Source: a virus. From it: 39,385 nucleotides of DNA. Where the stretch lies: positions 1-39,385 of the IMG/VR virus record IMGVR_UViG_3300044525_000005; one strand, written 5' to 3'. Positions 1 through 39,385 of this stretch are shown here, piece by piece (position 1 is the first letter of the stretch; every line of letters begins with the position of its first letter). Made by a program: the position numbers and the translations under genes. The notes beneath the pieces are model-generated. The model did no database searches, was not told where the DNA came from, and saw nothing but the letters and a program-made list of their open reading frames with translations.

Positions 1-1635
1 TTTCAGTGTCGGCTCGCTGATTCCTTCCCCGTGGGCCGCTTTTTTGATGTCTTTGCTGGGTGCTTCGAACGCGTCGGCGAGGTAGTCGAGGAGCCATTCT
101 GCGGCGTCGTCCCGGTCGGTGCGTTCCTCGTCGGTGCGTGGCCCGGCGAGTAGTGAGTCTGAGGTGCGGTTGACGGGGCCGAGCCATTCGACGCGGGCGC
201 ATTCGTGTTCGGGGGTGTTGGCTAGCCGGTAGCCGAGGGATTCGGGTTTGGCGGCGAGGTTGCTTTTGGTGGTGGCGAGGACGTATCTGGTGTCGTCGTC
301 GGGGTCGGTGGCGGCGAGGAGTCCGAGTCGGGCTGCGCCGATGATGCCGATGGATCCGCCGCCGCGGTAGATGGCGGATTCACCGCCGGATTTGTTGAGG
401 TGCCGTAGCAGGAGGACGCAGCAGTTGACGCGTTCGGCGAGAGCTGCGAGGGCGGCGAGGACGACGCGTATGTCTTGGTCGCGGTGGGAGTCGACGCGGG
501 TGGGGATGTAGGCCATGAGGACGTCGAAGATGATGAGTTTGACGGATAGGCGGCGGGCTTCGGCTTCGATGATGTCGGTGTCGGCGAGGGTGACGGGTCG
601 AGCTCTGGTGTCGCCTTTGTCGTCGGTGTAGCGGATTTCGATGAGGGCGTAGACCTTGTCAGGGTCGCCTTGGGCGGCGTCGAGGCGGGGGCGGATGGTG
701 TCGGCGAGGCCGTCTTCGGCGGAGAGGAGGAGTACGTTGCCGGGATGTTGGCAGGGGGCGTGGTCGGGCCAGTTGGCTCCGGTGGAGACGCGTGCGGCGA
801 AGTCGATGGAGAGGGTGGATTTGCCGACGGAGGGGTCGCCGTCGAGGATGACGATTTTGCCGAGGGGGAGGTGTCCGGGCCAGAGCCATCGGACGTGTTC
901 GGTTTCGACGGTGGCGAGGGGGGTGGACACGGGGCCGATGTGGCCGTTGAGCCGGGTTTTGTCGGGGGGGTCGATGCGGATGAAGTCGCCTATGCCGTGG
1001 CCGGCGGCGATGTGGTCGGCGGCGTCTTTGCCGGTTCGGGGGCGGAAGACGGCGACGGTGGCGTGGCCGGTGAGGGAGTGGTATACGTCTGCGGCGTGGG
1101 CGGCGCCGGCGGGGTCTTGGTCGGCGATGATGAGGATGTTGCCGCCGTAGAGGGGTGTGGGGTCTACGCGGTTCCATTTTCCTGCGCCCATGGGTGAGCA
1201 GGTGGCGGTGACGCCTTCTTCCTCGAGCGCGTGGACGTCCTTTTCGCCTTCGACGACGAACACCGGTTTATGGTCGGCGACAGCTGCTTTGACTTTTGCC
1301 AGCCGGTACAGCTCGGGCGCGTTTTCGGTGTAGCGCTGGTGGAATCTTTTGTCGGGGGTGCGTCGTACGATGCGGCCGTTGTCGTAGGGGTAGTCGGTGC
1401 CTTTGGGGTTGTCGAACAGGTCGCTGGGGGTGAGGTTGAGCGCGCGGAGGACTGCTTCGGTGGCGCAGCCGGCTTGGCAGTAGATGAGGGTTTGGCCTTC
1501 GATGCCGGTGACGGACAGGGATGGTTGGGTGTCGTCGTGGGCGGGGCATTGCGCAGCCGCTTTCGCCGCGCCTCTGGTTCGGACGGCTCGGCCGTCTCGG
1601 GTGAGGGCGTCGAGGACGCGTTCGTACGCGGTCAT
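1..1635 (-). CDS. Bifunctional DNA primase-helicase (C-terminus cut by window edge)
   Basis: Likely synthesises RNA primers and unwinds DNA at the phage replication fork. I translated 545 residues with no stop before position 1, so the C-terminus is outside the window. Residues C30, H33, C53 and C57 form a CHC2-like primase zinc finger; a TOPRIM core follows with EGEKD at 129-133 and an acidic ADQDPAG near 171-177. The second half is a RepA/DnaB-like RecA-fold ATPase with Walker A GDPSVGKST at about 266-274 and a Walker B strand LIIFD near 367. The ATG at 1635 overlaps the stop of the upstream methyltransferase by ATGA, showing one leftward operon. The very Val/Gly-rich open frames on the opposite strand here are compositional shadows. 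Architecture is clear; only the extent of the C-terminus is unknown. Confidence 0.93.
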   Translation of the reverse strand, partial: MTAYERVLDALTRDGRAVRTRGAAKAAAQCPAHDDTQPSLSVTGIEGQTLIYCQAGCATEAVLRALNLTPSDLFDNPKGTDYPYDNGRIVRRTPDKRFHQRYTENAPELYRLAKVKAAVADHKPVFVVEGEKDVHALEEEGVTATCSPMGAGKWNRVDPTPLYGGNILIIADQDPAGAAHAADVYHSLTGHATVAVFRPRTGKDAADHIAAGHGIGDFIRIDPPDKTRLNGHIGPVSTPLATVETEHVRWLWPGHLPLGKIVILDGDPSVGKSTLSIDFAARVSTGANWPDHAPCQHPGNVLLLSAEDGLADTIRPRLDAAQGDPDKVYALIEIRYTDDKGDTRARPVTLADTDIIEAEARRLSVKLIIFDVLMAYIPTRVDSHRDQDIRVVLAALAALAERVNCCVLLLRHLNKSGGESAIYRGGGSIGIIGAARLGLLAATDPDDDTRYVLATTKSNLAAKPESLGYRLANTPEHECARVEWLGPVNRTSDSLLAGPRTDEERTDRDDAAEWLLDYLADAFEAPSKDIKKAAHGEGISEPTLK

Positions 1636-2615
1636 ACGTCGTCGTGTCCGAACGTCTCCCCGAATAGTCCTTGATCCGCTGCCGACTCGTCGTCGACCGC
1701 TTCCATGTTTTTGATCGCCTGCCGGTAGTAGCTGGGTTTCAGCTCGACCCCGATGCCGAACCTCCCTGATCTGACCGACTCGAACACTTCCGACCCGACG
1801 CCCATGAACGGTGTCAGCACCCGCTCGCCGGGGTTGGACCACAATTGGAGGCATCGTTGGATCACGTCGAGCTGCAGCGGGTGCATGTGTTTCTCGTCGT
1901 CCTCGTCGCGGGCGTCGCGGAAGGGCAGCACGCGGCCGAGGCGGATGTCGTCCCAGAACGCTGACGCGTACTGCCGCCAGATCCAATGCGAGTAGCGGTT
2001 CTCGATCTGCTTGCCTGTCCATCCTCGGTATCGCGTGAGTTCGGCCGGGACTTGCCTCTCCCCGGCGTAGTCCGTCAACCCGGTGGGATGGGGGATGGGG
2101 ATTGGGTTCTCGCCGTGCTTGCGGAACACCAGCAGGTAGTCGGCGGATGCGACTGAGCATCGTGAGGAGTCGTCGACGATGGTGCGGTGGGCGAGGTTTT
2201 TAGCGAGGGTTCGGTTGCGGACGCCGAGGGGTTCTTTCCATATGTGGTAGCGGGCGATGTAGTTGAATCCGATTGCGCGGTGTTGCCGGATGATGTCGCC
2301 GGGGAAGTCGGTCAGGGCGTCGCAGCCTGAGTTGCCGGTGGGCACGTCCATGCAGTGGACTGCGGTCATCCGGCCGGGCATGGTCAGCCGGAATAGCTCT
2401 TCGACGACGTAGGCGTAGTGCTGGAAGAACTCTTCGTAGCTGCGGGAGTTGGACAGGTCACGTTCGCTTGAGGAGTAGTGGTATAGCCCCGCGAACGGCG
2501 GGCTGTATATGGACAGGTGGGTCGAGTCGGCGGGCAGCTTGGCCATGACGTCGATGCAGTCGGCGTTGTAGATGGCCCACCGGTCGGTGATTTGCTGGTC
2601 GATCACGCGAGCCAT
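1632..2615 (-). CDS. Beta-class DNA N6-adenine/N4-cytosine methyltransferase
   Basis: A 327-residue DNA_methylase family enzyme that should transfer a methyl group from S-adenosylmethionine to the exocyclic amine of adenine or cytosine. The catalytic motif IV appears as SPPF at residues 38-41, and the SAM-binding motif I FMGVG at about 270-274 is followed by a typical IGVELKPSYY helix-strand. The order IV then I places it in the beta group. The start ATG at 2615 lies inside the last codons of the SNF2-like helicase gene (13-base overlap), and its stop overlaps the primase start. No restriction enzyme gene is adjacent, so it is probably a solitary methylase protecting phage DNA or marking it. 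Whether it acts on A or C cannot be told from the motif SPPF alone. Confidence 0.9.
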   Translation of the reverse strand: MARVIDQQITDRWAIYNADCIDVMAKLPADSTHLSIYSPPFAGLYHYSSSERDLSNSRSYEEFFQHYAYVVEELFRLTMPGRMTAVHCMDVPTGNSGCDALTDFPGDIIRQHRAIGFNYIARYHIWKEPLGVRNRTLAKNLAHRTIVDDSSRCSVASADYLLVFRKHGENPIPIPHPTGLTDYAGERQVPAELTRYRGWTGKQIENRYSHWIWRQYASAFWDDIRLGRVLPFRDARDEDDEKHMHPLQLDVIQRCLQLWSNPGERVLTPFMGVGSEVFESVRSGRFGIGVELKPSYYRQAIKNMEAVDDESAADQGLFGETFGHDDV

Positions 2616-3988
2616 GGCGGCATCTCCATCGGGGTGGTGAACGCTGTGTCTGGGCGTATGCGGACAGCGGTGTTCATGTGGCCGACCAGAGCGGTGAACA
2701 TGGCGTCGGCTTGGACGGCTTTGCGTTGGAGGTTCGCGAGGATCCCCGCGCCCCCGTCGGTGATGATCATGTCGACGGTGACCGGGTGTGTCTGCCCGAA
2801 CCGCCATGACCGCCGGATCGCTTGGTACATCTGCTCGTAGCTGTGGCTGGGGAAGTAGGTCATGCGGTGGCAGTGCTGCCAGTTCAGTCCGAATGCGCCG
2901 ATCTTCGGCTTGATGACCAGCACCCGGAATTGTCCTGTGGTGAACGCTCGCAGCTTCTCCTCTTTCGCTTCGGTGCTGTCCGATCCGGAGACCTCGACCG
3001 CGCCGGGGATGATCGTGGTGAGTAGCTTCGACTCGTCATTCAGATGGCACCAGGCGACTGCGGAGTCAGCGTCGGCGAGCAGCTCTGCGGCATGCTCGCA
3101 GCGTTCGGTGATCGTGCGGCGCAGCACTTCCCGTTCCTCGGCGAGCCCTGAGGCGGGCACATCGAACAGGGTGTCGGGCCGCGGTGCGCGGGCTTCGACG
3201 GTGGTGATCCGCTGGTCAAGGGGTGGAAGTGTGAACCCGTCGTCATCGAATCCGAAGTCCGACGGTTTGCGGATCGCCCGTGCCCAGGAGGAAACCCATC
3301 GCCAGAAGGCGTCCTGGCCGTGGCCCTTGAAGCGCCAGCCTTCTTTGTTCTTCGCGCCGAACCGTCCGCCGGCGCGGGTGTCGGAAGTGCGTTGTGCGTT
3401 GATGAAGAAGCGGTTGAGCATGTCGATGTGGCCGAGCTGCCCGAGGGCTTCGGACGCGGTGCCGAGCTCGACGTAGTCGTTCGGAGCCGCGGTGGCTGTG
3501 CCCAGTAGCCGGTAGGGCATTTGTCGGAGGAATTCGGTGACGATCGCGCGGCGCACTCCGTCGAAAGCTTTGATCGCTGAGGATTCGTCGCAGACGACAC
3601 CGCCGTAGTCCGCCGGGTTGAACTTCTCGAGACGTTCATAGTTGGTGATGGTGATCGCCGCGGCGACGCTGCCGTCGCGGGACACTGCGGCGTCGATCCC
3701 GCCGAACTTGTCAGCTTCAGCTTTGATCTGGAAACCGACTGCGAGGGGTGTGACCATCAGTACAGGTTTTCCGGTGTGCTCGTGCACGTTCTGAGCCCAC
3801 ACTAGCTCCATGGGGGACTTTCCTAAGCCGCAGTCGGCGAACAGTCCCGCTCGGCCTTGCCGGATCGCCCATTCGGTGAGCGCCCGCTGGAACGGGAACA
3901 GGTAGTCCGGCAGGTAGGTGGGTTCGAATCCGCCCATGTCCCTGAGTTGGGTTTTGGACGCGAGGAAGTCGGCGTAGGCCGCGGTCAT
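2603..3988 (-). CDS. SNF2/DEAD-like superfamily 2 helicase
   Basis: A 461-residue ATP-dependent DNA translocase or helicase. Visible motifs are a Q-like entry region (YLFPFQRALTEWA), Walker A CGLGKS near residues 53-58, motif Ia in VLMVTPLAV, a DESS Walker B (134-137), motif III-like LLGTATAAPND and a C-terminal motif VI QAIRRSWRFGQTHPV, which is typical of SNF2 proteins. ATG at 3988 overlaps the C5 methyltransferase stop by ATGA. It lies between two DNA methyltransferase genes, an arrangement seen in many actinobacteriophage replication operons. It may remodel DNA during replication or help the methylases; the exact substrate is inference. The protein looks intact. Confidence 0.9.
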   Translation of the reverse strand: MTAAYADFLASKTQLRDMGGFEPTYLPDYLFPFQRALTEWAIRQGRAGLFADCGLGKSPMELVWAQNVHEHTGKPVLMVTPLAVGFQIKAEADKFGGIDAAVSRDGSVAAAITITNYERLEKFNPADYGGVVCDESSAIKAFDGVRRAIVTEFLRQMPYRLLGTATAAPNDYVELGTASEALGQLGHIDMLNRFFINAQRTSDTRAGGRFGAKNKEGWRFKGHGQDAFWRWVSSWARAIRKPSDFGFDDDGFTLPPLDQRITTVEARAPRPDTLFDVPASGLAEEREVLRRTITERCEHAAELLADADSAVAWCHLNDESKLLTTIIPGAVEVSGSDSTEAKEEKLRAFTTGQFRVLVIKPKIGAFGLNWQHCHRMTYFPSHSYEQMYQAIRRSWRFGQTHPVTVDMIITDGGAGILANLQRKAVQADAMFTALVGHMNTAVRIRPDTAFTTPMEMPPWLA

Positions 3989-5070
3989 GCGCCACCCGCC
4001 ACGACGGACATGTAAGCGTTGTGGCAGATGGGCTGCCAGTCGAGGCGCAGCAGGTGCCCGAGCACGGCGACGGCGAGAAGTGGCGGCATGGCGTCCCCGA
4101 CTTGCCGGAACTGCGCTGTGCGGGAGCCTCGCCACGGGTAGCCGTGCGGGAATGATTGCAGGGTCGCGGCCTCTTCTATCGTGACGCGGACAGACTGCTC
4201 ACCGAACTGCCGCTGCCCGCCGGCGCGATCACGGTGGCCAGGTCCAGCGACCCATGACGCTGTGCGCGCTTTAGACGTGATGACAGGTGCCGGTCGGTCA
4301 GCTCGGGTGTCGGGGCGCTCGCCGTGCCGCTCATTCATCCCTGCGCCCCGGTGTAGCCGGTACGCGCGCAAGTCCGCGTGCCCGAGCGCTTGCGCCATGG
4401 TGACGCACGGCAGCAGGTCCTCGCCGAACAGGTCCGGCGCGGGTGTGACGCCAGCGCGGTATCTGTGATGTGTCGCGGGTGGCCTGCCGACGTCGTGCAG
4501 CGTGGTCAGCGAGGCGGTGAGGATTGCCCGGTCGCGGGTCTGCGGAACCCCGTACATCTCAGCGTCCAGAATCCCTGCCCACACGCGGTAGCCGAGGCCA
4601 CGCATCCATTCGGCGAGCCTCTCGAAGAAGGGCAGCACGGCGGGCACCTGCTCTAACGCGACCCACGTCGGGCGTAGCGCGAGCACAGCGCGGACGATTT
4701 CCAGCACGAGTGGTGACCGTTCGTCGTGCCAGCCTTCACCCGGGTAGGGAACCCATTCGCCGCGCTCAGCGACCAGTGCGAGGTGTGCGAAGATCGCGGG
4801 CTGGTCGAGCAGGCCGCGGCGCTTGCCTGCCCTGGACCATGCTTGGCAGGGTGCTGACGCGATGTACCCCCATGCGCGTAGCGCGCCCTCGCGGGGCAGG
4901 GTTGTGACGTCGGATGGGACACGCCCATGGCCTGCGGCCAGCGCTGTGGCGCACGCGTGCTTGTCCTTCTCGTAGCCGATGACGCCCTTGACGCCGAGCG
5001 TCCGCGCGCCCTCGTCCCACCCGCCCGGTCCCGCGAAGTCCTCAATGATTAGTCCGTAGCACGAACTCAT
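3985..5070 (-). CDS. DNA (cytosine-5) methyltransferase
   Basis: A 361-residue C5-cytosine methylase. Conserved motifs are in canonical order: motif I DFAGPGGWDEG (11-21), motif IV with the catalytic cysteine in APCQAW (PCQ 74-76), a motif VI variant LEQVPA in place of the usual ENV (E140), motif VIII QTRDR (177-181), and motif X VGDAMPP near the C-terminus. The target-recognition region lies between about 200 and 310. I chose the ATG at 5070 over an upstream start because it overlaps the WhiB stop as TGATG and brings motif I near the N-terminus, as is usual. No cognate restriction endonuclease is next to it, so protection of phage DNA from host restriction is the likely role. Its sequence specificity is not predictable here. 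Confidence 0.93.
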   Translation of the reverse strand: MSSCYGLIIEDFAGPGGWDEGARTLGVKGVIGYEKDKHACATALAAGHGRVPSDVTTLPREGALRAWGYIASAPCQAWSRAGKRRGLLDQPAIFAHLALVAERGEWVPYPGEGWHDERSPLVLEIVRAVLALRPTWVALEQVPAVLPFFERLAEWMRGLGYRVWAGILDAEMYGVPQTRDRAILTASLTTLHDVGRPPATHHRYRAGVTPAPDLFGEDLLPCVTMAQALGHADLRAYRLHRGAGMNERHGERPDTRADRPAPVITSKARTASWVAGPGHRDRAGGQRQFGEQSVRVTIEEAATLQSFPHGYPWRGSRTAQFRQVGDAMPPLLAVAVLGHLLRLDWQPICHNAYMSVVAGGA

Positions 5071-5285
5071 CACTGATCCCCCCCATTCCGGATCCGGTCC
5101 CGTGCGCGGGTGGTCAGTCCGCCCCACACACCTTGCCGCTCATCATGCTCGAGCGCGTAGGCGAGGCACTGCTCACGGACTCCGCACCGGCCGCAGACTC
5201 TGATCACGGCCGACTCCGGATGCACGGGGGGGTACCAGAATTCGGGGCCGATCTGAGCGCACAAGGCAGAGCCCATCCACGACAC
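5070..5285 (-). CDS. WhiB-family iron-sulfur transcription regulator
   Basis: A 71-residue WhiB-like protein. The four cluster-ligand cysteines are present in ALCAQ, RVCGRCGVREQC (C-x2-C-x5-C), followed by the family turn GVWGG and an Arg-rich DNA-contact tail. WhiB proteins bind a [4Fe-4S] cluster and partner the principal sigma factor of Actinobacteria; phage versions are known to act on host division and superinfection. An upstream reading frame exists, but the only in-frame start codons before this GTG lie inside the upstream gene, so GTG at 5285 is preferred. That start sits inside a perfect 14-base-pair hairpin (5281-5313), which may control its translation. Stop and next start overlap as TGATG. 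Confidence 0.88.
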   Translation of the reverse strand: MSWMGSALCAQIGPEFWYPPVHPESAVIRVCGRCGVREQCLAYALEHDERQGVWGGLTTRARDRIRNGGDQ

Positions 5286-5313
5286 GTCGTCCCGCCGCTC
5301 GGGACGACGTGTC
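5281..5313. promoter_or_regulatory. Perfect 14-bp inverted repeat over the WhiB start
   Basis: GACACGTCGTCCCG at 5281-5294 is exactly repeated in inverted form at 5300-5313 with a five-base loop. On the leftward transcript the 3' arm includes the region just before the GTG start of WhiB and the start codon itself, so a folded RNA would hide the ribosome site. As DNA the same palindrome could be an operator for a dimeric regulator, including WhiB partners. There is no T-run after it, so it is not an ordinary terminator. The match is seen directly; the function is inference. Confidence 0.7.
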
Positions 5314-5412
5314 CGCCGCGGAGGTTTCCTAACGGGCTTGGCTAGGTACGACTGCGCCGTCGCTGAGAGTCCCCCGCCGCCGTTCGGCTTACCCCGCTCC
5401 GCGCTCCCGCGG

Positions 5413-5823
5413 TCAGTCGGCGACGGCGCGCCATTCACCCGCGAACTCCCGCTGCCGCCCCACCCGGTACGTGCCAGGCGCGATCTGGAAATCACCGTGC
5501 TCGTCATGATGCAGCAGCACCGGTAGCTCAGCCTCCTCCGGAACCGTGAGGATGCCGATCACCAGTGAATCCGTGCGACTGGTGACGAAGTCGAACTGGC
5601 CTGGGCCGTGCAGCGAATGCGTGTGACCGCCCTGCCCGCTCAGCAACACGACACCATCACGCGGGATCGGGGTTTCAGCGGCCTTCGTCGTGATCCTCAG
5701 AACGCTGATGTCACCTTGCGCGCAGGCCCGGCTGATCAGCGGGACGAGCATGTCGCGGTCGAGGTAGTCCAGCGGCTCCTTGCCGTGGACCGCGATCGCG
5801 TCTGCCAGAGTGAAAACTCTCAT
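5413..5823 (-). CDS. Companion protein of the DUF6745 gene (RQREF tail), unknown function
   Basis: A 136-residue soluble protein with no catalytic motif that I recognise. The N-terminus (MRVFTLADAIAVHGKEPLDY) looks like a helical cap, the middle has a Gly/His-rich turn GQGGHTHSLHGPG near residues 63-75, and the C-terminus IAPGTYRVGRQREFAGEW is a beta-hairpin-like stretch. From memory, small proteins ending in a YxVxRQREY-type tail are often encoded beside DUF6745 genes in actinomycetes and other bacteria; that recollection needs a database check. It follows the DUF6745 gene after 42 bases with a good AAAGGAA ribosome site, so the two are probably co-expressed and may form a complex. Function unknown. 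Confidence 0.75.
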   Translation of the reverse strand: MRVFTLADAIAVHGKEPLDYLDRDMLVPLISRACAQGDISVLRITTKAAETPIPRDGVVLLSGQGGHTHSLHGPGQFDFVTSRTDSLVIGILTVPEEAELPVLLHHDEHGDFQIAPGTYRVGRQREFAGEWRAVAD

Positions 5824-5865
5824 AACGGGTTCCTTTCATCTGTTGGGGGTCCTGGGTAGGACCAT

Positions 5866-7245
5866 CTATCGGCGGTGCTCCAACTGCCGGTACGCCTCCA
5901 CTGGCCAGTCGTACAAATCAGCGGCGGCGGCGACGGGGTCGGTGTGGTGCGCTGGCACGGGCAGCCCGAACCTGCGCCGCTCACCGCCACGCTCGACGGT
6001 GCCGTTCACGCAGAGCAGTATCCGCGCCGGTTCCGCATAAAGGTTTTCCAGTTCGGATGGGAGGTCGTACAGGCCGATACAGTGCGGCGCGTTGCCAGGG
6101 TCAGCGCACTCAGCGACCAACTTGAGACCCGCCTCGCGGATGAAAACATCCCATCCCATACGCTCGATCGCGCAGCGCCGTATCTCAGCGTTCGACTCAC
6201 GCAAGATTCGACTGACACTCCACCCTGGGTCGAGCAGGTCTGATGGCACGCGAGTGCCGTGCCATGCGTGGATTCCCCACCCGTCAGGCCAGGCGATTGC
6301 CGGACCGGTTTCGCAGTGCAGCCTATTCTGCGGATCGCGAAGCAGGACCACGGGGTGCTCGGTGAGGACCGCAAACGTGGTGAACGGCCACCACCAGCCA
6401 GCGCTCCTAGCAATTATTTGCTGTCCGTGGATCAGCGATAGCCCTTTAACTTCAAGGCGCTCCATCATGCTGAGCCATGAGTAATAGCCCGCCCAGAATT
6501 GTCCGGCTATGACATTAGTCCACCAGTCGCTCACCTGGTCGCTCACCTGGGCGCGCACCTGGTCGCCCACCTGGGCGCGCACCTGGTCGTCCACCTGGGC
6601 GTCCACCTGGGCGTCCACCTGGGCGCCCACCTGGTCGCCCACCTGGGCGTCCACCTGGTCGTACACCTGGTCGTCCACCTGGGCGTACACCTGGTCGTCC
6701 ACCTGGGCGCGCACCTGGGCGTCCACCTGGGCGTACACCCGGGCGTACACCTGGGCGCGCACCTGGTCGTCCACCTGGGCGTCCACCTGGTCGTCCACCT
6801 GGTCGTCCACCTGGGCGTGCACCTGGGCGTCCACCTGGTCGTCCACCTGGGCGCGCACCTGGTCGTCCACCTGGGCGCGCACCTGGGCGTCCACCTGGTC
6901 GTACACCTGGGCGTACACCTGGGCGCGCACCTGGGCGTCCACCTGGTCGTACACCTGGTCGTCCACCTGGGCGTACACCTGGTCGTCCACCTGGGCGCGC
7001 ACCTGGTATGCGGTGACAATCCCTGGGGTGACTGCCTGACCGATGACACCAGCCCACGGCGAGCCTAACCAGATCATGAACTGCGGCGGATCAAGCCCGG
7101 CTGCCTCATATGCGAGGCGAACTCCACGCTCGGCCTCCACGTGATCAGAGGGCTCGGTCGAGAGACCATGCGCAAGCCACTCGTCACGAACCTCCGGCAG
7201 CATCGCTAGTTGCTCAGTGGTCAGTGCATTGATCAGTTTAGTCAT
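5866..7245 (-). CDS. DUF6745-like protein with 40 tetrapeptide repeats
   Basis: A 459-residue protein in three parts. Residues 1-80 resemble the N-terminal part of DUF6745 proteins (LAYEAAGLDPPQFMIWLGSP). Residues about 81-240 are forty uninterrupted copies of a four-residue unit Q-V-x-[A/D], where x is D, R, Y, G, H or S; one copy has R in place of Q. Residues 241-459 are rich in Trp and carry family-like segments such as LRDPQNRLHCETGPA and DGWGIHAWHGTRVP. No enzyme motif, signal peptide or membrane span is visible. Its start overlaps the upstream gene by ATGACTAA, and the RQREF companion follows. DUF6745 has no established function; the repeat might be a long solenoid or helical spacer. 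Family assignment is from pattern memory, moderately sure. Confidence 0.8.
   Translation of the reverse strand: MTKLINALTTEQLAMLPEVRDEWLAHGLSTEPSDHVEAERGVRLAYEAAGLDPPQFMIWLGSPWAGVIGQAVTPGIVTAYQVRAQVDDQVYAQVDDQVYDQVDAQVRAQVYAQVYDQVDAQVRAQVDDQVRAQVDDQVDAQVHAQVDDQVDDQVDAQVDDQVRAQVYARVYAQVDAQVRAQVDDQVYAQVDDQVYDQVDAQVGDQVGAQVDAQVDAQVDDQVRAQVGDQVRAQVSDQVSDWWTNVIAGQFWAGYYSWLSMMERLEVKGLSLIHGQQIIARSAGWWWPFTTFAVLTEHPVVLLRDPQNRLHCETGPAIAWPDGWGIHAWHGTRVPSDLLDPGWSVSRILRESNAEIRRCAIERMGWDVFIREAGLKLVAECADPGNAPHCIGLYDLPSELENLYAEPARILLCVNGTVERGGERRRFGLPVPAHHTDPVAAAADLYDWPVEAYRQLEHRR
6526..7005. repeat. 12-bp minisatellite, 40 tandem units
   Basis: Exactly 480 bases made of 40 in-register 12-mers. On the coding (minus) strand each unit is CAGGTG followed by a variable NNC codon and then GAC or GCC. 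The CAGGTG half is invariant except in one unit (CGGGTG). Because the unit is a multiple of three, copy-number change keeps the reading frame of the host gene. Several other frames on both strands are also open through the tract simply because of the repeat; they are not genes. Confidence 0.97.
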
Positions 7246-7612
7246 TGCGTTCCCTCTCGACTGCGGACGCCTCTGCGGCGAGGGACAACTGGTTGTCGGC
7301 TTCGGCTCGGGCGGCGGCGAGGTTTTCCTCGGCGGCGGTGAGCATCTTGTCAGCGAGGTCGGCGTCCACTTCGGTGATCCGGTCTGCGGCGATGGTGTGG
7401 ACGCGTGTGACGGTGCCGTCCTTGTCGGTGTGGGCGACTTGGGTGCATGTTCCGGCGAGGATGTAGTGGACGGTTTCGCCGAGTTGCAGGGCGTGTGGCG
7501 AGACTTTGAGGGCTTCGCTGAGCCCGTCGCCTGCCCTGGTTATGCGGACCACGGATGCGCTGACGTGGCTGGTTTCGAAGAGGGGGAGTGTGGGCTCGGG
7601 TCGCTTGGTCAT
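7238..7612 (-). CDS. Conserved phage protein of unknown function
   Basis: A 124-residue acidic protein. The first 80 residues are beta-rich (SVVRITRAGDGLSEALKV, HYILAGTCTQVAHTDKDG) and the C-terminal 35 residues form a charged Ala-rich helix likely to be coiled coil. ATG at 7612 overlaps the RusA stop by ATGA, and the stop overlaps the DUF6745 start by eight bases, so it is translationally coupled on both sides. The position next to RusA, RecT-like and exonuclease genes suggests a role in DNA metabolism, but no motif shows one. Confidence 0.75.
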   Translation of the reverse strand: MTKRPEPTLPLFETSHVSASVVRITRAGDGLSEALKVSPHALQLGETVHYILAGTCTQVAHTDKDGTVTRVHTIAADRITEVDADLADKMLTAAEENLAAARAEADNQLSLAAEASAVERERND

Positions 7613-8058
7613 ACTGCTTCTCCTACGGGGGTGAGTGTGATGCTGGCACCGGTTGGGCAGCCAGCTTCGACGTAGAGTTTGTACGCCTGGACGCAGACGA
7701 TGCGGGAGTCGTCGGTGATCACGCCGGAGGTCGTCAGCGCGTCGAACGTGGATCGCAGCAGCTTGTCGAGGTCGGGCTTGGTGGAGTGCCACCTGGGTGC
7801 GAAGGGTTTCAGGGTGGAGGCGTTGCGGCCCGAGCCGTAGTGGCTTTTGGGGCGGCGGAACATGAACGTGACGGTCACGTCCACCGCGCGCAGGGGCGTC
7901 CAGCCTCTTCGGCGGGCTTCGTCTGCGGCGGCGGCAGCCACGGAGTCGCGCCACGGCGCCACCCGTTTGGATGACTCCACCATGACCCCGTTGCCCACGT
8001 GCCTCTTGGACCCCTGGGGTGCGGGATCGCCCACTACCACGAACCCGAGACTGGTCAT
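7609..8058 (-). CDS. RusA-like Holliday junction resolvase
   Basis: A 149-residue RusA-family endonuclease, which cuts branched recombination intermediates as a dimer. The N-terminal PAPQGSKRH and the signature KPDLDKLLRSTFDAL with the following GVITDDSRIV contain the paired aspartates that bind the metal ion in this family. Start ATG at 8058 overlaps the stop of the RecT-like gene by ATGA, and it forms a recombination set with that gene and the upstream nuclease. It may also resolve branches before packaging. No sign of damage. Confidence 0.92.
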   Translation of the reverse strand: MTSLGFVVVGDPAPQGSKRHVGNGVMVESSKRVAPWRDSVAAAAADEARRRGWTPLRAVDVTVTFMFRRPKSHYGSGRNASTLKPFAPRWHSTKPDLDKLLRSTFDALTTSGVITDDSRIVCVQAYKLYVEAGCPTGASITLTPVGEAV

Positions 8059-9158
8059 GACGGGTCCAACGGGACGTCGCAGATCAGGAGCAGCCGCTCA
8101 CGCGGGTCGCCGCCTTCCGTCTCCGCCGCCGCGAACACGCTGTCGAGGGTGTCGATCAGCGACGACGCTTCCTGTTTCGTCAGGTCTGATGAGGTGGCGA
8201 TATCCCGGCTGATGATCGCCGCGGACACGCGGAGCCGCTCGCTGCGGCTCTTGACACCGTACGCGTTGAACGTGGCGTGCAACTTTGCGGACTGGTCGCG
8301 GGTGATCCTCTCAGGAGGATCGGGCTCGAGCTCCGGTGTCTCGGCGTCAGCATCCGGGGTTTCCGTCTCAGTGACCATCGGTGACGACTCAACGGTCTCG
8401 GTGGCCGCTGGCGCCGGCGCAACCGGATCGCCGAACTCCGGTTCCGGTTCCGGGCTGGACGTTTCCTCCGGCTGCGCGGCGACGGGTGGCTGAGTCGCTG
8501 TTTTGCGTTGCGCAGTGCGCCGGCTTTGGGGCTTCACTGCCGCCTCCTCAGTGGCAGCCACCCACTCGTCACCGTCGTACAGTTCCTCCGCGGCGTACGG
8601 CATCGCCATGATCACGTCAGCCGCGACCAGCCGGCAGCATTCCGCCGTGGCCCGCGCGACCAACATCGCCCCCGGCTGCTTATGCCAGTTGTCCTTCCCG
8701 GCGATGCCCAAGCCACGCGCTCGGTCCATCGTCCATACCGAGGTCTGAACCTTTTCCGACCCGGCTCGACGGCCGCAGACGATGGCGCGGGTCGCGTTCG
8801 ACTCCTCCAACCACACCTCATGCCCGTGCGCTTGCACAAGCGCGCGGAGCGTGATCGCACGCAACGCGGGCGTGCCGTTGATGACGTCCATGGACCGCAG
8901 CGCCGCCATCGGCTGCAACCCGAGTTCCTGCCCGGTGAGTATGGTCGCGATGATGTTGCCGACGGTGATCCGGTCCAAATCGGCGTCGGTCTGATCACGG
9001 CTGGACCGGACACCGCGCAGCGACACGGGAACGAAAGGCGTCCCGGCGAGTTGGCTGGCGACCAGGGTGGCTTGCCGCGCGGACTCGGCCCACACAGCCA
9101 ACGCGGAGCCGTGGATCGCGTGGTTGAAGTCGCCGTCGCGGGTGGCGATGGCGGTCAT
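8055..9158 (-). CDS. RecT-like single-strand annealing recombinase
   Basis: A 367-residue protein whose N-terminal 200 residues match the RecT type of annealing protein as found in actinobacteriophages: an N-terminal SALAVWAESARQATLVASQL, then TVGNIIATILTGQELGLQPMAALRSMDVINGTPALRA and GAMLVARATAECCR. Residues about 215-290 are a low-complexity Pro/Glu/Thr linker, and the last 75 residues form a helical domain. RecT proteins coat single-stranded DNA and pair it with complementary strands. It directly follows a RecB/Cas4-type exonuclease (ATGA overlap), the expected RecE-like partner. The C-terminal domain is longer than in minimal RecT and might bind a partner protein. Confidence 0.85.
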   Translation of the reverse strand: MTAIATRDGDFNHAIHGSALAVWAESARQATLVASQLAGTPFVPVSLRGVRSSRDQTDADLDRITVGNIIATILTGQELGLQPMAALRSMDVINGTPALRAITLRALVQAHGHEVWLEESNATRAIVCGRRAGSEKVQTSVWTMDRARGLGIAGKDNWHKQPGAMLVARATAECCRLVAADVIMAMPYAAEELYDGDEWVAATEEAAVKPQSRRTAQRKTATQPPVAAQPEETSSPEPEPEFGDPVAPAPAATETVESSPMVTETETPDADAETPELEPDPPERITRDQSAKLHATFNAYGVKSRSERLRVSAAIISRDIATSSDLTKQEASSLIDTLDSVFAAAETEGGDPRERLLLICDVPLDPS

Positions 9159-9922
9159 GAGACGTGCCTCGGCGGGTAGAGGGCGCCGCCGCGCCACGAG
9201 TCCATGACGTCGCGCTGCATGCGGGCGACATGCAGGACGTGTGTGAAGTACCTGAACACCGCTTCGGACACGTCGAGGGGGATGCGGTCGTACCCGTCGG
9301 CGCGGATGTGGACGCCCCACCCGGTGTCGCCGATGCCGAGCTCGGACATTGGGTGTTCCTCACCGTCGTCGCCGAGGCGCACCTCGGCGAATCGGTACGC
9401 GGCGAGCTGCAGCGCGGCTTCGGGGTAGATGCCGGTGCGTCCCGTTTTCCAGTCGATGATCACAACTTCGCCGTTGCGGAGCTGGAGGACCGCGTCGCCC
9501 TGCCCGCAGTACTTCCACTTGCGGTCCGCGACGACGAATTCGGTGACGATCGGCTTCGGCTCCCAGTCGTCGAGGAACTTGACGCAGGACTCAACGTGCC
9601 CCGCCAGCTCCTCAGGCACCTCCACTTTGCGGCCGTGGAGCAGTCCCTGGGCGAGCCTGTGCACTTCGGTGCCGCGGTTAGAGGCTTTGTCCACCTCGGC
9701 GAAGCGGGCTTTCTGGAGCACAGCGAGCCGTTTCGACGGTGGCATCTTCGACAGGTCCGCCCAGTTGTCCACGGCGTATCCGGCGGTCGTGTTCGCGGCC
9801 CAGTTGATCAGGGCTGGTTTGCCGAGGACGTCGAGAGCTGTGGTGACGCCGAGGACGGGTTCCCCGTCGATGGTGTAGGAGTGTCCGCGTCCGCGTTTGA
9901 TCTGCCGTATGCCGCTGCTCAT
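9155..9922 (-). CDS. RecB/Cas4-like PD-(D/E)XK exonuclease
   Basis: A 255-residue nuclease of the PD-(D/E)XK superfamily. It has the helical motif NRGTEVHRLAQGLL with the metal-binding His, then GQGDAVLQLRNGEVVIIDWKTG, where the Asp of GDAV and the D-x-K of IIDWKTG make up the active site, and QLAAYRFAEVRL for the following helix. The set matches phage Cas4/RecB-like exonucleases that resect DNA for an annealing protein. The ATG at 9922 overlaps the previous stop and is better than the one four codons upstream. No four-cysteine cluster typical of true Cas4 is evident, so it is probably RecE-like. Confidence 0.88.
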   Translation of the reverse strand: MSSGIRQIKRGRGHSYTIDGEPVLGVTTALDVLGKPALINWAANTTAGYAVDNWADLSKMPPSKRLAVLQKARFAEVDKASNRGTEVHRLAQGLLHGRKVEVPEELAGHVESCVKFLDDWEPKPIVTEFVVADRKWKYCGQGDAVLQLRNGEVVIIDWKTGRTGIYPEAALQLAAYRFAEVRLGDDGEEHPMSELGIGDTGWGVHIRADGYDRIPLDVSEAVFRYFTHVLHVARMQRDVMDSWRGGALYPPRHVS

Positions 9923-10122
9923 GGGGTGACCCATCGCGCGAGGGTGCGTTTGAAGGTGGGGGCTGGGTGGTGCGCGCGCGGCACGCCGTGAATCGTGTCT
10001 GGTATCCCGCTGAAATCGGCTTTGAACACGAACTCCTCCACGGTGGTGATCCGCACCTTGTCGCCGTCGCGGAGGTCCGGCAATGCGACAGGCTCCCAGT
10101 GTGCCCCCGAGGTCGCGTTCAT
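9919..10122 (-). CDS. Small phage protein, unknown function
   Basis: A 67-residue protein with 4-base overlaps at both ends to its neighbours. It has the pattern ALPDLRDGDKVRITTVEEFVF, like a small beta-barrel, and a basic C-terminus. It sits directly before the exonuclease gene. No known domain is recognised. Confidence 0.7.
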   Translation of the reverse strand: MNATSGAHWEPVALPDLRDGDKVRITTVEEFVFKADFSGIPDTIHGVPRAHHPAPTFKRTLARWVTP

Positions 10123-10433
10123 GGCCGACGCCCAGTGATGCGGCGGCAGAGTCGAGAGATCAGCCCCGTTCGGGGGGGCGCCTGAGGCGTTGTCGGGAGC
10201 GCAGCCTCAGGCGCCGTGTCCTCGGCAGGAGCGACCGAGGAGTACATCGGATCACGCGCGTGATCCCACACTTGATTTCGGATCGTGCTGATCTGCCCCG
10301 TCACCGAATCGTCCCCACCGGCCATGAAGGTCTCGTCGGCGAGGCGCAGCCAGCGGTCACGGATGGACTGGTTGCGGGTGTGCTCGGCGAGGCGCAGGTA
10401 GTCGGCGACCGTGGTCTGCTCGGAGGCGCTCAT
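10119..10433 (-). CDS. Small phage protein, unknown function
   Basis: A 104-residue protein. The first 60 residues are helical (SEQTTVADYLRLAEHTRNQS and RWLRLADETF), followed by a Pro/Ala-rich linker and a basic tail RLCRRITGRRP that may bind nucleic acid. ATG at 10433 overlaps the previous gene's stop by ATGA. It belongs to the run of four coupled unknown genes between the regulator and the exonuclease. Confidence 0.7.
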   Translation of the reverse strand: MSASEQTTVADYLRLAEHTRNQSIRDRWLRLADETFMAGGDDSVTGQISTIRNQVWDHARDPMYSSVAPAEDTAPEAALPTTPQAPPRTGLISRLCRRITGRRP

Positions 10434-10762
10434 GTCACGGCCGTTTCGGTGGTGTACAGATGCGACGCGGCCTGGACCGCCAGGTAAAGGGCGTTGTGGA
10501 GAACGTGGGCCTGGGAGCACGCGTCAGAGAGATGGGAGATAGTGTCCTCTACCGGGCGGGCGAAGGACGAGGGCAGGTTGTCCACTGCGATCGCGGCCTC
10601 GCCCGCGAGGGAACTGATCTGTTGCGAGAGCCGCTGCGCGATCTGCTCCACATAACTCGCGGCGTCAGCGATGTCGTTGAGGTGGTCGTAAGCCTCGCTC
10701 ACGGTCGTCTGGTTGTTCAGGTCGTGGCACAGTTGCCGCAGCCCCTCGGCGTAGCCGCTCAT
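10430..10762 (-). CDS. Helical small phage protein, unknown function
   Basis: A 110-residue mostly alpha-helical protein (GLRQLCHDLNNQTTVSEAYD, AASYVEQIAQRLSQQISSL) with amphipathic spacing that fits a four-helix bundle or coiled coil. ATG at 10762 overlaps the upstream stop by ATGA. No enzyme motif is visible. Its early-operon place suggests a host-takeover or replication accessory role, which is only inference. Confidence 0.72.
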   Translation of the reverse strand: MSGYAEGLRQLCHDLNNQTTVSEAYDHLNDIADAASYVEQIAQRLSQQISSLAGEAAIAVDNLPSSFARPVEDTISHLSDACSQAHVLHNALYLAVQAASHLYTTETAVT

Positions 10763-11061
10763 CGGGAGCCTTTGGAGGCGAGGTTGTCGGCCTTGACTGC
10801 ACGGGTCGCGACCTGGAGGGCCTCGTTGACCCATTCCCCGGCGACGTCCAGCCCGCCTGCGGACTCGGCGTCGGCCAGTTGGATCATGCCGCGGAGCTGT
10901 GTGAGCAGTTCGTCAAGGTCGTCCCACTCGGTGTTCGGGAGCAACTGGAACGCCGTCGCGACCGGTCGCGACCTGCTCAGGCTGTCTGCGGTGCTGGCGC
11001 GTCGAGCGAGGTCCACCAGCGCCCGCGCCCGCTGCGCGACAGTGAGGTGAGGATTTGTCAT
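10759..11061 (-). CDS. Helical small phage protein, unknown function
   Basis: A 100-residue helical protein (VAQRARALVDLARRAST, WDDLDELLTQLRGMIQLAD). It is the first member of the four-gene coupled run. An AGGA lies about 12 bases before the ATG at 11061, and 65 non-coding bases separate it from the regulator gene upstream. Function unknown. Confidence 0.7.
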   Translation of the reverse strand: MTNPHLTVAQRARALVDLARRASTADSLSRSRPVATAFQLLPNTEWDDLDELLTQLRGMIQLADAESAGGLDVAGEWVNEALQVATRAVKADNLASKGSR

Positions 11062-11126
11062 GTCATACTCGATCCTGTGGTTGGTCGGGGACCGCTGTCT
11101 GGTGTGGGTGGCGGTCCCCACTTACG

Positions 11127-11378
11127 TCAGCGCTTGGCCAGCTCGCGCAGCGCGCGGACCTTCGCCTGATACGCGGCGACTTCGTTGGACAGGTCCCTCC
11201 CGCTGTCGAGGTGCCTATACCAGCGCCGCACTGTCTCGCTCGTGAGGTCGACCCCACCTTCCGCGTTGATATCGGCGGCGAGTCTGCGCCAGCTCGCGCC
11301 TGCCTCCCGGCGGTTGCGGACGTAGCTGGCAAGGTCAATCCCCAGTCGCTCTTCGATCAGACGCTGGTATGGGGTCAT
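11127..11378 (-). CDS. Small helix-turn-helix DNA-binding regulator
   Basis: An 83-residue basic protein with the helical pattern YQRLIEERLGIDLASYVRNR, then GASWRRLAADINAEGG and LTSETVRRWYRHLD, which reads as a helix-turn-helix with recognition helix around ETVRRWYRHL. It is the first gene of the leftward early operon and lies beside a 336-base regulatory region. A likely role is control of the early promoter or of the opposite-facing gene at 11715. The ATG at 11378 is preferred because longer reading would use the regulatory region. Confidence 0.72.
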   Translation of the reverse strand: MTPYQRLIEERLGIDLASYVRNRREAGASWRRLAADINAEGGVDLTSETVRRWYRHLDSGRDLSNEVAAYQAKVRALRELAKR

Positions 11379-11385
11379 GCGGAAC

Positions 11386-11414
11386 ACTCTGCATCTGTGC
11401 CATAGTTTTGTCAA
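11386..11414 (-). promoter_or_regulatory. Candidate leftward early promoter
   Basis: A perfect TTGACA (minus strand, 11414-11409) is followed after 17 bases by CAGAGT, a poor -10. It lies just upstream of the HTH gene starting at 11378. The -35 is convincing, the -10 is not, so an activator or a different -10 may be used. Confidence 0.35.
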
Positions 11415-11567
11415 CAGTGAATTCGGTGATGCCTTGGTACCGCTGGCCGTGACGGCGCGAGTAGCCAACAGCGCTGCTACGCTGTAGGCGCAAGGCTGGG
11501 CGTAGCGACGCGTCCAAGGTCCAGAAAACAAGCTCGTAGCGGGCACCTCCTCCACGGGAGGGGCGCG

Positions 11568-11605
11568 AAAAACCGCCCCGCTTGCCCAGAAGGGCAGGCG
11601 GGGCG
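11568..11605 (-). terminator. Rho-independent terminator for leftward late transcripts
   Basis: Read on the minus strand, CGCCCCGCCTGCCC pairs with GGGCAAGCGGGGCG across the loop TTCT (one G-T wobble) and is followed by GTTTTTC. The 14-bp GC-rich stem spans 11574-11605 and the T-run is at 11572-11568. It lies downstream of the holin gene and upstream of the early HTH gene, so it should separate the late lysis transcript from the early operon. Confidence 0.8.
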
Positions 11606-11614
11606 CGTATATGA

Positions 11615-11631
11615 CTAGACAGAGTGTCTAG
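11615..11631. promoter_or_regulatory. Operator-like palindrome
   Basis: CTAGACA and TGTCTAG are perfect inverted repeats separated by GAG. This 17-base dyad overlaps the -35 element of the rightward promoter candidate for the gene at 11715, a position suited to repression by a dimeric DNA-binding protein. The two nearby HTH proteins (83 and 74 residues) are the obvious candidate ligands. Confidence 0.65.
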
Positions 11632-11644
11632 GCTGGTGTACAGT
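11616..11644 (+). promoter_or_regulatory. Candidate rightward promoter of the small HTH gene
   Basis: TAGACA (11616-11621), 17-base spacer, TACAGT (11639-11644). Four to five positions of each hexamer match the principal-sigma consensus. The palindromic operator covers the -35. It would give a leader of about 65 bases before the ATG at 11715. Confidence 0.45.
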
Positions 11645-11714
11645 CGGGTTATGACGGCGACCCCCGCACCGCAGACCTGTACCACTCACTGACCACGAAC
11701 AGCCGGGGCGCGTG

Positions 11715-11939
11715 ATGACCGAGACCAAATGGTACCTAGAGGGCCTGCCGGGGCAACTTTTAGACGAGGTCACCGACGTCGAGGCGAAACGCGCCCGCGC
11801 TGAGATGGACGCCGAATTTTGGGCTCACCGGAGGGACGAGAACATTAAGCGTCTCATGGAGCTAGCTGTGCCTGTGAAGGCAATCCTCGCCGCGACTAGT
11901 CTGTCCCGCTCGCGGCTGTACCAGATCAGGGACCAGTGA
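11715..11939 (+). CDS. Small rightward HTH protein
   Basis: A 74-residue charged helical protein (ATG at 11715; a GTG one codon earlier is possible). The C-terminus VPVKAILAATSLSRSRLYQI has the spacing of a helix-turn-helix recognition unit, as in resolvase- and sigma-like short HTHs. It is one of only four rightward genes and is convergent with the holin gene, overlapping its end by 14 bases, so leftward late transcription crosses it as antisense. With its own promoter and operator it is a candidate repressor or immunity regulator; this is inference. Confidence 0.65.
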   Translation: MTETKWYLEGLPGQLLDEVTDVEAKRARAEMDAEFWAHRRDENIKRLMELAVPVKAILAATSLSRSRLYQIRDQ

Positions 11940-12126
11940 CGGGTGCTTTCGCGTCGGGCGCGTCCGCGTTGCCCACCACGTACACACCGAGCGCGGTGGC
12001 CACTGCGATGATGATCTGCGCGTACTCCAACGCCCGCCCGGACAGCACACCAAGGCTGACCGCCTGAGCGACGACGCCCACCAGGGCGACGAGCAGTTTT
12101 CGGATGGTGGCTAGGTAACTGGTCAT
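11926..12126 (-). CDS. Putative holin
   Basis: A 66-residue membrane protein that directly follows the endolysin gene. Two hydrophobic spans are visible (LLVALVGVVAQAVSLGVL and YAQIIIAVATALGVYVV) with a charged loop between and a short polar tail, the usual class II holin shape. It would make membrane lesions to time lysis and release the endolysin. The ATG at 12126 is preceded by GTGAGGA at good spacing, eight bases after the endolysin stop. Assignment rests on topology and context, not on family recognition. Confidence 0.75.
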   Translation of the reverse strand: MTSYLATIRKLLVALVGVVAQAVSLGVLSGRALEYAQIIIAVATALGVYVVGNADAPDAKAPVTGP

Positions 12127-12133
12127 GTCATCC

Positions 12134-13087
12134 TCACGGTTTGGGAGTGGCGTCACCGGTCAGGGTGACGGTGAACTTCGGCGGTGTCGGCTGCGCGGTC
12201 GTCAGCTTGGCCACGATCGTCTGCACCTGCGCGTCGGTGAGCGTGACCCCGGCGGCTTTGACTGCGTCGGTGATCTGCTGCGCTGTCAGAGGTTTCACCG
12301 AAGCAGCCTGCGCCGCCTGCTGCTGCGCGTCCGTCAGCCAGTAAGACATCGGATGCGGCGAGGTGTCGGCCTTCCCGGCCGCGTCCACATGAGCAACCGC
12401 GTACGCCCATATCGCCTTGACGTCGTCCGCTGATAAGGGCATGTCCCCTCCATAGGGTGAGTTGTCGGGCCACCACGCGCCGAGCGCGTAGGGGTCGATC
12501 AGAAGATTGGAGTCGGTGCCGGGGACGGGCGAACTGTGCCACGACCCGTCCAGGTTGTGCTCCTGCACCATGCACACAAACGGCGACCTGATGTTGTACG
12601 GCTGATTCCAGGTGCTCATCATCAGCCAATGCTTCCCGCGTAGCTTTGTGCTGCCCGGGTTCGCGCCGAGCCAGTCGATGAGGTCGCTCTGCCCGTACAG
12701 GAACGCGGGGTGACGCCCGCCCATCCCCGCTTGCGCGGCGTCGAGCTTCTGAGCCATTTCAGGAAACCGGCCGGCGGGGACTTGGGTGTCGATCGAGAAG
12801 GACACGCGGACGCCAGCGGGCACACCCAGAGCGTTGCAAGCGTTGAGCGCCTCCACGCCGGCCTGCCCGCATTCGCCCACGCTGTAGGTGAGGAACGCGT
12901 CCGCCGCACGCTCCCAGTTCGGGGAGAACCCCATTCCTTTGGCCCTGATCTGGTCCACCCTCGCCCTGTCGATGTGGGCGAACCCGCCGGGGCTGCCGAC
13001 GATGTACCCGGTGCACGCCGCGCCGCCGTTCGCCTTCGCCACGTCCAGGTCGAATGCGGACGCGCCGTCGTACACCCACAGCGTCAC
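12134..13087 (-). CDS. Endolysin with DUF1906 glycoside-hydrolase-like domain
   Basis: A 317-residue lysin. Residues 1 to about 215 look like the DUF1906 TIM-barrel family: an N-terminal YDGASAFD strand with an acidic residue, VPAGVRVSFSIDTQ, HPAFLYGQSDLIDWL and WLMMSTWNQPYNIR. Related domains are cell-wall lytic enzymes in phages of Actinobacteria. The remaining 100 residues are an Ala/Gln-rich tail (SYWLTDAQQQAAQAASV, LTAQQITDAVKAAGVTLTDA) that may serve as cell-wall or oligomer contact. No signal peptide, so export depends on the holin that follows. GTG at 13087 overlaps the upstream stop by GTGA and places the barrel start at the N-terminus. Confidence 0.85.
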   Translation of the reverse strand: MTLWVYDGASAFDLDVAKANGGAACTGYIVGSPGGFAHIDRARVDQIRAKGMGFSPNWERAADAFLTYSVGECGQAGVEALNACNALGVPAGVRVSFSIDTQVPAGRFPEMAQKLDAAQAGMGGRHPAFLYGQSDLIDWLGANPGSTKLRGKHWLMMSTWNQPYNIRSPFVCMVQEHNLDGSWHSSPVPGTDSNLLIDPYALGAWWPDNSPYGGDMPLSADDVKAIWAYAVAHVDAAGKADTSPHPMSYWLTDAQQQAAQAASVKPLTAQQITDAVKAAGVTLTDAQVQTIVAKLTTAQPTPPKFTVTLTGDATPKP

Positions 13088-13623
13088 CTCGCACGCCCCA
13101 AGGCCTTGAGCATCTTGTCGTGCTCGATGTCCAGGATCGGCCTGGCTTCCGCGCACACGCTCGCGTTGCGCATGATCGTCAGCTCGTTGTCCTGCAAACG
13201 CTCACCGCTCGTGGACCAGTTCGTGGAGCCTGAGAGTCGCCACACGCCGTCGATGATCGCCATCTTGCGGTGCATTATCGCTGACTTCTCCGACGTGCCG
13301 ACAGCGACGCTGTTGCCGTCCATCTCATGCTTGTATTTCTCGAGGATGGCTCTCTCGTGGACGCCGCCAGCCTGGGATTTGTCGAGGCTGATCTGGCAGT
13401 AAATCTTGCCGTTCAGGAGAAAACCGTCGATGAGAGCGGCGAGCGCGTCGTCGTCGTAGCCGTACATGGCCAGGACGAGGCTGGTTGTGGTGGAGCTGAT
13501 GACTGCCTGCAACGCGCCGTGGACGTCGTCCCACGGGGAGTAGAAGGTCCGCATGTCGTCTGGGTATCCGGCTCCGACACCGGACGCCTTGTACTGGTCG
13601 AGGTCGCTGATCTGCAGCGTCAC
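13084..13623 (-). CDS. Phospholipase D-like (single HKD) enzyme
   Basis: A 179-residue protein of the PLD superfamily. The catalytic motif HRKMAIIDG (H-x-K-x4-D, residues 118-125) is followed by the typical WRLSGSTNWS, and the N-terminal half has the expected SSTTTSLVLAMYGYDDDAL and a PLD-like strand KIYCQISLDKSQ. With one HKD per chain it should work as a dimer, like the Nuc nuclease. The superfamily includes nucleases and phospholipases. Its place directly before the endolysin suggests attack on the membrane or on released host DNA during lysis. No signal peptide. Confidence 0.88.
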   Translation of the reverse strand: MTLQISDLDQYKASGVGAGYPDDMRTFYSPWDDVHGALQAVISSTTTSLVLAMYGYDDDALAALIDGFLLNGKIYCQISLDKSQAGGVHERAILEKYKHEMDGNSVAVGTSEKSAIMHRKMAIIDGVWRLSGSTNWSTSGERLQDNELTIMRNASVCAEARPILDIEHDKMLKALGRAR

Positions 13624-13826
13624 GGCGTGCCTTGGAGATGCTGCGCGGCGTGATCGGACAGTTCATGCTCGGCGAAGCCCACGTCCACATGGTCGCACGG
13701 GTCGTGCCAGGAGCAGTCGGAGCATCGGCCGAAGTAGTAGGCGTCGCCGTCGTGGGACCAGTCAGCGAAGATCACGCCGCCGGCCGAGTGATGCATCATC
13801 GTCTCACCACTGGCCTCTCTGCTCAT
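13620..13826 (-). CDS. Small Cys/His-rich protein
   Basis: A 68-residue protein with FGRCSDCSWHDPCDHVDVGF and a later AEHELSDHAAQH, giving enough Cys and His to bind a zinc ion. ATG at 13826 overlaps the membrane-protein stop by ATGA and its stop overlaps the PLD start. No family recognised; similar short zinc-like proteins recur in phage lysis regions, from memory. Confidence 0.7.
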   Translation of the reverse strand: MSREASGETMMHHSAGGVIFADWSHDGDAYYFGRCSDCSWHDPCDHVDVGFAEHELSDHAAQHLQGTP

Positions 13827-14173
13827 TTCACGAGGCTCACAACGCACATGTTCAGCTGGTTGATGGACGCGGAGGGTCCCAGTTTCCCTGAGCAGTAGAT
13901 CGCGGCGATGGTCACCCGGTTGATCGACCCGACCGCGCCTGACGTGGTGGAGCGGCCCTGCTCATAGCACTTGCCGCCAGGTGTCGTGCAGTCCACGAGC
14001 CGATCCGAGTTGCGCCGAGTGTCATTGGCCACGCCGATGATCTTCTGAAACTGGTAACTGGCGATGACGGTGACATAGCCGAGCATCAGCACCGTCGTGA
14101 CAACCAGGGCAGCGCTTAAGTTCCTGACTATGCGGCGGGAATGCTCGACCAGTCCGCGTCTTTCCTCGCTCAT
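13823..14173 (-). CDS. Membrane protein of the lysis cassette
   Basis: A 116-residue protein with a charged N-terminus, a single span (LSAALVVTTVLMLGYVTVIASY, about residues 19-40) and an outside-facing domain with four cysteines (DCTTPGGKCYEQG, AIYCSGK and a final CVVSLVK). N-in, C-out topology is expected. Cysteines could form disulfides outside the membrane, as in spanin- or antiholin-like factors, but no family assignment is safe. It overlaps both neighbours by ATGA. Confidence 0.75.
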   Translation of the reverse strand: MSEERRGLVEHSRRIVRNLSAALVVTTVLMLGYVTVIASYQFQKIIGVANDTRRNSDRLVDCTTPGGKCYEQGRSTTSGAVGSINRVTIAAIYCSGKLGPSASINQLNMCVVSLVK

Positions 14174-14568
14174 CGCGCGGATCCCCTCTGGATCTGATCG
14201 AGGACGTCGGTCATCTCCTGAATCGCCGTGAACACTTTCTGCAACGCGTCCATCGACGCCTTGTTGTGAGCCGCGAGATCTTTGCCCATCTCCTCCATCA
14301 GGTCGCGCCCGGTGACCGCGCGTTCCAGCACCTTCCGGGCGCTTTCCTCAGCCGCCAGCTCACGCTGAAGGATAGCGATTTTCACATTCTGCGACTCGAT
14401 CTCTTTATCCATCAGGTCGCTGCGGACGATCAGGTCGTCCCGGTCGCCCTGCAACGCCTTGATCCGCGACCGCGCGTAACTGTCGCGGCTCACCGCAAGC
14501 GCGGAGACGATCAGGACGAGTACGCCGAAGATCGCGCCCACACCGGTGGCGAGGTTAGTGATGTGCAT
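14170..14568 (-). CDS. Membrane-anchored coiled-coil protein
   Basis: A 132-residue protein with an N-terminal hydrophobic span (VGAIFGVLVLIVSALAVS) and then about 100 residues of charged helix with heptad spacing (LMDKEIESQNVKIAILQREL, MDALQKVFTAIQEMTDVLDQ). It could be a second holin-type or spanin-type lysis factor, or a membrane anchor for the virion exit. Overlaps the next gene by ATGA; ten bases downstream of the minor tail gene. Confidence 0.75.
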   Translation of the reverse strand: MHITNLATGVGAIFGVLVLIVSALAVSRDSYARSRIKALQGDRDDLIVRSDLMDKEIESQNVKIAILQRELAAEESARKVLERAVTGRDLMEEMGKDLAAHNKASMDALQKVFTAIQEMTDVLDQIQRGSAR

Positions 14569-14577
14569 CAGGAGACC

Positions 14578-15066
14578 TCACGGTTGGAAGTCGAATTTCG
14601 CGGAGACGCGGGAGCCCACGTCGAGGCTGAACACGTTCGCGCCCGACGTCCACGTCGAACTGATCGTCACCGACTGGGAACCTGTCGACAGCCCGAGGAT
14701 CAGCTCGTTCAACGTGGTGTGGAAGCGGCCCGCGGCGGCGCCGTGACCGTAGACGCGGACCGCTCCACCGCCGGCGGAACCGATCTTCAGCTGCATGGAC
14801 ACGTTCGGCTCAGTCGCTGAGCTGATCACGCCGTACAGGGACCACGTCGCGTACGCCTTCGTCGCCCACGTGGGGACCGTGATGTTACCCACCGTCACCC
14901 ACGTCGCGGTGCCCGCGGTGGGAGTGGACAGGACACCGCCCGGGCCGAAAATAATGCTCACTGTTCCGCCACCGGCGAGGTCCACAACGTCCTGCGCGAC
15001 CTCGTCCGCCCACGCCGCAGTGGCCAGATCGCCCACGGCGGGAACGGTGGGACTCATGATTCCCAT
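14578..15066 (-). CDS. Minor tail / virion surface protein
   Basis: A 162-residue beta-rich protein with a short N-terminal helix (AAWADEVAQDVVDLAGGG) typical of phage tail-tip attachment, then Thr/Ser/Gly-rich strands (TWVTVGNITVPTWATKAYAT, TGSQSVTISSTWTSGANV) resembling a jelly-roll. ATG at 15066 has a GAGGAG ribosome site eight bases before it. It is the last gene of the tail block before the lysis genes, where receptor-binding or tip-decoration proteins usually lie. Confidence 0.72.
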   Translation of the reverse strand: MGIMSPTVPAVGDLATAAWADEVAQDVVDLAGGGTVSIIFGPGGVLSTPTAGTATWVTVGNITVPTWATKAYATWSLYGVISSATEPNVSMQLKIGSAGGGAVRVYGHGAAAGRFHTTLNELILGLSTGSQSVTISSTWTSGANVFSLDVGSRVSAKFDFQP

Positions 15067-15078
15067 GCGGTCATCTCC

Positions 15079-17199
15079 TCAGAGTGCCCAGGCGGGCGCG
15101 GGCGCGAGAGTGATTCCAACCCCAGCGGTCTGAGCGGACGCGGGTGTGCCGTCCACGCCCCTGGTCACGCCCGTGAACGTCTGCGGACTGGCCGAGCCAC
15201 CAGGCGCCGAGTTCAACTGCAGATGCTCCATCCCGATCTGGATTTTCAGCGGATACCTGGCCGAGACGGTGGTGAACGTGGGCGCGCCTGCGACGGTGTC
15301 GACCACGACCGTCGTCCCACCCGCGGTGAGGGTCGTGTGCAGGGTTTGCCCGTAGCAGCCCCACCGGCCGTAGCTGGTGTCGTTCCACACGGCGCGGGCC
15401 GGGTTGTCGGCGGGGGACACGTCGAACACGACAAGGTAGGCGTCGCTGCTCACCGTCTCGGTGAGCCCTTCGACGAGCACATCCGCTTGTGTGGCGGGGG
15501 CGTAGCCAGGTGTCAGGTTCGTGATCCGCACGCGCGACCCGATCTCGCAGCTGGCGAACGCCGCGTACAGGTTGTTCTGCGCGCTCATCAGGTCTGTCGC
15601 GACCTGCGGCAGCCGGAACCCCGGTTGGGCGTCTGCGGCGACCCTGGCCTGCGCGAGGTTCAGCGCGTCCTGGTCGGTGAGCGCGTAGGAGGTCACGTCG
15701 CCGCTGGTTTTGTCGTACGCCGCGATCGACGCGGCGTTGACCGCGACCTGAGTGGACAACACACCCGACTCCGCTGACCGGCTGACGGTGCTGGAGTTCA
15801 CGAGGGTCTCGTCGTCGAACGCCGGATCATACGGCGGCACGACGATGTCCTGCTGCGCGTGCAGGGTCAGGCTGGCCGTGCCCGGCTTGCGGAACGCGCG
15901 GTCAGCGAACCGGACACGGCCGTCCGACGCGGCGTAGACGACAGCGCCACCGCCCTCGCCGTCAGCCATGTCCTGGCAGGCCTGCAACACCGTCTGCCCC
16001 GCCTGCGGGTAGGTGCCGACGACTGCGACGCCCTGATCGAGGGTCCAGTCCGCGCTAGTGAGTCCGGCGGCAGTGAGGTAACGCGCGATCCGTGATCCGG
16101 TCCTGTCACCCGAGTAGCCGTTCGTCGCCGCCCACATGGAAGCGACAGTCGCCGCAGACAGCACGGTCGTGAAGACCGCGAGTTGCCCGAGGGAGCCCGC
16201 GAACAGGGCTGACGCCTCCGCCGAGGCCGGCTCGCCGACCGTGGACTGGCCGACCCGGACATCGGCGAGCTGCGGACCGGTCCCGCCCCACGTCCTGCTG
16301 CCCTGGGACACGCCGTCCACGTAGAGAGTCGTGGTGCCCGCCCCCGCGACAGCGAAAGTCAACGCGACGTGATGCCACGCCGTGCCGTCAGTGACCGCCG
16401 CGCCGGACGTTATCCCCTGATGCGTGACGTGCCCCGACGCGTCGAGCCCCAACTGCGTCCCCGACGCGCCTGCGCGGGCAAGGCTGAGCAACGCGCGGGA
16501 CACCGTCGAGGTTTGCATCCACATCACGACCGACCAGTCACCATTTACCACCGGGAGCAGATTCGTCTCCAGATAGAATCCGCTGCTCGAGCTCGACGGG
16601 GTCAGGATCACACCGGTGCCGTCACCGACACCCGGACCTGGCACGCCGAAAGCGCCGCTGCCGCCAGGGCCGTACCGCACCACACGCAGAGGCGTCCGAC
16701 CGGACGACTCAGCCGCCAGCGGGGAACCCACCGCGTCCCCGCATGACCATAAGTACGCGGCCCCCGCGTTCAGCATCTCCTGCGCGATCGGGGAGCGCAG
16801 CGTGATCTTCGACAGATACTTCAACCGGTCGTACGCGGTGATCGTCACCATGCCCCGGACACCGTTCTCCAGCTGCGGCGGCCAGCCCTTCACATACATC
16901 ACAGCCCGCACGCCCGCGGGCGTGTTCGAGTAGCGGCACCTTGTCCTCGGCAGGACGTTCGGGTAGTACGGGTGCGTGGTGACCCCGTCTGCGAGGACTT
17001 GCCGCAGCGGCGTGTACTTGCCGGTCGCGTTGTCCAGCTGGAACGTCATCGACCCGACGCTGGGCTGGCTGAACGCGGAGTTCCGGCCACGCGTGATCTG
17101 GATCCCCGCGGCGAAGTCGACGTCGGCGGACACGTCGGTCCAGACGCCGGCGGTGAACTCGATCTCAAGGACCTGCCCCGCGGGGAGACCTGTGGCCAT
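15079..17199 (-). CDS. Large minor tail protein with LamG-like domain
   Basis: A 706-residue tail-tip protein encoded directly after the tape measure (TGATG overlap). Residues 1-150 look like a tail hub or distal-tail beta domain (LEIEFTAGVWTDVSADVD). About 150-360 is a LamG/concanavalin-like carbohydrate-binding fold: WHHVALTFAVAGAGTTTLYV, LADVRVGQSTVG and FAGSLGQLAVFTTVLS are typical strands. The C-terminal half resembles phage tail-hub repeats, ending with VVVDTVAGAPTFTTV. The LamG insert may bind host cell-wall sugars. It is an intact gene; exact fold boundaries are approximate. Confidence 0.85.
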   Translation of the reverse strand: MATGLPAGQVLEIEFTAGVWTDVSADVDFAAGIQITRGRNSAFSQPSVGSMTFQLDNATGKYTPLRQVLADGVTTHPYYPNVLPRTRCRYSNTPAGVRAVMYVKGWPPQLENGVRGMVTITAYDRLKYLSKITLRSPIAQEMLNAGAAYLWSCGDAVGSPLAAESSGRTPLRVVRYGPGGSGAFGVPGPGVGDGTGVILTPSSSSSGFYLETNLLPVVNGDWSVVMWMQTSTVSRALLSLARAGASGTQLGLDASGHVTHQGITSGAAVTDGTAWHHVALTFAVAGAGTTTLYVDGVSQGSRTWGGTGPQLADVRVGQSTVGEPASAEASALFAGSLGQLAVFTTVLSAATVASMWAATNGYSGDRTGSRIARYLTAAGLTSADWTLDQGVAVVGTYPQAGQTVLQACQDMADGEGGGAVVYAASDGRVRFADRAFRKPGTASLTLHAQQDIVVPPYDPAFDDETLVNSSTVSRSAESGVLSTQVAVNAASIAAYDKTSGDVTSYALTDQDALNLAQARVAADAQPGFRLPQVATDLMSAQNNLYAAFASCEIGSRVRITNLTPGYAPATQADVLVEGLTETVSSDAYLVVFDVSPADNPARAVWNDTSYGRWGCYGQTLHTTLTAGGTTVVVDTVAGAPTFTTVSARYPLKIQIGMEHLQLNSAPGGSASPQTFTGVTRGVDGTPASAQTAGVGITLAPAPAWAL

Positions 17200-19352
17200 C
17201 AGCGGATCGCCCCGGCGATGCGGACCGTTCCGCCGTTGCCGCTGTACTTCTCCAACGCGGCGGCGACTTGCCTGCCGAGGGCCGCGCCGTCAGTGCCGAG
17301 CCCGGCGTTGATCGTGATGTTGACCGAGACGCCACCACCTCTGTCGCCGCCTCGCCTGATGGCCTCCGCCTGCGCCGCTGGGATGATCATTTCTCTCTGG
17401 TGCACCATGGCGAGCTTGTCACGCTCGATGTTCCACGCGCCCGACTTGTAGCCAGAAACCGGAGGGTCGATAGCCATGATCGACCCATACCTGGACTGGA
17501 TGTACCTGATCGCCGCGGCCGCGTTGTCCACTGGATTCCACACGTCGCCATGGCCCGGCAACGCGTACGCCGCGAACGTGCTCGCGATCGTCTGCATCAG
17601 TCCCATCGACGGGTGCCCAGCCTTAGCGTTTTCGTCATAGAGGTTGATCGCGCGCGGGTTGCCGCCTGACTCGTACATGACGCGGCGGATCAGCGGCGCG
17701 AACCAGTCACCGCCCACTCCGGTGAGTTTCATCGCCTTCGCGATCCACCCTGGCAGCCCGCCCATCCCGCTGATCAGGTCAGACACATTGGGACCGCCTA
17801 TCGAGACGGCCCCGGAGACGGCCCCAGCTAATTTCTTACGCGCCGCGTCAGCTAGGTGCGTGAGGAAATTGGGGAAGTGCTCAATTCCTTTAGCCAGCCC
17901 CCGCGCGATCCATCTTCCGGCGTCCACTGCCCAGTCGGGCGGCGAATGGATGCCGAGCGCGTCCTTGATCCAACCTGGGATGAAGGATTTGACCTTGTCC
18001 CACAGCCACTCCCCCATCGAGCTGATGCCGTCCCACAATCCGCGGACGATGGCCTTGCCCGCTCCGAGCAGCCACCCGCCGGCGTCGCTGCCGAAACGCA
18101 CTATCCACATGTACACGCCACCGAACCATCTGCTGACGTTCGCCCACATGGTCCTCGCGCCGTTCCATAGGCCTTGGAGGATCGCCTGGCCTGCGCGGAG
18201 CAGCAACGTCGCGGCCTGGGAGAAGTAGCCAAGAATTTTTCCGGGCACGCCTTTGATGAACGTGAGGATGTCACCGGTGAGCCGGAGCACCGCGGTCTTG
18301 ATCTGTGTCCAGTGCGTGACGATGAAGACGACCAGCGCGCCGACGGGGCCTGTGACCACCGAGACGATCAGCTTCCAATGGGCTTTCATGAACGACCAGA
18401 TGTCCGTGAATATCCTGACGGTCCACTCTTTGATCAGCTTCCATTTCAGGACGATCAGCACGGCCAGCGCGACGACGGCGATGCTGATCAAGACGAACGG
18501 GTTCGCCGACATGACGATGTTCAGCGCGATCTGCACCGCTGTCCACACCTTCGTGAGTCCGATGATCGTCCCCACCACGGCGGCGAACCCTGCCAGCCCG
18601 ACCACAATGATTTTCATGAGTGTGGCGTGCTTCTGCATCCAGTCCATCGCGCCGATCGCCCACGTGGTCAGCTTCGCCAGCGCTGGCAGTAGCCGCTGAC
18701 CGACCTTCTCCTCCACGTCCCTGAAGTTCGCGGACAATATTTTGGCCTGCCCGGCGGCGGACTTGCCTTCCTTGTCAGCGAATCCGCCGACCTGGGTCCG
18801 CAGCCCCGTCATCAGCTCCGCGTAGTTCTTCGTCGGGTTATGCAGGTCTTTGAACCTGATGCCTATCTCCGCCAGCGCGCGGCCCTTGCCCAGCATCGCT
18901 TTGCCTAAGACAGCCTCGGCCTCTGGCAGTGTCTTGCCGGTTTTCGCCGCGTAGTCGGCGACCAGCGGTATTAAGTCCGTGATCTGTTTCCCGGTCAGGC
19001 CGTATTGCGCGAGCCCAGCCTCCGCTGCGTCCACGGCGTTGTGGTCGTACCCGGTTTTCTTCTGCACTTCCTCGCCGAGGGCGCGCATCGTCGCGATGTT
19101 CACGTCCCCCAGTTTCGGGAACCGGGCATAGGCGTCCTGTAGTTGCCGCTGCGCCGCAGTGGACTCCACATACGCGTCGATGGACTTTTTCGCGAACGCC
19201 ACGGCCGCAATGCCCGCGCCGCTGACCGCGACCGTCGCGGCTTTCCCGAACTTGCTGAACTTGCCGGACGACTCGTCAACCTTCTTCCCGAACTTCTCGA
19301 ACACGGCCGAGGCGTGGTCCTTCGCGAAAATGTCGAAGCCGAGCGCTGACAC
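17199..19352 (-). CDS. Tape measure protein with lytic transglycosylase domain
   Basis: A 717-residue tape measure protein, which sets tail length and is ejected at infection. The N-terminus is coiled coil (VFEKFGKKVDESSGKFSKFG), residues roughly 245-305 are strongly hydrophobic with several spans (FVLISIAVVALAVLIVLKWK), and about 535-640 is an SLT-type lysozyme-like domain: RRVMYESGGNPRAINL holds the catalytic Glu, with SMGLMQTIASTFAAYALPG and NAAAAIRYIQSRYG. That domain should cut peptidoglycan during DNA entry. GTG at 19352 is preceded by AAGAAGGGCGGG. At 717 residues the tail would be about 100 nm by the common 0.15 nm per residue rule. Confidence 0.93.
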   Translation of the reverse strand: MSALGFDIFAKDHASAVFEKFGKKVDESSGKFSKFGKAATVAVSGAGIAAVAFAKKSIDAYVESTAAQRQLQDAYARFPKLGDVNIATMRALGEEVQKKTGYDHNAVDAAEAGLAQYGLTGKQITDLIPLVADYAAKTGKTLPEAEAVLGKAMLGKGRALAEIGIRFKDLHNPTKNYAELMTGLRTQVGGFADKEGKSAAGQAKILSANFRDVEEKVGQRLLPALAKLTTWAIGAMDWMQKHATLMKIIVVGLAGFAAVVGTIIGLTKVWTAVQIALNIVMSANPFVLISIAVVALAVLIVLKWKLIKEWTVRIFTDIWSFMKAHWKLIVSVVTGPVGALVVFIVTHWTQIKTAVLRLTGDILTFIKGVPGKILGYFSQAATLLLRAGQAILQGLWNGARTMWANVSRWFGGVYMWIVRFGSDAGGWLLGAGKAIVRGLWDGISSMGEWLWDKVKSFIPGWIKDALGIHSPPDWAVDAGRWIARGLAKGIEHFPNFLTHLADAARKKLAGAVSGAVSIGGPNVSDLISGMGGLPGWIAKAMKLTGVGGDWFAPLIRRVMYESGGNPRAINLYDENAKAGHPSMGLMQTIASTFAAYALPGHGDVWNPVDNAAAAIRYIQSRYGSIMAIDPPVSGYKSGAWNIERDKLAMVHQREMIIPAAQAEAIRRGGDRGGGVSVNITINAGLGTDGAALGRQVAAALEKYSGNGGTVRIAGAIR

Positions 19353-19354
19353 GA

Positions 19355-19983
19355 TTACCCGCCCTTCTTGGCCGCGGCCACATACGCGTCAACCCACTGG
19401 CACGCCCGGTCCATCTGCTCCACCGTCAACGCGTCCATGTCAGCCGGGGTGTAGTGCAACAGGTGGGCTATGTCGCACTCATAGTCGCGTCGCCGCCGTT
19501 CGCGGGGAGCGCCACCAGTTTCCTGCTGTCGCCTTTGTTGTTCTTGGAACCGTTGTTCTTGCCTCGCGACGCTGCCTCCGCCGAGTCGGCCGTAGGGGAT
19601 TTTGGGTCCGCGTCGGTCCCGATCCCTTCGGCGAGGTAGGTGTCCATCACCTGTTGCTCATCGGGGTCGAGCCCTTCCGCAGCCGCCTTCTTCTGCAGCT
19701 CTACCAGTATTTGTCTCTTCTCCACGGGGTCGAAATCGACGTCGACCTCGCCGACCGCGAACTGCAGCTCCTCCCATCTCAACGTGGGGGCGCGCCGTTT
19801 CATCAGCACGAACAGCAAAGCCTTCCGCGCCAGGATCGACCCTTTCATGAACTGGATGCCGAACTCGGAGTAGGTCAGCCCCGTGCGTTTCTCGATTTCG
19901 ATCGCCTCGACGTCGTGCAGTTTGGCCGGGTCGAAGTCCCATGTCTGCTCGGCGGCGTCCTCGGGTTTGTAGATGAACTTCAA
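19355..19983 (-). CDS. Tail assembly chaperone, long form made by -1 frameshift
   Basis: Tail assembly chaperones of long-tailed phages are made in two lengths by ribosomal slippage. Here codons 1-128 are read in the same frame as the short form up to the C CCA AAA heptamer (19606-19600), then translation continues in the -1 frame for 81 residues to TAA at 19357-19355. I translated this extension as ...IPYGRLGGGSV... then ...RRRRDYECDIAHLL... and ...LTVEQMDRACQWVDAY..., which fits the known C-terminal extension (HYTPADMDALTVEQ-type) in actinobacteriophages. Total 209 residues. No start codon opens this extension itself, so it is easily missed. It ends three bases before the tape measure start. 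Confidence 0.85.
19468..19983 (-). CDS. Tail assembly chaperone, short form
   Basis: The unshifted 171-residue product. Its conserved part is FDPAKLHDVEAIEIEKRTGL, FGIQFMKGSILARKALLFVL and KRRAPTLRWEELQFAVGEVD, typical of the short chaperone, followed by an Asn/Lys-rich tail after the slip site. No ATG fits; the TTG at 19983 follows AGAAAGG at nine bases and lies six bases after the stop of the upstream gene, so TTG is the likely start. It should coat the tape measure during tail building. Confidence 0.85.
   Translation of the reverse strand: MKFIYKPEDAAEQTWDFDPAKLHDVEAIEIEKRTGLTYSEFGIQFMKGSILARKALLFVLMKRRAPTLRWEELQFAVGEVDVDFDPVEKRQILVELQKKAAAEGLDPDEQQVMDTYLAEGIGTDADPKSPTADSAEAASRGKNNGSKNNKGDSRKLVALPANGGDATMSAT
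19600..19606 (-). promoter_or_regulatory. -1 ribosomal frameshift slippery heptamer C CCA AAA
   Basis: In the chaperone frame the codons are GAC CCA AAA TCC. The heptamer CCCAAAA fits the X XXY YYZ rule with codon boundaries in the right register, and slipping back one base continues AAA then ATC into the conserved extension frame. It is 46 codons before the stop of the unshifted frame. Confidence 0.82.
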
Positions 19984-19988
19984 TTCGC

Positions 19989-20450
19989 TCAGCCTTTCTC
20001 GATTTTCGCGGCTACCTGCCGCAGACCGGTCTCGATCGCGAGCGCCACCGCTGTCGCCGCCTCCTGCTCGAACGCGCGGGTGAACGCCCCGCTGGTCACA
20101 TCCTGGACCACCCAGTTTTTGCGGTTGCCCCACACAGGATGACGGAAGTTACCGTCGTTGATCTGAGCGACCTGCGTCTTGCGGGAGCCTAGTGTGATGA
20201 CCGCGCCGATGCGGTCCCCCACGACGCTTCCGGCGACGCGCACAGGCGTTGCCGCGATCCGGTATCCGAATCCGCCGCGTTGCGGGAGCCGCTGCGCGGC
20301 GCTGACGGCGATATAGCGACCCAGGGGTCGCGCGGCTTGCGTTATCTCGTTCCTCACGGCTTTCCTGAGTTCGCCGTTGCCCGCCTCTTTCAGCCGTCGG
20401 GACAGCGCCGCCCATTCTGGCCCCTGCCTGATCTCAACATCGCCTGCCAT
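19989..20450 (-). CDS. HK97 gp10-like tail completion protein
   Basis: A 153-residue basic protein. Helical N-terminus (AALSRRLKEAGNGELRKAVR), then a middle of strands (AAQRLPQRGGFGYRIAATPV, RIGAVITLGSRK), and an amphipathic C-terminal helix. This pattern fits the head-tail/tail-completion family related to HK97 gp10, which usually sits just before the tail tube gene. Here the gene is instead separated from the tube gene by the rightward insertion cassette. The ATG at 20450 lies inside the promoter of that cassette. Six bases separate its stop from the chaperone start. Confidence 0.78.
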   Translation of the reverse strand: MAGDVEIRQGPEWAALSRRLKEAGNGELRKAVRNEITQAARPLGRYIAVSAAQRLPQRGGFGYRIAATPVRVAGSVVGDRIGAVITLGSRKTQVAQINDGNFRHPVWGNRKNWVVQDVTSGAFTRAFEQEAATAVALAIETGLRQVAAKIEKG

Positions 20451-20478
20451 TGACTTCCACCTCTAACACGCGCATAGT
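20450..20478 (+). promoter_or_regulatory. Promoter of the rightward cassette
   Basis: TTGACT (20450-20455), 17-base spacer, CATAGT (20473-20478): five and four matches to the principal-sigma consensus. It faces the lipoprotein gene, giving a leader of about 40 bases that contains GGGAGG before the ATG at 20528. An isolated strong promoter facing against the late operon is what a moron expressed in a lysogen would have. Confidence 0.6.
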
Positions 20479-20527
20479 CTCGGTCAGTGAACGCGTCCAG
20501 CGGGCACCATCGGTCGGGAGGCCCGTT

Positions 20528-21004
20528 ATGCGCACCATCCTCAGAACAGCCGCGGCGGTCGCGGCGTCAAGTTTCATCCTCGCAGCATGCGGTTCGCACA
20601 CGCCGACACCCAGCCAGCACCGCGGCAGCCCCTCCGCGAAGACGACAACCGCCGCGCCGACAACCGTGCAGCAACTCGCCGAATGGGGCGCGACCTACCT
20701 GCCCAACCTCGACGCGATGCAAACAGACTTCGTCAACATCTCAGCCAACGCCACAGCCGGCAACGTCGCCGCCCTGGGAACCAACTGTGCGACGCTCCAA
20801 GGCGACGTGTTCGCCGCTCAGCAATCATTGCCCAGCCCCGACAGCCAGCTCAACACCCTGCTCGGCAAAGCTCTCTCAGCCATCAGTGACTCAGCCGACG
20901 CATGCGTCGCCGGCGACATGACCACAGCCACCGACGACATCACAATAGGCACCGGGTTCCTGAACCAGGCCAACGCGCGGATCGCCCAGATCGGAGGCAA
21001 CTGA
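20528..21004 (+). CDS. Secreted lipoprotein of the rightward cassette
   Basis: A 158-residue lipoprotein: Arg-containing N-region, hydrophobic stretch AAAVAASSFILAAC with lipobox L-A-A-C (Cys21), then a Thr/Pro/Ser linker (THTPTPSQH-like) of about 30 residues and a helical domain from about 50 to 158 (ALGTNCATLQGDVFAAQQSL, GKALSAISDSADACVAGDM) with two cysteines that may form a disulfide. It should sit on the outer face of the cell membrane. Lipoprotein morons are known to block DNA entry of later phages, so superinfection exclusion is a reasonable guess. The ATG at 20528 has GGGAGG six bases before it. The next gene overlaps by TGATG. Confidence 0.85.
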   Translation: MRTILRTAAAVAASSFILAACGSHTPTPSQHRGSPSAKTTTAAPTTVQQLAEWGATYLPNLDAMQTDFVNISANATAGNVAALGTNCATLQGDVFAAQQSLPSPDSQLNTLLGKALSAISDSADACVAGDMTTATDDITIGTGFLNQANARIAQIGGN

Positions 21005-21342
21005 TGGACCTGATGAGCCCGCTCGAAGTGCACAAGCTCACCGGCATCCCGGTGGAAACGCTCCGCTACTGGCGGAACCGCCGAGTGGGGCCAGTCTCGT
21101 TCAAACTCGGGCGCAAGGTCGTCTATGACCGCGCCGACGTGGAGCGATGGGTCGCCGCGCAGCGCCGCGCAGCGAAGACCAGGCTCAACACGGCCGACTA
21201 CACAGCCGCTGAGCAAGACGCGTACGACCAGGGCGAGCACGATGGGGCGCTCGGTGACGACAGCAACGAGAACGACTACCCGCTGGAAGTGAGAGACGCC
21301 TACGCCCACGGCTACCAGATCGGGTTTGAGGACGCGACATGA
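21004..21342 (+). CDS. MerR/excisionase-type HTH protein
   Basis: A 112-residue protein. Residues 3-52 form a winged helix-turn-helix of the HTH_17/excisionase type: SPLEVHKLTGIPVETLRYWR, then VSFKLGRKVVYDRADVERWV. The C-terminal half is acidic and Gly/Tyr/Asp-rich (EQDAYDQGEHDGALGDDSNE, HGYQIGFEDAT). It may regulate the cassette or the phage, or act as a recombination directionality factor; no integrase is in the window. The start overlaps the lipoprotein stop and the stop overlaps the next start by ATGA, so the three are one operon. Confidence 0.82.
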   Translation: MDLMSPLEVHKLTGIPVETLRYWRNRRVGPVSFKLGRKVVYDRADVERWVAAQRRAAKTRLNTADYTAAEQDAYDQGEHDGALGDDSNENDYPLEVRDAYAHGYQIGFEDAT

Positions 21343-21689
21343 GCCCCATAGACATTGTTCTTAGTGAATCGCTGATCTCAGATGTCCTTGAAGAAATTCT
21401 CACTGAGTCGGAGGAAACAAGTTTATGGACTGTTAGCCCAATAAATTCTGAGGGTCTTTGCCCATTGATCAAACAAGGTGTTCCGAACCCGCCATTCTTT
21501 AACATAACAAGGGTTTGGGTTAACACAACCGGTCTCTGGGTCGGTATAAGATTCTTCAGGGCTGGTGTTGCTAATTGTGAAGCTGACATTCTTAAGAAGG
21601 CATATTCATGCCGTGACACACTAACTGTCAAGGGTATAAGTCTTGTTTCTATGAATCACACCTCAGAGGGTGGTGTCGGACGAGACTAG
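21339..21689 (+). CDS. Low-GC orphan protein of the rightward cassette
   Basis: A 116-residue protein unlike any family I recognise. The N-terminus is an acidic helix (SESLISDVLEEILTESEETS), the middle has strands and an aromatic patch (FFNITRVWVNTTGLWVGIRF), with a few cysteines. The gene is about 42 percent GC against roughly 65 percent around it, with A/T-ending codons, which points to recent arrival from another source. It is coupled to the HTH gene by ATGA. The last eight codons run into the end of the tail tube gene on the other strand (27-base overlap), so the original C-terminus may have been altered at the insertion junction near 21660. Confidence 0.68.
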   Translation: MSPIDIVLSESLISDVLEEILTESEETSLWTVSPINSEGLCPLIKQGVPNPPFFNITRVWVNTTGLWVGIRFFRAGVANCEADILKKAYSCRDTLTVKGISLVSMNHTSEGGVGRD

Positions 21690-22736
21690 ATGCACCTGCA
21701 TGACCGGGTTGGTTCCCGACCCATCGTCGAACGCCTTGAACGTCGCCGTCTGCTGCGTCACGTCCGGCCCGCCCGTGTTCGCGGACACGTCGGTGAATTT
21801 GATCGCGGGGAAGATGAAGGAGAGCAAGTAGGGGTTGGGTCCGGCGTTGACGCCGCCTGCGTCTTTCCCCGCCCCGTCGAAATGGGTCAAGTCCAGCTGC
21901 AGCGTGGTCTGCGTGTTCGACTTGAACAGGTCGAAGATCTCGGTGCGTTGCGTGAACTCGCCGCCGAGCTGCCCGGTGATGGTGGGGATCGCGTTCTCCA
22001 ACTGCTCTCGCTTCACACCGGCGTTGCCGAGGCCGTACCGGTCCTGCTTCAGCCCGGTCGTACCGGTCAGGCTCAGCGAGTTGAACAAGGTGGTCATGGC
22101 GGATCCGCCGGCGACGGTGGTTTTGCCGGCGGACGTGGACGGGGTGCCGCCGATTTTGAAGGTGGATGCGTCCATGAAGGTGAAGATGCCCGCGCCGGCG
22201 GTGTATGCGGCTGTGGCGAGCCCAGCTGCTGTGTCGAGGTTCCACGCGTCGCAGGTCAGTTTCAGTTGCGCGACTTGACCGTCGGAGACGCTGAAGTCCC
22301 ATTGGGGGATTTTCACTCCGGACCAGGTGAAGGGTCGGACGGTGGTGTCGGGCTGCACTTCGCCGACTTGGACGGTGAGGCCCAGCCCGGCGCGGGTGCC
22401 TGGGGTGAGGTAGGACTCGAAAGCAGTGGTGGCTCCGATTACGACGGGGACCGTCAGCGAGGAGCCGAGGGCGTGCCGCCAGAGCAAGGCCATGTGCCCT
22501 TTGTCGGCGTGCTCAACGGTGAAGTCGCCGTTCACGTCGATCCGGGACCGGGTGTGCCGCGCGACCCGTTCGAACGCCTGGCCGGCTTTCAGCCCGGACC
22601 CGTCGAGGTCGGTTGGGGCGAACTTGAAGTTCTCGCTGAGGAATTCGTATCCGGTGGTTGTGGTGACGGCGGTGCCGACGGTGGTCTCGGCCGCGACCAT
22701 GAGTTGTGCGGACAGTCCGCTGCCGTAGGCGACCAT
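21663..22736 (-). CDS. Major tail tube protein
   Basis: A 357-residue tail tube subunit. The N-terminus SAQLMVAAETTVGTAVTTTT with EFLSENFKFAPT and VARHTRSRIDVNGDFTVEHA is typical of siphophage tail tubes in Actinobacteria, followed by Ig-like or beta-sandwich segments (TWSGVKIPQWDFSVSDG, TQTTLQLDLTHFDGAGK) and a C-terminal FIFPAIKFTD with an EFTQRTEIFDLF strand. It lies, as expected, before chaperones and tape measure, though the rightward cassette now intervenes. Confidence 0.9.
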   Translation of the reverse strand: MVAYGSGLSAQLMVAAETTVGTAVTTTTGYEFLSENFKFAPTDLDGSGLKAGQAFERVARHTRSRIDVNGDFTVEHADKGHMALLWRHALGSSLTVPVVIGATTAFESYLTPGTRAGLGLTVQVGEVQPDTTVRPFTWSGVKIPQWDFSVSDGQVAQLKLTCDAWNLDTAAGLATAAYTAGAGIFTFMDASTFKIGGTPSTSAGKTTVAGGSAMTTLFNSLSLTGTTGLKQDRYGLGNAGVKREQLENAIPTITGQLGGEFTQRTEIFDLFKSNTQTTLQLDLTHFDGAGKDAGGVNAGPNPYLLSFIFPAIKFTDVSANTGGPDVTQQTATFKAFDDGSGTNPVMQVHLVSSDTTL

Positions 22737-22739
22737 GGT

Positions 22740-22994
22740 TTACTCCTCTGTTTCGGTCTTGGTCTTGGTCTTGGTCTTGGTTCCGCTGATTTTCCAGACG
22801 GTGTCGGGCCAGACGAATCCGTGTCTGTCGCAGTTCTCGCGGGTGGATGTGCCGGGCAGTTCCGCGCCGCAGGTGTCGTCGTGGGCGTGGAGGAGGTCGT
22901 CGTGGACGTCGACGGTTTCGCCTGCCTTGACGATGCGGCCGTCGAGGAGTGTGACTTCGAGGTCTTCGCCGCTGATGTTGGTGACGTTGCCCAT
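22740..22994 (-). CDS. Small protein before the tail tube, unknown function
   Basis: An 84-residue protein with a compact beta start (NISGEDLEVTLLDGRIVKAG), several Cys/His residues in the middle (DDLLHAHDDTCGAEL, RENCDRHGF) and a Thr-Lys repeat tail (TKTKTKTKTETEE) coded by a tandem hexanucleotide. It ends three bases before the tail tube ATG. It could be a head-tail joining or tail-linked zinc-like protein; the function is not evident. Confidence 0.7.
   Translation of the reverse strand: MGNVTNISGEDLEVTLLDGRIVKAGETVDVHDDLLHAHDDTCGAELPGTSTRENCDRHGFVWPDTVWKISGTKTKTKTKTETEE
22755..22778. repeat. Hexanucleotide tract (GGTCTT)x4
   Basis: Four perfect copies of GGTCTT, coding for alternating Lys-Thr on the minus strand in the C-terminal tail of the 84-residue protein. 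Copy-number change would stay in frame. Confidence 0.9.
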
Positions 22995-23009
22995 GCGTGT
23001 TCCTCCGGT

Positions 23010-24029
23010 TTAGTGGGTTGTGCTGGTCGCTGTCGCTAGGGACGCGTCTGTCGTGGTCACGGATGCGAGGGCCGAGTTGCTGGTTGTGACTGCGCCGACG
23101 GGGTAGGCGAAGGGGAGCAGACCGGTCGCGCTGGTGGCGGTGGTGATCGCGAGCGCCGCGTCTGTCTGCGTCCCGATTACGCCTGCTGCTGCGATGGTGA
23201 CTGCGACGGTTCGGGCCGCGCTGATGTTCGACGCTGATCCTGCCGCCGCGACTGCTGCGCTGATGGCTGTTGCCGCGCCTGTGGCGACGCCTACGACACC
23301 GGCGGCTGCGATGCTCACGGTGACAGCGGGGCTCGCCCCCGTGCCTGCTCCGGTCACGCCGGACGCCGCCACGGTGGTTGTGAGGGCCAGCGCCGCCCCG
23401 CTGGTGGGGCTCGACGCGGCGCTGACTGTGACCGCCACGGGGAGGCTGGCGCCGCTGGACGTTCCGATGACACCGGCGGCGGTTATGGCGACGGACGCGG
23501 CGAGGGATGAGGCTGACGCGGGCGCGGCGTCAGCGGTGGAGCTGCGGAATATCTGGGCGGGGTTGGGCAGGCCGACGCCGAGGGTCCGGTATCCGGCGGC
23601 GCGCCTGGGCGCGTCCGAGACGACAATCGGGTCGGGTGTGGCCGTCGCCGCGACGCCTGCCGCTGTCCCGTCTGCGGTGATCGTGACAGCAAGAGGGAGG
23701 GCTGTGCCGGTTTGGACGCCGATGACGCCACTTGCGGTGATCGCCGCCGCGGTGGTCAGGCTCGCGGTTCCCACGGGGCCGAGACCGCCGGCCGCGGTTA
23801 TCGTCGCTGTCTCAGCGAGCGTCGCCCCGGTTGAGACACCGACCACGCCGCCAGCTGAGACAGCGACCGTCCCGGCGAGGCTCGCGTCGGTTTGGACGCC
23901 GACGACGCCTGCGGCGGTGATCGCGACCGCGACTGCGACCGCCGCAGCGCCGGCGAACGCGCCGGAGTCGGCCAGCGAGGAACGCAGGAAGATCGGACCG
24001 CCGGTAATGCTCCTGCCGAGACGAGCCAC
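23010..24029 (-). CDS. Ala/Thr/Val repeat protein, likely tail-associated
   Basis: A 339-residue low-complexity protein of repeated units of about 20 residues with a core like ITAAGVVGV or TITAAGG, alternating small and beta-branched residues as in a beta-solenoid. Two blocks can be seen, each introduced by a similar linker (GGPIFLRSSLAD at the N-terminus and NPAQIFRSSTAD near residue 160), so it appears internally duplicated. GTG at 24029 follows GGAGGA. The position among host-contact genes suggests a virion surface fibre or spacer. No enzymatic residues. Confidence 0.78.
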   Translation of the reverse strand: MARLGRSITGGPIFLRSSLADSGAFAGAAAVAVAVAITAAGVVGVQTDASLAGTVAVSAGGVVGVSTGATLAETATITAAGGLGPVGTASLTTAAAITASGVIGVQTGTALPLAVTITADGTAAGVAATATPDPIVVSDAPRRAAGYRTLGVGLPNPAQIFRSSTADAAPASASSLAASVAITAAGVIGTSSGASLPVAVTVSAASSPTSGAALALTTTVAASGVTGAGTGASPAVTVSIAAAGVVGVATGAATAISAAVAAAGSASNISAARTVAVTIAAAGVIGTQTDAALAITTATSATGLLPFAYPVGAVTTSNSALASVTTTDASLATATSTTH

Positions 24030-24057
24030 CGGTCCTCCTTAGGTCGTTACCTCGTCG

Positions 24058-24537
24058 TCAGCACCTCTCGAACCACATCGCGACCCTGGCGTTCACTATC
24101 GCCGGCGCGGTCAGCCGGATGCCCATGCCCGCTGACACGTTCCAGTCGGGGGTGTCGCCGAGTGGGAAATCGTAGACGAGGAGACCGCCGTTGGGGGTGA
24201 GCAGCTCCGACTCGATGACGGTGAGGACGGTGGGCTCTGACGTGGACGCGGAGAACGCGGTGAACCCGGTCGTTATCGACCGGCCGTAGACCTGCTGAAT
24301 GTTCGCGTTCTCATTGGTGTTCGCAGTTCCCGGTGTCGAGTTGGACGCGTTGGTGGAGGTGACGATCTCCCACAGCACGGGCACCGCTGAGGCGGTGACG
24401 CCGTCGAAGCCGATCCGGAATTTCTTCAGGTCGCCGCCGAACTGCGCCGGCGTGATGACCATGAGACAGGTTTTCGCGGTCGCCGCCGCCAGCGCGACAG
24501 CGGCGGAAGTGCGGACGGTGTACCCGGCCTTGGCCAT
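24058..24537 (-). CDS. Minor virion protein, unknown function
   Basis: A 159-residue beta-rich protein (CLMVITPAQFGGDLKKFRIG, VPVLWEIVTSTNASNSTPG, AMGIRL-type strands and a final WFERC). This looks like a small capsid- or tail-surface jelly-roll found beside tail-fibre genes of actinobacteriophages. ATG at 24537 has GGAGA upstream. It sits between the repeat protein and the GH16 enzyme. Confidence 0.72.
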   Translation of the reverse strand: MAKAGYTVRTSAAVALAAATAKTCLMVITPAQFGGDLKKFRIGFDGVTASAVPVLWEIVTSTNASNSTPGTANTNENANIQQVYGRSITTGFTAFSASTSEPTVLTVIESELLTPNGGLLVYDFPLGDTPDWNVSAGMGIRLTAPAIVNARVAMWFERC

Positions 24538-24549
24538 GGCGGTCTCCTA

Positions 24550-25851
24550 CTACTGGTTGAAAATGTGGACGTAGTCGATCTGCAGCACATACGGGCCACC
24601 GGACACGGCCCCGCCACGCGCGGGCATGCTGATCAGGAGGAACATGCCGGCCGCGGGAACATTGCTGTTGGTCGTGTGCACGGTCACGCCGTCGAGTTTG
24701 AAGATGATCTGCCCGGCGGACCACCACGCCTCGTAGACGTGCCAGTTGACGCTGTGAGCGGAGCAGGTGACCAGCACTGGGGTGTCGGTGGTTCCCGCCG
24801 ACGACAACTGGGTGCTGTATTGGGTGTCCGACACCCGGAACTCGGCGATGTCGATCTCTTCGCTGCCAGGGTTGTTCCAGTTGCCGGAGCTGACATTGTC
24901 CGGGTTGACGAGGTTGACGGTTTGCAGGTCGTGGCCGAGCATCCAGATCGCGGGCCACATGTTCGTCGCGGCCGGCACCAGCGCCCGGACCTGCGCGACC
25001 AGGGTCTTCCCGGCCGTGTACTGGAACGCCGGCGTCGGCGCGGTCTGCACCATCCCTGAGGCGTAGGAGCGGGTGACCTGCCCGTGACCACCGGCTATGC
25101 ACCGGGCGTTGCCGGTCTCGCCGTGCGAGGAAATCAGCGTCAGGTAGCCGGAGTTGAAGGTGAACGTGTTCGCGGTGACCCCGGTGACAGTCCAGGTGCC
25201 GTTAAGTTGCGTCGAGGTTCGGAGCAGCTCGACGACGACGGTGTCGCCGATCTGGTAGCCGTGGGCCGCGCCGTTGAAGTTCTGCCCCGCGGTGGTGATC
25301 GTGGCGACCCCGCCCGATGTGTTCGCGACGGTTGTGACGTCGTTGTACTCCGGACCGGATGTGGAGCCGGCCGCGAAGGTGATCCGCATGACGTCGGAGC
25401 CAGGTGTCACCTGCGCCGGGGTGTAGTAGCTCAGCTCACCGTTTCCGACGTCGCCGTCGCGGGTGATCGCGACCCAGTGCGGGTCAAGCGACGTGTTCTT
25501 GAAGTCATCGCCGAACACCATGTTCGATTGCGGCGTGTTCACACCCGACGGGCTGGACTCGGCTCCGAACCCGCTGCCCAGGTCCGCGGCGACGGTGAAC
25601 GTGTACGCGACGGCGTTGGTCAGTCCGCTGATCGTGCCCTGCGTGACGTTGCCGACCGAGACCGCGGAGTCAAGCGACGTCCCATTCCACGCGCTGATCC
25701 GATATCCGATCACTCCCGGCGTGACCGAGGCGCCCCAGGACACGATCGCGGCGCCGTCCTGCGCGATCGAGGTGACGTTGACAGGTGGCAGCGCGACCTG
25801 CGCGCCTGCGCGCATGTTGTTGCCGCTGCCGCCCCATCCCGCGACGGGCAT
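24550..25851 (-). CDS. Fn3 plus GH16 glycosidase, virion-associated
   Basis: A 433-residue protein. Residues about 20-110 are a fibronectin type III module (VSWGASVTPGVIGYRISAWN, TQGTISGLTNAVAYTFTV). From about 115 a GH16 beta-jelly-roll follows, with an insert near 170-245 and the fold's hallmark NMWPAIWMLGHDL; the catalytic signature E-I-D-I-A-E is intact at E332, D334 and E337 (nucleophile, helper, acid/base). GH16 enzymes cut beta-1,3/1,4-glucans, galactans or related polymers. No signal peptide; in this operon it is probably a tail or capsid-borne depolymerase that clears host surface or biofilm polysaccharide. Substrate cannot be read from sequence. Confidence 0.88.
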   Translation of the reverse strand: MPVAGWGGSGNNMRAGAQVALPPVNVTSIAQDGAAIVSWGASVTPGVIGYRISAWNGTSLDSAVSVGNVTQGTISGLTNAVAYTFTVAADLGSGFGAESSPSGVNTPQSNMVFGDDFKNTSLDPHWVAITRDGDVGNGELSYYTPAQVTPGSDVMRITFAAGSTSGPEYNDVTTVANTSGGVATITTAGQNFNGAAHGYQIGDTVVVELLRTSTQLNGTWTVTGVTANTFTFNSGYLTLISSHGETGNARCIAGGHGQVTRSYASGMVQTAPTPAFQYTAGKTLVAQVRALVPAATNMWPAIWMLGHDLQTVNLVNPDNVSSGNWNNPGSEEIDIAEFRVSDTQYSTQLSSAGTTDTPVLVTCSAHSVNWHVYEAWWSAGQIIFKLDGVTVHTTNSNVPAAGMFLLISMPARGGAVSGGPYVLQIDYVHIFNQ

Positions 25852-25861
25852 CAGATCCCCC

Positions 25862-26575
25862 TCACCATGAGGACGCTCGTTGCGCGGCGGCTGTCGAGAC
25901 CACAGGAGTCGGGGTCGCGGCCGCAGTGACCGCCGCGATTTTGAACGCGACGAGGAGCGAGCTCCATCCGGTCGCTGTGCCGCTCAGTGTGAACGGGGAC
26001 GCCTCCGCGCCGTTGCCCGAGTTTTTCGCCGCTATGACGTTGTCGTCCTGGCTGCTCGTGTTGATCGAGTTCGCGTCGGCCACGTAGCTGTTAGCGACCG
26101 CCCATGTCATCGGGCCTCCATTGTCCACGTACCCGGCGAGCAGGTACTCGTTCGCCGCGGTCGATGAGTAGGTGGGCGCCGTGTAGGTCGTGGTGCCGCC
26201 GTGGCTGGTGGCGACCGTGCCGTCGAGCATCGCCGACGTGTTGCCCGCGAGTAGGCCGGAGATCTCCTGCACCAGAATTGACAGGTCGGACGAGCCGGTG
26301 CAGAGGAGCGTGATCGCCGCATTCGGGGTCGCTGGCACGTCCACCGCGTACAGGCCGATCCGCACGTCACCGGCGTCGAGCGTGTGCAAATCCGCGAGCT
26401 GAGTGAACGCGACCGCGTTCGCGTCTTTCACGGACGTGAAGTCCAGTCCGCTGTTGCCGCCGAAGGACACCAGCGCGATCAGTTTGTTGCCGACGGTCGG
26501 TGTTGAGCCGAGGGTGGCGGTGACTGTTGTCGAGATGCCGTTCGCCGACTTTGATTGCACACGCGCCCAGGCCAT
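25862..26575 (-). CDS. Minor tail protein, jelly-roll-like
   Basis: A 237-residue Ser/Thr/Gly-rich beta protein (GISTTVTATLGSTPTVGNKL, GLYAVDVPATPNAAITLLC, EYLLAGYVDNGG) with the look of a phage surface lectin or concanavalin fold common in actinophage minor tail proteins. Its Pro/Ala/Thr C-terminus is unstructured. ATG at 26575 lies three bases after the stop of the upstream gene. Confidence 0.75.
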   Translation of the reverse strand: MAWARVQSKSANGISTTVTATLGSTPTVGNKLIALVSFGGNSGLDFTSVKDANAVAFTQLADLHTLDAGDVRIGLYAVDVPATPNAAITLLCTGSSDLSILVQEISGLLAGNTSAMLDGTVATSHGGTTTYTAPTYSSTAANEYLLAGYVDNGGPMTWAVANSYVADANSINTSSQDDNVIAAKNSGNGAEASPFTLSGTATGWSSLLVAFKIAAVTAAATPTPVVSTAAAQRASSW

Positions 26576-26577
26576 GC

Positions 26578-27003
26578 CTAGTCCTCACCGGGAGCTTTCG
26601 ACTTCTGCTCGACGGTGCCCCCAGGCCAGAAAGCGTAGGGGTCTTCCCCGTTGCCATGGTGCGGGGCATACGGCCGGTAGAGATCTCCATCGTCGCCGCG
26701 GACCTGAAAGGACTCGCACGTCTCGTGCATCTCGATTGAGACGATGCGGTCGAAAACCCACCGCGTCCACGCGGCCTTATGGTAGGTGGCGACTGGCACC
26801 ACGAACTCATGCCGCGTGTACCGCATTTCGTCGCGCCGGTAGGTGTCTGGGGTATAGGTGAAGATGTAAAGCACCGCATAGTTGTGCGCGTCGTCGCGGC
26901 GAAGCTCGAAGCGTCGCTCTGGCACTGGGTCGCGGGTGTAGACGATGTCGTTGATCGCGTCGGCCAGACTGTCCCAGCTCTGGGCGTGACGTGTCTCATC
27001 CAT
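26578..27003 (-). CDS. Conserved phage protein of unknown function
   Basis: A 141-residue mixed alpha/beta protein (SWDSLADAINDIVYTRDP, NYAVLYIFTYTPDTYRRDEM, FVVPVATYHKAAWTRWVFDR) with acidic C-terminus. It resembles an uncharacterised actinophage family (a DUF) from memory. The ATG at 27003 overlaps the end of the beta-helix gene by eight bases; starts up to ten codons earlier (ATG 27030, TTG 27033) are possible and none has a good ribosome site, so translation coupling is likely. It interrupts a run of surface proteins, which suggests it serves them. Confidence 0.72.
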   Translation of the reverse strand: MDETRHAQSWDSLADAINDIVYTRDPVPERRFELRRDDAHNYAVLYIFTYTPDTYRRDEMRYTRHEFVVPVATYHKAAWTRWVFDRIVSIEMHETCESFQVRGDDGDLYRPYAPHHGNGEDPYAFWPGGTVEQKSKAPGED

Positions 27004-28087
27004 CGCAGGTTGCCACGGATGTTCCATCATCAAGTTTGTTGCCGGTGAACTTGACGCCCTCGATGCCGTTGAACGGGATGGAGTTGGCGAGTCGGCAGGG
27101 GGAGTATTTGTAGGAGTTCTTCACGAACGTGTCGCTGCTGATCGTGATGATGATTTTGCTTCCCGCGCCGGCGTCGTAGGGGGAGATGGACCAGTTCCCG
27201 CCGGCGAGGAGAGTGTTGGTGACCGTCAGACGGCTGCCTGCTCCTGGCGCGTCGGCCCAGAAGATGGCGGCGTTTCCCTTGTCCCCGCAGCTATTCACAC
27301 ACCTAGCATCTAGTGAGTCGTGAAAAAATGTCACATCACCAATGCCTCCTGGATCATAGAACTGCGCTGCATCCAAATGGTCACCAGTATAGAAACACGC
27401 ACCATCAATCAGAGAGTCCTGTACCAGAATTGTCCCGCCACCGTGTAGACCGAGTAGGTCGGCTCCACCATTGTGCACATGCGTCCGTGTGAGTCGGTAG
27501 TCAGAACCAACGAGTGTAGTGAAGGGACTGGAGCCACCAGAACAATCATCTCGGCCGATGTCCGAGTCTTGGAAGACAGTATTTGCGGTAGAGGTGTAGT
27601 CACGGTTGTTGACGATCCTTCCCTTGATGCGTGAGCGAGTCACGGTCACATTGTCATTCGCGATCACCAGGTCGCCTGTGATCAGTTTCGCGTCGATGAC
27701 CTGCCCGTTGCTCGAGGTGGTCAGGGTGCCGTTGACCGTGGTGAGCGTAGTCCCGGATGGCACACCGGTTGTCGCGGCGGTGGGGAACGGACCGGGCGGT
27801 GGCGGGGTTGTTGTGGTCGGCGGTGGGGTGGTTGTGGGGGGTGGGGTGGTTGTGGCAACCGTCGTCGTCGGCGGGGTTGTCGTTGTGGCCACGGGGGATG
27901 GGATCACGCAGATCGCGAGGCTGCTGAACGGCGACCCGTCGTACGTCGGGGATGAGCAGCTCGTCGGTTGCGGGAGCGACCCCGCCGCGCCGCTGTCGCT
28001 GGTCAGTTGGTACGCCGCGACACCAGCCACAGCTATCGCGGCGACGGCGCCTGCGCTGCTGAACCGACGCAACCTCGTCATCGTCAT
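26996..28087 (-). CDS. Exported right-handed beta-helix protein with Thr/Pro linker
   Basis: A 363-residue protein. Arg-rich N-terminus and hydrophobic AGAVAAIAVAGVAAY form a signal peptide or anchor (about residues 9-26). A 45-residue Thr/Pro tract (TTTTPPTTTVATTTPPPT) follows near 68-112, then parallel beta-helix rungs from about 115: ITGDLVIANDNVTVTRSRIK, YRLTRTHVHNGGADLLGLH and VTNTLLAGGNWSISPYD, as in pectate-lyase-like adhesins and depolymerases. Six or more cysteines may form disulfides outside the cell. The helix coding part (27290-27640) is much lower in GC than the rest of the gene. A signal anchor is unusual in a virion operon; it may be released to the cell surface or displayed. 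No catalytic residues identified. Confidence 0.8.
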   Translation of the reverse strand: MTMTRLRRFSSAGAVAAIAVAGVAAYQLTSDSGAAGSLPQPTSCSSPTYDGSPFSSLAICVIPSPVATTTTPPTTTVATTTPPPTTTPPPTTTTPPPPGPFPTAATTGVPSGTTLTTVNGTLTTSSNGQVIDAKLITGDLVIANDNVTVTRSRIKGRIVNNRDYTSTANTVFQDSDIGRDDCSGGSSPFTTLVGSDYRLTRTHVHNGGADLLGLHGGGTILVQDSLIDGACFYTGDHLDAAQFYDPGGIGDVTFFHDSLDARCVNSCGDKGNAAIFWADAPGAGSRLTVTNTLLAGGNWSISPYDAGAGSKIIITISSDTFVKNSYKYSPCRLANSIPFNGIEGVKFTGNKLDDGTSVATCDG

Positions 28088-28091
28088 TGGG

Positions 28092-28484
28092 TCACGCGGC
28101 TATCGGGCTCAGCGAGACGCTGAGCGAGGTCAGGGTGAACGTGTTGGTGGACACCCACGCCTGTGACGCGGTCAGCGCCGCCGAGTAGATGAAGTTGCCC
28201 GCGGACACCGCGTCCCACACGCTGATATGGGTCAAGGTCTCCGACGTGCCGCCGTTCGTCCACACCGGTTGCGTGCCGGTGAGCGCGATCGCGTTGCCGG
28301 ACGGCGCGGCGAACGCCACCGTCACCCGCGTCGTCGATCCCGCCGCGGCGGCGGTCGCGCCCGCCGCGCCAGGGTCGGCCGTATGCAGTTTCACGAACGA
28401 TCCGACCGGCGCGGTGAAGTTGGTAGCGCGCAGCGAGTTCAGCCAGCCCGTGGCCAGGTTCGCGCTGGAGATGCCTACTGTCAT
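28092..28484 (-). CDS. Minor structural protein of the LHTADPGA type
   Basis: A 130-residue beta-rich protein with the recurring actinophage motif GSFVKLHTADPGAAGATAAA and TRVTVAFAAPSGNAIAL, HISVWDAVSAGNFIY and LTASQAWVSTNTFTLTSLSV. Such proteins are annotated as putative head fibre or tail fibre-like proteins; their location on the virion is not settled. It ends five bases before the beta-helix gene start and overlaps the upstream gene by ATGA. Confidence 0.8.
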   Translation of the reverse strand: MTVGISSANLATGWLNSLRATNFTAPVGSFVKLHTADPGAAGATAAAAGSTTRVTVAFAAPSGNAIALTGTQPVWTNGGTSETLTHISVWDAVSAGNFIYSAALTASQAWVSTNTFTLTSLSVSLSPIAA

Positions 28485-28639
28485 GATCCATGTCCTTCGA
28501 CTAGTGCGCGGGCCTCAGCCTCAGTGAGGATCGCGGTTGCCTCGATGGGTTCCTGGCTGATCAGGTTGCCGTCCGCGTCACGGACCTCGCCGGTCGCGGT
28601 GATCCTCAACTCGAACAGTTGCGCCGTCGGCTCGGTCAT
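28481..28639 (-). CDS. Small head-tail region protein
   Basis: A 52-residue acidic protein (LFELRITATGEVRDADGNLI, then TAILTEAEARALVEGHGS). It is coupled at both ends through ATGA overlaps and the first 25 residues look like a small beta-hairpin. No family is recognised. It would be overlooked if only longer frames were considered because a longer reading frame begins upstream inside the preceding gene. Confidence 0.7.
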   Translation of the reverse strand: MTEPTAQLFELRITATGEVRDADGNLISQEPIEATAILTEAEARALVEGHGS

Positions 28640-29136
28640 GATCCGATCCTCGCTTTCACGTCGATCCGGAACTGGATGTGAGCGGCCAGTCCGCCCTCGC
28701 CCTGCAGCCAGCGGAGCGTGTGCCCCGTCGAACCGGGCAGCTCGACCACCTGGGACGCGCCACCGAGGTATACGTTGGTATGGAGCAGGACTTCGACAGC
28801 GCTGAGGATCCCGTACACGCTGAGCATCGCGGCCCGCGCGTTCACCTCGCCGGACCACGCCTCAGCGGTGCAGTGAACCGACAGTTGCTCGTCGCGTTTC
28901 CGCGCGCCGGGTCCGACCCACACCTGGTTGGAGACCGCGCCTGTGATGTTGTCGCCCCGGAGCATCGCCGTCGGATCGTCCACAGCGACGAACAGGGCAA
29001 GCTGAGGGAAGTCGCCAGAGAGCTGCGGCCCGCATCGGATCGTCACCGGCGGGGACGCGGCGCCGAGCGTGGCGTCAGCCGTGAACAGGTCCACGAGGTA
29101 GCCGATGACATCCGGAACCGCCGAGGTGGACGTCAT
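28636..29136 (-). CDS. Tail terminator / head closure-like protein
   Basis: A 166-residue protein: N-terminal helix (AVPDVIGYLVDLFTADATLG), then strands (PVTIRCGPQLSGDFPQLALF, SNQVWVGPGARKRDEQLSV) and HTLRWLQGEGGLAAHIQFRI. Size, alpha/beta layout and position after the connector fit the tail-terminator or minor head-tail joining family. Start at ATG 29136 overlaps the connector stop by ATGA. Assignment is from position and pattern, not certain. Confidence 0.72.
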   Translation of the reverse strand: MTSTSAVPDVIGYLVDLFTADATLGAASPPVTIRCGPQLSGDFPQLALFVAVDDPTAMLRGDNITGAVSNQVWVGPGARKRDEQLSVHCTAEAWSGEVNARAAMLSVYGILSAVEVLLHTNVYLGGASQVVELPGSTGHTLRWLQGEGGLAAHIQFRIDVKARIGS

Positions 29137-29942
29137 GCTAGGAGCATCGGCTTGGAGTATCCGCTGATGAGCTGCGCGGCCACGTTGGGGATCGCGTATC
29201 CCCATCCGGGTATCGTGACGGTGCCCTCCGCGCCGTAACGGGGCTGCGACGACGCGCCCCGCCTTGTCTCCCACAGATGCTGCGTGATGATCGAGCAGGC
29301 CAGCCTCAGAGACGCGGGGATCACAGCCCGCCCAGCCTTGTAAGTGATGTCGTAGTCGCCGATGAACGCCCAGGCGTCGAGCCTCACAACCTCGCCGCTG
29401 TCCAGGTTGACGGTCACGTCAGTGGTGGCGACCGCGATCGACCAGGCGAACACGGGCGTGAGGCTGGTGAGTGACACCACTGGCAGGTTCGACAGCCACA
29501 GCGAGCGCCGGCTGCCCGTTGTGCTCGCCAGCCGCTCCGTGAACGATCGGACCGCGCAGGGGCCGCACATCATCTCGATGTTCTCCGACGCGGACAGCAA
29601 ATAGGACCGCAGTTCATCATCGTCGGCGGTCGTGGTCTTCGACAGTTGTGTCTTGATCGCGCTGAGGGAGACGAGGGAGATGTCCGCGGCGACCTCGACG
29701 TCGAACACCTCGGTGTGCGCGAAGACCGGGCCGGTTCCGGTCCACCGTGAGACGTGCCGCCCAGCCTGCGCGGTGGTGTAGTCGTAGTGGTAAACGCCTA
29801 GGGAGTCGTGGACTGGTGCGAACGGCCCGGCGACGCTCTGATCCGGCAGCGTGATGTTCAGGGTCACGGTTGAGTCGGTGAGCGCGCCTGTGATGTCTCT
29901 GACCTCGATGCTGAGCCGCCGTTGGTCGCCGAGGTCGATCAC
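29133..29942 (-). CDS. Head-tail connector protein
   Basis: A 269-residue protein. Residues 1-85 are beta-rich, Ig-like (DSTVTLNITLPDQSVAGPFA, YHYDYTTAQAGRHVSRWTG), and residues about 90-260 match the head-tail connector type: SLSAIKTQLSKTTTADDDEL, SYLLSASENIEMMCGPCAVR, RSLWLSNLPVVSLTSLTPV and SLRLACSIITQHLWETRRG. The fold joins portal ring to the tail. The N-terminal added domain is larger than usual. ATG at 29942 overlaps the methyltransferase stop by ATGA. Confidence 0.85.
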   Translation of the reverse strand: MIDLGDQRRLSIEVRDITGALTDSTVTLNITLPDQSVAGPFAPVHDSLGVYHYDYTTAQAGRHVSRWTGTGPVFAHTEVFDVEVAADISLVSLSAIKTQLSKTTTADDDELRSYLLSASENIEMMCGPCAVRSFTERLASTTGSRRSLWLSNLPVVSLTSLTPVFAWSIAVATTDVTVNLDSGEVVRLDAWAFIGDYDITYKAGRAVIPASLRLACSIITQHLWETRRGASSQPRYGAEGTVTIPGWGYAIPNVAAQLISGYSKPMLLA

Positions 29943-30463
29943 GTTGACGCTCCTTCCGGTTTCCTCGCCACTGCCCGCACGTCAGCGGGATCCTGCTGCT
30001 GGTCGATGACCACGTCGGTGAACCCGGATTGCTCGAGCACCGCCCGGAGCCGCTCCGGACGGATGTTTGCGTAGTGCTCGCCGAGTTCGAGATCGTGTGC
30101 GCCGAGCGCGCCGTGCGGGCGTCGGCCAGGGCCGGCCATGGTGGCGATGAACCGCCCGCCGGGTTTGCACGCGGCGTAGGCCGTCCGGCAGATCGCCGGC
30201 CAGACGTTGGTGTGCTCGAAACATTCGGCCGAGATCACCACGTCGTAGCGGCGTCCGTTCGGCTGCCAGGTGGACGCGTCGGCGACGATGTCAACGTCAG
30301 GCCCCTCGGCGATGTCCAGAACGTGGTAGACGACAGCGGAGGGGAAATGCTCGCGGGGTGACCCGCCCCAGTCTCCGGTGACATCCCTGCCGCCGATGTC
30401 GAGCACCTCGACTGTGTCGCTGGTGGCGTGTGCGGCAATCCAGTCCATTGCCTCAGGATGCAT
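29939..30463 (-). CDS. SAM-dependent methyltransferase of the head block
   Basis: A 174-residue class I methyltransferase: motif I VEVLDIGGRDVTGDWGG (about 18-34), the acidic second strand HVLDIAEG, motif IV DVVISAECFEH and motif VI CKPGGRFIATMAGPGR. The 11-base overlap with the preceding glycosyltransferase gene shows coupling. It is too small and lacks DNA-methylase motifs, so a sugar, protein or small-molecule target is more likely; O-methylation of a glycan laid down on the virion by its neighbour is one possibility. Confidence 0.85.
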   Translation of the reverse strand: MHPEAMDWIAAHATSDTVEVLDIGGRDVTGDWGGSPREHFPSAVVYHVLDIAEGPDVDIVADASTWQPNGRRYDVVISAECFEHTNVWPAICRTAYAACKPGGRFIATMAGPGRRPHGALGAHDLELGEHYANIRPERLRAVLEQSGFTDVVIDQQQDPADVRAVARKPEGAST

Positions 30464-31871
30464 TTTCTTTCAGCCGTTTCTCGAATAGCACCCGGTCCTG
30501 ATCCGCGAAGGACTGGCCGAGCCGGTACGTGTCATCGTCGAGCGCTAACCCCCACAGCGGATGCATGTGCTCCACCTCGGACCGGATCGCCATCGCCCAA
30601 GTCCCGCGACGTTTCGCGGCGGTGACGATCTCATCGTCCACGTACCAGTGCTTGTACCCCTCATGTGCGATGACTTTCGGGCCGTCCCATGACGCGCCCT
30701 GATCGTCCACGTAGGAGCGGCGGACCATCAGGTGTGTGGCGTGCTGCCCCGAGGTGACGCGGGGGTTGTGCAGGTCGTTCGTTCCGATGACGTCGAACCC
30801 GTCACGCGCCGCATGCTGCGCCTGGTCAAGCCAGCCGGGATGGAACTTCACGTCGTCGCCCGCGAGGAACAACCACGGCTGGCTGGTGCAGCGGTAGCCG
30901 TAGTTCACCTTCTCGGCGAACGTGCCGGGGCAAAGTAGCAATGCGGCGCCAGCCACCGCCCATGCCGCACGTGACTCGAACTCGTCGGGCTCGCAAACCG
31001 CGTACACGTCCGCCAGGTCCGAGCCGGACGCCCTCAGCGACTCCATGAACGGCCTCGCGTTCTGCGGCCGTCCCAGCACTGGCACGATCACCGCGACCCG
31101 CTCAGTCGCCGGCGGGACCTGCGGCAGCATCTTCGACAACGCCACCTGCCCGAAGTAGTCGTCCTCAGCCAGCCACAGCGTCTTCTGATGCGTGGTTTTC
31201 ACACCCGTGTGCACGTGCACGGGGATCTGCAGCGCGCCCGCGCGCATGCAGAACGACAAATCCTCCGACACGACCTGGCCCATGGTCTGGTTGGGGATCC
31301 TGTCGTACCAGTGCGGCCCGTGCTTCTCCTCGATCTTCTCGAACACGGCGCGGTGAATCAGGATGCACGCCGAGCCGGTGCCGGCGCATCGGGTCACCAT
31401 GTCCACCTGGTAGTCGAAGCGGACAGCGAACCCCATCTGCCCGCTGCCGTCATCCAGTTTCAACCAGTCGAACACGGTTGGTGTGGCGCGGCACCGATGA
31501 CCGCCGAAGCCGTCCGGTTCCTCTTCCCGCTGCGTGAACGCCAGCGCGCCGACGATCGGCCGCTCGACCGGGTCAGCGGCGTCCATGAGCCGTTCGAGAG
31601 TGTCTGCGGCGAACCCCATGTCGGTGTCGATCCAGAACAGCCAGTCGGCCTGCTTCTCCTCTAGGAACAGTTTCACGGTCTTGTTGCGCGCGTCCACGAG
31701 CCCGTCTGTGCCGCAGCGCATCGCGATGTAGCCACCGCGGAGGACTCTGCCGTGGTTGACGAGGTCGTGGCCGACCAGTTCGATCATGGAGTGGTGCCAG
31801 GAGTAGGTGACCTCGCGGTCGTGCACGTAGGCGACGACAACCGCGGCAGGTTCAGCGACGGGTTCAGCCAC
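30453..31871 (-). CDS. Double glycosyltransferase (two GT-A-like halves)
   Basis: A 472-residue protein with two nucleotide-sugar transferase-like units. The first runs from about residue 12 to 250 with FWIDTDMGFAADTLERLM (D-x-D at 82-84, metal and UDP/GDP-sugar binding). The second starts with RVAVIVPVLGRPQNARPFM (about 258) and has WLFLAGDDVKFHPGWLDQ (acidic motif near 337-340) and HKYWYVDDEIV-like residues further on. Two active sites could build a disaccharide or add two different sugars. Gene position inside the head operon points to decoration of capsid or connector proteins, as reported for other actinobacteriophages. No membrane span; cytoplasmic. Confidence 0.85.
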   Translation of the reverse strand: MAEPVAEPAAVVVAYVHDREVTYSWHHSMIELVGHDLVNHGRVLRGGYIAMRCGTDGLVDARNKTVKLFLEEKQADWLFWIDTDMGFAADTLERLMDAADPVERPIVGALAFTQREEEPDGFGGHRCRATPTVFDWLKLDDGSGQMGFAVRFDYQVDMVTRCAGTGSACILIHRAVFEKIEEKHGPHWYDRIPNQTMGQVVSEDLSFCMRAGALQIPVHVHTGVKTTHQKTLWLAEDDYFGQVALSKMLPQVPPATERVAVIVPVLGRPQNARPFMESLRASGSDLADVYAVCEPDEFESRAAWAVAGAALLLCPGTFAEKVNYGYRCTSQPWLFLAGDDVKFHPGWLDQAQHAARDGFDVIGTNDLHNPRVTSGQHATHLMVRRSYVDDQGASWDGPKVIAHEGYKHWYVDDEIVTAAKRRGTWAMAIRSEVEHMHPLWGLALDDDTYRLGQSFADQDRVLFEKRLKENAS

Positions 31872-32118
31872 GGCGCGTGGTCCTCTTCTCGCCTGGCGCG
31901 GCGGTGGCCTGCTCCACCGGCGGCTCCGACATGTACTTCGGGGGCGCGCCCGACCATGTCAGCCCGTACCGCGCATCGTCGGTGAAGAATCCGGGGTGCT
32001 TGCGGACGATGGGGTCGTCCGCGGGCCAATGGCTGCCCTTGCGGACGAGCACCTGGCCGAGGCTGTCCATCGACAGCGACACGGTCTCCTTCGCGAACAC
32101 CACATCCATATCGGTCAC
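31864..32118 (-). CDS. Small head-region protein, unknown function
   Basis: An 84-residue protein (VVFAKETVSLSMDSLGQVLV, KGSHWPADDPIVRKHPGFFT, DDARYGLTWSGAPP). It has a recognisable 'WPADDPIVRxHP' pattern found beside capsid genes of actinophages from memory, without known function. GTG at 32118 overlaps the upstream stop by GTGA; an ATG three codons later has a better-placed GAGG. Confidence 0.72.
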   Translation of the reverse strand: MTDMDVVFAKETVSLSMDSLGQVLVRKGSHWPADDPIVRKHPGFFTDDARYGLTWSGAPPKYMSEPPVEQATAAPGEKRTTRRG

Positions 32119-32360
32119 GCCTCGTATCCGAGGTCAGCGAGGGCTTTCTCAGCGGCCTTGACCGCCGCGTCGGCCGCTTTCACGTCCGGTTCGTCCACGT
32201 CCAGCGCGGACCTGTTGTCCCGCGCGGCTTGCAGGTGCGCGAGCGCGGTGTGCACCTCCGGGTTGGACGACTCACCAGCCGGCGCGAGAGAGCTCCTCGA
32301 CGTGGTCGCAGCGGTTTTCTCAGTCGTCGATGTGGTGGTCGCAACGGTTTTCTCGGTCAT
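32115..32360 (-). CDS. Small Ala/Thr-rich protein after the capsid gene
   Basis: An 81-residue protein: Thr/Ser-rich disordered N-terminus and an amphipathic Ala-rich helix from about 35 to 80 (ALAHLQAARDNRSALDVD, VKAADAAVKAAEKALADLGY). It could bind the capsid surface or serve as assembly spacer; no family is recognised. It starts 78 bases after the capsid gene, behind a hairpin. Confidence 0.7.
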   Translation of the reverse strand: MTEKTVATTTSTTEKTAATTSRSSLAPAGESSNPEVHTALAHLQAARDNRSALDVDEPDVKAADAAVKAAEKALADLGYEA

Positions 32361-32397
32361 CAGAACCTCCAGAAAGGGGTCTAGTAATCTGTCGGAT

Positions 32398-32435
32398 GAG
32401 GACGGAGAGCCCAGTATCTCCGTCCTCGCCTTTTT
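32398..32435. terminator. 11-bp hairpin after the capsid gene
   Basis: GAGGACGGAGA (32398-32408) and TCTCCGTCCTC (32417-32427) pair perfectly around an eight-base loop. The T-run (32431-32435) follows on the plus strand, so it is a good terminator for rightward transcripts; on the leftward capsid transcript it is a hairpin without a T-run, placed 11 bases after the capsid stop, and may lower downstream expression or protect the mRNA end. Confidence 0.72.
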
Positions 32436-32438
32436 GAC

Positions 32439-33953
32439 TCAGCTGTTGGCGACCAGAAGACGGAACGCCAACGGATTCACCACGTCGCTGCCGATCCGCG
32501 CGTACGCGAATAGGCCGCGCTGCCCAGTCGGGAACCCGACGCCAGCGCCAGCGGTCTGCTGCTGGAACAGTTGCGGGACAAGCTCGACGCTCATGCCGCC
32601 GTTGCGGGCGATAACGAAGTTCGAGAAGTCCCCGACGATCGCCTGACCCTCAGCGGTCGTCGTCCACGTGGTCGTATCAGGCATGTACGGAGACTCGTAC
32701 ACTGCCTTGTTGAACAGCTGGTCCGCCCACGCCTCAGGCAAGTTCACGGTGTAGCCGTGGAACACGTTCGCCGCGCCGATCTGCCGGATCGCGTTGTTCA
32801 CGCCCACGCTCATCAGCCAGCTCGCGTTCCGACGGAACCGCTGCCCCAGCGCCTTCCACACCGCGTACGGGTCAGGCGCGCCGATGCTGCCACCAGTCGT
32901 AACCTTCACCCGCGACCCGGCGTTCGCCGACAACGCGGTCAGAATGCCCTTCGGCTCGCCAGTGCCGGAGCCGTTGGTGAACTTCTGCACCAGCAACTCG
33001 TCGTACCCAGCGGCCAAGATGGTCGCCATCTCCGACGCGAACCCTGGGTAGTCGCTTTGGATCTCGATCGAGAACGGCACGAACCCACGCGCCATGTGAA
33101 TGGCGACGCTCGGCTGCGCCAGCGTCGGCGCGTTGTCCGTGGTAACCGCGCCCTCAGTCTGGAACGACCACGTCACACCGGCCGAGCTGACCCCCTTCCA
33201 CTGAGTCGTATTCACCTCGACCTGCTTGCTGATCTCCATGAACGGGTTCCCGGAACCCTGCGCGGTCATGATGATCGACGGGTCGATGAACACCGGGATG
33301 CCGAACCCGCCTGCGGTGGTGGTGAAGTCGGCCATTGCGCGGAACTCGTTCCACGCCTGCACCGCGCGGTTCTCCTCCTGGGACAGGATCGGGTGCGGGT
33401 CGGTGATGAGCTTCATCCACGCGGTGCGGTAGTCCTCGTTCTCGGTGACCAGGATGCGTCGCGCGATGACGGGGTTGCGCCGCAGTTGCCGCGCGACCTG
33501 GTCCTTCTCATCAGCGCTGAGGTGCATGGTGGCCTCGCGGTCGTCGAGGACGCGCAGCGCGCGGTCGCGGGCCTCGCTATTCGACAGCCGGCGTACGTCG
33601 CCGTAGGAGTCGTCCCGGTTGCCGATGTTGAACTCGGCCCGCTCGACAGCCTTCGGCCGACGCCGGAACACCTCTTGGATCGCGCGGTTCTCCTCGATCT
33701 TCGCGATCGCCTTGTCCCGCAGTTTCAGGCCGTAGTCGAACGCTTTCTGCTCGTCCGCGGTCTTCTCCCGCAGCTCCCCCTCTTCGGTCTGGTGCAGGGA
33801 ACGCAGATGCGCGTCGAGCACCTCGACGAAGTCGCTGAGCTCGTCCGGGGTCTTCCCGCGCAGCTCGTCCGGGGTCATCCGGTCGTTGAGGTCGTCCACG
33901 TTCTTGCCGCGGAGCTCCTCAGAAAGGTCCGGTGGGTCTGGTTTCTTGGTCAT
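32439..33953 (-). CDS. Major capsid protein with fused scaffold domain (HK97 fold)
   Basis: A 504-residue major capsid protein. Residues 1 to about 180 are a charged helical delta/scaffold domain (MTPDELRGKTPDELSDF, VEVLDAHLRSLHQTEEGELR), which the maturation protease should remove. The coat domain follows from about 195: ADFTTTAGGFGIPVFIDPSI, ISKQVEVNTTQWKGVSSAGV, FTNGSGTGEPKGILTALSAN and ending LFAYARIGSDVVNPLAFRLL. These are HK97-fold hallmarks. ATG at 33953 with AGAAGGA upstream overlaps the protease stop by ATGA. It is unusually large because of its fused scaffold. Confidence 0.93.
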   Translation of the reverse strand: MTKKPDPPDLSEELRGKNVDDLNDRMTPDELRGKTPDELSDFVEVLDAHLRSLHQTEEGELREKTADEQKAFDYGLKLRDKAIAKIEENRAIQEVFRRRPKAVERAEFNIGNRDDSYGDVRRLSNSEARDRALRVLDDREATMHLSADEKDQVARQLRRNPVIARRILVTENEDYRTAWMKLITDPHPILSQEENRAVQAWNEFRAMADFTTTAGGFGIPVFIDPSIIMTAQGSGNPFMEISKQVEVNTTQWKGVSSAGVTWSFQTEGAVTTDNAPTLAQPSVAIHMARGFVPFSIEIQSDYPGFASEMATILAAGYDELLVQKFTNGSGTGEPKGILTALSANAGSRVKVTTGGSIGAPDPYAVWKALGQRFRRNASWLMSVGVNNAIRQIGAANVFHGYTVNLPEAWADQLFNKAVYESPYMPDTTTWTTTAEGQAIVGDFSNFVIARNGGMSVELVPQLFQQQTAGAGVGFPTGQRGLFAYARIGSDVVNPLAFRLLVANS

Positions 33954-34711
33954 GTCTTGATCCTTCTGAGTCTGAGCGCCCCGTCGTCGAGGCACTGCCT
34001 GATAGTGGGTTGTGCCCGCCCTAAGCGGGACTCACCGCGATCCGCGCTCCGCGCGACGGATGCCCCGGTGAAGTCTGGAAGCCCAGCCGCCCGCGCCGCC
34101 GCCTGATACAGGCTGGTGTCGCGCTGACGCAACTGGTCGTAAAACTGGTCAGTCGCCGAATTCATCTGAGCCGTCGCCTCAGGGTTCGCGGGGAACGTCA
34201 CCGGACCGAACTCCATAACCTTCGCCCGGGTGATCGTCCGCTCAGGCAACGCCTTCGGATTGTCATCCGACACCTCCGGCTCATCCACCCACGACTCCTC
34301 CATCACCCGGAACCGGAACGACGACCCGTACACCGACGGGTCAGCCCGCAAACCCGGCAGCAAATCCCGGTTGTACGAGGTGTCGAACAGCGGCACCGCG
34401 TAGAGTGGCCCCGTCGCGTCCTCGGAAAGCGACTCGATCGGACCCAGAACTTTGTTCCCGATCTGCGGGTCGAAGCCGTGGTCGAACAGCACCCGCATCC
34501 CCGGCATATCCTCCGCGATCGTCTGCGCGAACGCTCCCGGCGCGACCCGCTCCAAGAACAAGCCCTCCCAGAACGAATCCACCTCATACCAGGAGTCGAA
34601 GACGCTGAAGTACCCGGTCATGGTGCCGAGGCTGCCGTCGCCGCTGCCGATCGCCCGGATCTCCAATCGGGCGGACAGGTTCCGGACCAGGTCGATGTCA
34701 AGAGCACGCAT
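33950..34711 (-). CDS. Capsid maturation (prohead) protease
   Basis: A 253-residue prohead protease of the HK97/S78 group, which cuts scaffold from the capsid protein. Family landmarks are a substrate-pocket strand GYFSVFDSWYEVDSFWEGLF, the His in RVLFDHGFDPQIGN, the Ser in VYGSSFRFRV and the acidic residue in MEFGPVTFPANPEAT. The usual Ser at the last motif is Gly (as in many actinophage proteases), so the active Ser should be the earlier one. Stop overlaps the capsid ATG, and the gene follows the portal closely. Confidence 0.9.
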   Translation of the reverse strand: MRALDIDLVRNLSARLEIRAIGSGDGSLGTMTGYFSVFDSWYEVDSFWEGLFLERVAPGAFAQTIAEDMPGMRVLFDHGFDPQIGNKVLGPIESLSEDATGPLYAVPLFDTSYNRDLLPGLRADPSVYGSSFRFRVMEESWVDEPEVSDDNPKALPERTITRAKVMEFGPVTFPANPEATAQMNSATDQFYDQLRQRDTSLYQAAARAAGLPDFTGASVARSADRGESRLGRAQPTIRQCLDDGALRLRRIKT

Positions 34712-34722
34712 CAGGTTCCTCC

Positions 34723-36126
34723 CTAATTTCCGGCGTCGGCTTCTGCCGCCGGCGTCGTGGCGACAGGAGTTCCGGGGAACGCCGCACCTGGGGGCTGCAG
34801 CTGGACACTGAGCAACCCCGAATGTTCCAAGAGCGTCACATCGCGGGCCTTCACCGACGCGATCGCCGACTCAGGAGTGAAGCCCTCCTTCACATAGGTC
34901 GTGATAGTCGCCGCCTCCACCTGCGCGATGTCCGCAGCGTCCTTCGCGTCCTCATACATGATCGGCATGTCCGCCGTGTCATACCAGAGCTCAGTCCCGC
35001 CGGGGACGTTCACCAGCGGAGCCAGCGCGCGGCACAAGTCCTGCAGCGTCGGAGAGATCCACGTGGCTCCCCAGATACGGCGCGCCATCGCGAAGTTTCC
35101 CGCGTTCAGCGCGGAACCCTTTAACCCCTCCGACAGGCCCAGAATCACCGGGTGCACCCGCGACAGCGAGGAAATGCGGGATTCGCCGCCGCCGAGGACT
35201 TCCGTGAAATTGATCTCCTGCAGATTCGAGCCGACCACCGTCGCGTCCGCGCCCGCAGTCAGATACAAGGTTCTGTAGGCGTTGCGGAGCCCCGCGTGCC
35301 GCTCCTCCATCATGTCCACGAGCTGGTTGAACTGCTCCTTCGACGCCGCAGTCAGACCCTTCACGACCAGGTTAGGAGTGGCCCCGTGTTCGAAATACCT
35401 GATCTTGTGGTCGACCGTCAGCGAGTCAGCCTGAATCTCCCTGATCGCGGGCGTGATCCACGACTGGCCGATCCCCGCGTGCAGGGGATCCGGAAGCGGC
35501 GACCAATGGGCGACCTCGTTAGGAGCCAGCATCTGCGGCTTCGTCGTCTGCGAGGAGAACAATCCGCCGTTCTGGTAGACGTAGCCGATCAGCTCCCCGT
35601 CCAACGCCTGCGACGGGCAGTCCGGCTCACGCTCGGAGGCGTAGACGATCGCGGTCCAATCGGGCCGCAGAATCCGCAGACGCCCAGGGGTGTAGTTCGT
35701 GACGTAGGCGTTGCCTGCGAGGCCCGCGTGCCATTCCATCTTCGTGAGCAACTCGCCGGTGGTCGCGTTCGTCCACGGCCTCTCGAGTACGCGCAGGTCA
35801 TGGGTGCCGAACGTGCGGCGCGGCGTCGCAGACGACGGCAGACTCCGGAACGTGAACCGGGCCTGCGAGATCACCATCGACCGGACCATCTGCGCGGCGA
35901 ACGCCGGCGGGCAGCGCCGCAAAGCAGCCGCGAAACCCGGCAGCGACCGCTCGATCTCCTGCGCCTGATTCAACCCGTAGGACGTGTTCGGCCCGCTGAT
36001 CGGATAGGACATCCCGCCGTACCCGAACGTCTGGGGGAACAGCGACTCAGAGATCCACTGATCAACGCCTGACCGCTGCTCCAAACGGGCCGGCAGCGCC
36101 GCGGCGACCCTATCCAACAGGCTCAT
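34723..36126 (-). CDS. Portal protein
   Basis: A 467-residue portal protein, forming the ring through which DNA enters the head. Typical segments: AAALRRCPPAFAAQMVRSMV, TGELLTKMEWHAGLAGNAYV, DWTAIVYASE, NEVAHWSPLPDPLHAGIGQS, FEHGATPNLVVKG and SLSRVHPVILGLSEGLKGSA. The ATG at 36126 (not seven codons upstream) has GGAAGG at ideal spacing. It overlaps the small membrane-protein gene by 17 bases and precedes the protease by 11 bases. Confidence 0.92.
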   Translation of the reverse strand: MSLLDRVAAALPARLEQRSGVDQWISESLFPQTFGYGGMSYPISGPNTSYGLNQAQEIERSLPGFAAALRRCPPAFAAQMVRSMVISQARFTFRSLPSSATPRRTFGTHDLRVLERPWTNATTGELLTKMEWHAGLAGNAYVTNYTPGRLRILRPDWTAIVYASEREPDCPSQALDGELIGYVYQNGGLFSSQTTKPQMLAPNEVAHWSPLPDPLHAGIGQSWITPAIREIQADSLTVDHKIRYFEHGATPNLVVKGLTAASKEQFNQLVDMMEERHAGLRNAYRTLYLTAGADATVVGSNLQEINFTEVLGGGESRISSLSRVHPVILGLSEGLKGSALNAGNFAMARRIWGATWISPTLQDLCRALAPLVNVPGGTELWYDTADMPIMYEDAKDAADIAQVEAATITTYVKEGFTPESAIASVKARDVTLLEHSGLLSVQLQPPGAAFPGTPVATTPAAEADAGN

Positions 36127-36307
36127 GCCGGGCCTTCCGCCCCTCACGCCAGCCGACCTTCACCGCAGCGGCGCACCAGACCACCGCGGCGCACACCTTA
36201 GCGGCCGACCAGCCCAAGGCGTAGAACACCGCGGCCAGCACCGTCAAAACCAGCCAGCCTGACCGAACCGGCCGCGAATCGGCCGGCGCGCGGAGCAGAA
36301 CAGTCAC
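36110..36307 (-). CDS. Small membrane protein between terminase and portal
   Basis: A 65-residue protein with a hydrophobic span (GWLVLTVLAAVFYALGWSAA, AKVCAAVVWCAAAVKVG) and a basic C-terminus (GWREGRKARHEPVG), probably one or two membrane passes. GTG at 36307 has AGGAAGG six bases upstream, a strong reason for choosing it. A membrane protein at this place is unusual for siphophages. It may be an early-infection membrane factor, or an exclusion protein; unknown. Confidence 0.72.
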   Translation of the reverse strand: MTVLLRAPADSRPVRSGWLVLTVLAAVFYALGWSAAKVCAAVVWCAAAVKVGWREGRKARHEPVG

Positions 36308-36320
36308 CGTAAGCCCTTCC

Positions 36321-37850
36321 TCATCGCCAAGCCCCGAAGAACACGCCAGCGCTGCCATAAGCCGCCACACCGTAAGCGGCGTGAGTCACAGCCACAATCG
36401 GACTGATGTCCGTCGGCCCCTGACGAGCCCACGTGTGCGCGTCGCCGACCGGCCGCTTCGACGCCCCCGCTACCGCCGCATTCAACTCAGCCTGGTCGTA
36501 ATGCCGCAACGTCGGGGCGTCACCCATCACCGCCGCGATCAACATGCCGTAGGCCTGCCCCGCCTGCGTCATCGTCAACGGCGTCAGCTCGACCCCGAGT
36601 GATTCGATCGCCACCTTCTCGCACGCGACCGGATCCTTCTCGTCGAGCAGAACCGCGCACGGCTGATGATCATCGCGCAACTCCAAAATCCGCGCCGGAA
36701 TCCACGACGTCCCAGGCCGATACTCGACCACCTGCACATACAACTCGCCAGCCTTATACCCAGCGACCGCGATCGAACCCATCTCCGCATCCGGCCACGC
36801 AGCCGACAGGGCGAACGCCACCGGACCCGACGGCGCACCCTCAGCGCCCGCCCGAGCCCGCCAGAACACATCAGGGATCGTCCGCACAGCCCCCACCGGA
36901 ACATCATGCCAACCCATGATCTCGCGAGGAAACTCATCCTCCGGCATCGTCCGCCGCAGATCCGCGACCTTCTCAAGCTCAATCCGGCCACGCGTCACCG
37001 CAGGATGCGCGAGCACGATCACCTCAGGCTTGTCGCAACCACATCCGTCCGCGTCACGCCTATGCCTGCATTTCTTACCCGCATCACAAACCACCTCCGG
37101 CGGCGGCGCGCACCACTCCGCATACAGCATCCGCGGGCCACCACCAGCGCGGCCGCGCTGCACCAAATCCCACAAATACGCCGACTCCGGCCGGCACGCG
37201 CTCGACGTGAAATCAATCTGCGACCCAGGACGAGCCAGCATGATCGGCATAACCGCGCCCATCTGGTCAGCCTGAGCCGCGAACGCCTCATCCACGAACA
37301 AGTCATCACCAGTGAGACCCCGGCCACCACCCGACGTCCTCGTTTTGAACACCAACGTGGCAGGCGGCTTGTCCAGCGTGATCTCTGGGATCGCCCCGTG
37401 AGTCGCGACCCTCCCGCGGGACGTCAACCTCACCTCCCGCCGCAGCACAGGTGACCCCTCAATCAGCGACTCAAGGTCCAGCAACGCCCGCCTAGCCGTG
37501 TCGAACTCATGGGCCGACCACACCACCAACGGCCGCTTGAGCACAAAGAGCTTCCCCAAAGCTCGCTGCTTCAACCAGCCCGTCTTCAAGTTCTGCCGGG
37601 GCGCAATCACCACTGACTCGAACACCAGCGGCTGCCCGCGCTTGTCCAACGCGAATGACACATCCAGCAACATCTGCTGCTCGACATCAGGCGGATACCC
37701 AGCCAACGTCGCAACCGCGCCGACCTCCGGCCCCAACGTCCGCTCAGGGTCATACCCATCCGGAATGCTCAAGAAAGCAGGCTGAACCAGATCAGGCGGA
37801 GTGAATGAGCTTGAGCGCGGCCGAACGCCGGATCTGGTCAAGTTCGTCAT
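36321..37850 (-). CDS. Terminase large subunit
   Basis: A 509-residue packaging motor with nuclease. ATPase motifs are a Walker A-like VVIAPRQNLKTGWLKQ, motif with KTRTSGGGRGLTGDDLFVDEA (Walker B LFVDEAF) and TSSACRPESAYLWD. The C-terminal RNase-H-like nuclease strands appear with FALSAAWPDAEMGSIAVAG and CAVLLDEKDPVAC; the Asp residues fit metal binding. A cysteine-rich insert (VVCDAGKKCRHRRDADGCGC) near residue 290 looks like a zinc-binding knuckle. Start may be ATG 37850 or 37865; both overlap the small subunit gene. Next to HNH and small subunit, as in cos-packaging phages. Confidence 0.92.
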   Translation of the reverse strand: MTNLTRSGVRPRSSSFTPPDLVQPAFLSIPDGYDPERTLGPEVGAVATLAGYPPDVEQQMLLDVSFALDKRGQPLVFESVVIAPRQNLKTGWLKQRALGKLFVLKRPLVVWSAHEFDTARRALLDLESLIEGSPVLRREVRLTSRGRVATHGAIPEITLDKPPATLVFKTRTSGGGRGLTGDDLFVDEAFAAQADQMGAVMPIMLARPGSQIDFTSSACRPESAYLWDLVQRGRAGGGPRMLYAEWCAPPPEVVCDAGKKCRHRRDADGCGCDKPEVIVLAHPAVTRGRIELEKVADLRRTMPEDEFPREIMGWHDVPVGAVRTIPDVFWRARAGAEGAPSGPVAFALSAAWPDAEMGSIAVAGYKAGELYVQVVEYRPGTSWIPARILELRDDHQPCAVLLDEKDPVACEKVAIESLGVELTPLTMTQAGQAYGMLIAAVMGDAPTLRHYDQAELNAAVAGASKRPVGDAHTWARQGPTDISPIVAVTHAAYGVAAYGSAGVFFGAWR

Positions 37851-38190
37851 CAGAAGACTCGGCATCCCTCACAGCATCAGCGAGCGTGGCCCGGAACTCC
37901 TTCATCAACGCGGCCACACCCGCCCCAGTCTCACGGAGGCTCACCGCGTCCAACCGGGCCGCGACCAGCAACGCCGCCGCGCCCAGCTCGGTATCCGCAC
38001 GCCCAACAGCCACCAATTTGGCCCGCGTCGCCCTCGTCAAGTCCCCATCTGAGACAGGACCCAGGCTCTGCAGCCCCACCACCGACGCTGGAGCCCGCTG
38101 CGCCCGCTTCCGGCACCGCTCCGAGCAGTATTTCGCAGTGGCCCGCTTAGCCCCGAACTCGATGCCACAAACCTTGCAGTTGTAGGTCAC
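37792..38190 (-). CDS. Terminase small subunit-like protein with N-terminal zinc ribbon
   Basis: A 132-residue protein. Its N-terminus has a zinc-ribbon-like CKVCGIEFGAKRATAKYCSE with C-x2-C and a later C-x3-C, and the remainder is helical (RATRAKLVAVGRADTELGAA, GAGVAALMKEFRATLADAVR). Directly upstream of the large subunit and overlapping it, it probably binds the packaging start. GTG at 38190 has GGAG eight bases before it. The small subunit call rests on location and helical content. Confidence 0.75.
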   Translation of the reverse strand: MTYNCKVCGIEFGAKRATAKYCSERCRKRAQRAPASVVGLQSLGPVSDGDLTRATRAKLVAVGRADTELGAAALLVAARLDAVSLRETGAGVAALMKEFRATLADAVRDAESSDDELDQIRRSAALKLIHSA

Positions 38191-38465
38191 GAAGCGAACT
38201 CCAGAGCGTCTGACAGATGTCCGATGGGGTTGCCGCCGTGTCCTGGGACACAGCGTGTTGCCGATGAGAAACGGAAGACGGGCAGGTCACGAGAGGTCGG
38301 GAATGTCCGTTGTGACCCCTCCCCCCTACCCCTGGGGCAGTGGTTGGGGGCAGGTCGCGACCGGTTAGGACTGGGGGGGAGCTGAACGCAAGGATCATCG
38401 AACCTCAGCCCCATGTCGAACAGACAAGGTCCATCGCGATCCGAAAACGCCGAAACGCCTAGCGC
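38191..38465. other. Intergenic region, possible cos/packaging site
   Basis: 275 bases between HNH and small terminase genes without a supported gene. The sequence holds C-rich runs (near 38318-38335), G-rich runs (near 38336-38382), a GTCGCGAC palindrome and an ACCGGT palindrome. This is where cos sites lie in many siphophages with the HNH-terminase order. There is no unambiguous cos motif, so it is a proposal. Confidence 0.4.
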
Positions 38466-38786
38466 CTACCACCTAGGTAGCTGCCTGACTTGGACTCGCC
38501 ATCGCCGCGTGCCGTGCCGCGCTGCGGCGACGCGTCCGCCTTTGGCTGCGGCTGCGCGCTGGTTGCAGAACTCGTGGACTGGGCCGATCCATGCTGTGCC
38601 TGCGTCGTTGTGGCCTAGTGCCCAGCGTGCGCCGGGTTGTATCCATCGGGTGGGCATCAGGCAGATGGGTTGGGCGCACCATCCGTGGCCAGATTGGATG
38701 AGGGGGTCGAGGCGGCGGCGTTCCTTCTGGTGGTCGTTGCCGTACTTGGGGTGACGGTGGTGGTTGGCTCCGCGGAAGTCGGGCAT
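38466..38786 (-). CDS. HNH endonuclease
   Basis: A 106-residue HNH nuclease. The metal-knuckle cysteines are in GWCAQPICLMP; GARWALGHNDAG carries the HNH His, and WIGPVHEFCNQRAAA supplies the following His, Cys and Asn. HNH proteins encoded next to terminase cooperate in DNA cleavage for packaging in HK97-like phages. Start ATG at 38786 overlaps a 19-codon frame's stop (TGATG). The Arg-rich C-terminus probably contacts DNA. Confidence 0.88.
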   Translation of the reverse strand: MPDFRGANHHRHPKYGNDHQKERRRLDPLIQSGHGWCAQPICLMPTRWIQPGARWALGHNDAGTAWIGPVHEFCNQRAAAAKGGRVAAARHGTRRWRVQVRQLPRW

Positions 38787-38845
38787 CAGCGGTTGATGAG
38801 CCAGTCGAGGATGCGGTCGAGCGCGCGGCTGAGGGTGGCGCGCAT
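38786..38845 (-). CDS. 19-residue leader peptide before HNH
   Basis: A very short frame beginning ATG at 38845 preceded by GGAGG with five-base spacing and encoding MRATLSRALDRILDWLINR, an amphipathic helix. Its TGA overlaps the HNH ATG (TGATG), so it should deliver ribosomes to HNH by coupling. It may be translated only for that purpose. Confidence 0.5.
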   Translation of the reverse strand: MRATLSRALDRILDWLINR

Positions 38846-38857
38846 GGTGGCCTCCGA

Positions 38858-39157
38858 TCAGGCGATGCGGTGCCCGGTGTATTCGCGGGCTTGTGGCGGG
38901 AGTCGGGTGAGTCGGTAGACGAGGATCTCTTCGACGGGCGCTTGGCTTGCGGGTGTGCCTGGTTCGGCGCGGCCGGTGCGGATGACGAGGTAGGTGACGG
39001 GTGGTCGGTCGATGAGTTGCACGCCGAACGCGGCGTGTGTGCGGAGGTGGTCGACGGCGCGGACGCTGAGTTCGATCTCTTCGGGTGGCGTTGTGGTGGG
39101 GAGGTCGAGGGTGGGTGTGCCGCCGTCGGGGTCGATGAGGAGTTTCACACCGGTCAT
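38858..39157 (-). CDS. Small phage protein, unknown function
   Basis: A 99-residue beta-rich protein (VKLLIDPDGGTPTLDLPTTT, TYLVIRTGRAEPGTPASQ, EEILVYRLTRLPPQAREYTG) with no known domain. ATG at 39157 has AAAGGAA five bases before it. It belongs to the cluster of small genes upstream of the HNH gene. A longer frame on the opposite strand over this stretch is a Gly/Val-rich shadow. Confidence 0.7.
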   Translation of the reverse strand: MTGVKLLIDPDGGTPTLDLPTTTPPEEIELSVRAVDHLRTHAAFGVQLIDRPPVTYLVIRTGRAEPGTPASQAPVEEILVYRLTRLPPQAREYTGHRIA

Positions 39158-39172
39158 GGTTCCTTTGTCACC

Positions 39173-39355
39173 TCAGCTCAATATCCCGCCAGAACGCCGT
39201 ATGACAAGATCAGCGGCGAACTGATAGACCTCGATGAGGTGCGCGCCGCATATCGGCACTGGACAATCTGGCACTAACCTGCGGGTGCAATGATCGTTGG
39301 CCATGCATCTGCGGCCAACTGCGCTGGCATCGATGTGCGGAACGCTCTCAATCAC
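39173..39355 (-). CDS. Small Cys-rich protein at the window edge
   Basis: A 60-residue protein from a GTG at 39355, though the frame is open to the window end so the true start may lie outside. It contains RCMANDHCTRRLVPDCPVPI then CGAHL, four Cys and a His spaced like a small zinc finger, and a helical VYQFAADLVIRRSGG. Similar Cys-rich short proteins occur in actinophage early regions from memory. Function unknown. Confidence 0.6.
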   Translation of the reverse strand: MIESVPHIDASAVGRRCMANDHCTRRLVPDCPVPICGAHLIEVYQFAADLVIRRSGGILS

Positions 39356-39385
39356 GGCACGACGGCTTTGTGCGGCGAGCACGCC

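What the first reader, a model, noticed from the sequence alone, without database searches (positions are those of the whole stretch)
5413..7245. Phage-borne two-gene module: DUF6745 repeat protein plus RQREF companion
The window carries a DUF6745-like protein and, 42 bases downstream, a 136-residue protein ending in a YRVGRQREF tail. From memory, these two gene types also sit together in bacterial genomes, with no established function. Finding the pair in a phage replication operon, between RusA and WhiB, suggests a real two-component system (structural, defence, counter-defence or regulatory) that has been mobilised. The long repeat makes the large partner a likely scaffold or ligand-binding arm. 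This is my best candidate for an undescribed system.
Basis: partly seen in the sequence, partly recalled or inferred. Interest (0 to 1): 0.75.

Follow-up and report, generated by a model that had tools for sequence, protein, structure and literature searches.

The report
Phage gene pair with hypervariable arm
Two neighbouring phage genes of unknown function turn out to be an almost inseparable pair across hundreds of phages and many bacteria; the larger protein carries a fast-changing repeat like one known to let another phage tune its counter-defence, and in bacteria the same pair usually sits beside an unstudied enzyme cluster.

Summary
On the - strand lie a 459-aa DUF6745 protein (7245-5866, Pfam E 3.7e-29) and, 42 bp on, a 136-aa protein (5823-5413), in the early region of a tailed-phage genome.

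Linkage is the strongest result. Of 80 viral DUF6745 loci, 70 have the RQREF gene beside it and the other 10 are cut at a contig end. In 121 Streptomycetaceae genomes, 54 of 56 RQREF genes lie within 3 kb of a DUF6745 gene. The pair is also in cyanophage Ma-LMM01 (gp175-gp174) and on plasmids. Both gene orders occur. Exceptions: cyanobacterial plasmids and a few Streptomyces paralogues.

Two further results. (1) In Streptomycetaceae the pair usually neighbours the uncharacterised STM4011-STM4015 cluster (two radical-SAM enzymes, hydrolase, ATP-grasp-like, LRR). (2) Most viral copies, and no STM-linked copy, carry the 12-bp repeat array. Within arrays amino-acid change far exceeds silent change (52 of 53 arrays), and near-identical prophages carry 19 versus 46 units. 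This matches mycobacteriophage Tweety gp54, whose repeat number tunes counter-defence, although no homology was found.

Neither protein has a known fold in the PDB. Most likely role: a two-protein early phage factor with a tunable arm, probably counter-defence. That function is inferred, not shown.

The parts
5866..7245 (-). DUF6745 protein, 459 aa: N-terminal domain (aa 1-~78), tetrapeptide-repeat arm (aa ~80-245), C-terminal DUF6745 domain (aa ~251-459)
   Evidence: Pfam PF20530 E 3.7e-29; AlphaFold2 with 25 homologues: C-domain pLDDT about 76-95, N-domain about 71-97
6512..7005 (-). Repeat array, 40 units of 12 bp encoding Q-V-x-x; x1 = D/R/Y/G/S/H, x2 = A/D; the third base of all four codons is invariant in 40 of 40 units (coordinates approximate)
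   Evidence: family-wide pattern
5413..5823 (-). RQREF protein, 136 aa: N-terminal helix plus beta-barrel; invariant QGD, H69, H106-x-E108-H109, G117, Y119, E126, D136, near-invariant Q124
   Evidence: AlphaFold2 pLDDT 90.8, pTM 0.85
5824..5865 (-). 42-bp intergenic gap with a purine-rich ribosome-binding-type sequence (AAAGGAAC) before the RQREF ATG
7609..8058 (-). RusA Holliday-junction resolvase, upstream in the same operon (context)
   Evidence: Pfam RusA E 2.3e-14
7238..7612 (-). 124-aa ORF of unknown function between RusA and DUF6745, overlapping both by a few bases (context)
5070..5507 (-). WhiB regulator downstream of the pair; the domain begins at residue 77, so the true start is probably near 5282 (context)
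   Evidence: Pfam WhiB E 3.9e-18

Best explanation
The two genes encode one functional unit. Shown: near-obligate linkage across phages and bacteria in both orders; early replication/recombination gene context in phages; a large subunit made of two conserved terminal domains joined, in most viral versions, by a tetrapeptide-repeat arm that changes length in 12-bp in-frame steps and is diversified at two residues per unit. Inferred: the RQREF protein (a beta-barrel without a PDB fold match, with an invariant H/H/E/H set, perhaps a metal site) binds the DUF6745 C-terminal domain; the arm sets the reach or binding surface between the N- and C-terminal domains; in phages the complex acts early in infection on a fast-evolving host or prophage target, most likely as a tunable counter-defence factor in the manner of mycobacteriophage Tweety gp54. 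The array-free chromosomal pair, beside the STM4011-STM4015 cluster, has a cellular task in that pathway which the phage form may borrow or interfere with.
For: Linkage: 70/80 viral DUF6745 loci, the other 10 cut at contig ends; RQREF-first search in 121 Streptomycetaceae genomes, 54/56 within 3 kb of DUF6745; order changed about 8 times on the RQREF tree while linkage held. Array: 58/69 viral copies have 8 or more units against 0/30 STM-linked chromosomal copies; variation confined to repeat positions 7, 8 and 11; pN > pS in 52/53 arrays (median 0.143 vs 0.014), whereas the C-domain shows pN far below pS in relatives. Prophages 99.65% identical over about 11.8 kb differ by 46 vs 19 units. Analogue: Tweety gp54 has the same architecture and the same silent-site pattern, and its escape mutants change repeat number (PMC2884959, PMC9262239, PMC8549241). 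Context: RecT, RecE/ExoVIII, replication initiator, RuvC-like, HNH and WhiB neighbours; in Ma-LMM01 the next gene is uracil-DNA glycosylase gp173, a middle-class gene in PMC5780444.
Against: Tweety gp54 shares no detectable sequence with DUF6745 outside the repeat idea, and no DUF6745 or RQREF gene was found in the 10 kb around it, so function is carried over by analogy only. Eleven of 69 viral copies have short or no arrays under my definition, among them Ma-LMM01. Neither protein resembles a known counter-defence protein by the searches made. No interaction was predicted or measured.
Confidence: 0.35

Rival explanations
1. Cell-derived pathway component: the pair's basic task is to support the STM4011-STM4015 cluster (two radical-SAM enzymes, alkaline-phosphatase/sulfatase-like hydrolase, ATP-grasp-like ligase, LRR protein), and the phage carries it as an auxiliary metabolic or protein-modifying gene pair.
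For: In Streptomycetaceae, 52 of 56 DUF6745 genomes also hold STM4015 (Fisher p 5e-19) and 49 of 59 DUF6745 loci lie within 20 kb of it. The same adjacency is seen in Deinococcus and Methylobacterium plasmids.
Against: None of the 110 viral loci examined nor the window has an STM4011-15 gene; many cellular pairs lack the cluster; the hypervariable array is absent from STM-linked copies.
Confidence: 0.25
2. Accessory of phage DNA replication or recombination: a scaffold that brings RQREF to DNA or to the RecT/RusA machinery.
For: Consistent place among RecT, exonuclease, resolvase and replication-initiation genes and next to DNA polymerase, clamp loader and uracil-DNA glycosylase in Ma-LMM01.
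Against: The annotated chromosomal and plasmid pairs have no such neighbours; early regions of temperate phages also hold many accessory genes; no nucleic-acid-binding family detected; rapid diversification is unusual for core replication factors.
Confidence: 0.2
3. Prophage-encoded defence or superinfection exclusion (including a toxin-antitoxin-like pair) rather than counter-defence.
For: Tight two-gene unit in phages, plasmids and chromosomes with both gene orders; a diversified arm would suit recognition of changing phages.
Against: No PADLOC match beyond weak hits in the repeat; present in lytic Ma-LMM01; array-free chromosomal form sits with an enzyme cluster; location in the replication region rather than near the immunity genes.
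Confidence: 0.15
4. No function of the pair as such: two independent genes that travel together, with a repeat that expands by slippage.
For: 12-bp arrays slip easily; a few DUF6745 genes occur without RQREF.
Against: Linkage across several phyla through about 8 order changes; silent sites homogeneous while coding sites are diverse.
Confidence: 0.04

Closest known systems
Mycobacteriophage Tweety gp54 (tunable tetrapeptide-repeat counter-defence protein; phrog_3416)
   Same: Unique N- and C-terminal parts flanking an array of 12-bp tetrapeptide units (48 in Tweety); silent third positions invariant while first and second positions vary; repeat number differs between relatives (PMC2884959; here). 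Temperate actinophage, with WhiB and DNA methylase genes nearby.
   Different: No sequence match of the flanking domains to DUF6745 and no RQREF gene in the 10 kb around it; unit is A-A-x-x, not [V/L]-x-x-[Q/A/S/G]; single gene, not a pair.
Pfam PF20530 / DUF6745
   Same: The C-terminal domain is a clear member.
   Different: A domain of unknown function; the library searched holds no paper naming it. The array and the partner are not part of the family definition.
phrog_27831 and phrog_31813 (Microcystis phage Ma-LMM01 gp175 and gp174)
   Same: The Ma-LMM01 pair matches them at E 1.5e-71 and 1.8e-275; the window pair matches at 2.7e-10 and 6.4e-5.
   Different: Both 'unknown function'; Ma-LMM01 gp174 has no tetrapeptide array.
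STM4011-STM4015 cluster (NCBIfam NF038073, NF006067, NF038075, NF038074, NF038076)
   Same: Next to array-free DUF6745/RQREF pairs in Streptomyces, Deinococcus and Methylobacterium.
   Different: Function unknown (one search found only passing mentions); absent from the window and from all viral loci examined.
Cupin-type metal-binding beta-barrels
   Same: Small beta-barrel with an invariant H/H/E/H set.
   Different: Foldseek against the PDB finds no cupin and no match better than E 0.57; metal binding untested.

Membership tests
Pfam DUF6745 (PF20530) | Profile score above the gathering cut-off | tested here: met
   101.9 bits against 27
RQREF family (phrog_27831) | Profile match plus QGD...H...HxEH...G.Y...RQRE...D signature | tested here: met
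   E 2.7e-10; invariant columns in 28 homologues
Tweety gp54 tetrapeptide-repeat family (phrog_3416) | Homologous N- and C-terminal regions | tested here: not met
   DUF6745 and RQREF profiles find nothing in Tweety 36-46 kb; gp54 matches phrog_3416, the window protein does not
Tweety gp54 tetrapeptide-repeat family (phrog_3416) | 12-bp array with diversified coding positions, uniform silent positions and variable copy number | tested here: met
   works-like evidence only, not homology
Tweety gp54 tetrapeptide-repeat family (phrog_3416) | Repeat-number mutants overcome a prophage defence | not testable with these tools
   Needs phage genetics
STM4011-STM4015 system | Presence of STM4011-4015 genes with the pair | tested here: not met
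   No hit in the window or in 110 viral loci; met for 49/59 Streptomycetaceae DUF6745 loci
Known anti-phage defence systems (PADLOC) | Match to a defence-protein model | tested here: not met
   RQREF none; the large protein only weak matches in its repeat, best E 0.0011
Cupin superfamily | Double-stranded beta-helix fold | tested here: not met
   No PDB fold match, best E 0.57
Two-protein complex | Physical interaction | not testable with these tools
   Complex folding not available; no natural fusion found

The most novel reading that the evidence does not exclude
A widespread, undescribed two-protein system: bacteria run an array-free DUF6745-RQREF pair with the STM4011-4015 radical-SAM/ATP-grasp cluster, and phages carry a version with a hypervariable, selection-diversified arm that jams or retunes this or another host system, making a new family of tunable counter-defence factors; DUF6745 alone matches over 300 viral contigs.
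Probability: 0.2. Interest if true: 0.85.

Novelty: new variant of a known kind. Interest (0 to 1): 0.62.

Why it matters
The pair is common (341 viral matches for DUF6745 alone), crosses phyla, and has no function and no known fold. It ties three unknowns together (DUF6745, RQREF, STM4011-4015), so work on one informs the others. The array offers a rare case where the changeable part is visible in the sequence, and repeat number can be tested directly against defence systems. It would also turn Tweety gp54 from a curiosity into one instance of a wider strategy.

Tried and rejected
Pfam, NCBIfam, PADLOC and PHROG scans gave no function. PDB fold searches with both models gave nothing better than E 0.57 and 1.2; the viral structure library gave one uncharacterised protein. 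A profile search of PDB sequences with the RQREF alignment gave only chance-level hits. Cupin membership rejected. Natural fusions as a surrogate for interaction: none. Papers on DUF6745: none; on STM4011-15: two passing mentions; a keyword search for a radical-SAM/LRR/ATP-grasp cluster: none. A search for more copies of the prophiGD102-1 lineage to extend the copy-number comparison found only the two viral contigs already held. Near DNA relatives of the window's first 20 kb in sequenced phages: none. The weak AbiEi hit of the RQREF protein (E 0.19) was set aside as chance.

Full report
What is there. The window is a 39,385-base virus record with portal, capsid and tape-measure genes. On the - strand an early-type run reads PD-(D/E)XK nuclease, an unassigned 421-aa ORF, RusA, a 124-aa ORF, DUF6745, RQREF, WhiB, C5 methylase, helicase-like protein, N4/N6 methylase. 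DUF6745 is certain (101.9 bits against a cut-off of 27). RQREF has no Pfam family and only phrog_27831, unknown function.

Linkage. RQREF-first viral searches and DUF6745-first viral searches agree. In one search every RQREF locus had DUF6745 nearby except L006, whose RQREF gene ends near a contig end, and L008, whose DUF6745 gene lies at the other end of the same record. In one search, 70 of 80 DUF6745 loci had RQREF on the same strand (55 DUF6745 first, 15 RQREF first), nearly all within a few hundred bases; in the 10 others the DUF6745 gene lies at the contig end where its partner could be missing. Isolates confirm it: prophiGD102-1 genes 37-38 (8-bp overlap), MW202476 and Microcystis phage Ma-LMM01 gp175-gp174. 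In bacteria, 9 of 296 sampled genomes of the actinobacterial phylum have DUF6745 and 8 have RQREF beside at least one copy; the ninth locus is cut. In 121 Streptomycetaceae genomes, searches made independently with each family gave 56 RQREF and 59 DUF6745 genes, 54 of them paired within 3 kb. On plasmids, all 9 records found with RQREF were also found with DUF6745, and two further loci had it by profile (L057, L058). Exceptions, so the link is not absolute: three cyanobacterial plasmids and one Mycolicibacterium plasmid, and Streptomycetaceae loci L223, L228 and L229. The tree of 118 RQREF proteins needs 8 changes of gene order; two rows (L097, L117) may be mis-scored by the script, so the true figure is perhaps 6. 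Keeping the pair while flipping its order argues for joint function.

Cellular context. Deinococcus, Methylobacterium and Streptomyces replicons carry the pair beside STM4011 and STM4012 (radical SAM), STM4013 (hydrolase), STM4014 (weakly ATP-grasp-like) and STM4015 (LRR). In the Streptomycetaceae sample, 52 of 56 DUF6745 genomes carry STM4015 against 10 of the other 65, and 49 of 59 DUF6745 loci have it within 20 kb. This is association among related genomes, so the p-value overstates independence; the occurrence in three phyla is the better argument. The literature held gives no function for either family. No STM gene is in the window or in 110 viral loci.

The arm. The window array has 40 units of 12 bp. 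Bases 3, 6, 9 and 12 are identical in all 40; bases 7, 8 and 11 vary. The same holds across the family: in 58 arrays the mean non-consensus fraction is 0.47, 0.13 and 0.35 at positions 7, 8 and 11 and about 0.03 at third-codon positions. Unit-to-unit pN exceeds pS in 52 of 53 arrays (medians 0.143 and 0.014), whereas the C-domain of related proteins shows strong purifying selection, for instance pS 0.54 and pN 0.07. Arrays of 8 or more units occur in 58 of 69 viral copies, in 5 of 19 cellular copies without STM genes nearby (some of these are prophages or their remains), and in 0 of 30 STM-linked copies. prophiGD102-1 and a viral contig 99.65% identical over about 11.8 kb carry 46 and 19 units; a third, more diverged copy has 62. 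Caveats: comparing units within an array is not a standard dN/dS test; units can be duplicated, so changes are not independent; high GC restricts silent change; short-read assemblies can mis-size repeats.

Structure. RQREF folds with confidence (pLDDT 90.8, pTM 0.85) as an N-terminal helix plus mostly beta strands, read here as a barrel, with invariant Q36-G37-D38, H69, H106, E108, H109, G117, Y119, E126 and D136 in 28 homologues. The set is suggestive of a metal or catalytic site, but I had no coordinates to measure it. DUF6745: the N-domain and C-domain are mostly confident, the repeat is drawn as long helices at pLDDT about 48-71, which I do not trust. Neither has a PDB fold match.

Mechanism. 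Shown: the pair, its spread, its context, the array's behaviour. Inferred: complex formation, a metal site, the arm as spacer or binding surface, and counter-defence. The last rests on Tweety gp54, which has the same architecture and the same silent-site pattern (PMC2884959) and whose escape mutants with more or fewer repeats overcome the Phrann or MichelleMyBell prophage defences (PMC9262239, PMC8549241). No homology to Tweety gp54 was found, so this is 'works like', not 'is'. In Ma-LMM01 the neighbouring gp173 is a middle-class (replication) gene in the published transcriptome (PMC5780444); the class of gp174 and gp175 themselves is not given in the text read. I put counter-defence at about 0.35, pathway component 0.25, DNA accessory 0.2, defence 0.15.

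Verdict. The function remains open. The new points are the near-obligate linkage, the STM4011-15 association, and the family-wide diversification of an arm that is found mainly in viral copies.

Noticed in passing
L136-L215, DUF6745 genes: Many viral contigs end inside or just beside the DUF6745 repeat array, suggesting assemblers break there; gene counts from metagenomes will undercount this pair.
   Followed up: partly
L054, L063-L068: Uncharacterised cluster STM4011-STM4015 (two radical-SAM enzymes, hydrolase, ATP-grasp-like, one or two LRR proteins), sometimes with many STM4015 copies in one genome (G304 and G330 have 7-8).
   Followed up: partly
L054, L055, L064, L065: In Deinococcus and Methylobacterium the DUF6745 C-terminal half is fused to a leucine-rich-repeat-like region instead of the usual N-terminal half.
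   Followed up: no
L055: Deinococcus ficus pair is followed by a VWA protein, a glutathionylspermidine-synthase family (ATP-grasp) protein and an ion transporter.
   Followed up: no
window 13087-13623 (-): Phage-encoded PLD-like (PLDc_2) protein next to a glycoside-hydrolase-like lysin candidate (12137-13156).
   Followed up: no
window 1632-5127 (-): Two DNA methyltransferases of different type and a helicase-like protein in one run, likely anti-restriction or DNA modification.
   Followed up: no
L030: One viral contig carries two RQREF-type genes near one DUF6745 gene.
   Followed up: no
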